The position numbers and the translations under genes were made by a program. Below are positions 1-50,954 of a DNA stretch of 50,954 bases, one piece after another. The notes under the pieces are model-generated. The model saw nothing but the letters and a program-made list of their open reading frames with translations, was not told the DNA's origin and did no database searches. Source of the DNA: Acidobacteriota bacterium. GTDB taxonomy: Bacteria > Acidobacteriota > Terriglobia > Acidiferrales > UBA7541. Where the stretch lies: NCBI GenBank assembly GCA_003223325.1, contig QHYS01000065.1, positions 15,351-66,304 of the forward strand. The letters are read 5' to 3'. The first letter of the stretch is position 1, and every line of letters begins with the position of its first letter.

Positions 1-102
1 CAGGCTTGAGGTGCAATATTTTGGAAAGGTCCACTTTCTCCCGATAAAAACATAATGGGTTTCCGGCCACGTCACAATCTCGGGAACTTGCGTGAGTTTC
101 AT
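1..102 (-). pseudogene. GyrI-like effector-binding domain protein, 5' end, apparent frameshift, cut by window edge
   Basis: Reading leftward from an ATG at 102 gives MKLTQVPEIVTWPETHYVFI, which resembles the start of GyrI-like small-molecule-binding (AraC effector domain) proteins. The expected continuation, ESGPFQNIAPQA, is present but in another frame. The switch falls at a run of three C at 40-42 (GGG on the coding strand), as if one base had been inserted. Only 34 codons are visible. No convincing ribosome-binding site precedes the ATG. The family assignment rests on memory of the family's N-terminal pattern; the frameshift could be a sequence error. Confidence 0.4.
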
Positions 103-352
103 CGGGGCTCGTTTAGCCGTTTGCCATTGTGTTTCTCGTTGCTTCTGAAACCGTCTGAAGGACTGGTATACAAAAGCAACTTTGGGATTCCTTGGAAGTG
201 CGACACTGGATTTGATACGGATCGTAACTAATCTAATCTGCAACCGACTTTTCACCGATCGGCACGATGTTTTCGTTAGAGACCCGAGACGAAACTGTCG
301 GGGCGCAATTCTCCCCCTTTGAGCCCGCTGAATTCGCTAACTTCGAAAGAGA

Positions 353-1276
353 TCAGCTACGCACGTATTTGTTGAACCAGCCAATGGTGCGTTGCCAGGC
401 CAGGTCGGCTGCGGCCTTGTTGTACCGTTCCGGCGTCGCATCGCAATTGAAGCCGTGCACAGCGCCAGGGTAGATATAGCCTTCGTGCGGAATGTTGATT
501 GCCGTCAGTGCCTTGTCGTACGCCGGCCACGTGGTGGCCAGTCGCGTGTCGAGTTCGCCGTGATGGACGAGAATCGCCCCTTTGATCTTCGGGATGTCCG
601 CGTCGGCAGGCGGCCCACCGTAGAACGGCACCGCAGCGCCCAGATCGGCTCCTAACCGGGCGGCCATGTTATTGGATACGCTGCCCCCATAGCAAAAACC
701 GGTGATGCCGATCTTGCCCGTGCAGTCGGAACGCGACTTTAGCCACATCGCGCAAGCCACGAAATCTTCGAACATCTTTTTGCCATCGATCTTCATGAAG
801 AGCTGCCCGCCGTTGTAGTCATCGCCGGGAAAGCCGCCGACAGAGGTGAGCCCGTCGGGCGCAAACGCCATGAAGTCAGCGAGGGCAAGCCGCCGCGCGA
901 TGTCCTCGATGTGAGGATTCAGGCCTCGATTTTCGTGCACGACGATAATGCCGGGCAATTTCGCTGGCATCGCGTCCCGCGTGTCAGCACTGACCGGCCG
1001 GACGAGATATCCTTTGATCTTTCCGTTCCCTTGCGGTGACGGAATGGTCTCGTAGCTCGCCTTAATGCGGTCATCGGTCTTGGACACCTGCTGCGCCTCG
1101 GCGTACTTCGGCATCAACGTTTCGATAATCGTTGCCGCGGTCAGGCCGCCGATCGCAAACTTCTGCACCTGGTTCATAAAGGCGCGGCGGCTGATCACGC
1201 CATGAATGAAAAGGTTGTAGAGTTCTATGGCCTCGCTCGGCAGGTTGGGTTTCGTCGGCTCCTTCGTTGGCTCCAT
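353..1276 (-). CDS. Exported dienelactone hydrolase family protein
   Basis: 307-aa alpha/beta hydrolase of the dienelactone hydrolase family, which hydrolyses lactones and related esters. The start at 1276 is chosen because AAAGGAG lies 8 bases upstream; a longer frame reaching 1345 lacks this. Residues 1-62 carry a twin-arginine-like segment (SRRAFMNQ, Arg30-Arg31) followed by a hydrophobic stretch and AEAQQ, so Tat export is likely. The catalytic triad is visible: Cys195 in GFCYGG, Asp243 in GELD and His274 in AVHGF. A nucleophilic Cys rather than Ser is typical of this family. It lies 129 bp downstream of the PQQ dehydrogenase on the same strand and may be cotranscribed with it. The substrate cannot be told from sequence. 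Confidence 0.9.
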   Translation of the reverse strand: MEPTKEPTKPNLPSEAIELYNLFIHGVISRRAFMNQVQKFAIGGLTAATIIETLMPKYAEAQQVSKTDDRIKASYETIPSPQGNGKIKGYLVRPVSADTRDAMPAKLPGIIVVHENRGLNPHIEDIARRLALADFMAFAPDGLTSVGGFPGDDYNGGQLFMKIDGKKMFEDFVACAMWLKSRSDCTGKIGITGFCYGGSVSNNMAARLGADLGAAVPFYGGPPADADIPKIKGAILVHHGELDTRLATTWPAYDKALTAINIPHEGYIYPGAVHGFNCDATPERYNKAAADLAWQRTIGWFNKYVRS

Positions 1277-1405
1277 TGAGTGGCTCCTTTCAGAGAATGT
1301 TTCTCCCGGGTTCAGGGTGCGGGCTGCGGGTCTGCAGGTTAGCACGCGAAGCGCTCGCCCCGCCAGCGGCTTTTCTCTAGCTCTAACAGCGCTCCTGGCG
1401 GCGGA

Positions 1406-3514
1406 CTACCGAGACGCAGCCTCTGTTCGCGCCGATTCATGCGCGCGGTCGAGAACGTAGGCTTGAATGAGCCTAACCTGTGCCGGCGTGAGGTCCTCTG
1501 AGAACGACGGCATTCCCACCTCCCGTAGCGCACCACCTCGCACGACCTCCTCGAATTTCTCGTGCATTCCAGCCGGGGCATAACGCAAGTCAGGCACCGA
1601 CCCTCCACTCACCACGTCTGCGCCGTGGCAACGCGCACAAAAAGTGGCATACAAGACCCGGCCCGTTTCAATCTCGGGCCGGGAAGCCGCTAGTTTGAAG
1701 GTCGGCATGGGAACCGGTTGAACCACTGGCTCGTATCGAGGAAGGGTGGCCGACCCGCCAAGCGAGAACGACAAAAGCTTTCCTGGCGCAACCTTTCCTT
1801 TGCCGGTGGCACGATTGCCCAGCACCTCGGGTCCGCCCCATCCGGCGAGTACCGCAACGTACTGCGTACCATCAACTTGATAGGTCATTGGCGGCGCCAT
1901 GATCCCGATTCCAGCGTCGAATTCCCACAGCAGCTTCCCATCAGTCGCCCGATAGGCCCGCAGCTTTCCGTCGGCTCGTCCGTGAAAAACGAGGTTGCCG
2001 GCGGTGGACAGTGTTCCGCCGCTGCCTGGATCCGGGAGTTCGACGTGCCACGCCTCGCGCTGCGCCGCTGGATTCCAGGCGACAAGCTTTCCGGCTGGTT
2101 TCAGCGTGAGCCATTGCTTGCGCACCGGTCCCACGTAGCCTCTGTCGAGGCCGGTAGTCTGATCGTGCAGGTTAATCTTCCAGCCGGATGTCACCGCTTG
2201 GATGGACGTAGCGTCGAGGACTCCCATATACACAAGCCCGGTAACGGGATTGAATGACAATGGGTGCCAGTTGTGTGCGCCTGCGCTCGAGGGCTTCACG
2301 ATCGTGGCGTCCTTAAGCTTGCGGACTGCAGCGTTCTCCATGGGACGCCCATTGGAATCAATGCCCGTAGCCCAATTCATCTCCGCATAGGGGCGAGCTG
2401 AAATAAGCTTGCCTGTTGCCGGATCCAGCTCATAGAAAAATCCGTTTTTGTTCGCCTGCATCAGTACGGTACGTTGCTGCCCTTCGACGGTGAGGGTCGC
2501 GAGCATCAGTGGCTGGGTGGCGTCGTAGTCCCAGTTGTCTCCTGGCGTGGTCTGATAGGCCCAGACCTGTTCGCCGTTGCTAACGCGGAGCGCGACGATG
2601 GAAGCGATGTAAAGATTATCGCCCTTGCTACGCAGCCGGTCGTACCAAGGCGAGCCATTGCCCGTGCCGAAGAAAACAAAGTCCGTTTCGGGATCGTAGA
2701 CGATGGTGTCCCACGCAGTTCCACCACCTCCTGCCTTCCACCATTCGCCCGACCACGTCGCCGCCGCCCGGCGCATGGCCTCGGACTCGAACGGTTTGGA
2801 CGGATCGCCGGGCACGGTATACGTTCTCCAGATCAAATTACCTGTCTCGGCGTCGTATGCCGACACGTAGCCACGCACCGCGTACTCTGCCCCAGCGTTT
2901 CCAATGATCACTCGTCCCTTTGCGATCCGCGGAGCGCCCGTGATGGCGTAGGGGCCGTCTTTGGGCGTAGTCTGGACGTCCCAGACCGCTGCTCCTGTTT
3001 TTGCGTCAAGCGCGATGAGGCGGCCATCGAGCGTCCCAACATAGACGCGGCCCCGGTAAAGAGCGACGCCGCGGTTGACCACATCGCAGCATACGAACTT
3101 CGCGTGGTCCTTCGGAACGTGCGGATCGTATTGCCATAGCAGATGACCTGTGCGCGCGTCAAACGCGTATACGAGGCTCCATGCGCTCGTCGTGTAGAGG
3201 ACGCCGTCGTTAACCAGCGGCGTCGCTTCGAGTCCGCGCAGGGTTCCGAGATCAGCAAACCATGCGAGGCCGAGCCGGCCTACCGTCTGTTCGTCGATCT
3301 GTTGAAGGTGGCTAAAACGCTGCTCGGAGTACGTTTGGCCGTACGTGATCCAATTCGCGGGGTCCGCGTCTGCCGCCTTAAGCGCAGCGTCATCGACGAC
3401 AACTACCCGACCGCGGCCACAACCCGCCATTTCTAGAATGACGATCGTCAGAATGCAAGCCGCCGCCGCTGCCAGTGCTATTCTTCGGCAAAAGATTGCC
3501 GTGTCTCCAAGCAT
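1406..3514 (-). CDS. PQQ-dependent quinohemoprotein alcohol dehydrogenase (methanol/ethanol family)
   Basis: 702-aa periplasmic quinohemoprotein that oxidises alcohols or aldehydes and passes electrons through its own C-terminal cytochrome c domain. The start at 3514 follows AAAGGAAAGGAG. Residues 12-32 are a hydrophobic export signal ending in EMAGC, possibly a lipobox. The eight-bladed PQQ propeller spans about 45-590. The vicinal Cys142-Cys143 pair that stacks on PQQ is present. The metal ligands of the family can be placed at Glu210 (GNAGAE) and Asn286 (GTGNGSPW), with catalytic Asp329. Asp331, two residues after the catalytic Asp (DNWDYD), matches the extra aspartate of lanthanide-dependent enzymes. 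The C-terminal domain has one haem site, CARCH at 626-630, with probable distal Met668. No PQQ synthesis genes are in the window. Confidence 0.93.
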   Translation of the reverse strand: MLGDTAIFCRRIALAAAAACILTIVILEMAGCGRGRVVVVDDAALKAADADPANWITYGQTYSEQRFSHLQQIDEQTVGRLGLAWFADLGTLRGLEATPLVNDGVLYTTSAWSLVYAFDARTGHLLWQYDPHVPKDHAKFVCCDVVNRGVALYRGRVYVGTLDGRLIALDAKTGAAVWDVQTTPKDGPYAITGAPRIAKGRVIIGNAGAEYAVRGYVSAYDAETGNLIWRTYTVPGDPSKPFESEAMRRAAATWSGEWWKAGGGGTAWDTIVYDPETDFVFFGTGNGSPWYDRLRSKGDNLYIASIVALRVSNGEQVWAYQTTPGDNWDYDATQPLMLATLTVEGQQRTVLMQANKNGFFYELDPATGKLISARPYAEMNWATGIDSNGRPMENAAVRKLKDATIVKPSSAGAHNWHPLSFNPVTGLVYMGVLDATSIQAVTSGWKINLHDQTTGLDRGYVGPVRKQWLTLKPAGKLVAWNPAAQREAWHVELPDPGSGGTLSTAGNLVFHGRADGKLRAYRATDGKLLWEFDAGIGIMAPPMTYQVDGTQYVAVLAGWGGPEVLGNRATGKGKVAPGKLLSFSLGGSATLPRYEPVVQPVPMPTFKLAASRPEIETGRVLYATFCARCHGADVVSGGSVPDLRYAPAGMHEKFEEVVRGGALREVGMPSFSEDLTPAQVRLIQAYVLDRAHESARTEAASR

Positions 3515-3906
3515 GGGGACTCCTTTCCTTTGGCCACCCAGCCGTACCTTTACCCCCGGCTTCCCGCACCGTCAATGGGATTTTTCAACGGCGAACCTAT
3601 TGCCTTAATTGTTTCGGATCCTTCCTTGTTGTTCGTCGTGACTTGAGAGATTGCTCCAAAACTTGTTCCCTTCCGTTTGACCGTGACCCGGCGGCGGTGG
3701 ATTGTGGTTTCTCGTCGCCCCTCTGGGTGCTCTCGCGCAACTGACCGCGAACGCTGGGATCCGTGAAGGCCATGTAATGCCCGGAAAGCGGTATACTCAC
3801 GCAGGTTCAGTTGCAGATGGTCATGGAGCCTACTGCTTAAGGGTCAATCCGGAGGGGAATCGGGAACGGTTGTCTTGCGACATGATGTGCTCCTTAGGAG
3901 GTTGAA
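3515..3906. promoter_or_regulatory. Divergent intergenic region between PQQ dehydrogenase and soxC-like gene
   Basis: 392 bp without a credible gene; the short frames here are not supported by homology or ribosome-binding sites. It must hold promoters for both flanking operons. On the + strand TATACT at 3792-3797 is a possible -10 box, but no matching -35 is clear. CTCCTTAGGAG at 3890-3900 is a short inverted repeat that includes the soxC-like Shine-Dalgarno, so a weak hairpin could mask it. I saw no known riboswitch pattern. Confidence 0.4.
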
Positions 3907-5214
3907 ATGGAAAGGCGTGACAGAGTTAAAAATGACAAAACAAAGGTCGGCGCGTTGGCAGGCGGAGCCACAGCGCGGAATGGCTTCGACCGGCGCACAC
4001 TATTGCGGGCCGGCGTTTTCGCTGCGGGGATAGCGGGCATTGGTTCGGGCATCGCTCAGGCTGCCGAAAGCATTGGAGCGGATGCACCAGAATGGATGAA
4101 GGCACCCGGACGCTCTTTTTCAACCTACGGCGTGCCTTCCAAGTGGCAAGAGAAGGTGCAGCGTGTCATCGCTTTTCCTCCCGGACGTCCAGGAACAGGC
4201 AGCTCGCGAACCCCGCTGCATCTGCTTGAAGGGACAATCACGCCCAATGGGTTGCATTTTGAACGCCACCACAATGGCGTTCCCGATATCGATCCGAGCC
4301 GTCACGAGCTGGTGATTCATGGGCTCGTGAAGCGACCGCTTGCTTTTTCAGTCGAAACGATCATGCGCTACCCCATGGAGTCGCAAATCCACTTCGTCGA
4401 ATGCTCCGGCAACAGCGGATCGTTCAATCAGCCAGAACCCCAACAGACTACTGCCGGTGGCCTCAATGGACTTCTCTCTTGTTCTGAATGGACTGGCGTG
4501 CGGCTCGCGACACTTTTAGGGGAAGCTGAAGTAACCCGTGAGGCGAAATGGGTTGTGGCAGAGGGTGGGGATGCGGCTGCAATGAGCCGCAGTGTGCCCC
4601 TGGAGAAATGTCTGGACGACGCGATGATTGCCCTATACCAAAACGGAGAGGCGATTCGTCCCGAACAGGGCTACCCAATGCGTCTCTTGCTGCCAGGGTT
4701 CGAGGGAAATATGAACGTGAAATGGCTGCGCCGGCTTAAAGTTATGGATCAGCCGGTCAATGCAAGGGATGAGACTGCTCACTACACGGAATTGATGCCC
4801 AACGGCAAGGCGCGCCAGTACATGTTCCTTCAGGGCGTGAAATCCGCGATCATCAAGCCGTCATTCGGAATGAATATGAAAGGACCGGGCTCTTACGAAG
4901 TCTCCGGGCTGGCGTGGTCGGGGTCGGGACGAATTTCCAAAGTAGAAGTTTCCGCGGATGGTGGGAAAAGCTGGGCAGTTGCCGCTCTGACTGCGCCGGT
5001 CTTATCGAAGGCGCTCACTCGCTTCCGGTTAGCGTGGCAATGGGATGGCCGGCCTTCAACGCTGATGAGCCGAGCCACTGATGAGAAGGGCGAAGTGCAG
5101 CCCACCAGATCCGCTTGGGTTTCGCAGTATTCGCCAGTCCAGTTTTATCACTTCAACGGTATTCAAGGCTGGCGGATTGAGGCGGATGGGACGGTGAAAC
5201 ATGTTTATGTTTAG
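3907..5214 (+). CDS. soxC: SoxC-like sulfite dehydrogenase, molybdopterin subunit
   Basis: 435-aa molybdenum enzyme of the sulfite oxidase family, closest in layout to SoxC/SorA, which oxidises sulfite or protein-bound sulfane sulfur in the periplasm. The start follows TTAGGAGG. An N-terminal Tat signal is visible (FDRRTLLRAG, Arg29-Arg30, then a hydrophobic run ending AQAAES). The molybdopterin-binding domain holds the cysteine ligand Cys166 in VECSGNSGSF. The C-terminal third is the Ig-like Mo-co dimerisation domain (about 310-430). The next gene, a cytochrome c, overlaps by 14 bp, matching the soxC-soxD arrangement. No soxXYZAB genes are in the window, so the physiological substrate is uncertain; the symbol denotes family, not proven role. 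Confidence 0.85.
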   Translation: MERRDRVKNDKTKVGALAGGATARNGFDRRTLLRAGVFAAGIAGIGSGIAQAAESIGADAPEWMKAPGRSFSTYGVPSKWQEKVQRVIAFPPGRPGTGSSRTPLHLLEGTITPNGLHFERHHNGVPDIDPSRHELVIHGLVKRPLAFSVETIMRYPMESQIHFVECSGNSGSFNQPEPQQTTAGGLNGLLSCSEWTGVRLATLLGEAEVTREAKWVVAEGGDAAAMSRSVPLEKCLDDAMIALYQNGEAIRPEQGYPMRLLLPGFEGNMNVKWLRRLKVMDQPVNARDETAHYTELMPNGKARQYMFLQGVKSAIIKPSFGMNMKGPGSYEVSGLAWSGSGRISKVEVSADGGKSWAVAALTAPVLSKALTRFRLAWQWDGRPSTLMSRATDEKGEVQPTRSAWVSQYSPVQFYHFNGIQGWRIEADGTVKHVYV

Positions 5215-5731
5215 AATTTTTTTGCCGGCCACGGCGCTTTGTCTCATCTCGTCTGTGTGCGAGGCGCAGCATCCCAACCTCGGCCGCCCGCTGACTCCTG
5301 AAGAGATAAGTAAGCTCGACATCACTGTGGCTCCAGACGGTAGTGGGCTGCCTGCAGGAAGCGGCTCTGTTTCCGCGGGAGCCAACGTGTACTCCGAAAA
5401 ATGCCAGTCCTGCCACGGCGCTCGGGGCCAAGGCGGGCCCCAGGACCAGCTCACCGGCGGAGTTGGTACGATCGCGTCAGAGAAGCCAGTGAAGACGCCG
5501 GTGAGCTATTGGCCGAGCGCAACCACCATTTTTGATTATGTGCGCCGCGCCATGCCTCTGCAATCGCCGCAATCGCTGACCAATGACGAAGTGTACGCCG
5601 TGACCGCGTACATTCTGTCTATCGACAAAATCGTTCCTGAAGACGCCGTGCTCGATGCCAAGTCTTTGCCGCAGGTCAAAATGCCGAATCGCGACGGGTT
5701 TGTGCGATGGTGGCCGGTACCGAAGCGCTGA
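5201..5731 (+). CDS. SoxD-like periplasmic cytochrome c
   Basis: 176-aa monohaem cytochrome c, probably the electron acceptor partner of the SoxC-like subunit. A signal peptide covers about residues 1-22 (hydrophobic, ending EAQ). The haem site is CQSCH at 68-72, and Met118 in RRAMP is the likely distal ligand. The C-terminal half (TNDEVYAVTAYIL, then an NRDGFVRWWP tail) is typical of SoxD and related c-type cytochromes. The 14-bp overlap with the preceding gene points to translational coupling. SoxD of classical Sox systems is larger and often dihaem; this short single-haem version resembles those of stand-alone sulfite dehydrogenases. Confidence 0.85.
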   Translation: MFMFRIFLPATALCLISSVCEAQHPNLGRPLTPEEISKLDITVAPDGSGLPAGSGSVSAGANVYSEKCQSCHGARGQGGPQDQLTGGVGTIASEKPVKTPVSYWPSATTIFDYVRRAMPLQSPQSLTNDEVYAVTAYILSIDKIVPEDAVLDAKSLPQVKMPNRDGFVRWWPVPKR

Positions 5732-5852
5732 GGCCAGGTAGAGAAATACCCCAGGGGAGGACTTGTCCTCCCCTTTCTATTTTGCGGCTGCAAGCACTCT
5801 AGTCGAGCCTCGTACGAGCTGGTTCGTTCGCAGTAAAACCTCGGAGGTACTT

Positions 5853-6914
5853 ATGAAGGCAATTGGTTCCATCACCATCGTCTTGGTGGCGATCGCGACA
5901 ATTGGTGTAGCGAGTCATTTCCGGTCGAGCGCTGCAGTCGGAGCGGCAGCCCCACCCTCGGGCTTTGTGCTGGTAGCGCATGGTGGCGCGGGCGATTACA
6001 GCAGCATGAAGGCTGAGCAGACCGAGATGCGCCGCAGCGCCATGCTCAAGGCCGTGCAGTCCGGCTACGCGATTCTGACGAAAAAGGGCTCCAGCTTGGA
6101 TGCAGTGGAGGCGACAATTCGCGTCATGGAGGATTCCGGCTTGTTTGACGCAGGGCGGGGTTCCTACTACACCCGTGAAGGCATTCCGGAGATGGATGCA
6201 TCGATCATGGATGGCCGCACGCTGAACGCAGGAGCGGTCGCTTCGCTCAAGCACATCGCGAATCCCATCCACCTGGCCCGCCTGGTGATGGAAAAGTCGC
6301 CGCATGTCATGCTGGTCGGCGAGGGCGCCGAGGAGTTCGCAAGATCACAAGGGATCGAACCGGTTTCTCCGTATCTTTTCTTTAACGAACGCGAATGGGA
6401 ACGGTACCAAAATGCCAAATCGGCTGAAGAGAAAAAGAAATCGGCAGGCCTTGCGGCCAATAAACAACATGGCACGGTCGGGGTAGTGGCATTGGACCAA
6501 GCCGGTAATCTCGCCGCGGGGACTTCAACCGGCGGAACGGTATTGAAAATGCCGGGCCGGGTGGGAGACTCTCCAATCCTGGGCGCAGGAACCTATGCAA
6601 ACAATGAAAGCTGCGCGGTTTCAGGAACCGGAACGGGCGAATTTTTCATGCGCAACATCGTCGCAGCAGACATCTGCGAGCGCGTGCGCTACTTGCGCGT
6701 CACTCTCGAGCAGGCGGCGAATGACGTTGTGATGAAGGAGCTTGTGGAGCAGCACGGGGACGGGGGAGTGATCGCGCTCGATCCGAAGGGCAATGTCGCT
6801 ATGCCCTTCAATACGGAAGGCATGATGACGGCTACGGTCCGAGTCGATGGAAAAGTCACAATGCAGGGCTGGAGCAAAAATGCGAAGCCCATCATCGTGT
6901 CCGTTACAAAGTGA
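5853..6914 (+). CDS. iaaA: Isoaspartyl peptidase / type III L-asparaginase
   Basis: 353-aa Ntn-hydrolase that splits isoaspartyl dipeptides and L-asparagine after autocleavage. The start at 5853 is chosen for the GGAGG five bases upstream; the open frame extends to 5763 without support. A signal peptide (about 1-30) suggests a periplasmic enzyme, unlike the cytoplasmic E. coli homologue. Motifs: VAHGGAG near residue 41, DAVEATIRVMEDSGLFDAGRG, and the cleavage site NKQHGTVGVV, where Thr208 becomes the N-terminal nucleophile of the beta subunit. GTSTGGTVLKMPGRVGDSP and GTGTGEFFMR complete the active site. It stands alone between the soxCD-like pair and the VOC gene. Confidence 0.92.
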   Translation: MKAIGSITIVLVAIATIGVASHFRSSAAVGAAAPPSGFVLVAHGGAGDYSSMKAEQTEMRRSAMLKAVQSGYAILTKKGSSLDAVEATIRVMEDSGLFDAGRGSYYTREGIPEMDASIMDGRTLNAGAVASLKHIANPIHLARLVMEKSPHVMLVGEGAEEFARSQGIEPVSPYLFFNEREWERYQNAKSAEEKKKSAGLAANKQHGTVGVVALDQAGNLAAGTSTGGTVLKMPGRVGDSPILGAGTYANNESCAVSGTGTGEFFMRNIVAADICERVRYLRVTLEQAANDVVMKELVEQHGDGGVIALDPKGNVAMPFNTEGMMTATVRVDGKVTMQGWSKNAKPIIVSVTK

Positions 6915-6954
6915 ACCGACCGGCAACGGGAGAATAAAGGTAAGGAGGACGACA

Positions 6955-8016
6955 ATGGGAGGCAATCTCCAAAATTTTGAGGGCAAAACGGATCGCCGTC
7001 AGATGCTTCAAGCACTCGGGTTGATCGCGACGACCGCTGTTGCCGTAAGCTCCATTCCGAAAATTGCCGTCGCATTTGCTGCAAGCGCTGCGCAAAACAC
7101 TGCCGGCGGTGGTAGGGCCTTCCCAGTGACTACCGTCAATCACCTGGCGCTAGGTGCGGCCAATTATGCCAAGAGCCGCGACTTTTATGTGGACCTGTTT
7201 GGGATGCGCCTAGCTTGGGACGACGGCAACCAATGCGCCCTTGAATTCGGCAGCCTTACATCGCCGAATGGGATGTACATCCGGCCACTCCGGCCGGGCG
7301 AAAAACCGACCGTCGGCCACATTGCCTTCGGAATTCCAAATTTTATGTCGCAAAAGGCGGCTATGAAAGCCGAATTGGAGCGCCGCGGCGTCAAAAACAT
7401 TCGCCCCGATGGCGAAAGGGGATGGAGTTGCGATGATCCCGCAGGCTACCTGCTGAACATCTGGGTTCCAGAGAAGGACAAGGCCATGTTTCCGGGCGCG
7501 GCGGGACCTTGCGCGGTGGCCGCATCAGAAAAGTGCATAGCGGCGTGGGAAGCCGGTCAGAAAAATCTCGACGCCGCTCCGAAGGCGAGCGGTAAAGGCT
7601 TCCAAGCGACCTCTTACAGCTTCATTGTCTTGAATGTGCCTGACATCTCCAAGGAACGAGATTTTTACAGAGATTTATTGGGAATGAAGATCATCTACGA
7701 GGAGTCCGAAGGGCCGGAGGGCGAATTTTTCTTGAGGTTTGGTCAGAACACGCTCTGCCTGCGCAAGACGAGCAGTCCTGCTGACAAGCCCTACTGTAAT
7801 CAATTCGGCTTGACGATCCAAAATTATAACCCGAATGCAGTCGAAACCGAATTAAGGCGCCGCGGCCTCAAACCGAAGCCGGATTCCAAATTGTCATGGT
7901 CTGTTGTGGATCTCGATGGCTACCAGATCGATGTATCGGGAACCGGATTCGGGGACCATCTTGCGAATGACTGCCACGGAAGCAGTGCAACCTGCCCCGG
8001 AGGGCCCACAGGCTAA
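6955..8016 (+). CDS. Exported VOC-superfamily protein with two glyoxalase-like domains
   Basis: 353 aa. The start at 6955 follows AAGGAGGACGAC; the open frame extends further upstream without a site. A Tat-like signal (DRRQMLQALGL at 13-23 and a hydrophobic run to about 45) predicts export. Two VOC modules follow: about 58-170 (VNHLALGAANYAKSRDFYVD) and about 205-335 (SFIVLNVPDISKERDFYRDL). Such tandem VOC folds occur in extradiol dioxygenases, glyoxalase I and resistance proteins. Metal ligands of the first module could be His62 and a later Glu, but I cannot assign a reaction. It ends 4 bp from the convergent coxM-like gene. Confidence 0.8.
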   Translation: MGGNLQNFEGKTDRRQMLQALGLIATTAVAVSSIPKIAVAFAASAAQNTAGGGRAFPVTTVNHLALGAANYAKSRDFYVDLFGMRLAWDDGNQCALEFGSLTSPNGMYIRPLRPGEKPTVGHIAFGIPNFMSQKAAMKAELERRGVKNIRPDGERGWSCDDPAGYLLNIWVPEKDKAMFPGAAGPCAVAASEKCIAAWEAGQKNLDAAPKASGKGFQATSYSFIVLNVPDISKERDFYRDLLGMKIIYEESEGPEGEFFLRFGQNTLCLRKTSSPADKPYCNQFGLTIQNYNPNAVETELRRRGLKPKPDSKLSWSVVDLDGYQIDVSGTGFGDHLANDCHGSSATCPGGPTG

Positions 8017-8020
8017 AGCA

Positions 8021-8896
8021 TCACGAAGATATGCGTAAGCCTACAGCCTTGAGAAAGGTCCGCCGCAGGAAAACGTCGACCAAGTGGCGCTTGTATTCGG
8101 CGCTGCCTTCATGGTCGTCAACCAAGTCCGCGCCGTCGGCGATCAGAGCGGCGGTCTCTGGCAGGTGCTTTTCGACCTCCGCGCGCGAGCCCGTGAGCAA
8201 TGCCTCCGCTACCGGTGCCCTGTGCGGAAATGGAGAGACGCAGCCCACGGCAACACGCGCCGCCGTAAATGTGCGCCCTCCGTCCAGAGTTTCCAGCCAG
8301 AGTCCCAGACCCAGCGTGGGCCGCTCGTGAATTTGAAATTTCATGTAAGCGGCACGGTGATTCGATTTCCCACACGGGACGACGATCCGCGTGAGAATTT
8401 CGCCCGGCGCGAGATGATTCGCATAGGCGCCGGCGATGAGCTTTTCGATGGGGATTTCGCGAGTCCCTCGAGCACTTTCGATCCACACTGTCGCCCCGAG
8501 CACGAGCAGCATCGTGGCGGGATCGGAGTGCGGCTCGGCGAAGCAAAGGTTGCCCCCGAGCGTTCCGGTCGCTCGCACTCGAATATTGGCCACCTGCGAT
8601 TCGAGTTCCGCGAATACGGGCTGCATCTCCCGCACCAGCGAGGAACTCTCGATTGTGCGATGCGTGCAGGCGGCGCCAATTTCGATCACGCCATCACGCG
8701 CCTTGATCGCGTTCAATCCGGGAATGACTTTGAGATCGATGAGATGCTTATAGCTGAGCGCACGGTGCCTCATGGCCAGCAGCAATTCCGTCCCCCCTGC
8801 GTAGATGGCAGCCTGATCGCCATAATGCCCTAGCATCTGGGACGCTTCAGCAACGCTGCCGGGTTGATCAATTTCGAAACGCGAGAGCGTGGTCAT
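8021..8896 (-). CDS. Xanthine dehydrogenase family FAD-binding subunit (CoxM-like)
   Basis: 291-aa FAD subunit of a molybdenum hydroxylase; it carries electrons from the iron-sulfur subunit to an acceptor. FAD-binding motifs are clear: YAGGTELLLAMR near residue 33 and TLGGNLCFAEPHSDP near residue 110. The CO-dehydrogenase flavoprotein C-terminal domain occupies about 180-285. Its start overlaps the end of the large-subunit gene by 4 bp, so it is the last gene of a coxG-S-L-M-like operon. The cytoplasmic heterotrimer would need molybdenum cofactor; no cofactor genes are here. Confidence 0.9.
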   Translation of the reverse strand: MTTLSRFEIDQPGSVAEASQMLGHYGDQAAIYAGGTELLLAMRHRALSYKHLIDLKVIPGLNAIKARDGVIEIGAACTHRTIESSSLVREMQPVFAELESQVANIRVRATGTLGGNLCFAEPHSDPATMLLVLGATVWIESARGTREIPIEKLIAGAYANHLAPGEILTRIVVPCGKSNHRAAYMKFQIHERPTLGLGLWLETLDGGRTFTAARVAVGCVSPFPHRAPVAEALLTGSRAEVEKHLPETAALIADGADLVDDHEGSAEYKRHLVDVFLRRTFLKAVGLRISS

Positions 8897-11192
8897 GCCG
8901 TAGTCTTGGTAACGTCAGTTTTGGGCGCTGCAGGGGGCTTTCTCTGTGACGCCGGCGCTTGCGACTTCTGCTCCTGCAAGGCCTTCCACACGCGCTCAGG
9001 CGTCAACGGCAGTCTGCGAATGCGCACTCCTGCAGCTTGGTACAGAGCGTTTGCGAGGCACGCGCCGATCGGATTCACACAGCCTTCGCCGCCTCCTTTT
9101 GCGCCATATGGCCCCACTCCATCGTGATTCTCGACGAGCTTCAGCTCAACCCTGCGGGCCAAATCGGAGAATCGCGGCACGCGATATTCGAGCAGGGTTC
9201 CATTCATCAATTGCTGCCCCTCATAGATCAGCTCCTCGAATAAGCCGATGCCAAGACCCATTGTGGCGGCGCCCAAATCCTGGCTCTCGGTCATGGCCGG
9301 ATGGATGGCCAGTCCCACGTCTCCCACGGTGACCAGCGTATCGAGGGAGATTTTTCCGGTTTCTTCGTCCAGCGCGATCTCGACACCCACGACGCCGATC
9401 TCCCAGAATACCGGCACGGCTTTCAAGGCCCCGGCTCGGCGCAAATAGGCACGTCCGATGATGCCGCAGCCCTCCATCTGGAAATATCGCTCGATGATTT
9501 CTGGCCAGGAGAGCCAGTCCTTTCCGTGGCGAATCCCGCCACGTTCCTCAGTGAATTCGCCCGCCGGCACGCCGAGAAGTTCCGCGGCCATGGACTTGCA
9601 TTGCGTGATCGCTTCGCGGCAAGCCTCCATCACGGCTCGGCCCATCAGCGTGGTGGTTCGGCTCGCGCCGGTCGAGCGTTCGAAAAGTGTGACGCCCGTA
9701 TCGGAACCGACTAGCCTCACTTTTCCGAGTGGAACGCCCATTTCTTCTGCGGCGATCTGCGCCAGAACGGTGTGACTCCCCTGGCCGATCTCCGTGCTTC
9801 CGCTCATCACCGATACCGACCCGTCCGCGTAGACGTGCACCATCGCCAAGGTCACCGGATGCGCCCCGGCATCGCTGCAAGAACAACAGACCGACCGGCC
9901 GTGCTTCAGTGCCAACGGGCCATTCGATCGCAGCGTTTCGGCGGCGAGGCGAATGTCGCCCGGCACGTCTGCGTCAATCGGACGCAGGCCAGGATGAATG
10001 GACTCGCCGCTATGAGCCAGATTGCGCAGCCGGAATTCCTGCGGGTCGCAGCCGATCTTGTGGGCTAGTTCGTCCATCTGGGATTCGACAGGAAACGTAA
10101 TTTGCGCCGCTCCCAATCCGCGGTAGGAACTTGCGGGAACTGTGTTCGTGTAAATCGCCAGGCAATCGACTCTCACGTGCGGGAAGCGATAGGGTCCAAC
10201 GATCCGGTTGGCGGCTTTGCGGCAGACCATGGGGCTGTTTTCCGCATATGCACCTGTATCCAAATGAATCGTAGCCTGCTTGGCGATGAGCTTGCCGGAG
10301 TCATCCACGGCGGTACGAATATACACGCGTGCGTCGTCAGACCTCGTGGTCAGAAAGGCTTCCTCCACGCTGAGTTGCAATTTTACCGGCCGCGACACCT
10401 TCCAAGAACATGCCGCCGTGAGCGGCTCGATTTTGGTGTACGACTTGCTTCCGTAGCCGCCACCCACGTAAGGCACGATCACGCGCACGCTGTTCAGCGG
10501 CAGATCGAAGATTTCGGCCAGGTCGTGGCGCACCATGAAGGGATGCTGCGCCGAAGAGTAGACCGTGAGCTGGCCCTTGGAGTCGTAGTCGGCGACGGCC
10601 ACGTAGGGCTCCATGGCATAGGCATAGACCATCGGAAAATAGTATTCGCCCTCGGCAATGTGAGCTGCCGAAGCGAAAGCGGCATCCACATCGCCCCACT
10701 CCACGTGCACGGCTTGGCAAATATTTTTTGTGCCTCCCGGAAAATCGTCGAAGCCACGGAAGGCGCCGCCAATGTAATCCATCCCATGAACAAGCACGCC
10801 GCCCGGCGCGAGCGCGCTCTCAACGTCCAGCACAGGCACGAGCTCTTCGTACTCCACCTTGATTTTGTCCAGCGCCTCCTGTGCGCTCAACTGGTCTGCG
10901 CCGATGACTGCAGCTACCGGCTCGCCGACAAATCGAACCTTGCCGATGGCCAGCAAGGGATGATCCTTCACGGCATGGCCATAGTAAGGGCGAAGAGAGC
11001 CGAGGTCATTTCCGGTGAGTACCTCAATGACTCCCGGCTGGCGCTTTGCTTCGGAAACGTCGATCGCGAGAATCTTGGCGTGCGCAAAGCGTAGGTGGCG
11101 CTTCCAGTGACCTTGGCCACCCCATCTGCACGAGGAACGGAATGATTCACAACCGCAAAGGCTTTCGCGTCGCGCTTGTTTGCGTCACTCAA
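8893..11192 (-). pseudogene. Xanthine dehydrogenase family molybdopterin-binding large subunit, frameshifted with internal deletion
   Basis: The start MSDANKRDAK at 11192 overlaps the small-subunit stop by 4 bp. It reads normally through SVPRADGVAKVTGSATY, then at about 11088-11095 homology jumps to another frame at RFAHAKILAIDVSEAK. The 17-18 residues that normally lie between (the region around LPGMLHAKVLRSP) are missing. From there to 8893 the protein is complete, with AYRG-type SYRGLGAAQ and the C-terminal GAKGGGEGCVNP carrying the catalytic Glu. The substrate loop is of XDH type, not the CO dehydrogenase VAYRCSFR. Internal GTG codons, for example at 10971, could start a truncated protein. 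Either a real lesion or an assembly fault. Confidence 0.75.
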
Positions 11193-11683
11193 GACGTCGA
11201 CCTATTTTCTTTCCATGTGGCCTTCATTTCTGCAGAGGCCTGCCGGATAGCCTTGAGAATCCCCAAATACCCGGTGCACCGGCACAAGTTACCGCTCATG
11301 TAAGCGATGATCTCTTCGTCGGAAACATGCACATTTTCATCCAGCAGCGATTTTGCCGCGAGAATCATGCCTGGTGTGCAGAACCCGCACTGGAAGGCGA
11401 AATGATCGAGGAAAGCCTGCTGCAAGGGGTGCAGACGGCCCGGGGGATCCGCCAGCCCTTCAATCGTGGTCACGCGCTTATCCCGGATTTCGTAGGCGAG
11501 ATACGTGCAGGCGCTGACGGGAAGACCGTCGACGAGTACGGTGCAGCTGCCACAAACCTGGGCCTCGCAGGAGAGCTTCACTCCGGTGAGCCGGCAGCGG
11601 GCTCGCAGGACTTCGGCGAGAGTCTCGCGCGGTTCAATCTCTAACGACGCGGCTTTCCCGTTTAATTCAAATCCGATTTTCAC
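11189..11683 (-). CDS. Xanthine dehydrogenase family 2Fe-2S subunit (CoxS-like)
   Basis: 164-aa small subunit with two 2Fe-2S clusters. The plant-type ferredoxin cluster is bound by CRLTGVKLSCEAQVCGSC plus a later Cys in VSACTYLA. The second cluster is bound by CGFCTPGM and the CRCTGY motif. The four-helix C-terminal domain ends near residue 155. The gene overlaps its neighbours by 4 bp on both sides (ATGA), giving translational coupling with the coxG-like gene and the large subunit. It would shuttle electrons from the molybdenum site to FAD in the cytoplasm. Intact, in contrast to the broken large subunit next to it. Confidence 0.93.
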   Translation of the reverse strand: MKIGFELNGKAASLEIEPRETLAEVLRARCRLTGVKLSCEAQVCGSCTVLVDGLPVSACTYLAYEIRDKRVTTIEGLADPPGRLHPLQQAFLDHFAFQCGFCTPGMILAAKSLLDENVHVSDEEIIAYMSGNLCRCTGYLGILKAIRQASAEMKATWKENRSTS

Positions 11684-12183
11684 CGGCCGTCCTTGGCGGA
11701 TTGAAGGCGCGGGTTGGCACGAACATCGGTCGCAAACTGCGCCCGAATATTGCGAGCAAACTCGGCAAATTTTTCCGTAACTTTTCGCCGGATGGGTGCC
11801 GCGCCCAATGTCGCCAGCTTGCCTAGGATTTCTATATTCGCTTCGAATCGCATCTGCGCAGCCGACGCGGCGGGACTCAGCATGATATGCAACGAGCCGG
11901 CAATGTGATTGAGCCCGATGGAATCGGCCCCTTTGATACTCGCTTTCAAAAATGATGGCGCCCGTGTCTCGGCCACGCGGATTTCCAAGTTCAGAGCTAC
12001 CTTGAAGGGGCCGATCTTGTCGCTGGCCTCGGCGTGGTATGCTTCTACACCGGGCTGATTGAGCGGCGTGACCTTTTCAACTCCCGGCAGAAGACGCGCC
12101 AGCCGGGGCGTGTCACGCAGAAGTCTCCACACATCCTCCAGCGAAGCGTCGAGATTTAACTCCTCTCTGATTTCCAGTAGCAT
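11680..12183 (-). CDS. CoxG-like SRPBCC family protein
   Basis: 167-aa START/Bet v 1-type fold protein of the CoxG family, often encoded with molybdenum hydroxylases and thought to help assembly or membrane association. I start at the ATG at 12183 (MLLEIREELNLDASLEDVW); the frame continues to a TTG at 12237 with less plausible sequence. The pattern PRLARLLPGVEKVTP is typical for CoxG. It is the first gene of the four-gene operon and overlaps the next by 4 bp. No strong Shine-Dalgarno is visible. Confidence 0.8.
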   Translation of the reverse strand: MLLEIREELNLDASLEDVWRLLRDTPRLARLLPGVEKVTPLNQPGVEAYHAEASDKIGPFKVALNLEIRVAETRAPSFLKASIKGADSIGLNHIAGSLHIMLSPAASAAQMRFEANIEILGKLATLGAAPIRRKVTEKFAEFARNIRAQFATDVRANPRLQSAKDGR

Positions 12184-12330
12184 CGCGACCCGGGGCGTTC
12201 CCTCATGCGTCCTTTCGCATTCGTGTAGCGCCCTCAATTATTACCGTGCAGTTCTTTTCAAGGCAAAAACTAAATTGTACGCGAGCCGCGGCGTGCAACA
12301 ATTATGGCGCTTCCGCTCAGGAGTATCTTG

Positions 12331-13152
12331 ATGGTACAGACGACTTCAATCGCGCGCGCGAAGGATGGATGCCAGATCTCCTATGGCGTTTATGCCAATC
12401 CCGGAAGCCCGCGGCTCGCGCTGATTCATTCGCTCGCTCTCAGCGGAGCAATGTGGAGCGAAGTCATTGCTCAGCTTGCTGCCGCCGTGGAGATCCTTGT
12501 TTACGATTGCCGTGGGCACGGGCAATCGGAACGCCGGCCCGGGCCCTACAGCGTCGAACTCTTTGCCGACGATCTCGCGGCGCTGTTCGATTCTTGCGGC
12601 TGGTCTTCGGCAACCGTTGCCGGATGCTCGATGGGCGGCTGCGTGGCCCAAGCATTCGCAGCCGCATATCCGCAGCGAGTGCGAGGATTAGCGCTGATCG
12701 ATACTACCGCCTGGTACGGACCGACGGCGCCAAAGGATTGGAAAGTTCGTGGCGCGAGGCCTGCAGAATCCGGGTTTCCTTCCATGGTCGAGTTCCAGCT
12801 CAGCCGCTGGTTCAGCGACAGTTTCCGGGATTCGCACCCGGAGGTTGCGGAGCAGGCGACGCAAATTTTTCTGGCTAATACCCCAGCTTGTTACCAGGCG
12901 GCCTGCGAGATGCTCGGAAACGCCGATCTGCGGATGGCCGTGCGCGCGTTTCGCATGCCGGTCTCGGTGATTGTGGGCGAAGAAGATTACGCCACGCCAG
13001 TAGCGATGTCCCAGCAGCTCTACGAAAGTATCCCCAATTCGACGCTGAGTGTGATCGCCGGCGCACGCCATACCACGCCCGTGGAATGCCCCCTCGAAAT
13101 TGCCGGTTTTTTGAGTGACCTCGTAGGGAAGTCGGCCGCTGCTTCGCGCTGA
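12331..13152 (+). CDS. Alpha/beta hydrolase, 3-oxoadipate enol-lactonase-like
   Basis: 273 aa. The start at 12331 has AGGAG 7 bases upstream; an in-frame ATG at 12304 lacks one. Alpha/beta-hydrolase features: oxyanion region HSLALSG near residue 37, nucleophile elbow GCSMGG with its Ser, DTTAWYG, an acid in VGEEDYATP and a C-terminal His in GARHTTPVE. The spacing matches PcaD-type enol-lactonases, which open the lactone ring in the beta-ketoadipate pathway. Being divergent from the molybdenum hydroxylase operon and convergent with a UbiD decarboxylase suggests aromatic or lactone catabolism, but the substrate is inferred only. Confidence 0.82.
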   Translation: MVQTTSIARAKDGCQISYGVYANPGSPRLALIHSLALSGAMWSEVIAQLAAAVEILVYDCRGHGQSERRPGPYSVELFADDLAALFDSCGWSSATVAGCSMGGCVAQAFAAAYPQRVRGLALIDTTAWYGPTAPKDWKVRGARPAESGFPSMVEFQLSRWFSDSFRDSHPEVAEQATQIFLANTPACYQAACEMLGNADLRMAVRAFRMPVSVIVGEEDYATPVAMSQQLYESIPNSTLSVIAGARHTTPVECPLEIAGFLSDLVGKSAAASR

Positions 13153-13154
13153 TT

Positions 13155-14780
13155 TTATTTGGGCTGGCCCTCGACTTTGCGGACAGGGGTTTCCGGAGTG
13201 AGGCCGCCGCGGCGGCGGGGGAACGTGTTGAGCCCGTTTTTCTGCCATTCGCCGGCGACGGCATTGCACGCAAACGCGTCCCAAGCTTCGCTCCAATCTC
13301 CTAACGAATAGCCATGCCAGGGCTGCTGCACGCGCAGCGCGGGCAAGTCCAGTTGCTTCCAAATTTCCAGCGCTGCCTCCATAAACTCGCGCTTCGGCAG
13401 AGCCAGCGGCGGCATGGGATATTTCAGAGTCGCATCGATCAGCATGGTGGAATCCAGGGTCTGTGCCCCCGATTTGGGCGCGTGGCCGATGGAGCGGTAA
13501 GGTTCGATGTGCACGTCGTTTTGCGGATTCGAACGATAAGCAAGCGACCACAGCACCGCGTCCGTATTGGACGGATCGATATCTTCGCTCACCGCAATCA
13601 CGATCTTCCCGCAGTCGGCACGCAGAGCCGCAGCGCCTTGCAACCCTCGCCAAACCTCCGTGCGCGGCGCGTCATTCGCGAACTGCAGAAAAATTAACGG
13701 CCGAACATTGCTCAGCGGCTCGTGCAGGACCACGCGACCAATACCCTTGATCGACAAATGCTCGCGTAAATGCGCGAGGAACATGGGCTCGTAGGCGACT
13801 TTCTTGATCATGCTCGATTCGCTCGGCGTGACTTGGCTGATGATGGAGACGAAGACGGGGGAGCGCCGGTGCGTAATGGCCGTCACCTGCATGGACATGT
13901 TGTAGTCTTCCAGCGCGACGTAGCCATTGCTTTCCCCGAAAGGCCCTTCGGGCTCGAGCAGATCGGTATCGATCACCCCTTCGATCACGATTTCCGCGTC
14001 GGCCGGCACCTCGAGATCCAGCGTCACGCATTTCGCGGTCCGAATAGGCCTGCCCGCAAGCGCTCCCGCCACGCCCATCTCGTCTTGATTTATGGCCAGC
14101 TTCTGCGGACCCGTGAAAATCACCGCGGGTGCGCAGCCAATGACGATGGCGCATGGCATGGGCTCGCTGCGCGCGCGATATTTCTGCCAATGCAGATAGC
14201 CCCCTGCACCGCCGATTCGCGCAGACATGCGCACGCCGAGCCGATCGCTCTTTTTCAGCGCCCCCCGATAGGTGCCCATATTACGCACACCCGTTTCTGG
14301 ATCGCATGTGATGCAGAGTGTAGCCGTGAGATAAGGCGCGGAATCGAACCCCGGGGTGGAAATAGGAATGGGCAGACGCGCCAGCCCGCCATTCGGACAA
14401 CGAAGATCGTCGCCGCTTATGATCACCTCCTGGCAGCACGGCGAACCAATCACGACGGGAGGGATGGGATTGGCGATGGCATGGGTCCACGCGGCGCCGA
14501 TCTCGTCAACGGCGCGCCCTATCCCGAGTGCATAGATCTTGGCCGAAGCCGCCAGCGCGCCGACGGCGACCGGAATATCGTAGTGCCGGCCCTGCGAATC
14601 GACCACGTTTGTAAAAAGAAATGCACGGCGCTCGTCTTCGGGAATGCCTCCAAGGAATTGCCAGCGAACCAGCGGGTGTAGTTCCGTATCTTTATTGATG
14701 GGTCTGTCGACGCGGACCAGCAGTCCATTCGCCTCCAGCGCCGCCAAATGTGTCTGAAAATCGAGGCTGGGTCCGCTCAC
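13155..14780 (-). CDS. UbiD-family decarboxylase
   Basis: About 541 aa if it begins at the GTG at 14780 (VSGPSLDFQTHLAALE). UbiD enzymes use prenylated FMN for reversible decarboxylation of aromatic or unsaturated acids. Visible landmarks are VIGSPCCQEV, MGTYRGALKKSDRLGVRMSA, the INQDEMG segment, and EPEGPFGESNGY, which holds the acidic catalytic residue of the family. The C-terminal oligomerisation helix region (EAALEIWKQLDLP) is present. The reading frame is open upstream through the C-terminal part of a permease to 15125, so a fused product is possible. No prenyltransferase (UbiX) is in the window. It ends 2 bp from the convergent hydrolase. Confidence 0.85.
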   Translation of the reverse strand: MSGPSLDFQTHLAALEANGLLVRVDRPINKDTELHPLVRWQFLGGIPEDERRAFLFTNVVDSQGRHYDIPVAVGALAASAKIYALGIGRAVDEIGAAWTHAIANPIPPVVIGSPCCQEVIISGDDLRCPNGGLARLPIPISTPGFDSAPYLTATLCITCDPETGVRNMGTYRGALKKSDRLGVRMSARIGGAGGYLHWQKYRARSEPMPCAIVIGCAPAVIFTGPQKLAINQDEMGVAGALAGRPIRTAKCVTLDLEVPADAEIVIEGVIDTDLLEPEGPFGESNGYVALEDYNMSMQVTAITHRRSPVFVSIISQVTPSESSMIKKVAYEPMFLAHLREHLSIKGIGRVVLHEPLSNVRPLIFLQFANDAPRTEVWRGLQGAAALRADCGKIVIAVSEDIDPSNTDAVLWSLAYRSNPQNDVHIEPYRSIGHAPKSGAQTLDSTMLIDATLKYPMPPLALPKREFMEAALEIWKQLDLPALRVQQPWHGYSLGDWSEAWDAFACNAVAGEWQKNGLNTFPRRRGGLTPETPVRKVEGQPK

Positions 14781-16278
14781 GGCCGACAATTTCCAGAAAA
14801 ACACGAGCAGTACCGCGAGGATGGCCGTTACGGCGAGCTGCAGAAGCTGCCAGGGCAGGCAAATGCGAAAGATCTCACCGTCCTTGCCTTTCACGTTGGC
14901 CAGCGATGCAGCGTAAGAGATTTGCGTTGGCTTGAGTGCGTTCGGCGGTCCCATGGTGACCACGGTCACGATTCCAACCAGCAGCATGAGTGGTATTCCT
15001 AACAGCGGCGCGATGCGAACCTGCATCTGAGACAAGAGAAAGTCTCCCGGCAATCCCTGGCCGAAAGCCATGCCCCCAAGAAAGGCCACGCCCGGATAGA
15101 GCGAAGCATAGATCTCCCGCATCAACCATCAGGTAGACTGTGGCGCTCCCCACCAGAAGAGTGGTCAAAGGAGCACGGCTTCGGCGCGTGGCCGTAAGCA
15201 AGTCCTTTGCGACATTGGCGCGCTTGCAGCGAAAAAGGTAGGCCACCAGCGAGGTGACCAGAATAAAGAATCCGGCGGAAGTAAAAATGTTGATTGAAAA
15301 GCGGCGGTATCCCCAGGCGGCGACTCCGAACTCCACGTGCGTCAAGGCGCGTTCGATGGAAGGAAGCTTTGTGAGAAGAACGATCATGATGCCCAACAGC
15401 AACGGACCATACGCCCGGAAGCGCATGGTCGCGGGAAAGGAAGAACGCAAAGCTTCCGGCCGGGCCGCGCCGACGACGCTCTGCACGTTCTGCCTCACGG
15501 AAAGGCGTCCATAAAGGTAGATATTGCCGAGGGAAATGGCTGCTCCCGTTACCAGCGTCATAAGATAGTAAGCGGGCCAAACCTGCGTGAACAAAATGAT
15601 GGCCACGGCGTTGCCCAACCCCATCGACCAAAACAGGACCTGCGTCTCCCATTCGAAGAAGCGGAATCCCAGAATCTTCAAAAAACCAAGCAGCGAAAGA
15701 AAGGTCAGCGGGATGCTCAGCAAGCCGGCGCTGCGTACGATGTCCACGACAGGAACTCGACTCGCTGCGTTCGAAATCGTCGGCCCAATGAACAGGCTAT
15801 TAAAAGGCAGCGTCCAGGAGAAATAGACAAGGTAACTGGCGCAAGCAGAGAGCCCGTCAAAACCTAAGTCGACAAGCCCCGGAATCGTCACCGGGTACGT
15901 CGCAAAGCCATTGAACGCAGCGATGAAACCGCCCACCACGGTCACTAAAGCGACTGCGCGCCCTTCTTGATCCCAACTGGGGACGATCGATTGCACCGAT
16001 TCCAGCAATATCTCGAGCAGTCCGGTATTCCGATAGGCCTGCCCAAAAATTTGCCCGGTGTAGAGAACCAAAAAGCCCGACCACATAGAGAGATTGCCCC
16101 ACAGAGAAGCTTCGGCGCTTCTCACCAGCGTCATATGGTAATAGCCCAGGGCGATTACCAGCTCGACGCCCCACGCGGCTGTGACCGCGCGCACGGCATC
16201 CCACTTGAAAATAAGGAATGCTGAAAACAGTACCGCAAAGGGGGCCAGTGTGATCACGACTTCTGTGCTTGTGCGCAA
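14781..16278 (-). pseudogene. L-lactate permease (LctP) family transporter, frameshifted
   Basis: Polytopic membrane transporter. The TTG start at 16278 has GAGGGGG 6 bases upstream. The first ~385 residues contain many hydrophobic helices and the LctP core (VVGGFIAAFNGFATYPVTIP). The matching C-terminal part (LYPGVAFLGGMAFGQ, GPPNALKPTQISYAASLA, KGKDGEIFR) lies in a different frame beginning near 15120. One extra base at about 15105-15120 would explain the switch; the original frame runs on as non-homologous sequence to 14875. The corrected frame has no stop before the UbiD gene. LctP proteins take up lactate, glycolate or other organic acids. Decay, sequence error or recoding are all possible. 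Confidence 0.75.
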
Positions 16279-16493
16279 AAATCCCCCTCAGCCAAGCCAA
16301 GCGTCATTGTGTCACGTTCTTTCGGGCAAAGTCATCCCTTCGCGCCGAATGTCCCCCAGAGCGAATCGTCTATCAAAGAGTTGTGGAGCAAGATCGCCGA
16401 GGTGTGGTGTACCGTTCGGGTAACATCTAAAAAAGGATCTTACTTGTTTGCAACCGGGCCCCAGTAGAATCACCTGCGATTACGGAGGCGCAT

Positions 16494-17132
16494 TTGAGCG
16501 AAAATAGAGAGCTCGCCGCACTTGTAACTCGAGTGGAACACTTGGAAAAACAAAACCGCAGGCTCAAGCGAGGAGCGCTGGCGTTCTTACTCGCGATTGC
16601 ATCTGTCGGCCTGATGGCGCAAACGCGCCAGACCCCGCCAAGCACCAGCCAAAGACAAAAGGGGCGTGCGCCGGCTCCGGCGCCTGCGGGGCCGACCGCC
16701 GTTGAGGCGCAGGGCTTCATCCTGAAAGATTCGAATGGGCACGTGCGCGCTGAGCTGGGCCTGACGGGTTCGACGCCCAGCCTGAAATTCAAGGACGAAA
16801 GTGGTTCTGCGCTTGTCACCCTGGCTCTCAACTCCGACGCTCCGGGTGGACCGCTCCTGTTGCTATCCGATCCGCAGCATCACGCTTCGGTAGCACTGAG
16901 CGTGCTCGAACATGCCGGACCGCAGCTCTCTCTGACCGGCGAACGCGCCGACATACAGCTGCACATGGCCGTGGCGCCTGATGGCACTATACTTGAACTT
17001 TCCGACAAAGATGGTTTTACTACCAGCATCGGTAACGGCGTTGTTCCTAAAAATGGCCAGGCGAAACAGACTTCCGCGGCCTCCATCGTGCTATACGGCA
17101 AACAACGCAAAGTGCTTTGGTCTGTTCCGTAA
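16494..17132 (+). CDS. Membrane-anchored protein of unknown function, coiled coil plus beta repeats
   Basis: 212 aa. The TTG at 16494 is preceded by GGAGG with suitable spacing. Residues 1-24 form a short coiled coil (LAALVTRVEHLEKQNRRLKRG), followed by one hydrophobic helix (about 26-42) and a proline/alanine linker (about 48-68). The rest shows repeated beta-rich units, such as GFILKDSNGHVRAELGL, SLKFKDESGSALVTLAL and ILELSDKDGFTTSIG, each about 20-25 residues. The layout predicts an inner-membrane protein with a periplasmic beta-solenoid-like domain. I recognise no family or function. Similar repeats are common in Acidobacteriota proteins of unknown role. Confidence 0.65.
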   Translation: MSENRELAALVTRVEHLEKQNRRLKRGALAFLLAIASVGLMAQTRQTPPSTSQRQKGRAPAPAPAGPTAVEAQGFILKDSNGHVRAELGLTGSTPSLKFKDESGSALVTLALNSDAPGGPLLLLSDPQHHASVALSVLEHAGPQLSLTGERADIQLHMAVAPDGTILELSDKDGFTTSIGNGVVPKNGQAKQTSAASIVLYGKQRKVLWSVP

Positions 17133-17171
17133 CGCCTTCGGCGGCAAATCGTCTCCCTCCGGTGCGGTCTA

Positions 17172-18068
17172 GTGGGCGCCCGCGGCGATATCAAAATCGG
17201 CGTGGCGGGCTGGTCGTATAAGGATTGGCAGGGAATTGTCTATCCACCTTCTGTCAAGCCGAGCGCCCGCGTTGAATATCTGGCGCGCTTTTTCGATCTG
17301 ATTGAGATCAACACGTCTTTTTACGGGCATATCAAGCCGGCTGTGGGAAAAGAGTGGTGCCGCAAGGCCGCGAGCGTAAATCGCGATTTCGTCTTCACGG
17401 CAAAATTGAACCGCGCCTTCACACATTCCCCCGTGGCTGTTCTCGAGCCTACCTCGGCGAAAACCATCCGCCCCGCAAACTCGGACGAGCGCGAAGCCAA
17501 GGATGGATACGATGCCCTAGCAGCCGAAAACATGCTGGGCGCCCTGCTCGCGCAATTCCCGATATCGTTCAAGTGCACGGATGAGAATCGCGCTTACGTC
17601 GAGCAGTTGGCGCGGCTTTTTCGCAGTTATCCGCTGGTTCTAGAGATCCGCCATGCAAGTTGGAACGAGCCGGAGGTCCTCGCCTGGATCGAAGAGTTGC
17701 ATGTAGGAGTCTGCAATATTGACCAGCCTCTCCTTGGTCGCGCGATTCGCCCTTCGGCGCACGTTACCTCGGTTGTGGGCTACATTCGCCTGCACGGTCG
17801 GAATTACAAGCAATGGTTCGCGGAAAAAAACGTCCGCGATCGCTACGACTATCTCTATTCCACGGAAGAACTAGCGAAGTGGAAAGACCGGGCGGTGGAA
17901 GTGGCCGACAAAGCGGAAACCACTTACGTTGTGGCCAACAATCATAATCTGGGCAAAGCCGCGGTCAATGCACTGGAGCTTATTGCCATGATCGAGGCTA
18001 GAAGGGTGCAGGCGCCTCCGACGCTCGTCTCGCACTACCCGGATTTAGAGCAGCTCACCAGTCCTTAA
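17172..18068 (+). CDS. DUF72 (YecE-like) protein
   Basis: 298-aa TIM-barrel-like DUF72 protein with no established biochemical role. GTG start at 17172. The diagnostic N-terminal GVAGWSYKDWQGIVYPP, then EINTSFYG, FTAKLNRAFTH, LLAQFPISFK and a C-terminal YVVANNHNLGKAAVNALEL, fit the family over its full usual length. The family's conserved acidic and aromatic residues around the barrel mouth are present. It lies 39 bp after the coiled-coil protein and 13 bp before the pseudouridine synthase, so it is probably in the same transcript. It is cytoplasmic, with no signal. Confidence 0.9.
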   Translation: MGARGDIKIGVAGWSYKDWQGIVYPPSVKPSARVEYLARFFDLIEINTSFYGHIKPAVGKEWCRKAASVNRDFVFTAKLNRAFTHSPVAVLEPTSAKTIRPANSDEREAKDGYDALAAENMLGALLAQFPISFKCTDENRAYVEQLARLFRSYPLVLEIRHASWNEPEVLAWIEELHVGVCNIDQPLLGRAIRPSAHVTSVVGYIRLHGRNYKQWFAEKNVRDRYDYLYSTEELAKWKDRAVEVADKAETTYVVANNHNLGKAAVNALELIAMIEARRVQAPPTLVSHYPDLEQLTSP

Positions 18069-18081
18069 GGAGCAAAGGGAA

Positions 18082-18825
18082 TTGCGAACGACAGGATTGG
18101 CGCGAGCATTGTCAAAGCTGGGCTGCTGCTCGCGCTCGCAGGCACAGCACCTGATTCGTTCGGGCCGCGTACGATTGAATGGCACGGTAAAACGCGATCT
18201 GGAGGCGTCGGTCTGTCTTGGGCGCGACCGAATTGAAGTGGATGACAGCCTGGTTCGCCCCGAAGCGAAGGTTTATTTGATGCTAAATAAGCCGCGTGGC
18301 CTGGTCACCACGGCTTCGGACGAAAAGGGGCGCCCAACCGTCTATTCGAGCCTAGACAATGGCTTGCCCTGGGTCTCTCCGGTGGGGCGATTGGATAAGG
18401 CCAGTGAAGGAATGTTGCTATTGACGAACGATTCCCAGTGGGCCGCGCGGGTGCTGGCTCCGGAAACGCATCTTCTCAAGACCTATCACGTGCAGGTTTC
18501 CGGAGTATGGGATCTTGAACTGGCGAATGCCCTGAGGAAGGGCTTGCGCGTTTCCAACGATGATTTCCTGCGGGTAAAGGACGCGCACATACTGCGGCAG
18601 GGGAATCGCAATACCTGGCTGGCCATCGCTCTGGACGAGGGAAGAAACCGGCACATCCGTCGCATGCTTGAGCAACTCGGTATTTCAGTGCTTAGGCTCG
18701 TGCGTGTGGCGATTGGACCGCTCGCGCTGGGAGATCTGGCGAAAGGCGCATTCCGTAAGCTGACGGCGGAGGAAAAATCAGCGATAGATGCCGCCATTCG
18801 GAGTTCAGCGCCTGGCCGGGCATAA
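18082..18825 (+). CDS. Pseudouridine synthase of the RsuA/RluB/E/F family
   Basis: 247 aa. TTG start at 18082 after AAGGAGCAAAGGGAA. It converts uridine to pseudouridine in ribosomal RNA. An N-terminal S4 RNA-binding domain (about 1-60: RALSKLGCCSRSQAQHLIRSGRV) precedes the catalytic domain. The catalytic Asp is in GRLDKASEGMLLLTND; usual family members have T or S before G, and this one fits. LNKPRGLVTT and RNRHIRRMLEQLG are the other family motifs. The length agrees with RluB/RsuA. Which rRNA position it modifies cannot be told from sequence alone. Confidence 0.92.
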   Translation: MRTTGLARALSKLGCCSRSQAQHLIRSGRVRLNGTVKRDLEASVCLGRDRIEVDDSLVRPEAKVYLMLNKPRGLVTTASDEKGRPTVYSSLDNGLPWVSPVGRLDKASEGMLLLTNDSQWAARVLAPETHLLKTYHVQVSGVWDLELANALRKGLRVSNDDFLRVKDAHILRQGNRNTWLAIALDEGRNRHIRRMLEQLGISVLRLVRVAIGPLALGDLAKGAFRKLTAEEKSAIDAAIRSSAPGRA

Positions 18826-18984
18826 TCTGACCGCTGAGTTCAATCGGCGATGGCCTCATAGAAATGCCAAAAGAAGGTCCTCCCGCTGTGGTGAAAGGGG
18901 TTTAAGAAGCGGCGAGCCCTATGACGAGTTTGGCGGGACTATATCCGGCGCCGTACGGAACCGTTCAAAGCTTTAAATGCGAAA

Positions 18985-19012
18985 GCCTCCCGCAGTTCGC
19001 ACCGCGGGAGGC
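18985..19012 (-). terminator. Hairpin downstream of the phosphoesterase gene
   Basis: Perfect 9-bp inverted repeat GCCTCCCGC / GCGGGAGGC with a 10-base loop. On the minus strand it lies 58 bp after the stop of the phosphoesterase gene and is followed by TTTCGCATTT, so it could be its intrinsic terminator, though the T-run is broken. On the plus strand no T-run follows. Confidence 0.55.
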
Positions 19013-19069
19013 CCGCATTGGCACCGTTAAAGGGCCATCGCTACTTAGTTCTTACTCGCCAGGTTCACC

Positions 19070-21151
19070 TTAGAACTGAAACAGATCGAAGAGATCGGTG
19101 ATGGCGGGGCGGTTCGTGGGAACGTAGGGATTACCGGGAGCGGTCGTCGGGTTCGGGAGGTTATCCCGGCTGCGCCCGCTGATCGTTCCCAAGTGCCAGT
19201 TGCGCTCGATAAATTTGAGTAGCGAAACGTGATCCGCATAGGCGTGAGAGATATGACCAGGCTTGGTGTACGGCGAAACTACGATCAAGGGAATGCGCGT
19301 GCCGTCGCCGAAGAAGTCCAGTGGTTGCACGTATCCCGAGTCGTAATAACCGCCGCCTTCATCCTCTGTAATGAAGATCGCGGTGCTGTTCCACAAGCCC
19401 GGTTTCGACTGCACTTCTTGCACGATTTTTATCACGAATCCTTCGAACAAATCCCATTTCGAGGAAGCCGGATGGCCGTCCACCCAGCCGCTTGGTTTTA
19501 CGAATGAAACCGCCGGCAATTTGCCGTTCTCGATGTCTTTGTAGAGTTGATCGGTGTTCGTGATGTGCGCCGTGCGGATCGCGTCGTTGGTCATGATCTG
19601 CTTCTGATACTGGAATGGGTTACAAATATTGCAGTATTGATCGCTTTGCGGGCCGACTTTGCCGTAGTTGAGTTGATACTTATCGCCAAGATAGAGGTCC
19701 CACTGGTCGTTGTAGCTGTTCCAGGAGATATTGTTCTCGAGCAGTACATCTGCGATGCTCCGCTGGGTAGTGCCCGGAATCGTGAATGGCGTGTTGTTGG
19801 GGTTCGTATCGGTATAGGCGTCGCTTCCGTCGCCGAAGTAACCGGGGTTGTAATTGTTCAGCAGGTAGTAGTGGCCTGGATCGCAGTTCGGAGAGATAGG
19901 CGGATTCAGCGAGCTGAGGTAGCTCACCACAGGTCCAACTCCAGGTTGTGAAGGATCCGAGCAGTTGCTGTAGCTTCCCCCGCCAAAGACGCCCACCGAC
20001 GCGCCGTTGTTGCCGAACCCGCCGTAGCCGTCCTGGGTCCACCAGTTGTTCGTTCCGGCAACAGGATTGGGGTTTTCGATTTCGTCCACCGGGCCGCCGA
20101 ACCGAGTCATCTGGTCATGTGGAGGCACCAGGGCGTGGCTATTCTCATCGCTGAACCAGATGGCATCCCCGAAACCCAAGATGATGCTGTCCAGACCGGT
20201 GCCGCCCATGGCCGGCTGGTGATAGTTGTCGCTCATGGCATAGTTGTCGGCCAGTTCCTTTGTGTACGGCGCGTCGCCCTCGAGCACGTTGTAAAAGCCC
20301 ATAGCGGTCGCACCCTCGCCCGTCGTAACCTTACCGGGCACATAATCGGTGCTGAAGTTTGCAGGTTGCGTGTTGCCGTTCACGTTCGATCCGACCGTCA
20401 CCTCCGTCCAGGTAAAGAGATCTGCCTTGCAGCCACTGGGATTTGCCGCGGTGGCGTATGCCGCGTTGCAGTCCTCCTGCTGCCACATCTGATAGAACCG
20501 GTGCACCGGGCTATTCGCATATGAGAGATAAGGAAACGAGCCGGAATTGGTGAGCTGGAAAGGACCTGGCGGCAAAGTGGAATAGGGAGCTGAGCCGTGT
20601 ACGCCTTGGATTCGCGTGTCAGGTACCTTTCCGCTGAGTCCCGTCCCTCCGGCCAACAGTGACTCATAGTAGTCGACCGGCTGTCTGGACAGTCCATCTT
20701 CACTCGATGTGGCATCGCCCAGGTTGCACATGCCGTTGTCTGTGCACACGTTTGTCGGCCCACCATTCAGCGGTGCTGGAAGCACCGGGTAAAGCGTCTT
20801 TCCGGTGGTCGGGCTTAGCTGAAAGACCGGGCTGCCGGTGACGTTCGCGGAATATTGCTGCGCCAGCGAATAGTTCGGACCGGGTGTGCCGTCCTCATTG
20901 ATAATCCCCTTGGAAAGAAGATTTGACACGCTCTCCCCGGGCTTGGGCTTGTAAGTTGCAAAAATATGGTCGAATGAACGGTTTTCGCCCACGATGATGA
21001 TGACGTGCTTGATCGGTGTGGCCGTTCTGGGACTGTTCTCGTCGTCCGCGTGAATGTTTCCGACTGCGGGACCAAAAAGGCTGAACTGCACGATCGCGAT
21101 CAGCGCAAGAATGGAACATGCCGCTGTTAACGCCGGGTTTCTGAACTTCAT
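19070..21151 (-). CDS. Secreted phosphoesterase family protein (phospholipase C / acid phosphatase type)
   Basis: 693 aa, from an ATG at 21151 preceded by GGGAGGGCG; the frame is open to 21271 without a ribosome-binding site. A signal peptide covers about residues 1-35. The phosphoesterase (PF04185) signature HVIIIVGENRSFDHIF near residue 50 supplies a metal-binding Glu-Asn pair, and later metal-site regions are FITEDEGGGYYDSG, RIPLIVVSPYTKPGHISHAYADHVSLLKFIERNW. The middle is rich in Gly, Asn, Pro and Tyr. Members cleave phospholipids or phosphate monoesters outside the cytoplasm. It stands alone, with a hairpin downstream. Confidence 0.88.
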   Translation of the reverse strand: MKFRNPALTAACSILALIAIVQFSLFGPAVGNIHADDENSPRTATPIKHVIIIVGENRSFDHIFATYKPKPGESVSNLLSKGIINEDGTPGPNYSLAQQYSANVTGSPVFQLSPTTGKTLYPVLPAPLNGGPTNVCTDNGMCNLGDATSSEDGLSRQPVDYYESLLAGGTGLSGKVPDTRIQGVHGSAPYSTLPPGPFQLTNSGSFPYLSYANSPVHRFYQMWQQEDCNAAYATAANPSGCKADLFTWTEVTVGSNVNGNTQPANFSTDYVPGKVTTGEGATAMGFYNVLEGDAPYTKELADNYAMSDNYHQPAMGGTGLDSIILGFGDAIWFSDENSHALVPPHDQMTRFGGPVDEIENPNPVAGTNNWWTQDGYGGFGNNGASVGVFGGGSYSNCSDPSQPGVGPVVSYLSSLNPPISPNCDPGHYYLLNNYNPGYFGDGSDAYTDTNPNNTPFTIPGTTQRSIADVLLENNISWNSYNDQWDLYLGDKYQLNYGKVGPQSDQYCNICNPFQYQKQIMTNDAIRTAHITNTDQLYKDIENGKLPAVSFVKPSGWVDGHPASSKWDLFEGFVIKIVQEVQSKPGLWNSTAIFITEDEGGGYYDSGYVQPLDFFGDGTRIPLIVVSPYTKPGHISHAYADHVSLLKFIERNWHLGTISGRSRDNLPNPTTAPGNPYVPTNRPAITDLFDLFQF

Positions 21152-21372
21152 CGTTTCGCCCTCCCTGCTATGCAGAAAATGTTCAACTGAACTGGGCGAG
21201 GGCGACCCTACGCCGCCAAGATTACTCTCACGTTTGTTGTGGGTAAATTTCACAAGACATTCCTTTGCCACAGAGGCATCCCGTCACCGCCGCGAATGGC
21301 CGCGATAAGGACATTGCGCCGCGTTCAAATTGCTGCTAAAAACGTCCCTACGCAGATCGAGGAGGAAACAGA

Positions 21373-21942
21373 ATGACGAAACGGATGTGCTCTCTCATGG
21401 TAATAACGCTGTTGGTTTTGGCGGGTGCGGCCAGTGCGGCAGCACAACAACAAGCCCCGCCGCCTTCCAAATTTAAGCTGATAAGTTCTGCGTTCAGCGA
21501 TGGCGGCCAAATCCCGACTCAGTTTTCATGCGCGGACCCTAACGGCGCATCGCCGGCGCTGAGTTGGAGCAATGCGCCCGCCGGGGCGATCAGCTTCGCC
21601 CTGGTCATGCACGATACGGATGCGGCTCCGCAGAAAGGGACGATGGATGTCACTCACTGGATTCTGTGGAATCTGCCGGCTAGCTCGACATCGCTGACCG
21701 CGACCGTGAAGCCAGACTCCTCGCCCGACGGTATCGCCCAGGGCAAGAACATCCGTGGCGTGAACGGTTATCAGCCGCCGTGCCCGCCTCCTGGCGCGAC
21801 TCCACACCATTACACTTTCGAACTCTATGCGCTGGATACGAAGGTCGATCTGCCAGCAGGATCAACGCGCGCTGATCTTCTAAAGGCGATGGATGGCCAC
21901 GTTATCGGAAAAGCTACGACGGTAGGTCTTTACGGCCGCTAA
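21373..21942 (+). CDS. YbhB/YbcL family (PEBP) protein, exported
   Basis: 189-aa phosphatidylethanolamine-binding-protein-like fold (Raf kinase inhibitor-like). The start follows GAGGAGGAAACAG. A signal peptide covers about 1-26 (ending SAAAQQQ). The ligand-pocket motifs are visible: PALSWSNAPAGAISFALVMHDTD, THWILWNLPASS, GVNGYQPPCPPPGATPHHYTFELYAL. Bacterial members bind small anions; the biological role is unclear. Divergently placed from the phosphoesterase gene, with about 220 bp between. Confidence 0.9.
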   Translation: MTKRMCSLMVITLLVLAGAASAAAQQQAPPPSKFKLISSAFSDGGQIPTQFSCADPNGASPALSWSNAPAGAISFALVMHDTDAAPQKGTMDVTHWILWNLPASSTSLTATVKPDSSPDGIAQGKNIRGVNGYQPPCPPPGATPHHYTFELYALDTKVDLPAGSTRADLLKAMDGHVIGKATTVGLYGR

Positions 21943-21975
21943 ACGTTAATCAAATCGAGAAGCTGCGTTTCAATC

Positions 21976-22036
21976 GTCATTCTGAGCGAAGCCAGGAAGA
22001 ATCTCTCCGGAAAGCGGCTTCGCTCCTCAGAATGAC
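21976..22036. repeat. Dispersed hairpin repeat, copy 1
   Basis: GTCATTCTGAG (21976-21986) pairs perfectly with CTCAGAATGAC (22026-22036), and inside it CGAAGCC pairs with GGCTTCG with a small 3-base bulge. The loop contains GGAAGAATCTC. It lies in the 145-bp gap between two convergent genes, where it could act as a bidirectional terminator. A related copy is at 40310-40389. The GTCATTCTGAGCGAAG word is, to my knowledge, abundant between genes in Acidobacteriota genomes. Confidence 0.8.
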
Positions 22037-22087
22037 AGGCGCGTGACGGCAATCCTCTGGAGTCAGCCTGCCTTCAAAGTTGTGCGG

Positions 22088-22930
22088 CTACTTGCCCGCC
22101 TGCTTCCTCGCTCCGGGGTCCGCAATCAGCTTCAAATAATCCAGCTCTTGCGAGCCGATGCAGATTTGTTCCTCGAAATCCTGTTTCGGTATCCACTTGA
22201 AATGTGCCGTGGTGATGTCAAAGGGCTTGGTGTAGGTCTTCGGATCGTCGATGTGAACGGTGACTTCCAAGTCGTTGTGGTCCACCCGCTTGTAAGTTTC
22301 CGTCACATGGATGCCCACGCTATGCGGATGGCCGGCGTTATCTAGCCACGTGTTTTCGTCGCTCCCGGTCGTCTCGACGATAAATGTGTAATCGTCCTGC
22401 CACTGACCCACGGAATATCCCCAATACCGCGGATCGGGCGCGTCTTTCTCCGTCCCACCGACGTTCGCGGGCAGCGGCCGCCCGTCGGTGAAGATTTCCC
22501 GCCAGGTCTTGTCGTACTGCCACATCTGTATCACTCTGTCTGGCATTGTCGCGAACGCAATCCCCCTGGTCATAAAGACTATTGCCCGCGGGAACCCTAG
22601 CGGATCACACGTGTTGTCCGGGTCGTTCGAATCCGCGACGGCATACTCCGAATTGTTCTTGTGTGTACGGAAGACCTGCTCGCCCCACGGCGTCATCGGC
22701 GGAATCTGATTGATCTTCTGCCCGACGCTCGATCCCCAAAAGCCGGTCAGGTCGTGTTTGGGCGCTGCGCCACCCGTACCTTCGTTGGCTAATTTGTCCA
22801 GTATACTGGCGCTGCCTTCTCGCAGGGGCGGGGGTGGCTCAGCCTGCTGCTTATTCTGTGCCGCGGCACAGGACGCAAAAAGAAATACTCCCGCCAGGCC
22901 CACGATTGTTTTCTTAGAAAGATTCCGCAT
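22088..22930 (-). CDS. Exported protein of unknown function (lipocalin-like beta-rich)
   Basis: 280 aa. Signal peptide 1-24 (LAGVFLFASCAAAQ). Mature sequence: a proline-rich start, LTGFWGSS, TPWGEQVFRTHKN, DPDNTCDPLGFPRAIVF, MPDRVIQMWQYDKTWREIFTDGRPLP and DDYTFIVETTG. This pattern (a DLTG.W start and a CDP.G.PR motif) marks a family of secreted proteins frequent in Acidobacteriota, usually beside DUF6152 genes, as here: the DUF6152 gene lies 69 bp upstream on the same strand. No catalytic residues are recognisable, and I do not assign a function. Confidence 0.75.
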   Translation of the reverse strand: MRNLSKKTIVGLAGVFLFASCAAAQNKQQAEPPPPLREGSASILDKLANEGTGGAAPKHDLTGFWGSSVGQKINQIPPMTPWGEQVFRTHKNNSEYAVADSNDPDNTCDPLGFPRAIVFMTRGIAFATMPDRVIQMWQYDKTWREIFTDGRPLPANVGGTEKDAPDPRYWGYSVGQWQDDYTFIVETTGSDENTWLDNAGHPHSVGIHVTETYKRVDHNDLEVTVHIDDPKTYTKPFDITTAHFKWIPKQDFEEQICIGSQELDYLKLIADPGARKQAGK

Positions 22931-22999
22931 TCACTTTACCTCTTGCAGAATGAACAAATTCTGATCCAGCACCCACGCGCAGCCCACCCTCATATCGCC

Positions 23000-23431
23000 C
23001 TAATATCTATTGATATCCCCTTGATCCTCTCGGTCGCTGTCTTTTAAGGTCCGGCCATCGTCCAGTACGATCTTCTCGAGACGTCCGGCGGTACCCTCGA
23101 ATTTCGATGGCCAGAGGTAAACCGTAATCGCGTCCCCCGGTCTCAACGAGTACTTATTCCAGCCCAGCAGGCGAATCGCACCGGCGCTGCCGGCCTCCGC
23201 CGCCCAATGTACGACATTGCCCTTCTCATCTTTTGCGTCGAACAAAACCAGGGTGTGGGGATTCTGCCACATGATTTTCGTCACCCTAACGTCCTTCAAG
23301 ACGATGGCTTTTTTCATATACATTGCGCTTCCGTGATGCGCGAGTGCGGAATTGCAAATCGTCAGTAGAACGACACCCACAATCACATAGTTTCGCCGCT
23401 TACCTTGCACCGGAGATTTTCCAGAACTCAT
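23000..23431 (-). CDS. DUF6152 family exported protein
   Basis: 143 aa. The signal peptide (about 10-32) ends at NSALAHH, and mature HHGSAMY is the family's hallmark start. KIMWQNPHTLVLFDAKDEKG, AEAGSAGAIRLLGW, LRPGDAITVYLWPSK and the final VLDDGRTLKDSD are conserved in DUF6152 proteins, which look like small periplasmic OB-like beta-barrels. The two histidines at the mature N-terminus could bind metal; that is speculation. It shares an orientation and probable transcript with the unknown protein at 22088-22930. Confidence 0.82.
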   Translation of the reverse strand: MSSGKSPVQGKRRNYVIVGVVLLTICNSALAHHGSAMYMKKAIVLKDVRVTKIMWQNPHTLVLFDAKDEKGNVVHWAAEAGSAGAIRLLGWNKYSLRPGDAITVYLWPSKFEGTAGRLEKIVLDDGRTLKDSDREDQGDINRY

Positions 23432-23524
23432 TCAGCCCCGAGAATATGCGGAGCGCCTCGGCGTGTCAATCGCACCTGTTTCGTCGAAAGCCCAGTAGAA
23501 GTGTCCTTCGTCCGCGGAGATGAC

Positions 23525-24697
23525 ATGCCTGGTTTCCCGGGTGTCGACTTTCTCGAAGTCGATTCTTTACTGAATGACGACGAGCGGCTCGTGCGCCAGA
23601 CGACGCGCGAATTTGTTGATCGGGAAGTCCTGCCGATGATTGAGAAGCACAATCGCGAGGCCACTTTTCCTATGCACTTGGTTCCGCAGATGGCTGAGCT
23701 GGGATTCTTCTGTGCCAATCTTAGCGGCTATGGCTGCGCCGGAATGTCCAACGTCGCCTACGGCCAGGTCATGCAGGAGCTCGAACGCGGTGATTCAGGC
23801 CTGCGCAGCTTTGTGTCCGTGCAAAGTGCGCTGGTGATGTATCCCATCCACGCCTTCGGTTCTTCCGAGCAGAAGGAAAAATGGCTGTCCGCCCTGCGCA
23901 GCGTGAAAGTCATTGGCTGCTTCGGCTTGAGCGAGCCACAATTCGGTTCCAATCCGGCGGGAATGCTTACGCGTGCCGTGCGCCGGGGCCGCGGCTACGT
24001 GCTCAACGGCGAAAAAATGTGGATCACTAATGGCTCCTTGGCCGACGTGGCCCTGGTTTGGGCCAAAACCGAAGACGGTCGCATTCGCGGCTTTCTCGTC
24101 GAGAAGGGCACGCCCGGATTCAAGTCCTGGGACGTGCACGGCAAATTATCACTGCGCGCCTCGATCACGTCCGGCCTGTCTTTCAACGATTGCGAAATCC
24201 CCGCCGAAAACCTGCTGCCCGGCGTCGAAGGCTTGCGCGGCCCGCTCTCCTGCCTCACGCAAGCGCGTTATGGAATCGGCTGGGGCGCCATCGGCGCCGC
24301 CATGGCCTGTTACCAGACGGCGCTCGAATACGCCAAGACGCGCCGCCAGTTTGAAAATAAGCCCATCGCCGCCCACCAACTCGTACAGGATAAGCTCGTG
24401 TGGATGATCACGGAAATCAGCAAGGCGCAATTGATGGCCCTGCAGGTCGGCCGGCTCAAAGACGAAGACCGCGCCACGCCCGAGCACGTCTCCATGCTGA
24501 AGATGAATAACGTCTGGATGGCCCTCGAGACCGCGCGTAAGGCCCGCGATATTCTCGGCGCCAATGGCATCGTCGACGACTACTGCGTCATGCGCCACAT
24601 GAACAACCTCGAATCCGTCTCCACTTATGAGGGCACACACGACATTCATCGCCTCGTGATCGGAGAGCGCATCACCGGCCTCTCTGCCTTCGTCTAG
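23525..24697 (+). CDS. gcdH: Glutaryl-CoA dehydrogenase-like acyl-CoA dehydrogenase
   Basis: 390 aa from an ATG at 23525; the frame is open to 23405 without a site. It oxidises and probably decarboxylates glutaryl-CoA to crotonyl-CoA in lysine and aromatic catabolism, using FAD. Motifs: FGLSEPQFGSNPAGMLTRA, YVLNGEKMWITNGSLADV, SLRASITSGLSFNDCEIP, YAKTRRQF, and the catalytic TYEGTHDIH with Glu369. The STYEGTHDIH...IGERITG end is particularly like glutaryl-CoA dehydrogenases. No electron-transfer flavoprotein gene is nearby. It lies 76 bp ahead of the glpX-like gene. Confidence 0.87.
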   Translation: MPGFPGVDFLEVDSLLNDDERLVRQTTREFVDREVLPMIEKHNREATFPMHLVPQMAELGFFCANLSGYGCAGMSNVAYGQVMQELERGDSGLRSFVSVQSALVMYPIHAFGSSEQKEKWLSALRSVKVIGCFGLSEPQFGSNPAGMLTRAVRRGRGYVLNGEKMWITNGSLADVALVWAKTEDGRIRGFLVEKGTPGFKSWDVHGKLSLRASITSGLSFNDCEIPAENLLPGVEGLRGPLSCLTQARYGIGWGAIGAAMACYQTALEYAKTRRQFENKPIAAHQLVQDKLVWMITEISKAQLMALQVGRLKDEDRATPEHVSMLKMNNVWMALETARKARDILGANGIVDDYCVMRHMNNLESVSTYEGTHDIHRLVIGERITGLSAFV

Positions 24698-24773
24698 GAA
24701 ACGTGCTTTGCCATCCGCTTCGAGTTGATTATCATTAGGCCCCTTGGTCGTGGCCAATTCAACAAGAGGAGCG

Positions 24774-25760
24774 ATGCAAATTCAGCTCAGCTTGGAACTG
24801 CTGCGCGTGGTCGAGCAGGCGGCCATCGCCTCCGCGCGCACCATGGGTACCGGCGATCGTCATAAGGCCGATCAGGCCGCCACCGAAGCTATGCGTCAGG
24901 TGATGGATCACGTTCCGATGGACGGCACCGTCGTCATCGGTGAAGGCGAACGTGATGAAGCGCCCATGCTTTTCATTGGCGAGAGAGTCGGCGCCGCCGT
25001 GCACAATCAGAACTACCATTATCCCGCCGTCGATATCGCTGTTGATCCCCTCGAAGGCACCAACCTTTGTGCCACCGGCGCCCCCAACGCCATCACCGTC
25101 CTGGCTGCCAGCGAAAAAGGCGGCCTGCTTCACGCGCCCGACCTATATATGGAAAAAATCGTGGTCGGCCCGAGTTGCAAGGGCGCGATCGACCTTGACG
25201 CGCCCGTGATCGACAATATCCGCGCCATCGCTCGGCGTCTCAACCGCGACAAAGAAGATCTTGTCGTCATCGTTCTCGACCGCCCCCGCCACCAAAAGCT
25301 CATCGAAGATATTCGCGCCGCCGGCGCGCGCATCCGCCTGATCAGCGACGGCGATCTTTCCGCCGGCATCTCCGCGGCCGTCGTCGGCGCCGGCGTTCAT
25401 GCTGTCATGGGCACAGGCGGCGCCCCCGAAGGCGTGCTCACCGCCGCGGCGCTGCGTTGCCTCAATGGCGAGATGCTGGCGCGCCTGGTGGTCAGCAAGG
25501 CCGAACATCAGGAACGCCTGGCCAAAATGGGCATCACTGACCCCAAGCGCATTTACGAAACCGAAGATCTCGCTCCCGGCCGTCAGATCATCTTCGCCTG
25601 CACCGGCGTCACTGACGGTAATATCCTGCGGGGCGTGCGCTTCTTCGGCGACGGTACCCGCACGCATTCGCTGGTCATGAACCTCGAAGAGCGCCAGGTG
25701 CGCTTCATCGATTCTGTGCACCTCGAGAAGCGCCCGGACGTCAAAGTCCGCTTCGCCTGA
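24774..25760 (+). CDS. glpX: Fructose-1,6-bisphosphatase class II
   Basis: 328 aa. ATG at 24774 with AGAGGAG very close upstream. It removes the 1-phosphate from fructose 1,6-bisphosphate in gluconeogenesis; some homologues also act on sedoheptulose bisphosphate. Metal and substrate motifs: [11 protein letters not shown] near residue 58, [43 protein letters not shown] and the C-terminal [16 protein letters not shown]. The length is that of the GlpX family. No glycerol genes are linked, so a housekeeping role is likely. Confidence 0.95.
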
Positions 25761-25859
25761 CCATCCGCGTGTGGTTGAGGTAGGGGGGCGGCTTCACCTC
25801 GGGTTCCAGAGGTCGGTGGACTCCGCTGGACTGCTGAAATCGGACCGGGATACAACGGC

Positions 25860-25908
25860 AAAAAAAAACAGTGCGCCGGTTTCGTCGTGATACGGAACCG
25901 GCGCACTG
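25860..25908 (-). terminator. Strong intrinsic terminator of the XRE regulator gene
   Basis: A perfect 13-bp stem, CAGTGCGCCGGTT / AACCGGCGCACTG (25869-25881 and 25896-25908), with a 14-base loop. It is followed on the minus strand by nine T (A-run at 25860-25868). It lies 63 bp past the stop of the XRE gene. The same stem could weakly stop glpX transcription from the other side, but no T-run follows there. Confidence 0.92.
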
Positions 25909-25971
25909 TTGAATTCGGTGTCGGAGCGGAACTACGATGCAGCGCCGACTTTTAGGCCGGCGTCGTCAGCA

Positions 25972-26574
25972 CTAGCGGCGGCCCATCACCGCCGGCTGCG
26001 GACGGCGAGCCAGCACCAGTGGCTTCGGCGCCACCGGCGGCATCGTGCGCATCTGGCCGCTCGTGGAGACGTGGTCGCTGATGGCCTGCAGCCTCTTCAG
26101 GATGCCCTGCCACTGCTCCCAGTCGAGCTGGCGCAAGAAGGGCCGCAGTCCCTGAATGAAAGGGTCTTCGAGCAGCGCCTCGCCATTCGATTCCGGGATA
26201 AAGAAGCGGTTAAGTCCCACGCCTAGGGCTTCAGAGATCTTCTCAAGCGTTCCCAGACTGGGGGTCATCTGCCCGCTTTCGATGCGGGAAAGATACGACC
26301 GCGAGACCCGCGACCTTGCCTGAAGCTGGCTCTGCGTCATCCCGCGCGATTCCCGCAACTGGCGAATGCGATGACCGATGTTTTCCACCGTTTCGCGGTT
26401 CGGCCACTTCTCAAAAAGTTGGCGGTTATCGCCGGGGAGTTCTTGTGTCACCGGGGGTGGAATCAGAAATTCCACCTTCGGCGGCAGCAGGCGCAGGCAG
26501 CGGCGGCAATTTCCGGAGTTCGTGCGGTATTGAACCAGACCGCAGCTCTTACAGCGAATCACCTCACGATCCAT
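25972..26574 (-). CDS. XRE-family regulator with N-terminal zinc ribbon
   Basis: 200 aa from the ATG at 26574, which has AAGGA upstream. A GTG at 26622, with GAGGAG 6 bases before it, would add 16 residues and is a fair alternative. Residues 8-26 form a rubredoxin-like zinc knuckle (CKSC ... CRRC). A Cro/C1-type helix-turn-helix spans 67-122 (IGHRIRQLRESRGMTQSQLQ, RVSRSYLSRIESGQMTPS). The C-terminal part is alpha-helical without a sensor domain I recognise, ending in a proline-rich tail. It is probably cytoplasmic and DNA-binding; targets are unknown, and autoregulation is plausible given palindromes in its promoter region. Confidence 0.88.
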   Translation of the reverse strand: MDREVIRCKSCGLVQYRTNSGNCRRCLRLLPPKVEFLIPPPVTQELPGDNRQLFEKWPNRETVENIGHRIRQLRESRGMTQSQLQARSRVSRSYLSRIESGQMTPSLGTLEKISEALGVGLNRFFIPESNGEALLEDPFIQGLRPFLRQLDWEQWQGILKRLQAISDHVSTSGQMRTMPPVAPKPLVLARRPQPAVMGRR

Positions 26575-26961
26575 ATCTAGTTCCTTGTTCTCATTGTTGC
26601 CGTTGCTGTTTTTGTCCGACACCAGCAGCTCCTCATTTGCGTGATTTCCGGCATGCGGATTAGGAGGACGTGAAGCGTCTTCAAGGGAAGGCAGAAGCTG
26701 GCGCGTCACGAATATTGCGGGTGTGGCCTACCTGTTGTCAAGTATTTTCTGTACTCTTTCCTAAGTAAAACTACCGTTGACCCTTAGAAAACTGCGGTTT
26801 TCTCCGGTTTTTCGCCCGTTAACGCCGCAGACCGTGACTCGACGATTGTGCGGGAAGACCGGTTCGGCTATGCTACGCTCTCGAATAGCGGTGCTTTTTC
26901 ACGAGCGTCCGGAAATACCCGGCACGAACCCAATTTTGCAGCGATACAGGGGTGCAAGGTC
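26575..26961. promoter_or_regulatory. Divergent regulatory region upstream of the XRE gene
   Basis: 387 bp without a well-supported gene, holding the promoters of the XRE gene (leftward) and the unknown gene at 26962 (rightward). A perfect 7-bp palindrome AGAAAAC-TGCG-GTTTTCT sits at 26786-26803, and AGTA..TACT flanks TTTTCTG in the AT-rich stretch near 26740-26760. Both are candidate operators. The AT content around 26735-26800 is clearly higher than in the neighbours. Confidence 0.4.
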
Positions 26962-27816
26962 TTGCGGCGAGTTCGCGACACTCTTCCGGCGACGATACTG
27001 ATGATTCTGGTCTGCGGGCTGGTGCCGTCTGCGAGCGGCCAGCAAGAGGCCAAGCCAAAGGCGCCGGCGTCTGCGTCGAAGACCGCAGCGAGACGGAAGG
27101 TGAAGCCGGTAACGGCGGCAAAGCCAGGCGAATTCTATGACAAGGAGCTGAACCTCCACTTTCACTATCCAATCGAGATGCGTACGTTGGACGCCAATGC
27201 AGAGAAGGAGCGCGGCCATCAAGACGTCTCCAGTGTTTCAGGCGCCAATGATCCCGAGCAGGTGGAAGCGAAGCGTTGCGAGCGCCCTCTGCTCGAGGCC
27301 GAACTACCGGAGGACAGAGGACCACAACGAGTCGCGAATCTCGACGGGGTGTGGACAGACGAGTCGAAAGAGTATAAGGAGTCCCGAAAACCCGAGCCGG
27401 TCTCCGCGAAGATATTGATGATCGAAATAGTCCGGGTTTGCCTGCCGGCAGAGCTGCAAAAGAACGAGAACGATGCCCTTGGCTCCATCGCGATGAGCTT
27501 CGTCTCCCAGCCCGGGATCAAGCGGATGCTGGAGCCGCTGTGGTATGAGCTGGGCAACCAGAAGATCCACGTGAATTCCGGCGCCGGTCGGCCTATCGTC
27601 AATGGAAACCTAGCTTCCGCGCCCGTTCTTATCATGTCTATGACCACGCAGTGGCGAGGTCACCTGCTGGCCTGGGTGTTCACTTCGAACGATATCCAGA
27701 TCTTTAATGAGATAACCAAGAGCCTGGTACAGTTCGGTGATGGTGAATGGGGGCAAATGTTTGCGGCAAACGTCGGGCCCAAAGGTTCGGGGACTCGGCT
27801 GACCAGGCCGAAATGA
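26962..27816 (+). CDS. Exported protein of unknown function
   Basis: 284 aa if started at the TTG at 26962, which yields a proper signal peptide (RRVRDTLPATILMILVCGLVPSASG). The frame is open to 26848, so the start is uncertain. The mature protein has a lysine/alanine-rich linker (KPKAPASASKTAARRKVKP), then FYDKELNLHFHYPIEMRTLD, a segment typical of secreted or lipoprotein unknowns that contain a PsbP/DUF1795-like fold, and later IEIVRVCLPAELQ and MSMTTQWRGHLLAWVFTSN. This pattern recalls proteins that test for a beta-sheet sandwich, but I assign no function. Confidence 0.6.
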   Translation: MRRVRDTLPATILMILVCGLVPSASGQQEAKPKAPASASKTAARRKVKPVTAAKPGEFYDKELNLHFHYPIEMRTLDANAEKERGHQDVSSVSGANDPEQVEAKRCERPLLEAELPEDRGPQRVANLDGVWTDESKEYKESRKPEPVSAKILMIEIVRVCLPAELQKNENDALGSIAMSFVSQPGIKRMLEPLWYELGNQKIHVNSGAGRPIVNGNLASAPVLIMSMTTQWRGHLLAWVFTSNDIQIFNEITKSLVQFGDGEWGQMFAANVGPKGSGTRLTRPK

Positions 27817-27962
27817 AATTGGGACACCGTTTGGGAAATTCGACGTAGTGGCCTGGATCCATTGGGTTAGTAGCCCTTCCTCACCCCCATTTTCTGGTGT
27901 TTGTTTTTCATTGCTCATTGCTGCATGTCGTGCATTCTCCCGGGACAAAATAAAATATCGCC

Positions 27963-28547
27963 ATGATGCCCACCCGAAACGACGCCTGGACCCTGCTTTG
28001 CGAATTCACCCAGAACGAAAATCTCCGCAAACATGCCCTGGCGGTGGAGGCCTGTGTGCGCGCCTATGCACGCAAATCCGGAGCCGATGAGGAACTCTGG
28101 GGACTCGCAGCGCTGCTACACGATTTCGATTATGAGCGCTGGCCCAATCAGGAGCACCATGCGAGCGAAGGCCATCCTTCGTCGGGAACTAAAATCCTCC
28201 GCGAGCGGGGCTATCCCGAGGAGATGCTCCATGCCATCCTCGCACATGCCGATTACACTGGCGTCGGCCGTGAAACTCCGCTCGATCGCGCGCTCTTCGC
28301 CTGCGACGAAATGGCCGGCTTTCTCACCGCATGCTCGCTGGTCAAGCCCGGCAAGACTATCTTCGAAGTCGAAGCCGATTCCGTGAAGCGCAAGATGAAG
28401 GACAAAGCCTTCGCCCGTGGCGTCAGCCGCGACGACCTTACGCGCGGCGCCCAGGAGCTCGGCGTTCCCATCGAAGACCACATCGCTACCTGCATCGCCG
28501 CCATGCGCGCCGTCGCCCCTGCCCTCGGCCTCGAACCCAAGCGGTGA
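27963..28547 (+). CDS. HD-domain phosphohydrolase-like protein
   Basis: 194 aa. ATG at 27963 or 27966. HD-superfamily metal ligands are evident: His in LRKHALAVEAC, the HD pair in ALLHDFDYERWP, His in HASEGHPSSG and further His/Asp in ILAHADYTG. The C-terminal half (DEMAGFLTACSLVKPGKT) matches the group of short HD hydrolases related to those acting on nucleotides or metal-dependent phosphate esters. No signal or partner domain is present. The substrate is unknown. Confidence 0.85.
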   Translation: MMPTRNDAWTLLCEFTQNENLRKHALAVEACVRAYARKSGADEELWGLAALLHDFDYERWPNQEHHASEGHPSSGTKILRERGYPEEMLHAILAHADYTGVGRETPLDRALFACDEMAGFLTACSLVKPGKTIFEVEADSVKRKMKDKAFARGVSRDDLTRGAQELGVPIEDHIATCIAAMRAVAPALGLEPKR

Positions 28548-28685
28548 GGCCCAGTTGAGCGCTATTTGGCAATGAGCATTTGCAAAAAAGGGGGGGAGCA
28601 CGAGCAGCTTAGCGTTAAGTTGAGTCTCGACCAGGAACAAGCCTTCAATGCGCCAGCGAAGAGGCGAGCGCAGTGCGATTCGCGA

Positions 28686-28691
28686 TATAAT
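28686..28691 (+). promoter_or_regulatory. Possible -10 box upstream of ispG
   Basis: A consensus TATAAT 65 bp upstream of the ispG start, in a 209-bp gap that otherwise shows nothing. No good -35 hexamer is found at the right spacing, so confidence is low. Confidence 0.3.
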
Positions 28692-28756
28692 TCATGCTCG
28701 CGTAAGAGGAAGGGTGCCTTCGTGGTGAATCAGTCGAAACCAGGCGCGGAGCGTTC

Positions 28757-30007
28757 GTGACCCATAGACACCAAACTCATGCTGTCAAAGTCGGCCGCGT
28801 GACCGTCGGTGGAGGCGCTCCTATCGTCATCCAGTCGATGACCAATACCGACACCGCCGATATCGCTCCCACCGTGCAGCAATGCCTCGAGCTTGCCGCC
28901 GCCGGTTCGGAAATGGTGCGCGTCACGGTAAACGTCCCCAAAGCCGCTGCCGCTGTTCCCGAAATCAAGAAGCGCATGCTCGACGCCGGCTGCGAAGCGC
29001 CGCTCATCGGCGATTTTCACTATAACGGCCATGTCCTGCTGACCAAATATCCCGACTGCGCCCGCGCACTCGATAAATATCGCATCAATCCCGGCAACGT
29101 TGGCGCCGGCAAGCGCCGTGACGAACAGTTCGCCACGATCTGCGGCGTTGCCCGCGACAACGGCAAGCCGGTGCGCATAGGCGTCAACGGCGGATCGCTT
29201 AATCAAGAGCTGGTCATGCACAAAATGCAGGAGAATACCGACGGCAATCTCGGCCTCAACTCCGACGAAATCATCAACGAATGCATGGTTCTTTCCGCCG
29301 TGGAATCCACCGAACTCGCGCTACAATGCGGACTGCGTGAAGATCAGATCATCATCTCCTGCAAAGTTTCGCGCCCGCTGCACTTGATCACGGTCTACCG
29401 CACGCTCGCCAAGCGCACCCGTCAGCCTTTGCATCTCGGGCTTACCGAGGCCGGCATGGGTATGAAGGGCGCCATCTGGTCTTCAACGGCTATGGGCATT
29501 CTGCTCAACGAAGGTATCGGCGATACGATTCGCATCTCCCTCACTCCCCGTGTGGGAGGCGATCGCCGCGAAGAGGTTTACTCTGCCTGCGAATTGCTGC
29601 AGGCGCTCGGCCTCCGCGCCTTCGTCCCCAGCGTGACTGCCTGCCCCGGGTGCGGCCGCACTACCAGCACCACTTTTCAGCAGCTCGCCGAACGCATTCA
29701 GGGCTATGTGCGCGACAAAATGCCGGAATGGAAGCAGCAACACGAAGGCGTCGAATCCATGACCCTTGCCGTGATGGGTTGCATCGTGAACGGACCGGGC
29801 GAATCCCGCGCTGCCAATATTGGCATCAGTCTGCCGGGCACAGGCGAAGCTCCCAGTTGCCCGGTGTATATCGATGGCCAGCACTTCACCACACTGCGCG
29901 GCACGTACGACGATCTTGCCGCGCAGTTCCAGGCGCTGGTGGACGATTACGTGGCCAATAAATACGCGCGCCGCGAAGCTGCACCCGCGGGCGCAAGGGC
30001 TTCCTGA
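28757..30007 (+). CDS. ispG: 4-hydroxy-3-methylbut-2-enyl diphosphate synthase (flavodoxin)
   Basis: 416-aa 4Fe-4S enzyme of the methylerythritol phosphate pathway. It turns 2-C-methyl-erythritol 2,4-cyclodiphosphate into HMBPP. GTG start at 28757 with GGAG 6 bases upstream. TIM-barrel start VGGGAPIVIQSMTNTDT; RINPGNVG; RIGVNGGSLNQE; the cluster ligands CPGCGRTTS and MGCIVNGPGE with GIS following. The size is that of the two-domain bacterial form without the plant-type insert. gatC follows after 8 bp. Confidence 0.97.
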   Translation: MTHRHQTHAVKVGRVTVGGGAPIVIQSMTNTDTADIAPTVQQCLELAAAGSEMVRVTVNVPKAAAAVPEIKKRMLDAGCEAPLIGDFHYNGHVLLTKYPDCARALDKYRINPGNVGAGKRRDEQFATICGVARDNGKPVRIGVNGGSLNQELVMHKMQENTDGNLGLNSDEIINECMVLSAVESTELALQCGLREDQIIISCKVSRPLHLITVYRTLAKRTRQPLHLGLTEAGMGMKGAIWSSTAMGILLNEGIGDTIRISLTPRVGGDRREEVYSACELLQALGLRAFVPSVTACPGCGRTTSTTFQQLAERIQGYVRDKMPEWKQQHEGVESMTLAVMGCIVNGPGESRAANIGISLPGTGEAPSCPVYIDGQHFTTLRGTYDDLAAQFQALVDDYVANKYARREAAPAGARAS

Positions 30008-30015
30008 GAGCATAA

Positions 30016-30330
30016 ATGAAAATCACGCGCGAAGATGCTTTGCGGGTCGCCGAACTCGCTCATCTCGATCTGACCGAAGCCGAAATCGAAATGTTTTCGC
30101 GCCAGCTCGACTCAATTTTGACTTACGTCGAGAAACTGAACGAGGTCGATACTACCAACGTCGAGCCCATGGCGCAGGTTGCGCCTCCCGCCGCTTCGGG
30201 CCAAGCCGCCGCAGGCACTCCGCTTCGCCAGGACAAACCCACACCGTGCGACGTCGTTAGCGACGTGCTCGCCGGCGCGCCCGATGCCAGCCCGCCTTAT
30301 TTTCGTGTCCCGCGCGTCATCGAACGCTGA
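30016..30330 (+). CDS. gatC: Asp-tRNA(Asn)/Glu-tRNA(Gln) amidotransferase subunit C
   Basis: 104-aa small subunit that stabilises GatA-GatB in the transamidation route to Asn- and Gln-tRNA. The N-terminal half (VAELAHLDLTEAEIEMFSRQLDSILTYVEKL with NEVDT) and the C-terminal LRQDKPTPCD, then PPYFRVPRVIE, are typical. It lies 8 bp after ispG. gatA, which commonly follows gatC, is not here; the next gene is on the opposite strand. Confidence 0.95.
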   Translation: MKITREDALRVAELAHLDLTEAEIEMFSRQLDSILTYVEKLNEVDTTNVEPMAQVAPPAASGQAAAGTPLRQDKPTPCDVVSDVLAGAPDASPPYFRVPRVIER

Positions 30331-30361
30331 CACGCTCGGCAACGGAATCGCTCTCCTCAAT

Positions 30362-31183
30362 TCAGCGCTGGCCGCGCTGCTTGATTCGTGCGAGGACGGT
30401 CTCCGCCCGCGCTATCACAGGGCGATCCACCATTTTTCCGTCAACCGAAACCGCCGCGCCGTGAACCGCTTCCGCCGCTTCCATAATGCGTCTCGCCCAA
30501 CTCTCTTCTTCCGCGGTCGGCTCCAAACATACATTCACCGGGCTGACCTGCCGCGGATGGATGCATAGCTTAGCGCCAAAGCCGAGGCGCCTGGCGCGAA
30601 GTGTATCGGTGCGTATGCGTTCGAGGTCGTCGATCGAAGTCGTAACTCCGTCGACCGGTGGCTCGAGACCCGCAACTCGCGATACTAAAACGAGCTGCGA
30701 GCGAAAATACAGCAACTCCTCTTCCTCTCCCTGGATTCCCAGATCGAGTTGAAAATCGATGGTGCCAAAGATAAAGCGCTGGACTTTGGGACCTTGCGCG
30801 AGCGCGTGCGCATTCCAGAACCCGCGCGCAGTCTCAATCAGCGGCAAAATGGGCGTCGCGGAAGCAGAATGCTCGGCAATGGCGCGAATGTCTTCCGCTC
30901 CTTCCGCCTTGGGCAGAAGCACTCCCGCTACGCCCGGCTTTTTGCAGAGGGCAAGGTCTTCGCGAAACCATTGGCTTTCGGAACTGTTGACGCGAATCAG
31001 AACAGGGTGTTCCGGTGAGAGCCATGCGGCCAGAGAGGCGCGCCCCGACGGCTTGTCATTGGGGGGAACGGCGTCTTCGAGATCGACGATGACTGCATCC
31101 GCTCCGGCAGCCAGCGCCTTCGCGTAGCGGTCTGGGCGATTGCCAGGCACGAAAAGATAGGAACGTGGAGCAAGTAATCCCAT
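30362..31183 (-). CDS. CitE-like CoA ester lyase (HpcH/HpaI family)
   Basis: 273 aa from the ATG at 31183, 7 bp after the upstream stop. TIM-barrel lyase of the citrate lyase beta-subunit family, which splits or forms malyl-, methylmalyl- or citramalyl-CoA. Motifs: RSYLFVPGNRPDRYAKAL, DAVIVDLEDAVPP (metal-near acid), VLIRVNS, GVLLPKAE, LPLIETARGFWNA, FGTIDFQLDLG and GAKLCIHPRQV. It lies in one transcript with an acyl-CoA dehydrogenase and a MaoC-like hydratase. Hydratase plus lyase is the order of steps used on mesaconyl- or itaconyl-CoA, so citramalyl-CoA is a reasonable substrate guess. Confidence 0.88.
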   Translation of the reverse strand: MGLLAPRSYLFVPGNRPDRYAKALAAGADAVIVDLEDAVPPNDKPSGRASLAAWLSPEHPVLIRVNSSESQWFREDLALCKKPGVAGVLLPKAEGAEDIRAIAEHSASATPILPLIETARGFWNAHALAQGPKVQRFIFGTIDFQLDLGIQGEEEELLYFRSQLVLVSRVAGLEPPVDGVTTSIDDLERIRTDTLRARRLGFGAKLCIHPRQVSPVNVCLEPTAEEESWARRIMEAAEAVHGAAVSVDGKMVDRPVIARAETVLARIKQRGQR

Positions 31184-31190
31184 ATCAGTT

Positions 31191-32351
31191 CTAAAACGAT
31201 CGCGGCAGACCCAGCACATGCTCTGCCACATAGGACAGAATCAGGTTCGTCGAGATCGGCGCGACCTGGTACAACCGCGTTTCGCGAAACTTGCGTTCCA
31301 CGTCGTACTCGGCCGCAAAGCCAAACCCGCCATGGAACTGCAAGCACGCGTTGGCAGCTTCCCAGGAAGCCTCCGCGGCCGAAAGCAGAGCCATATTGGC
31401 TTCTGCGCCGCAGCGCTTCTGCGCATCAAATAGCGAGCATGCTTTGAAGCGCATCAAGTTAGCGGCCTCGATTTTGATAAAGGCCTTCGCAATGGGAAAC
31501 TGCACACCCTGGTTCTGTCCGATCGGCCGCCCGAATACGACGCGTTCTTTGGCGTACTTCGTCACCTTATTTATGAACCAATATCCGTCTCCGATGCACT
31601 CAGCGGCGATGAGAACGCGTTCGGCATTGAGCCCATCCAGGATGTATTTGAATCCCTTGCCTTCTTCTCCAATCAGGCTTTCCAGGGGAATCTCGACATG
31701 ATCGAAAAAGAGTTCGTTCGTTTCGTGGTTGACCATGTTTGGAATCGGGCGCACCTTGAGGCCCTGCGCCATCGCCATGCGAAGATCGACAATAAAGAGC
31801 GACATTCCCTCGGTTTTGCGCGCAACTTCTGAGAGCGGCGTCGTGCGCGCCAGCAGAATCATCAGATCGGAATGCTGCACGCGCGAAGTCCACACCTTCT
31901 GGCCATTCACAATGTAGCGGCCGTCGGCTTTCGCCGCCGTCGTGGTGATCTTCGCCGTATCTGTGCCGGCTGTCGGCTCCGTAATGGCCATGGATTGCAG
32001 GCGCAATTCTCCGCTGGCAATCCTCGGCAGATACGCGCGCTTCTGTTCCTCCGAACCGTAGCGCAACAGTGTGGCCATGTTGTACATCTGTCCATGGCAC
32101 GCCCCTGAATTGCCGCCCGAGCGATTGATCTCTTCCAAAATAACCGAGGCCTCCGTCAATCCGAGCCCGGAACCGCCATATTCTTCAGGAATCAGCGCGG
32201 CCAGCCATCCCGCTTTTGTCAGCGCCTTCACGAATTCTTCAGGATAGGAACGCTGTTCATCGACGCGCCGGAAATACTCGGCGGGAAATTCTTCGCACAG
32301 CTCACGCACGGAGCGGCGCAACTCCTGATACTCATCCGGAGCATTCAGCAC
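31191..32351 (-). CDS. Acyl-CoA dehydrogenase family protein
   Basis: 386 aa from a GTG at 32351 (VLNAPDEYQELR) preceded by GGGAG; the open frame to 32573 overlaps the hydratase gene and encodes non-homologous sequence. FAD-enzyme motifs: MAITEPTAGTDTAKI, YIVNGQKVWTSRVQHSDL, FDHVEIPLESLIGEEGKGF, GRPIGQNQGVQFPIA, CLQFHGGFGFAAEYDVERKFRETRLYQV. The canonical C-terminal EGT motif with the catalytic Glu is replaced by APIST. A Glu in LNAERVL lies where isovaleryl- and long-chain-type enzymes keep theirs. Substrate unknown; probably works with the flanking hydratase and lyase. Confidence 0.85.
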   Translation of the reverse strand: MLNAPDEYQELRRSVRELCEEFPAEYFRRVDEQRSYPEEFVKALTKAGWLAALIPEEYGGSGLGLTEASVILEEINRSGGNSGACHGQMYNMATLLRYGSEEQKRAYLPRIASGELRLQSMAITEPTAGTDTAKITTTAAKADGRYIVNGQKVWTSRVQHSDLMILLARTTPLSEVARKTEGMSLFIVDLRMAMAQGLKVRPIPNMVNHETNELFFDHVEIPLESLIGEEGKGFKYILDGLNAERVLIAAECIGDGYWFINKVTKYAKERVVFGRPIGQNQGVQFPIAKAFIKIEAANLMRFKACSLFDAQKRCGAEANMALLSAAEASWEAANACLQFHGGFGFAAEYDVERKFRETRLYQVAPISTNLILSYVAEHVLGLPRSF

Positions 32352-32382
32352 AAAATCGACTCCCGGCGCTTGTTCGGCCTGC

Positions 32383-33237
32383 TCATCCCAATCCCACTGT
32401 GGCCTCCATCGCCAGCCATCCTTCGGAATCCGAGGCCCACAATTGCGCAGTCTTTCCGTCCGAGGCGACTTTACCGGACACCGAGAATGGCGCCGTATCG
32501 AACAGAGGTCGCACCGCGCGGAACGACAGCGATGCGACGTTGGCATCGGCAACATTTGGCCGCAAGAGGTCAAGCAGCAGAGTCGCGATCAAGGGCCCGT
32601 GCACGACCAAGCCCGGATAACCTTCCACTTCGGTCGCGTAGCGGCGGTCGTAGTGAATGCGGTGGCCGTTGAAGGTTAGAGCCGAATAGCGAAATAGAAG
32701 CGTCTCTTCCGGACGGATTTCCCGAGTCCATGCCGCACTGGAAGGCGGCTTCTGCGACGGCGTCACCGGATCGTTCGCCTTGGGATCTTCGCGGTAAACG
32801 ATATCGTGCTCCTCGACCACGGCGACGCCCTCGCGGTCGCTGATTTCGTGCCGCACCACCACGAAGATCAGCGGGCCGCTGCGCCCTTGCTTACAGTTCA
32901 CGTCGACAATGCGGGAGAAACGCGAGATCGTCTCCCCTACGCGCAATGGGCGATGGAATTGAACACGATCGCCAGCGAACATCCGACGTGGCAGTGGAAC
33001 AGGAGGAAGAAAGCCGCCGCGTTTCGCGTGGCCGTCGTGCCCCAATTCGGACTGACGAGGAATAGGGAGAAAATAGAGCCAATGCCAGAGCGGCGGCAGC
33101 GGATCTCCGGCTCGCGGGAATGGATCATCCCGGTCGAGCGTCGCCGATAAAGCGGCGATTGGGGCGGGGGTTACCTCGTCGGCTCGTGATTCCGTTTTGC
33201 CGCGCCATGCACGCAGGTAATCCAAATTCAAGTCCAT
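32383..33237 (-). CDS. MaoC/HTD2-like CoA hydratase (mesaconyl-/itaconyl-CoA hydratase type)
   Basis: 284-aa double hot-dog protein. The N-terminal MaoC-like half (about 1-140) includes LWHWLYFLP, GGFLPPVPLPRRMFAGDRVQFHRPL, a pattern seen in 3-methylfumaryl-CoA (mesaconyl-C4-CoA) hydratases. The C-terminal half holds the hydratase 2 motif YSALTFNGHRIHYDRRYA and VVHGPLIATLLLDL. First gene of the three-gene set with acyl-CoA dehydrogenase and CitE-like lyase. The reaction would hydrate a branched unsaturated dicarboxyl-CoA to citramalyl-CoA; this is inferred from family and context. Confidence 0.82.
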   Translation of the reverse strand: MDLNLDYLRAWRGKTESRADEVTPAPIAALSATLDRDDPFPRAGDPLPPLWHWLYFLPIPRQSELGHDGHAKRGGFLPPVPLPRRMFAGDRVQFHRPLRVGETISRFSRIVDVNCKQGRSGPLIFVVVRHEISDREGVAVVEEHDIVYREDPKANDPVTPSQKPPSSAAWTREIRPEETLLFRYSALTFNGHRIHYDRRYATEVEGYPGLVVHGPLIATLLLDLLRPNVADANVASLSFRAVRPLFDTAPFSVSGKVASDGKTAQLWASDSEGWLAMEATVGLG

Positions 33238-33402
33238 CGTGCTCTCGCCGCCGAGGATTACAAAACGCGCTCATTCAGCAACGCGCCAACTCTACTTTAG
33301 CGCGAATGGCGAAGCGGAGGCCAACGGTCAGGATCGCTCGGATCGAGCATAGAAAGTTGAGACACAGACCTTCTTGGATGCGCTAGTGCGAAGGCGGCTG
33401 GC

Positions 33403-33879
33403 TCAAGGGGCATTCCTTGGAATGCGACTCGTAAAGATTAGCGCAAGCAGCCCAGCCACGAGCACGGCCAGCTCCAAGTTCACGGAAATGCGATGCAGGC
33501 GGTCGAAGGAGACCCGCAGTTGGTTTGTGGCCGGCGTGGCGGAGACAGAGCCCATTTGCGCGCGCAGAGCGTCCATTGTTCCGCTCACCCAGAACTGCGA
33601 CACGAACGTCAGCACCACCATGGCGAACACCAGGAGCGACGCGGGACGCAGCAGCGCCGCAGCCGAACGCGCCCAGATCGCCGTCACCAGCAGATAGATC
33701 ACGCCGGCCACAATTCCCATCAGGTGCAAGCGGCCTAGCGTCAAGCCTATCAGCGCCCCTGCTTGGTCGGGGGTGAGGACGGAGAACGCCGCGGGAGCCA
33801 CAATCGCCCCAAAGTAGAGCACAGAGCCAATCCAGGTGCCCAGCGTGAAGAACTGCAGAAACCGAACTACCGTCGTCAT
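33403..33879 (-). CDS. DUF4149 membrane protein
   Basis: 158 aa with four hydrophobic helices (about 5-30, 48-68, 78-98, 133-152). FFTLGTWIGSVLYFGAIVAPAAF, then GRLHLMGIVAG and LHRISVNLEL, match DUF4149 (TMEM205-like) inner-membrane proteins of unknown function. It stands alone: 165 bp from the hydratase gene and about 450 bp from the tRNA gene. Confidence 0.85.
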   Translation of the reverse strand: MTTVVRFLQFFTLGTWIGSVLYFGAIVAPAAFSVLTPDQAGALIGLTLGRLHLMGIVAGVIYLLVTAIWARSAAALLRPASLLVFAMVVLTFVSQFWVSGTMDALRAQMGSVSATPATNQLRVSFDRLHRISVNLELAVLVAGLLALIFTSRIPRNAP

Positions 33880-34328
33880 CGTCGCCCCCGCCTTCGCTGC
33901 TATTGAATCACGGGCAAGATTGGTTGCAGATACGCGCCATTATATCCGGCGTTGCTGCGCTTGTATTCGCCACTTTGAACATGGTCCTAGAATCGTGCGT
34001 TGACGCTCACTGATCCCAATCCCCAGGTCTTACTTCGGCCATTCGTAGATCCGGAACAAGCTCTCGTAGCAAAAAGCGAGCTCGACGCTTAAGGTATCGA
34101 CTCCTACTTGGCTTAGCGAAAACGCGATCCGCATGACGATATCGAATTTGGGCGGCGTGCGGCTTTTTGTGAGGCAGTGGGATGCGGAAACAGCCCCAGT
34201 CCTGTTGAGTTCGTTAGCCTGGAAAATCCTTAACGCTGCACTTCTTGGGCACATCGAGGCGACGATTGTTTTCCACGCAGTGCGCAACGATGGCAGAATG
34301 GAGAATCTGGCTGATGTGAGAATCCGGA
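33880..34328. other. Intergenic region with no recognised feature
   Basis: 449 bp between the DUF4149 gene and the 3' end of tRNA-Val. Short open frames on both strands (for example 34030-34287) show no family resemblance, no ribosome-binding site, and one overlaps the tRNA. I see nothing convincing here. It is the undisturbed 3' flank of the tRNA, outside the integrated element. Confidence 0.5.
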
Positions 34329-34404
34329 TGGTGGGCGATCAAGGACTTGAACCTTGGACCTCTCCCGTGTGAGGGGAGCGCTCTAACCACTGAGCTAATC
34401 GCCC
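34329..34404 (-). tRNA. tRNA-Val (anticodon CAC), CCA encoded
   Basis: 76 nt on the minus strand including an encoded CCA. Acceptor stem GGGCGAT / ATCGCCC, D arm TAGCTCAGTGGTTAGAGC, anticodon stem CTCCC / GGGAG with loop CTCACAC, giving anticodon CAC for valine codon GUG. T arm GGTTCAAGTCC is present. The first 41 nt are duplicated at 36497-36537, marking this gene as an integration target. The sequence upstream of its 5' end belongs to the integrated element and shows no good sigma-70 promoter. Confidence 0.96.
34364..34404 (-). repeat. Attachment site copy within tRNA-Val (left end)
   Basis: 41 bp identical to 36497-36537. It covers tRNA-Val from nucleotide 1 through the anticodon loop and three bases of the 3' anticodon strand. 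The flanking bases differ on both sides, so these are the true limits of identity. The anticodon loop is the usual crossover place for tyrosine recombinases. Confidence 0.9.
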
Positions 34405-34459
34405 ATCTTGCTGAACACTTTCAACTTACAACTTCTGCATCAAAAAGGGAGTGTACTAG

Positions 34460-34481
34460 TTGCTTCACCGGTGCATCACCG
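34460..34481. repeat. Paired short words near left element end
   Basis: TTGCTTCAC (34460-34468) and GGTGCATCACCG (34470-34481) recur in swapped order near the right end at 36375-36395. They could be integrase arm-binding sites. Inside, GGTG..CACC forms a small palindrome. Confidence 0.35.
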
Positions 34482-34593
34482 CGCCTTTTTGGGCATTTGC
34501 GCGAGACGTGCGCCGCTGAATCTTAGCATACTCACCGCACACGTCCCGCGTATTGGTGATGTTGTACCGCTCGAAAACGTGGCGCGCACCCAT
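34465..34593 (-). pseudogene. C-terminal fragment of a second tyrosine recombinase
   Basis: Read on the minus strand, this stretch encodes about 42 residues beginning near GARHVFERYNITNTRD and ending at a TGA at 34465-34467. The VFERYNIT segment matches VFSRYNIT, the catalytic-tyrosine box of the integrase at 35327-36151, and the DNA of the two regions is recognisably similar (for example TGATGTTGTA in both on the plus strand). Nothing of the rest of this integrase remains upstream. It is 60 bp from the tRNA, the expected place for an integrase end. Too short for an annotation program to call. Confidence 0.72.
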
Positions 34594-34805
34594 TTGGATG
34601 CACCACCTAAGCGCGCGACAGCTAGCCGCCATCACAGCGTGGCAAACAGTTGCTCATTTCTTCCATTGCGCTTCCGCGTGTGATTCGGGCATTGCCGCAC
34701 CCTGCGGCGTCCCCACGAAATAAGTCTTTGCGATTCGGGGGCGGTAACAGACCCGCACAGTGGCACCCCAAATGCTTATGTCCAAACGTGCTCAGAGAGG
34801 ACCAA
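34594..34805. other. Element DNA between integrase fragment and PEP-CTERM gene
   Basis: About 210 bp without a supported gene; it should carry the promoter of the PEP-CTERM gene. I found no strong -35/-10 pair. The open frame that extends the PEP-CTERM gene upstream to 34650 has no signal or ribosome-binding site at its start. Confidence 0.35.
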
Positions 34806-35480
34806 ATGCAAAAACTGACTTCAGCGGTACTAACTTCAGCGGTACTAATTGTAGCGGTGATGCTCCTCGCCGCCGTCTCCGTGAGAGCGAACGAAACCAC
34901 ATCCCTTCCAGGTGGCACCCTGGAAGCGATGCCAGCCGTGGACCTCTTCGGAGCTGGACCACAAACGTTCGGTTCGGGAATCACTTGGTTCTCGTCGAAC
35001 TCGTGGTCCGTCTTCGGCTACCCCTACGGCTATGGTTTTGCAAGCAACGGATTTTGGGACGGCTCGCTGGGACCCATGGCCGGTCTGAATACCAGTTCGG
35101 GAACGATGACTTTTGCCTTTAGCACACCGATATCGGGTGTAGGGGGTTTGCTAAATTACGCCCCAGGCTATGGTCCGGGGGCGAGCATATCGGTATTTGA
35201 CTCAGGCGGAAACCTGATTGAGTCGGACGCCCTTACATTCACAACGGACGGTTCCACCGACAGTTCGATGTTCTTAGGTTTCCAGGAGTCGAGCAACGAC
35301 ATTTCCTCTTTCACGCTTTCAGGCGACTACATAGGGATTACAGGCCTCACTACCAGCACTGTCCCTGAGCCCCCTAATTTCCTCCTGCTCGCCACCGGGC
35401 TGCTCTGCCTCGGGATGCTGGCTTTGTGGCGCAAGGGAGGGAAATCATGGGCGAGAGAAATGTCCAGCACGCTGCCATGA
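34806..35480 (+). CDS. PEP-CTERM sorting-domain protein
   Basis: 224 aa from the ATG at 34806, preceded by AGAGGACCAA. A signal peptide covers about 1-28 (VLIVAVMLLAAVSVRA). The mature part is rich in Gly, Ser, Asn and aromatic residues with beta-strand pattern (FGSGITWFSSNSWSVFGYPY, TMTFAFSTPISGVGG, ISVFDSGGNLIES). The C-terminus has the sorting signal VPEPP, then a hydrophobic helix (NFLLLATGLLCLGMLALW) and a basic tail RKGGK, recognised by exosortase in strains that make exopolysaccharide. It is the only cargo gene of the integrated element. Its last 154 bp overlap the read-through tail of the convergent integrase. Confidence 0.87.
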   Translation: MQKLTSAVLTSAVLIVAVMLLAAVSVRANETTSLPGGTLEAMPAVDLFGAGPQTFGSGITWFSSNSWSVFGYPYGYGFASNGFWDGSLGPMAGLNTSSGTMTFAFSTPISGVGGLLNYAPGYGPGASISVFDSGGNLIESDALTFTTDGSTDSSMFLGFQESSNDISSFTLSGDYIGITGLTTSTVPEPPNFLLLATGLLCLGMLALWRKGGKSWAREMSSTLP

Positions 35481-36151
35481 TAGGCGGCCAAGTAAGCGGC
35501 TACGCACAGCGTGACTTCTGCGTTTGAATCTTGGCATACTGACCAACCTTTAATCAGGGCCTCGTGAATATCTGTCGCATCTGTGATGTTGTATCGGCTG
35601 AATACTTCGCGCGTTTTGTGGCCGCTTATCGTCATGTCCACGTCCTCTCTCACGCCAGCGCGGACCAGATTGCGTACAGCGGAACGCCGGAGGTCATGAA
35701 TCTTTAATCCCTGATAGCGCCAGCCGTCCTTCACACCGAGCCCGAGCTTGTGACACGCGGCGGCCCACTCCTTACGGAGATTCGTCGCGTCGAACACCGG
35801 GCCGTCCTTACGGAATTGCTTCTTCAGCATCGTGGACACTTGCTCAAGGCCCTTGCCGACCAGAGGCAACGTCAGCGGCTCGCCGTTCTTCGTAATCTCG
35901 CCGGGCAACTCAAGCTCTTTGCAGTCCTTGCTCACCATCGCCCAGGTAATCAGCTTGGCGGCTCCTATGCGGCAACCGGTGTAATAGAGAAACGTAATCA
36001 GCAGGTGCAGATGCTTCGGCATCGCAGCCCGGAGTTGATTGAATACGTCCGGATTGACGAATCCTGTGCGGGGCTTCGAGTCCTGAGGCATCGGGAAATG
36101 CGGGATGTCAGCTAACCGGAGCTTACGCTCCTTACGCGCTTGATTCATCAT
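35327..36151 (-). CDS. Tyrosine recombinase/integrase, apparently degenerate at both ends
   Basis: 274 aa. The catalytic domain is complete: Arg61 (TGCRIGAAKL), Lys88 (TKNG), His152 and Arg155 (HDLRR), His178 (SGHKT) and Tyr187 (FSRYNIT). The N-terminal SAM-like core-binding domain of normal ~350-400-aa integrases is missing. Integrase-like residues (RRELVTLRS) continue upstream of the ATG in the same frame but without a start codon, so the gene looks 5'-truncated. After about residue 203 the sequence loses integrase character and runs antisense into the PEP-CTERM gene, as if the normal stop was lost. It probably belongs to the element's own integration system; activity is doubtful. Confidence 0.75.
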   Translation of the reverse strand: MMNQARKERKLRLADIPHFPMPQDSKPRTGFVNPDVFNQLRAAMPKHLHLLITFLYYTGCRIGAAKLITWAMVSKDCKELELPGEITKNGEPLTLPLVGKGLEQVSTMLKKQFRKDGPVFDATNLRKEWAAACHKLGLGVKDGWRYQGLKIHDLRRSAVRNLVRAGVREDVDMTISGHKTREVFSRYNITDATDIHEALIKGWSVCQDSNAEVTLCVAAYLAAYHGSVLDISLAHDFPPLRHKASIPRQSSPVASRRKLGGSGTVLVVRPVIPM

Positions 36152-36411
36152 CGAGCGAAGCGTAACCAGTTCACGCCTGCAGGGTCGATCTCGATAACTA
36201 CAGAGAGAGACGGAGGGGCGATGCCCTGCTTGGAATCGTGTCTCACCTGAATGACTTCAGTCTCCGGCCAAGTCCGCAAATGGTTGGCGAGTTTAGTCAA
36301 AATGGCAGCGAGTTCGGGGCCAGTGATTACTGCGGGCGTCCGTTGCTTCATGGTCTTGGGAACCCCCGTTAGCGGGTGCATCACCGTTGCTTCACGCCCG
36401 TCAAAACTCAC
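36148..36411 (-). CDS. Small protein of unknown function upstream of the integrase
   Basis: 87 aa from a GTG at 36411; ATG codons further in (MHPLTGVPK or MKQRTPAVITG) are alternatives, giving about 66-77 aa. It overlaps the integrase start by 4 bp (ATGA). The sequence VITGPELAAILTKLANHLRTWPETEVIQVRHDSKQG looks like a real soluble alpha/beta protein, but I recognise no family. Being between the attachment site and the integrase, it could be an excisionase or accessory factor by position only; it has no helix-turn-helix I can see. The 3' end overlaps sequence that in another frame resembles integrase, so it may partly be a by-product of decay. Confidence 0.45.
   Translation of the reverse strand: MSFDGREATVMHPLTGVPKTMKQRTPAVITGPELAAILTKLANHLRTWPETEVIQVRHDSKQGIAPPSLSVVIEIDPAGVNWLRFAR
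36375..36395. repeat. Paired short words near right element end
   Basis: GGTGCATCACCG (36375-36386) and TTGCTTCAC (36387-36395), the same two words as at 34460-34481 but in the other order. They lie about 100 bp inside the right attachment site, so an arm-site role is possible. Confidence 0.35.
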
Positions 36412-36496
36412 TTAACAAACTGAGAAACCGCGCGGGCTAAATGGGTTGCTTTTCAACGTGGGCTAAGCGAACCTAACTTGGTCAACGGGCTGAATC

Positions 36497-36537
36497 CCCG
36501 TGTGAGGGGAGCGCTCTAACCACTGAGCTAATCGCCC
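36497..36537 (-). repeat. Right attachment site: orphan 5' half of tRNA-Val
   Basis: 41 bp identical to the first 41 nt of tRNA-Val, followed by unrelated DNA, so no 3' half exists and no tRNA can form. It retains the native upstream context of the ancestral gene (see the promoter at 36548-36576). The segment could still be transcribed as a 5' tRNA half. Confidence 0.9.
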
Positions 36538-36547
36538 GCGTTCGCTG

Positions 36548-36576
36548 TTTGTAGCAGATGCTTCAGGAAGCGTCAA
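36548..36576 (-). promoter_or_regulatory. Ancestral tRNA-Val promoter, now displaced
   Basis: On the minus strand, TTGACG (36571-36576) and TACAAA (36548-36553) are separated by exactly 17 bp and lie 10 bp upstream of the orphan tRNA 5' half. This is normal spacing for a tRNA promoter. The -35 overlaps the first base of the moxR start codon on the other strand. It now points at the orphan half-tRNA, the small ORF and the integrase. Confidence 0.6.
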
Positions 36577-37547
36577 TGAACGCGCCGAACATCGCCATGA
36601 CTACGGTGGCCACGTCCTCGCCGATCTCGCAGTTGCAGCGCGCCGTTGCGAGCGCCATTCGCGGCAAGGACGAAGCTATCGATCTGGCGCTAGTGGCCCT
36701 GCTGGGGCGAGGCCATTTGCTGATCGAAGATGTGCCGGGAGTGGGCAAAACGACGCTGGCGCAGGCGCTGGCACATTCCTTCCACTGCTCGTTTCAGCGC
36801 GTCCAATTCACCTCGGACATGCTGCCGAGCGACGTCGTGGGCATCAGCGTGTTCAATCAAGCCGAGCAACAGTTTGAATTCAAGCCGGGCCCGATTTTCG
36901 CCAACATCGTTTTGGCCGATGAGATCAACCGCACCACGCCAAAGACGCAGTCGGCCCTGCTCGAAGCCATGAACGAAGCGCAAGTGACGGTAGACGCGCG
37001 GACGCATGCGTTGCCGCAGCCCTTCATGGTGCTGGCCACGCAAAATCCCATCGAGCACCATGGCACCTATCCCTTGCCCGAATCGCAAATGGACCGCTTC
37101 TTGATCCGCATCCACATGGGCTATCCCTCTCGCGAAAACGAAAAGGAAATTCTGCGCAGCCGTGCCGACGCGCATAGCGGCGCCAGCGTGCAGCCGGTGA
37201 TGGAAGCAGGCGACGTCCTGGCCATGCAGCAGGCCGCCGCAGCCGTGCGGGTAGACGAGAGCCTGCTCGACTACGCTCTGGAGATCATCGAAAAGACGCG
37301 GCAAAACGAGCGGCTGCTTCTCGGCGTCAGTCCGCGCGGCTCTCTAATGCTGCAACGCGCGGCCCAGGCCCGCGCGTTCATCGCGGGGCGCGACTTCTGT
37401 CTGCCCGACGATTTCAAGCAAATGGTGCTGCCGGTCTTCGCACACCGCGTCGTGGTGAACGTGCGCTACGCCACAACCCAGAAGAAAACCACACAGGCCG
37501 AAGCCATCCTTGCCGAGATCATCGAAGCCACCCGCGTTCCGCTGTAG
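36576..37547 (+). CDS. MoxR-family AAA+ ATPase
   Basis: 323 aa. The start at 36576 follows CAGGAAG; an in-frame ATG at 36558 is less likely. MoxR ATPases act as chaperones that activate or insert metal into partner proteins, usually with a DUF58 protein. Walker A EDVPGVGKT at 51-59; Walker B VLADEINRTTPKTQSALLEAM; sensor FMVLATQNPIEHHGTYPLPESQMDRF; C-terminal lid VSPRGSLMLQRAAQARAF. The DUF58 gene follows after 7 bp and a TgpA-type transglutaminase is two genes on, the common three-part arrangement. Confidence 0.93.
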   Translation: MNAPNIAMTTVATSSPISQLQRAVASAIRGKDEAIDLALVALLGRGHLLIEDVPGVGKTTLAQALAHSFHCSFQRVQFTSDMLPSDVVGISVFNQAEQQFEFKPGPIFANIVLADEINRTTPKTQSALLEAMNEAQVTVDARTHALPQPFMVLATQNPIEHHGTYPLPESQMDRFLIRIHMGYPSRENEKEILRSRADAHSGASVQPVMEAGDVLAMQQAAAAVRVDESLLDYALEIIEKTRQNERLLLGVSPRGSLMLQRAAQARAFIAGRDFCLPDDFKQMVLPVFAHRVVVNVRYATTQKKTTQAEAILAEIIEATRVPL

Positions 37548-37554
37548 GTGACAC

Positions 37555-38997
37555 GTGAATACCGCTGCTATCACCCGCAGCCTGTGCGCGCTTGCTAAAC
37601 GCTCGCATGTAGACTCAGCGACGCGCAACGTGGACTGGTCCGGCTGGCGTTCCTTCGCCATCTCCGTCGTCGCATTAGGTGCTGCGCTGCTGTTGGCGCT
37701 GTATTCGAGTGTCGCGGCGGAGGACGGCAGAACCTGGACGGCGGCGCTCTCTGCACTGAGTGCTCTGGCGGTATCCGGCTGGGTGGCTTTCACGATGGTC
37801 CCAGCCTTGGCCCGCCGCACGTCCCTGCAATGGCTCGCTTATCGCATGGATTACCGCGTGACGCGGGAAGGGCTCGTCTATCTGGCCGGAATTCTTGTCA
37901 TCGCACTGGCCGCGCTCAATACCGGCAATAATCTGCTCTTCGTGACCCTGTCCTGCCTGCTGGGTGGAATCCTGATCTCCGGAATCATTTCGCAAGTGGT
38001 TCTGAGCGGCGTCGAGCTGCGGCTCGATTTGCCCGAGCATATCTTCGCCAATCAGCCGGTTCTGGCGCTGGCCGAGCTGGAGAATCACAAAGCCATGCTG
38101 CCCTCGTTTTCGCTGTGCCTGGTGGGCGCGCGGACGTCGCGATCGCAGCGGAAAGCCGAAAGCGCGCCTCGCGGCGTGCACGCGGATACGCAGCGTAGCG
38201 CACGCACGGGTACGACTGCCAAGCGCGCAAGAAAACGAGCCAGCGACATTCTCACCACGCCCGTTTACTTTCCTCACTTGCCGCCGCAGCAGAAAATGCA
38301 GCAGGCCGTGGAGCTCGTTTTTCCGCACCGCGGCATTTATCGCCAGGATAGTATCGGACTGCAGACGAAGTTTCCCTTCGGTTTTCTGGAGAAAACGCGC
38401 CAGGTCAAATCGCGGATGGAAGCTCTGGTCTATCCGTCCGTAGCTCCGAGCGAAGAGTTTTACGAAATCCTGCCCCTGGTGACGGGCGAACTCGAAAGTT
38501 TCACCCGGGGGCGCGGCCACGACCTCTACTCCATCCGCGATTACCAGACGTCCGATAGCGCGCGCCACGTGGACTGGAAGGCTTCGGCACGGACCGGGTC
38601 GTTGCAAGTGCGCGAATTCGCCCGCGAAGACGAGCGCCGAGTCCTGCTGGTGCTCGATGCAGCGATTCCCGCCGAGGGCAAGCCACGCGAATCCCGCGAC
38701 GCCATTTTCGAGCGCGGCGTTGCGCTTTCCGCCAGCCTGGCCTGGCATTTCTATGAAATCAATTCCGTGCTGGCTTTCCGCAGCGGCGCGTTCGAGACGC
38801 CCATGGCGCCGGCAGGCGAGATCATCTACGAGATTCTGCGCTATCTGGCTTCGGCTGCGCCCGGCGATGCCGATCGTTCCGTGCTCAGCGAGCTTGTAGA
38901 CTTGCCGCAAACCTTCAAGATTATCCTCACGGCCCAGCCGCGCGGCTCAATGCCCACCAGCCTGTGGAGTACCTCCTACGTCGCCTTCTTGGAGTGA
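37555..38997 (+). CDS. DUF58 membrane protein
   Basis: 480 aa, GTG start. Membrane helices at about 30-52, 58-78, 103-120 and 122-145. The cytoplasmic DUF58 domain holds the hallmark IRDYQTSDSARHVDWKASARTGSLQVREF near residues 320-350 and a von Willebrand factor A-like fold with VLLVLDAAIP. A central insertion (about 195-230) is rich in Arg, Ser and Thr. Partner of the MoxR ATPase just upstream. It may share membrane complexes with the TgpA-like protein. Confidence 0.9.
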   Translation: MNTAAITRSLCALAKRSHVDSATRNVDWSGWRSFAISVVALGAALLLALYSSVAAEDGRTWTAALSALSALAVSGWVAFTMVPALARRTSLQWLAYRMDYRVTREGLVYLAGILVIALAALNTGNNLLFVTLSCLLGGILISGIISQVVLSGVELRLDLPEHIFANQPVLALAELENHKAMLPSFSLCLVGARTSRSQRKAESAPRGVHADTQRSARTGTTAKRARKRASDILTTPVYFPHLPPQQKMQQAVELVFPHRGIYRQDSIGLQTKFPFGFLEKTRQVKSRMEALVYPSVAPSEEFYEILPLVTGELESFTRGRGHDLYSIRDYQTSDSARHVDWKASARTGSLQVREFAREDERRVLLVLDAAIPAEGKPRESRDAIFERGVALSASLAWHFYEINSVLAFRSGAFETPMAPAGEIIYEILRYLASAAPGDADRSVLSELVDLPQTFKIILTAQPRGSMPTSLWSTSYVAFLE

Positions 38998-39047
38998 ATA
39001 TACCGCCGCTCGGCGCCGGCGCTTGCACTGCGTGCGACAATAGCGCG

Positions 39048-40271
39048 ATGCCCGTCTTGGTGTCTGCCGCAGCGCAACGTAAGACCGAAATAATTCCACC
39101 TGCCGAGCTGCCAGCGTTTCAAACGGAGTTGCTCGGCTGGTTCGCCGGAGCGAAGCGTGACCTCGACTGGCGCAGGACGCGCGATCCCTACCGCGTGTGG
39201 ATCTCCGAAATCATGCTGCAGCAGACGCGGGTCCCGGCGGTACTTCCTTATTACCGCCGGTTCCTGACGCGCTTCCCTACAATCGACGCGCTCGCTCGAG
39301 CGCGGCTCGACACCGTGCTGCGCTCGTGGGCCGGTCTCGGCTATTACAGCCGGGCGCGCAATCTGCATCGCGCCGCGAAGCAGATCGTGACGCGTCACGG
39401 CGGCGAATTCCCGAGATGCATCGAGGAAGCGCTGGCGCTGCCCGGGGTCGGGCATTACACCGCCGCGGCCGTGCTGAGCATTGCTTACGGTGAGCCGCAC
39501 GCCGTCGTCGACGGTAACGTCGCGCGCGTGCTAGCACGGCTGGGCGCGATTGGCGGCGATTTGCGGCGGCCAAAAAAATGGCGGGACCTCGCCAGAGCCG
39601 CGAACGCGCTGCTTCCGGCGCAAGCCGCGTTTGCCGCAGGCGCGCCCATCACAGGAGCAGGCGACTGGAACCAGGCCATGATGGAGTTGGGCGCCACGCT
39701 CTGCACGCCGCGCGCGCCGCAGTGCGCCTCGTGCCCGGTAGCGCGTTGGTGCCGGGCGCACGCGCTCGGGATTGCGTGGCGCCTGCCCACGCCACGACGT
39801 AAACCGAAGCTGATTCGCCTAGCGCTCTCAGCGGCCGTCTTACTCGACCCGCGCGGGCGCACGCTACTCCTGCGGCAAAAAAGCCAGCACAGCAATCTAT
39901 TTTCAGCTTTGTGGCATTTCCCAGCGATTAGATCCGCGAGAACGGCGCCCGAAAAACTCGCGTGCTATCTCCAATCGACGTTCGGGATCACGGCGCAGCT
40001 CGAACCTTTGGCGCCGGCGCGACACACGGTCACGTTCCGCAGAATTCTGCTCGCGCCGTTTCTGGTGCGCCTCGCTAAATTGCCTGCGCTCGCGCCGCCG
40101 TCGCGTGAATTGCCGGCACCCGGCACGCATCCGCATGCATTGCGGGCACGTGCTTTGCAAGCGCCGCGAAGCGACGCCGTGCGTATGCCTCGCCTCGCAG
40201 AGATCGAGCGTCTGCCCATTTCCAGCGCCACGAGAAAAATCGCTGCAGCCGCTCGCGCCGTCGCGCACTAG
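39048..40271 (+). CDS. mutY: A/G-specific adenine glycosylase
   Basis: 407-aa base-excision repair enzyme that removes adenine paired with 8-oxoguanine. The ATG at 39048 is chosen because the frame upstream overlaps DUF58 and has no homology. Catalytic Glu in ISEIMLQQTRV; helix-hairpin-helix LPGVGHYTAAAVLS; catalytic Asp in VDGNVARVLAR; 4Fe-4S ligands in CTPRAPQCASCPVARWC (C-x6-C-x2-C-x5-C). The C-terminal NUDIX-like domain (about 265-400) recognises 8-oxoG and has a weaker, alanine-rich sequence. Its place between DUF58 and TgpA genes is unusual. Confidence 0.93.
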   Translation: MPVLVSAAAQRKTEIIPPAELPAFQTELLGWFAGAKRDLDWRRTRDPYRVWISEIMLQQTRVPAVLPYYRRFLTRFPTIDALARARLDTVLRSWAGLGYYSRARNLHRAAKQIVTRHGGEFPRCIEEALALPGVGHYTAAAVLSIAYGEPHAVVDGNVARVLARLGAIGGDLRRPKKWRDLARAANALLPAQAAFAAGAPITGAGDWNQAMMELGATLCTPRAPQCASCPVARWCRAHALGIAWRLPTPRRKPKLIRLALSAAVLLDPRGRTLLLRQKSQHSNLFSALWHFPAIRSARTAPEKLACYLQSTFGITAQLEPLAPARHTVTFRRILLAPFLVRLAKLPALAPPSRELPAPGTHPHALRARALQAPRSDAVRMPRLAEIERLPISSATRKIAAAARAVAH

Positions 40272-40309
40272 CTTAGCTAAGCTAGGATCCTTTAGAGAAC
40301 GCGAAGTAG

Positions 40310-40389
40310 TCATTCTGAGTTCCGCCTTGGGGAACGAAGAATCCCTCTTTCTATGTTGCTGAGAGATTCTTCGCTTTGCTCAGAATAAC
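40310..40389. repeat. Dispersed hairpin repeat, copy 2
   Basis: TCATTCTGAG (40310-40319) pairs with CTCAGAATAA (40379-40388) with one mismatch, and inside GAAGAATC (40336-40343) pairs with GATTCTTC (40364-40371). Both words also occur in copy 1 at 21976-22036. It lies in the 220-bp gap after mutY, where it could end transcription before the transglutaminase gene. Confidence 0.75.
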
Positions 40390-40491
40390 AGGGGCAGGAG
40401 CTGGTTGCAGATTCCTCAGGGACACGAGCAACGGCAATGAGGATTACTGATTGGCGCGGGGTGCGAAGCGCGGCCGAGCCGCGATGTTAAA

Positions 40492-42798
40492 ATGAACGCA
40501 CACATGTCCGCGCCAGCGATCATCGAGCGCCGGCCCGACTCGGCGCAGTCCTCCTCCGCGCTGAGCCGCTATTTTGAAATATCGCTGTTCCTGATGCTTC
40601 TGGTGAGCGTGCTCGCGCTGGTATCTACTGGAAAGCTCGACCTGGTTACGATTTTGCTCGCGCCGGCGGCGTTGCTGGCCAAAGGTTACCGCTGGTGGCA
40701 CGGCTACGGCCCCGAACTCGGTCATGGCACGGCCACTGTCCTCGTGGTCACCTACCTCCTCTATTTCCCAGTGGACTTGTGGTGGGTTTCACGCATGCTC
40801 TCGTCCGACGCGCAAAATCCGGTACTCTTTTCGGCGTTATTGGCAACCATTCATTTGCTGCTCTTCGCCATGATTGTCCGCCTCTTGAGCGCCAGCACCA
40901 CCCGCGACTACCTCTTTCTGGCGTTGTTGGCCTTCAGCGCCATGCTGGCCTCGGCCATCCTCACCGTGGACACGACGTTCCTGTTCTTCTTCCTGGCGTT
41001 TCTAGCCCTGGCCGTCTCCACCTTCATCGGCCTGGAAATGCGCCGCAGCGCTGAAGGCGCAGTCCATCCGCAAATTGCGCCGGGATCAACGGCCGCACGC
41101 AGGCTACAAACGGCTCTAGGCATAACTTCGGCTGTAATTGCCTTGGCTTCGCTCTTGGCCGGCACGGTCATTTTTTTTCTGATCCCGCGCTTTAACGCCG
41201 GCTATCTCTCCGGCTTCAACCTACAGCCCTCACTGATCTCCGGCTTTACCGACGACGTCGAGCTCGGCGAGATCGGCGAGATCAAGAAAAGCAGCGCCGT
41301 GGTGATGCGCATCCAGGTGGAGGGCAACCAGCTTCTGGCCAGAAGTATGCATTGGCGGGGCATCGCGCTCACCACATTCGACGGCCGGCGCTGGTACACC
41401 GAAGGTCACGATCCGGTGGCGCTCAGCGAGGGCTCCGATGGCTGGATCGCCGTGCCGCCCGCCTTAAGCACCGATCGGCGTTATGCAATACCGTTCGAAT
41501 ATACGGTGATGCTCGAGCCACTCGCCTCGAACGCTGTTTTTGTCGCTCCGGAACCGGCCCGCGTGCGCGGACAATTCTTTGGGTTGGCGATCGGCGGCTC
41601 TCGCGCCTTGCGCCGCGCTTATCTGACGGTGGACAAGACCGGCTCGCTGGCGAATCCCTTTCACAATTTCGCCGATCTGCGTTACGACGCGGTCTCGGAG
41701 TTGCCCGAAATTCCCGCCGAGATTCTCCGCAATGCCTCGCAGGCCTACCCCGAATCGCTTCGCGCGCTCTACCTGCAGTTGCCCAAGCTCGACCCGCGCA
41801 TCCCTAATTTGGCTAAGATGATCACTTCTCGGGACCGCAATCCCTACGACAAAGCGCGCGCCGTCGAGAGCTACCTTCGCGATAACTACGGTTACACGCT
41901 GGACCTTTCCGGCACGCCTCCGGTCAATCCGCTAGCCTACTTCCTGTTTGAGAAGCGCGCTGGGCATTGTGAATATTTTGCCGCGGCCATGACGGTGATG
42001 CTGCGCGCTGAAGGCGTTCCCGCGCGTTACGTGAACGGCTTTCTTCCCGGCGAATACAACGACGTCGGCGGTGATTACATTATTCGTGCGAGCGACGCGC
42101 ATAGTTGGGTGGAGGTACTTTTCCCCGGCTATGGCTGGATCACCTTTGACCCCACGCCGCCGAGCGACGATCATCCCCGCGGGTTCGTCGCCCACCTGGG
42201 TCTCTATTGGGACTGGTTCCAATTGCAATGGAACGACTGGGTAGTGAATTACGACTTTATGCACCAATTCACGCTGGCCCAGGGTGTCCAGCGCGTCTCG
42301 CGGCGCTGGACCGCGGGCTTCCGCGAGACCTTTGAACGTGCACGTTCGGCCGGCGCCAAGCGCCTGCGCAATTGGGCAGAGCGCGCAAGCTCGATACCAC
42401 CATGGATAGTGCTGATCATGCTGGCGGTGGTCCCGATTGCTATGCTTCTCGCCGGTAACGCTCGCTTGCGCGAGCGCCTGGTGTTTGCCTGCCGGCTCAA
42501 AATGGGATTCGAGGCGCAGCCCGCGCAAGCCGCTTCGTTCTTTTATCAACGCATGCTGCGCGTGCTCGAGACGGCCGGATGGCGCAAATCCCCTTCGCAA
42601 ACTCCGGTGGAGTTTGCCGCCTCCCTTCCGGCCGGCGAAATCACCGCGCCTATCACTCGCTTCACCGATCTCTGCATGGCCGCGAGATTTGGCGGCCAAA
42701 GCGTGGAGGCTTCGCGGTTTACAGCTTTGCTCGAAGAGATAAACTCATCTCTCCGAGCGCGAATCCGGCGCGAACCTCGGATGTATCAAACGGAGTAA
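40492..42798 (+). CDS. TgpA-type transmembrane transglutaminase (DUF3488 plus DUF4129)
   Basis: 768 aa; ATG at 40492 or 40504. Five or six N-terminal helices (about 30-225) form the DUF3488 region. A periplasmic transglutaminase-like domain follows, with triad Cys493 (GHCEYFAA), His537 (DAHSWVEV) and Asp553 (WITFDPTPP). One more helix (about 640-660) leads to a C-terminal DUF4129 domain. Family members are inner-membrane proteins with a periplasmic protease/transglutaminase fold; P. aeruginosa TgpA is needed for viability. MoxR and DUF58 partners are encoded upstream. Confidence 0.92.
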   Translation: MNAHMSAPAIIERRPDSAQSSSALSRYFEISLFLMLLVSVLALVSTGKLDLVTILLAPAALLAKGYRWWHGYGPELGHGTATVLVVTYLLYFPVDLWWVSRMLSSDAQNPVLFSALLATIHLLLFAMIVRLLSASTTRDYLFLALLAFSAMLASAILTVDTTFLFFFLAFLALAVSTFIGLEMRRSAEGAVHPQIAPGSTAARRLQTALGITSAVIALASLLAGTVIFFLIPRFNAGYLSGFNLQPSLISGFTDDVELGEIGEIKKSSAVVMRIQVEGNQLLARSMHWRGIALTTFDGRRWYTEGHDPVALSEGSDGWIAVPPALSTDRRYAIPFEYTVMLEPLASNAVFVAPEPARVRGQFFGLAIGGSRALRRAYLTVDKTGSLANPFHNFADLRYDAVSELPEIPAEILRNASQAYPESLRALYLQLPKLDPRIPNLAKMITSRDRNPYDKARAVESYLRDNYGYTLDLSGTPPVNPLAYFLFEKRAGHCEYFAAAMTVMLRAEGVPARYVNGFLPGEYNDVGGDYIIRASDAHSWVEVLFPGYGWITFDPTPPSDDHPRGFVAHLGLYWDWFQLQWNDWVVNYDFMHQFTLAQGVQRVSRRWTAGFRETFERARSAGAKRLRNWAERASSIPPWIVLIMLAVVPIAMLLAGNARLRERLVFACRLKMGFEAQPAQAASFFYQRMLRVLETAGWRKSPSQTPVEFAASLPAGEITAPITRFTDLCMAARFGGQSVEASRFTALLEEINSSLRARIRREPRMYQTE

Positions 42799-42877
42799 TT
42801 GTTCTTATGCTAAGCTCTGCGGCCGTCGAGAGGATGACAGTCGAACCGATCAGCAATTGGCAGATGCGGCTTCGGCA

Positions 42878-43129
42878 ATGAGCGACGGAATCAAATATCC
42901 CTGGCAGCAACCCGTGCTGGATGCATTTCTCGCGCCGAGTAACTCCTTGCCGCTGAAGATCAGTATCGCCGAAGGCGCTATCGCGGCGCGGCTGACAGAC
43001 CCGCAGCAAACGGACCTTACCGAACGCATCGCCCTGAACGATGCCTTGCGGGCGCTCAGAGTTTTGCTCGAGGAAACAAAACGGCGGCCAGAGCAGCCGG
43101 AAGACCGGAAACGGGAGGATATCGCCTAG
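42878..43129 (+). CDS. Small protein of unknown function
   Basis: 83 aa from the ATG at 42878 (an ATG at 42857 would add 7). SDGIKYPWQQPVLDAFL, then KISIAEGAIAARLTDPQQ and NDALRALRVLLEETKRR, predict a helical soluble protein. Similar short proteins with a WQ..VLDAF start and an AE.AI..RL helix occur in Acidobacteriota, to my recollection. It follows the transglutaminase gene by 80 bp. No function is known to me. Confidence 0.55.
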   Translation: MSDGIKYPWQQPVLDAFLAPSNSLPLKISIAEGAIAARLTDPQQTDLTERIALNDALRALRVLLEETKRRPEQPEDRKREDIA

Positions 43130-43291
43130 CCCCGCCTTCTCCGGCTCCTTTCGCGCTGCACGGGCGTCTGGCCACGCGGATGTTCTCCGCACCTGTACTC
43201 CACCTCCTCGTGACGGGGCTTCAGCCCAGCAAGTAATCAACCTCCAGGTGAGGAAGCCGGCGCGGCGCCGGTCGGGGCAGCCGACGGCGTG

Positions 43292-43300
43292 TGTTAGAAT
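43292..43300 (+). promoter_or_regulatory. Possible extended -10 promoter upstream of rimO
   Basis: TGTTAGAAT is an extended -10 box (TG, one base, TAGAAT) 26 bp before the rimO start, at the head of the long housekeeping run. No clear -35 is needed with this type. The leader would be about 20 nt. Confidence 0.35.
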
Positions 43301-43326
43301 TGTTTTGTTTGTTCGAAGAGAAATTC

Positions 43327-44757
43327 ATGCCGAAGGTCGGATTCGTCAGCTTGGGTTGCCCCAAAAACCTCGTGGATAGCGAGGTCATGATGGGCATTCT
43401 CGCACGCAGTGGTTACGAACTCACTTCGCGCGCCGATGAGGCCGATGAGCTCGTTGTGAACACCTGCAGCTTCATCGAGGCGGCGCAGCAGGAGTCCGTG
43501 GACACTATCCTCGAGATGGCCGAGCACAAGAAATTCGGCCGCGCCCAGAAGCTGGTCGTGGTCGGGTGCTTGGTCGAGCGTTACCGCGAGCAGATCCGGC
43601 AGCAGATTCCGGAAGTGGATGCGGTGATCGGCACCGGCGAGGTCGAACACGTCCTCGCTGCAATCGAGGGCCAACTCCCGACGAAACCTCCGGGCTCGCC
43701 GGCGTTTCTCTATCATGATGCATCACCGCGGGTCCTTTCCACTCCGCCTCACGCCGCATACATCAAGATCGCCGAAGGCTGCGATCATCCCTGCTCGTTT
43801 TGCATCATTCCGCAGCTTCGCGGGAATTTCCGCAGCCGCCGCTTTGAATCCGTGGTGCGCGAGGCGGAAAATCTGGCCTCGGCCGGAGTGCGCGAAATCA
43901 CGCTGATCGGCCAAGACAGCACCTCCTACGGCGAAGACCTTGGCCTGCGCGACGGCCTCGCCGAACTGCTCGCGCGCTTGGCGCAAGTTGAGGGCCTCGC
44001 CTGGGTTCGCTTCCTATATGCTTATCCGAATCGGGTCACCCAGCGCCTGCTCGACACCTTGGCCGAATATCCGCGACTGGTGAAATATCTCGATATGCCT
44101 CTGCAGCACGCCGCGCAAGGCGTGCTGGCGAAAATGAAGCGCGGCTCGAGCGATGCAGCCTTTCTGCGCTTGCTGGAGCGAATTCGGCGTACGATTCCCG
44201 ATGTGATGCTGCGCACTTCCTTTATCGTCGGCTTTCCGGGCGAAACGGAAGCGGATTTCCGCGAACTCTGCGATTTTGTGTGCGCTGCGCAATTTGACTG
44301 GATGGGCGTCTTTGGCTATTCGGATGTAGAAAACGCCGCCAGTCACGCGCTTGCCGGCAAGGTGGACGCCCGCACGATCGCCGAGCGCCACGATCGTTTG
44401 ATGAAGCTGCAACGCAGAATTTCCGCGCGGCGCTTGCGCCGCTTCGTGGGCCAAAGTCTGCCGGCTTTGATCGAAGGACAATCCCGCGATGCGGAATTCC
44501 TCTGGGAAGCGCGCCTCCAAGGCATGGCCCCTGAAATTGACGGCAAACTCTACCTGACTGATATCCAGCCGCAGCCCGATGGCGCCCCCGCGCGCCCCGG
44601 AAATATGGCCAGGGTCGAAATCACAAGGTCAATTGATTATGATCTGGTGGGCCGCGTCGTTGCGCTACAAGAGACGCTGACTCGTCCAGTTGCGCCCCTT
44701 CCGATGCACCCAGCGCGGCAAATCTCCACCGCTACGGCGTTGCGCATCCTGGCTTAG
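43327..44757 (+). CDS. rimO: Ribosomal protein S12 methylthiotransferase
   Basis: 476-aa radical-SAM enzyme that methylthiolates an aspartate of ribosomal protein S12. The start MPKVGFVSLGCPKNLVDSE at 43327 is the conserved N-terminus; the open frame begins 36 bp earlier. UPF0004 cysteines: SLGC (Cys11), VNTC, VVGC. Radical SAM cluster CDHPCSFC, then RGNFRSR. TRAM domain near 380-450. The C-terminal ~25 residues after the TRAM domain (PVAPLPMHPARQ) are an extra tail. First gene of a nine-gene co-directional run. Confidence 0.95.
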   Translation: MPKVGFVSLGCPKNLVDSEVMMGILARSGYELTSRADEADELVVNTCSFIEAAQQESVDTILEMAEHKKFGRAQKLVVVGCLVERYREQIRQQIPEVDAVIGTGEVEHVLAAIEGQLPTKPPGSPAFLYHDASPRVLSTPPHAAYIKIAEGCDHPCSFCIIPQLRGNFRSRRFESVVREAENLASAGVREITLIGQDSTSYGEDLGLRDGLAELLARLAQVEGLAWVRFLYAYPNRVTQRLLDTLAEYPRLVKYLDMPLQHAAQGVLAKMKRGSSDAAFLRLLERIRRTIPDVMLRTSFIVGFPGETEADFRELCDFVCAAQFDWMGVFGYSDVENAASHALAGKVDARTIAERHDRLMKLQRRISARRLRRFVGQSLPALIEGQSRDAEFLWEARLQGMAPEIDGKLYLTDIQPQPDGAPARPGNMARVEITRSIDYDLVGRVVALQETLTRPVAPLPMHPARQISTATALRILA

Positions 44758-44818
44758 CAGCTTCTTTCAGCCTAATATCAAACAAAGAAATCTAATTCCG
44801 TGCAGCTACGGTTATGCC

Positions 44819-45019
44819 ATGAAGCATCAATGCCCCATATGCCGCAAGCCGGTGGATTCCAGGTTCCATCCCGATTTCCCTTTTTGCAGCGAGCGCTGCC
44901 GGCTGCTGGACCTTGGAAACTGGGCCTCGGAAAAATACGTCGTCTCCGAACCGCTTTTCGACGAAGAAGGAGAAGAAGCGCCTGAGCCCGACAAGCGAAG
45001 ACGTGAGGAGGAAGAGTAG
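44819..45019 (+). CDS. yacG: YacG-like DNA gyrase inhibitor, zinc protein
   Basis: 66 aa. Zinc ligands Cys5, Cys8, Cys23 and Cys27 in CPICRKP and FPFCSERC, followed by the family signature RLLDLGNWASEKY and an acidic tail (EEGEEAPEPDKRRREEEE). E. coli YacG binds GyrB and blocks its activity. The start is the ATG at 44819; the frame is open upstream into rimO. It overlaps the pgpA start by 17 bp. Confidence 0.9.
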   Translation: MKHQCPICRKPVDSRFHPDFPFCSERCRLLDLGNWASEKYVVSEPLFDEEGEEAPEPDKRRREEEE

Positions 45020-45602
45020 CGCCGCTCAGAAGCGGCGAGTCGCGTTGGCCATTGCGACGGCGCTCGGTTTGGGATACTTCCCGAAAGCGCCCGGGACGTT
45101 CGGCTCGCTGGCGGGCATTCTGCTCAGTTGGATTCTCCTCAAGCTCTGGCCCCACACTTCGTTGTGGGAAGCAGTGCCCCGCCTCGTGAATCTTCCCATC
45201 CCCTACATTGTCCCGGCAATTGCTGCAACGCTGTCGATTGGGCTGGTAGGTTTGTGGGCCGCCAGCCGAGCCTCAGATTGTCTAGCTGCTAAGGACCCGC
45301 AGATTGTAGTAGTGGATGAAGTTTCGGGACAGTTGCTGGCGACCCTATTCACATTCGGCTCGACCGAGCGCTATCTTGACGGTATGACGAATTTTCGTGA
45401 TGGCTTTTGGTGGCGCGGAGACCCGAACTGGAAATATTTGGTCGCGGGATTTATACTTTTTCGCGTCTTCGATATCTGGAAACCGTTTCCGGCGCGCCGA
45501 GCGGAACTTTTGCCCGGCGGCCTGGGCATCATGGCTGATGACTGGGTCGCAGGCGCTTACGCCGCACTCGGACTCTGGCTCATCCGAGCTTTGAGATTCT
45601 AA
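45003..45602 (+). CDS. pgpA: Phosphatidylglycerophosphatase A
   Basis: About 199 aa from a GTG at 45003 overlapping yacG; the start is uncertain, since the frame is open to 44913 and no ideal ribosome-binding site is seen. The enzyme removes phosphate from phosphatidylglycerol phosphate at the inner membrane. Signature: GYFPKAPGTFGSLAGI, VVDEVSGQLLATL, FRVFDIWKPFPARRAELLPGGLGIMADDWVAG. Hydrophobic helices fit a membrane-embedded protein. plsY and gpsA of the same pathway lie in the same run. Confidence 0.92.
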   Translation: MRRKSSAAQKRRVALAIATALGLGYFPKAPGTFGSLAGILLSWILLKLWPHTSLWEAVPRLVNLPIPYIVPAIAATLSIGLVGLWAASRASDCLAAKDPQIVVVDEVSGQLLATLFTFGSTERYLDGMTNFRDGFWWRGDPNWKYLVAGFILFRVFDIWKPFPARRAELLPGGLGIMADDWVAGAYAALGLWLIRALRF

Positions 45603-45617
45603 ATCGCTGGCATATCC

Positions 45618-46670
45618 TTGGAAATTGCAGCAGGTCGCACGGAATTGATAAGCGACTCCACACCTCGCGTCGAGAGCATTACACCCTCCGCCGCAATTCC
45701 GGGCGGCGAAATTGCCATCCGCGGCAAAGGCTTCGCCGCAAGCAATAACGCGCGCCCTCGGGTGATGTTTGGTGATACGGAGGCCAGTGTGCTGATCGCG
45801 GCCGAAAGCTATCTCATCGCCCGCGTTCCGGAGGGAGCTGCGGCAGCCAGCGTGCGCGTGGCCACGTCGCACGGAAGCAGCCCGCCGGTGGAGATGCAGC
45901 TTGGCGTGCAAATCGCCGAAAATCTGCATCCGGTCGCCAACCCTGCCGTAGATGGCGAGGGCAATATTTATGTGACTTATAGCGGCCAGCGCGGGCAGAA
46001 AGTTCCGGTTTCGCTCTACAAAATCACGGCCAATTATCAGGTAAAGCCCTTCGCAATCGAGCTCGTAAATCCCACCGGCCTGGCTCTGGACCATACCGGC
46101 GTACTGTATGTCTCCTGCCGCAACGACGGCACAATTCACCGCGTCACGCCGGACGGCAGTTCTCAGCTCTGGGTGGAAGGCATGGGCATTGCCACGGGAA
46201 TCGCCTTTGATGCCGAAAAGAATCTGTTTGTTGGCGACCGCAGCGGCACGATTTTCAAAATCAGCCCAGACCGCCAGATTTTTGTTTTCGCAACGCTCGA
46301 GCCATCCATCGCTGCGTATCACCTTGCTTTCAGCCCGAAGGGCGAGCTCTACGTCGCGGGACCGACGACTTCCAGCTACGACCGCATCGTGCGCATCAAT
46401 CGTCAGGGCGAGGTCAATCTTTTCTACCGCGGCTTGGGCAGGCCGCAGGGCTTGGCCTTTGATCGCCTCGGGAACCTGTACGTCGCCGCCTCGCTTAATG
46501 GGCGCCGCGGAGTTGCACGCATTACGGCAGACGGCCGGGCGGAGCTTGTGCTCAGCGGCATGGGTCTGGTCGGACTGGCACTCCTGCCCACGCGGCGTGC
46601 CGTGCTAGCCACAAATAGCGCGCTTTTCAGCGTGGACTGGGATATCGAGGGCCTGGCTCTCCCGATATAA
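45618..46670 (+). CDS. IPT/TIG domain plus NHL-type beta-propeller protein
   Basis: 350 aa, TTG start at 45618. Residues about 16-95 are an IPT/TIG fold (VESITPSAAIPGGEIAIRGK, MFGDTEASVL, VRVATSHGSSPP). From about 100 to 345 are NHL-like blades: NPAVDGEGNIYVTY, NPTGLALDHTGVLYVSC, GIAFDAEKNLFVGD, HLAFSPKGELYVAG, QGLAFDRLGNLYVAA. No signal peptide is visible, so it may be cytosolic, unusual for this architecture. It sits between pgpA and cinA in the housekeeping run; function unknown, probably scaffold or ligand binding. Confidence 0.82.
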   Translation: MEIAAGRTELISDSTPRVESITPSAAIPGGEIAIRGKGFAASNNARPRVMFGDTEASVLIAAESYLIARVPEGAAAASVRVATSHGSSPPVEMQLGVQIAENLHPVANPAVDGEGNIYVTYSGQRGQKVPVSLYKITANYQVKPFAIELVNPTGLALDHTGVLYVSCRNDGTIHRVTPDGSSQLWVEGMGIATGIAFDAEKNLFVGDRSGTIFKISPDRQIFVFATLEPSIAAYHLAFSPKGELYVAGPTTSSYDRIVRINRQGEVNLFYRGLGRPQGLAFDRLGNLYVAASLNGRRGVARITADGRAELVLSGMGLVGLALLPTRRAVLATNSALFSVDWDIEGLALPI

Positions 46671-46693
46671 TCCACCCACTATGACTCGAAAAG

Positions 46694-47971
46694 ATGCAAG
46701 CTGAAATCATCGCGGTCGGTTCGGAGCTGCTCACACCAGACCGGATCGACACCAACTCGCTTTTTCTTACGCAGCGGCTCAATCATTTGGGTATCGCCGT
46801 GGCCCGGAAGACCCTGGTCGGCGACCAGCACGATCACGTTCGCGACGCCTTCCGCTCCGCCCTCGACCGCTGCGATCTGGTGGTCGCCTCCGGCGGCCTG
46901 GGGCCTACGCTGGATGACCTGACGCGCGAGGCCGTCGCAGAATTACTGGGCCGCAAACTCGTGCTCAATAGTTCCGTGCTGCAGAATATCGAGGCGCGTT
47001 TCCGCCGTCTCGGGCGCAGCATGCCCGAAGTCAACAAACGGCAGGCCATGGTGCCCGAAGGCGCCGAGCTGCTGGAAAATCCGCGCGGTACTGCCCCGGG
47101 GCTCTGGCTAGAATCGGCAGGACGCATCGTCGTTCTTTTGCCCGGCCCGCCACACGAGCTCAAAGCCATGTTCACGGAAAAAGTCGAGCCGCGCCTGGAG
47201 CCTATGGCCGGCGCTACGCGCCTTTTTTATCGTGAAATGCGCACTGCCGGCCTTACCGAGTCGGAAGTCGAGCAGCGCACCGCTCCGATCTACACGCAAT
47301 ATCCGGACGTGCAAACAACCATTCTGGCAGCTCCCGGCGAGATTCAGCTCCATCTGCGCGCCTGGTCTTCCAATCATCCCGCGGCCGAACGAATGCTCGA
47401 CGAAATGATCGAGCGCATTGGCTTCGCACTGGGGGAAAATGTCTTTACTTCCAACGGCCAGACGCTCGAAGAGATCGTCGCGCGCGAAATGGCCATCAAT
47501 CAGGCCACCGTCGCTACTGCCGAAAGCTGCACCGGAGGGTTGCTTGCGGAGAGGCTCACGCGCGTTCCCGGAAGCTCTTCCTATTTTCGGGGGGGCGTCG
47601 TCTGCTACAGCAATGATCTGAAGACTGCCTGGACGGACGTGCCCGCCGAGCTGATTGAATCCAAAGGCGCCGTGAGTCCCGAAGTTGCCCAGGCTCTTGC
47701 TCAGGGAATCCGTCGTCGCATCGGTGCGACACTGGGCATCGGCATCACCGGGATCGCGGGGCCCTCCGGCGGTTCGCCGGAGAAGCCCATAGGCCTCGTT
47801 TACATCGCGCTCGCCGATGCCAACGGCAGCCGTGATCGCGCCTTGCGCTTTCCCGGTGATCGCGAACGCATTCGCTGGCACGCCTCTCAGGCTGCGCTTG
47901 ATATGCTGCGCCGCTATTTCATTTATGCCCGTCACGGAAAGCCCTCCTGGCCGACCGTGGTACAGAGCTAA
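46694..47971 (+). CDS. cinA: CinA family protein (competence/damage-inducible; NMN deamidase type)
   Basis: 425 aa. N-terminal molybdopterin-binding-like (MoaB/Mog fold) domain: EIIAVGSELLTPDRIDTNSLFLTQRLN, SGGLGPTLDDLTREA, LPGPPHELKAMF. The C-terminal domain (about 265-420) is the pyridine nucleotide amidohydrolase type: TVATAESCTGGLLAERLTRVPGSSSYFRGGVVCYSN, GITGIAGPSGGSPEKPIGLVYIAL. CinA recycles NMN to NaMN and/or acts on ADP-ribose. A TATAAT at 46666-46671 just upstream could be a local -10. Confidence 0.95.
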   Translation: MQAEIIAVGSELLTPDRIDTNSLFLTQRLNHLGIAVARKTLVGDQHDHVRDAFRSALDRCDLVVASGGLGPTLDDLTREAVAELLGRKLVLNSSVLQNIEARFRRLGRSMPEVNKRQAMVPEGAELLENPRGTAPGLWLESAGRIVVLLPGPPHELKAMFTEKVEPRLEPMAGATRLFYREMRTAGLTESEVEQRTAPIYTQYPDVQTTILAAPGEIQLHLRAWSSNHPAAERMLDEMIERIGFALGENVFTSNGQTLEEIVAREMAINQATVATAESCTGGLLAERLTRVPGSSSYFRGGVVCYSNDLKTAWTDVPAELIESKGAVSPEVAQALAQGIRRRIGATLGIGITGIAGPSGGSPEKPIGLVYIALADANGSRDRALRFPGDRERIRWHASQAALDMLRRYFIYARHGKPSWPTVVQS

Positions 47972-47985
47972 GGTGCAGGGATAGG

Positions 47986-48552
47986 GTGCGCGTCTTTGTG
48001 GCGTTGGACGTCCCCGAGGCGGTGCGCGCAGCCCTGGCCGCGCTGAGCGCCCGGCTGAAGAAAATTTGCACCACCGCGCGCTGGGTGCACCTCGAAGGCG
48101 TGCACATCACTCTCAAATTCATCGGCGAGGTTTCGCCCGAACAGCTCGAACGCATACGGCAGGCACTCGACCAGCTTCCCGGCTTTGATTCGATCAGGTT
48201 GCGCTTCGCCGGCCTCGGATTTTTCCCCAGCGCGCGCCGCCCCCGCGTCTTTTGGGCCGGCGCCGAACCCGGCCCGCATCTTGCCGAGCTCGTCGCAGCG
48301 ATCGAAATGAGGCTCGAGCCCCTAGGCATTGCCCCGGAGAAGCGTGCGTTTCATCCTCATCTCACGCTGGCGCGCTTTGAATCTCCGCAAAGCACCCAGG
48401 CCCTCGCCGCCGCCGTCGAAGCTCTTGGCGCGCCCGAATTCGGAAGCGAAACGTTCAAAGAGTTTCACCTTTACCAAAGTGTGCTGAAGCGCTCTGGCGC
48501 CGAGTACACTCGCTTAGTCACTTACCCCTTTTCTCGAGAGCAGGTGTCTTGA
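47986..48552 (+). CDS. thpR: RNA 2',3'-cyclic phosphodiesterase
   Basis: 188-aa 2H phosphoesterase (LigT/ThpR). GTG start at 47986 (MRVFVALDVPEAVR). The two HxT motifs are HIT (His40, Thr42, in HITLKFIGEV) and HLTLARF near residue 125. It opens 2',3'-cyclic phosphates or ligates tRNA half-molecules in vitro. Linked between cinA and plsY, overlapping plsY by 4 bp. Confidence 0.9.
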   Translation: MRVFVALDVPEAVRAALAALSARLKKICTTARWVHLEGVHITLKFIGEVSPEQLERIRQALDQLPGFDSIRLRFAGLGFFPSARRPRVFWAGAEPGPHLAELVAAIEMRLEPLGIAPEKRAFHPHLTLARFESPQSTQALAAAVEALGAPEFGSETFKEFHLYQSVLKRSGAEYTRLVTYPFSREQVS

Positions 48553-49253
48553 ACCTGTCGCTTATTCTGCTCGTGAGCACGCTCGCGATTTTCGCCGCGC
48601 AGATCGATCCCGGCCAAAGCGCCGCGGGATTTTGGTGGCTTCCGGTTGCCGCCTATCTGCTCGGATCGATCCCTTTCGGATATCTGATCGTGAAGCTGAT
48701 CGGAGCCGGCGACATCCGCTTCCGCGGCAGCGGCAACATCGGCGCGACCAATGTGGCGCGCGAGGCAGGCGCGCTCCCCGGTCTGGCCACCCTCGTACTC
48801 GATGGCGGCAAGGGCTATTTCTCGGTCTGGCTTGCCGCCCGCGTAACCGATGGCAATCCCCGGTGGATGATTCTGGCAGCCTTGTTGACCCTTGTGGGGC
48901 ACACTCTCCCGGTTTGGCTGCGGTTTCAGGGCGGACGTGGGGTGGCCACGGGAGCGGGAGTTTTCTTGCCCATCTGCTGGCAAGCGGTCGTAGGCGCGCT
49001 GATCGTGTGGATTGTGGTTCTGGTTTTCTGGCGCTACGTTTCGCTGGCTTCCATCTCGGCCGCTGCAGCTCTTCCCTTGCTCGTTTATCTGCTCTACGCT
49101 CCACGTCATGCGCCGCCGCAACCCATTTCCGCCGGGGCATCCTTCGCAATGCTCCTGATCATCGCCCGCCATCGCTCCAATATTATCCGGCTCCTTCGCG
49201 CTACCGAACCCCAATTCACATTCCGGCGCGGCCCGCGGCGTCCGAAACTGTGA
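48549..49253 (+). CDS. plsY: Acyl-phosphate:glycerol-3-phosphate acyltransferase
   Basis: 234 aa; TTG at 48549 overlaps the thpR stop by 4 bp (TTGA). An inner-membrane enzyme that makes lysophosphatidate from acyl phosphate. Motifs: YLLGSIPFGYLIVKLIG, FRGSGNIGATNVAREAG, VLDGGKGYFSVWLA, GHTLPVWLRFQGGRGVATGAG. Several helices as expected. It ends with a basic tail RRGPRRPKL. It overlaps gpsA by 4 bp (GTGA). Confidence 0.94.
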   Translation: MNLSLILLVSTLAIFAAQIDPGQSAAGFWWLPVAAYLLGSIPFGYLIVKLIGAGDIRFRGSGNIGATNVAREAGALPGLATLVLDGGKGYFSVWLAARVTDGNPRWMILAALLTLVGHTLPVWLRFQGGRGVATGAGVFLPICWQAVVGALIVWIVVLVFWRYVSLASISAAAALPLLVYLLYAPRHAPPQPISAGASFAMLLIIARHRSNIIRLLRATEPQFTFRRGPRRPKL

Positions 49254-50266
49254 GAAGAATTGCGATCATCGGTGCGGGAAGTTGCGGAACTGCGCTGGCT
49301 ATCGCGTTGGGGCGCAGCCGCCAACCCCATAGGTTGGCGCTGTGGGCACACGGTGCCGATGTGCTTGCCGCGCTGCGCGGTTGCCGTGAAAACTCCATCT
49401 ATCTGCCCGGCATCCGCATCCCCGATGAAACCGAAGTTACCGGCGATCTTGGCCAGGCGGTGGCGGGGGCGGAGATCGTACTCGGCGTGATGCCTTCGGC
49501 GCACGCCCGGGCCATTTACGCGGCCATGCTGCCTTTTTTGTTCGCGACGGCCGTGGCCGATACCATATTCATCAGCGCAACCAAAGGCTTGGAGCACGAT
49601 TCTCTGGCGCGCATGAGCGAAGTCATTACGGAAGTCATCGGGCAAAGGTTCGCGCCCCGCGTGGCCGCCCTCTCGGGCCCCAGTTTCGCCCTTGAGGTGG
49701 CTCGCGGCGATCCTACTGCCGTAGTCATCGCTTCCAGCGATCTCGAAGTTGCTGCGGAAATCCAGCGCGAATTCTCTGGTTCCACCCTTCGGCTCTATAC
49801 CAATGACGATATTGCTGGCGTGGAACTCGGAGGCGCGGTGAAGAACGTCATCGCTCTGGCTGCCGGTGTTTGCGCAGGCCTCGGTTTGGGTGCGAATACG
49901 ATCGCCGCGTTGGTCACGCGTGGGCTTTCCGAAATGACTCGGCTGGCCGTGGCGCTGGGCGGCAGCCGCGATACACTTGCGGGCTTGGCGGGCCTCGGCG
50001 ATCTCGTGCTCACGGCGAACGGAGCACTAAGCCGGAATCGCTCTGTGGGCATGGAACTTGGCAAGGGGCGCAAATTGGCAGAAATTCTGTCGCAGATGCG
50101 CATGGTAGCGGAAGGGGTCGGGACTACCTCGGCGACCATGGCGCTTGCCCGCAGGCACAATGTAGATATGCCCATTACGGAGCAGATGTACGCGGTCCTA
50201 AATGAGGGCCGCGCGCCGAGTGCGGCCATTCGGGAACTCATGGAGCGGCCTCTAACAAAGGAATAG
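49250..50266 (+). CDS. gpsA: Glycerol-3-phosphate dehydrogenase [NAD(P)+]
   Basis: 338 aa from a GTG at 49250 (VRRIAIIGAGSCGTALAIAL). The open frame extends to 48632 only because it is the shadow of plsY. It supplies sn-glycerol 3-phosphate to PlsY. Nucleotide site GAGSCGTA; SATKGLEHDSL; SGPSFALEVARGDPTAV; catalytic Lys in LGGAVKNVIALAAG; GLGANTIAALVTRGLSEM; VVEGV-like MVAEGVGTTSA. Length is normal. GTGA overlap with plsY. Confidence 0.96.
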   Translation: MRRIAIIGAGSCGTALAIALGRSRQPHRLALWAHGADVLAALRGCRENSIYLPGIRIPDETEVTGDLGQAVAGAEIVLGVMPSAHARAIYAAMLPFLFATAVADTIFISATKGLEHDSLARMSEVITEVIGQRFAPRVAALSGPSFALEVARGDPTAVVIASSDLEVAAEIQREFSGSTLRLYTNDDIAGVELGGAVKNVIALAAGVCAGLGLGANTIAALVTRGLSEMTRLAVALGGSRDTLAGLAGLGDLVLTANGALSRNRSVGMELGKGRKLAEILSQMRMVAEGVGTTSATMALARRHNVDMPITEQMYAVLNEGRAPSAAIRELMERPLTKE

Positions 50267-50289
50267 AGTGGTCCTAAAGGAGGATTGCA

Positions 50290-50814
50290 ATGGAGCCGCA
50301 GGAATTAGCTGAGAATGCGGAAAAAGCCAAAGAATCAGGCGAGCGCACCATTGGCCTCACCATGGCCATTCTCGCGGTGCTGCTCGCCGTCTCTACTTTG
50401 TTGAGCCATCGCGCGCACACCGAAGAGGTTCTGCTCGAGACGCGGGCCACCGATCAATGGAATTACTATCAGGCCAAAAACATTCGCTCGCACGTTTACG
50501 ATGCAGACGCTGAGATCGCCAGCCTCTTTGCCGAAAAAGGCGCCCAAGCAGCGGCGGATTTCCGCGTCAAATCCGAACAGCAGAAAAAAGATTCCGAAGA
50601 GATTCAGGCCGAGGCCGAGAAGCTCGGCAGAGAAGTTGATACGGCCAGCCATAAGGCCCGTTTCTACGATGGCAGTGAGTTGTTTCTAGAAGTGGCGATC
50701 GTTCTCAGCTCGATTTCGCTTCTGGCCAAGAGCCGCCTTTATTGGCGGGTTTCGTTCTTGTTCAGCCTGGCCGGAGTCGCATCCGGTCTGTGGGGCCTTC
50801 TGGCTGCACATTGA
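50290..50814 (+). CDS. DUF4337 membrane protein
   Basis: 174 aa. The start follows AAAGGAGG. One helix near 24-40 (LTMAILAVLLAVSTLLS), then HRAHTEEVLLETRATDQWNYYQAKNIRSH, a coiled-coil section (about 90-125) and two C-terminal helices (about 130-170). This is the DUF4337 pattern; function unknown. It lies 23 bp after gpsA and is probably the last gene of the run. The remaining 140 bp to the window end hold nothing I can identify. Confidence 0.9.
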   Translation: MEPQELAENAEKAKESGERTIGLTMAILAVLLAVSTLLSHRAHTEEVLLETRATDQWNYYQAKNIRSHVYDADAEIASLFAEKGAQAAADFRVKSEQQKKDSEEIQAEAEKLGREVDTASHKARFYDGSELFLEVAIVLSSISLLAKSRLYWRVSFLFSLAGVASGLWGLLAAH

Positions 50815-50954
50815 CCTGCAATATTGCTCCAGCAGCGTCGGCGTGATCGGCCTGTTTCTTAGCGCATTACACCAGATAGCAAAGCACTCGGTCCGAATGC
50901 TCAAAAGATCCGTTGATGGGCCAACGATGAAAGGGTTCAAGCAATTTTTGCTTC

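Follow-up and report, generated by a model that had tools for sequence, protein, structure and literature searches.

A decayed prophage-type remnant at the 5′ half of a tRNA-Val gene and its relatives in a tyrosine integrase clade

In silico analysis of the window (the whole stretch of 50,954 nucleotides under study, from an Acidobacteriota genome) revealed a decayed, prophage-type remnant of 2.1 kb inserted at the 5′ half of a tRNA-Val(CAC) gene, the sole tRNA gene that ARAGORN found in the whole window. The 5′ geometry characterizes an integrase clade and is shared by intact prophages; the preliminary description of this DNA had missed this, as well as the decayed state of the element with its two integrase fragments. 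We are highly confident that the remnant stems from a prophage-type family of integrative elements in which the tyrosine integrase carries out recombination in the tRNA anticodon loop with "reversed" polarity. In the mechanism that we propose, the tRNA 5′ half would follow immediately on the int stop codon in attP, and a crossover in the anticodon loop would join this half to the host 3′ half and restore the tRNA, while the host 5′ half and its promoter would be displaced to the far end of the element. At the sequence level, this mechanism is supported by the repeat, an empty site, int homology, conserved end repeats, and the same layout in intact relatives; the broken state of the window's own integrases counts against it. 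The features of the locus are listed in Table 1.

Table 1. Features of the tRNA-Val locus (34329-36537) and its moxR-side flank, in window coordinates
Feature	Position	Strand	Basis
tRNA-Val(CAC), complete	34329-34404	-	ARAGORN; empty-site comparison with G001, G003
Host-derived 3′ part of tRNA-Val	34363 down to 34329	-	Empty site in G001, G003
att repeat at intact tRNA-Val, element-supplied bases 1-41	34364-34404	-	Exact repeat; empty site
Foreign spacer of 60 bp, now upstream of the working tRNA	34405-34464	-	No good sigma-70 match
Tandem 11-bp repeats GTTGCTTCACC GGTGCATCACC, putative arm-type integrase sites, tRNA-proximal end	34459-34480	+	Pattern search
C-terminal remnant of a second integrase (HVFERYN...)	34465-34581	-	Translation; weak tblastn match to family C-termini
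PEP-CTERM-like secreted protein gene, possible cargo (putative role)	34800-35480	+	ORF; weak NCBIfam match below cut-off
Main integrase pseudogene	35500-36178	-	Pfam PF00589 E 1e-9; PHROG integrase E 1e-20; alignment; frame analysis
Small ORF fused to the truncated integrase start, overlapping the distal arm-like sites	36148-36411	-	ORF only
Tandem 11-bp repeats GGTGCATCACC GTTGCTTCACG, putative arm-type sites, distal end	36375-36396	+	Pattern search
Orphan tRNA-Val 5′ half, displaced ancestral host copy	36497-36537	-	Exact repeat; continuity with native upstream DNA of G001, G003
Native tRNA-Val promoter TTGACG-N17-TACAAA	36538-36585	-	Score z 3.1; motif in congeners
moxR-type AAA ATPase gene, host flank of the ancestral locus	36558-37547	+	Pfam AAA_3

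The two copies of the maximal exact direct repeat of 41 bp are spaced 2133 bp apart, which is also the length of the inserted DNA, and the sequences flanking them are unrelated on either side. The preliminary description had given the overall span, 34329-36537, correctly. An exact repeat of this length is not expected to arise by chance in 51 kb. It comprises the acceptor 5′ strand, the D arm, the anticodon loop, and the first three bases of the 3′ strand of the anticodon stem; ARAGORN and the exact-repeat search thus confirmed the earlier claim that the identity runs from base 1 of tRNA-Val to the anticodon stem. The tRNA is read leftward on the minus strand, so that the element lies on its 5′ side, as had also been claimed. 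Joining position 34364 to position 36497 in a script yielded a complete tRNA-Val, and the same arrangement occurs naturally in two congeners.

The uninterrupted locus was sought in 40 related genomes and, as the preliminary description had predicted, was present in such genomes, namely two of the same genus (G001 and G003). In both, the DNA left of the tRNA in the window and the DNA right of the orphan half meet with an overlap of 41 bp, and the alignment passes from tRNA-Val directly into the conserved stretch that, in the window, comes after the orphan half, and then into moxR. There, tRNA-Val is directly divergent from moxR, and this neighborhood is the usual order in the family and in most relatives. 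The ancestral DNA is therefore the orphan half with its upstream region, and the 2133 bp between, including bases 1 to 41 of the working tRNA, are foreign. This supports the further claim that the element brought its own 5′ half and that the upstream region of the tRNA gene is now foreign DNA. The G+C content of the inserted DNA is about 55 to 58%, compared with mostly 58 to 63% in the flanks. An ordinary 3′-half integration, misread through the strand, would be the commonest form and the one used by sister clades of the window integrase. We give it next to no chance, since the repeat consists of bases 1 to 41, the complete tRNA has the element on its 5′ side, and comparison with the empty site shows the host promoter next to the orphan half, which refutes 3′-half integration. 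In another relative, G002, the question of a second tRNA-Val insertion was also considered; on the contig with its tRNA, the 5′ half is interrupted by an NN gap. The window's own genome bin holds a second tRNA-Val(CAC) of about 80% identity on a 3.5-kb contig (L002, G000:C157, positions 876 to 950), which could represent redundancy or a contaminant.

Within the element, the main integrase retains a tyrosine-recombinase catalytic domain whose R, HxxR, GH, and Y motifs align with intact relatives. Compared with these, it lacks the N-terminal region, and it carries a frameshift near 35549, so that it is not a complete gene. The small ORF fused to its start had no family match in profile searches and no homolog in the sampled loci. 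The remnant of the second integrase is weakly similar to family C-termini (best tblastn E 0.001), shares with the main integrase a best stretch of 38 nt at 74%, and lies 60 bp from the tRNA, in the usual place of the family's integrase by the tRNA 5′ end. Between the two fragments, on the strand opposite to the integrase pseudogene, stands the PEP-CTERM-like gene, for which a search for homologs in the sampled loci gave only a chance-level match. Terminase and capsid genes are absent from the remnant in the window; they are present in two relatives (G741 and G742).

Both ends of the element carry tandem 11-bp repeats with the consensus GKTGCWTCACC, which, judged by sequence and placement, look like arm-type sites and would bind the integrase. 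The distal pair lies at +101 to +123 from the tRNA half. Comparable shared repeats were found in the intact relatives G002:C128 and G348:C9 at about −60 to −78 from the tRNA and about +92 to +115 from the half, and G060:C21 has the same placement in weaker form. These positions bear on a non-site-specific origin, in which a tandem duplication or an insertion sequence copied the 5′ part of the tRNA and the integrase fragment is incidental. The broken integrases, the shortness of the element, and the rearrangement implied by two fragments speak for such an origin; we nevertheless hold it to be very improbable, since arm-like repeats occur at the family positions at both ends, and the repeat, like that of the intact relatives that were indeed found, is bounded by base 1 of the tRNA and the anticodon loop. 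A duplication would also be expected to copy host upstream DNA.

For the site-specific element that we favor, the two integrase fragments would reflect two successive insertions followed by deletions, although nested insertion and deletion is only one possible route to such a pair. A single element whose integrase fragments arose by internal duplication would fit the presence of the same 11-bp repeats at both ends. We regard this as rather unlikely, given the divergence of the fragments (74% over the best stretch of 38 nt) and the occurrence of tandem arrays in the family, as in G058:C321.

Integrase homologs were gathered from the window's family and class; with the truncated integrase as the query against genome contigs, no related loci were obtained, and the homologs came from whole-genome searches. 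In 22 sampled cases of the 5′ type, the tRNA is co-oriented, and the int stop falls between 22 bp inside its 5′ end and about 80 bp ahead of it (Thr-CGT and Glu, six each; Leu-CAA, three; Gln-CTG and Met, two each; Asn, Arg-TCT, and Thr-TGT, one each). The ordinary 3′ geometry, with the tRNA oriented oppositely, was seen in 27 sampled cases. Far-end fragments of the 5′ type extend from tRNA base 1 to base 37 to 41, and those of the 3′ type are mostly 3′ fragments from base 29 to 32 to the end; both types therefore cross over in the anticodon stem-loop.

The window integrase falls within a clade of 18 rows (SH-aLRT, 100). All 16 labeled rows, the window included, have a co-oriented tRNA with its 5′ end at or just past the int stop codon, and the clade targets at least six tRNA species (Val, Asn, Glu, Thr, Gln, and Met). 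Sister clades also cross over in the anticodon loop but have the ordinary 3′ polarity. Relatives have an unsplit int gene that terminates near the 5′ end of the tRNA; as a point against the proposed layout, the integrase most similar to that of the window (G088:C34) lies 1.1 kb from its tRNA and is not adjacent to it. Distal 5′ fragments were found in G002:C128 (bases 1 to 41), G348:C9 (1 to 40), and G060:C21 (1 to 37), and two at G058:C321. No distal half was detected in most clade members, because contigs end or elements are long, and the geometry there follows from adjacency. On the tree, polarity changed at least five times, with three changes forced by well-supported branches, compared with 16.4 for shuffled labels. 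A single origin of all 5′-type integrases was rejected (p-AU, 2.5e-5) on a quick tree with some long branches.

The family is also present in IMG/VR contigs. Two of these, of 36.7 and 34.9 kb, encode terminase and major head genes and carry an intact tRNA-Glu 3 to 6 nt past the int stop, with bases 1 to 39 at the opposite end. Both keep a TATAAT box beside the displaced tRNA-Glu half, which presumably belongs to the native tRNA-Glu promoter. In another contig (L281), int is followed by bases 1 to 39 of tRNA-Leu only, beginning 13 nt past the int stop, and this is apparently an unintegrated attP. Matching 3′ halves, the opposite polarity, were found in L199, L200, and L202. Close relatives were absent among named phages and plasmids, with none above 30% identity among the matches listed.

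Integration has separated the tRNA-Val gene from its promoter. The native promoter, a TTG...TACAAA-like form of which lies upstream of tRNA-Val in most relatives, was left with the orphan half and is directed into the element, a point missed by the preliminary description. A consensus scan of the element yielded no sigma-70 site under a strict rule that excludes the native TACAAA box as well, and promoters were therefore compared by consensus score, a measure of sequence match and not of transcription. The DNA upstream of the working tRNA-Val scored poorly (z 0.6 over 90 bp). Upstream of the tRNA in the 22 5′-type elements, the mean score was 0.3, compared with 1.4 for native tRNA-Val, 1.6 for the native tRNAs of 3′-type elements, and 0.05 for control int ends. 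A fair promoter match was present at the end of the int gene in 5 of the 22; on this basis, some 5′-type elements seem to come with a promoter, and int read-through may serve the others. The restored tRNA-Val would likewise be transcribed from element DNA, by read-through or from a promoter in the 3′ end of int. It is possible, though we lean against it for now, that the clade inverted its attP polarity at the anticodon loop, with the tRNA of the lysogen transcribed with int or from inside it and the native promoter redirected into the element. If so, the host's need for the tRNA would be coupled to transcription of the element.

The preliminary description had called this a less common integration geometry, which agrees with the counts given by Islander of 159 5′ and 3760 3′ tDNA fragments among 3919 islands in all (PMC4383910). 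As in the 5′-fragment islands described there, which share an intact tDNA, a displaced 5′ fragment, an integrase between them, and an anticodon-loop site (A), the window has an intact tDNA with an upstream displaced 5′ fragment in the same orientation and the integrase between, the Islander-type arrangement. Whereas Islander is drawn on here for its counts (PMC4383910), the present analysis links the polarity to a single integrase clade and adds empty sites, prophages, and an attP. Archaeal integrases of the pTN3 type (TKV4) from Thermococcales also take the tRNA 5′ half, and according to a review this situation is seldom met in bacteria (PMC8371274, PMC5495485). Common to both systems are 41 bp in attP and attB and a tRNA that is restored yet parted from its original promoter. 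In pTN3, however, att lies inside int, so that the gene is split on integration (suicidal), whereas here int stands whole beside the tRNA; pTN3 is archaeal, the present family is bacterial and phage-borne, and the two are likened by layout and not by sequence kinship.

With phages that use the 3′ half of a tRNA as attB, the family shares a tyrosine integrase, a tRNA core, and paired arm-like sites. Those phages, including most mycobacteriophages with tyrosine-integrase sites, restore the 3′ half, and the native promoter stays (PMC10865867). In tRNA-dependent lysogeny, the phage must likewise safeguard the function of its target tRNA gene, but the tRNA is not rebuilt and the phage has a full tRNA gene (PMC10865867); here, the tRNA is rebuilt from the attP half, and a complete tRNA was found at the junction. 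The element in the window thus belongs to a known but uncommon kind; the possible novelty lies in the reversal of polarity across a whole clade in bacterial phages and in the repeated switching of polarity. In a literature search that fell short of most subscription journals, we found no paper that describes such a reversal.

One reason why tRNA genes are regarded as good integration sites is that their 3′ half can be replaced without affecting expression. A 5′-replacing clade among 3′-type relatives with the same crossover makes it possible to ask what becomes of the expression of an important tRNA under promoter takeover by a phage, and how integrase polarity changes. For annotation, orphan tRNA 5′ halves beside strong promoters can mark 5′-type elements.

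Several further arrangements were observed in the family. G058:C321 (L076, positions 3428, 6168, and 9774) has two successive tRNA-Met 5′ halves upstream of the intact gene and is apparently a tandem array of 5′-type elements. A 7.3-kb 5′-type element in tRNA-Met (L117, G348:C9, 10506 to 17908) contains a type II DNA methyltransferase and a phage head completion protein, and it also gave a weak match to a restriction enzyme. In G052:C118 (L118, about 17835 to 19726), a tRNA-Gln(CTG) is flanked by integrases on both sides: one is of the 3′ type, with a frame running antisense through the tRNA, and the other is a broken 5′-type integrase. Inverted partial copies of tRNA-Glu occur near the start side of the integrase in G063:C6 (L066, 10736 to 10783) and also in G046:C271 and G058:C130.
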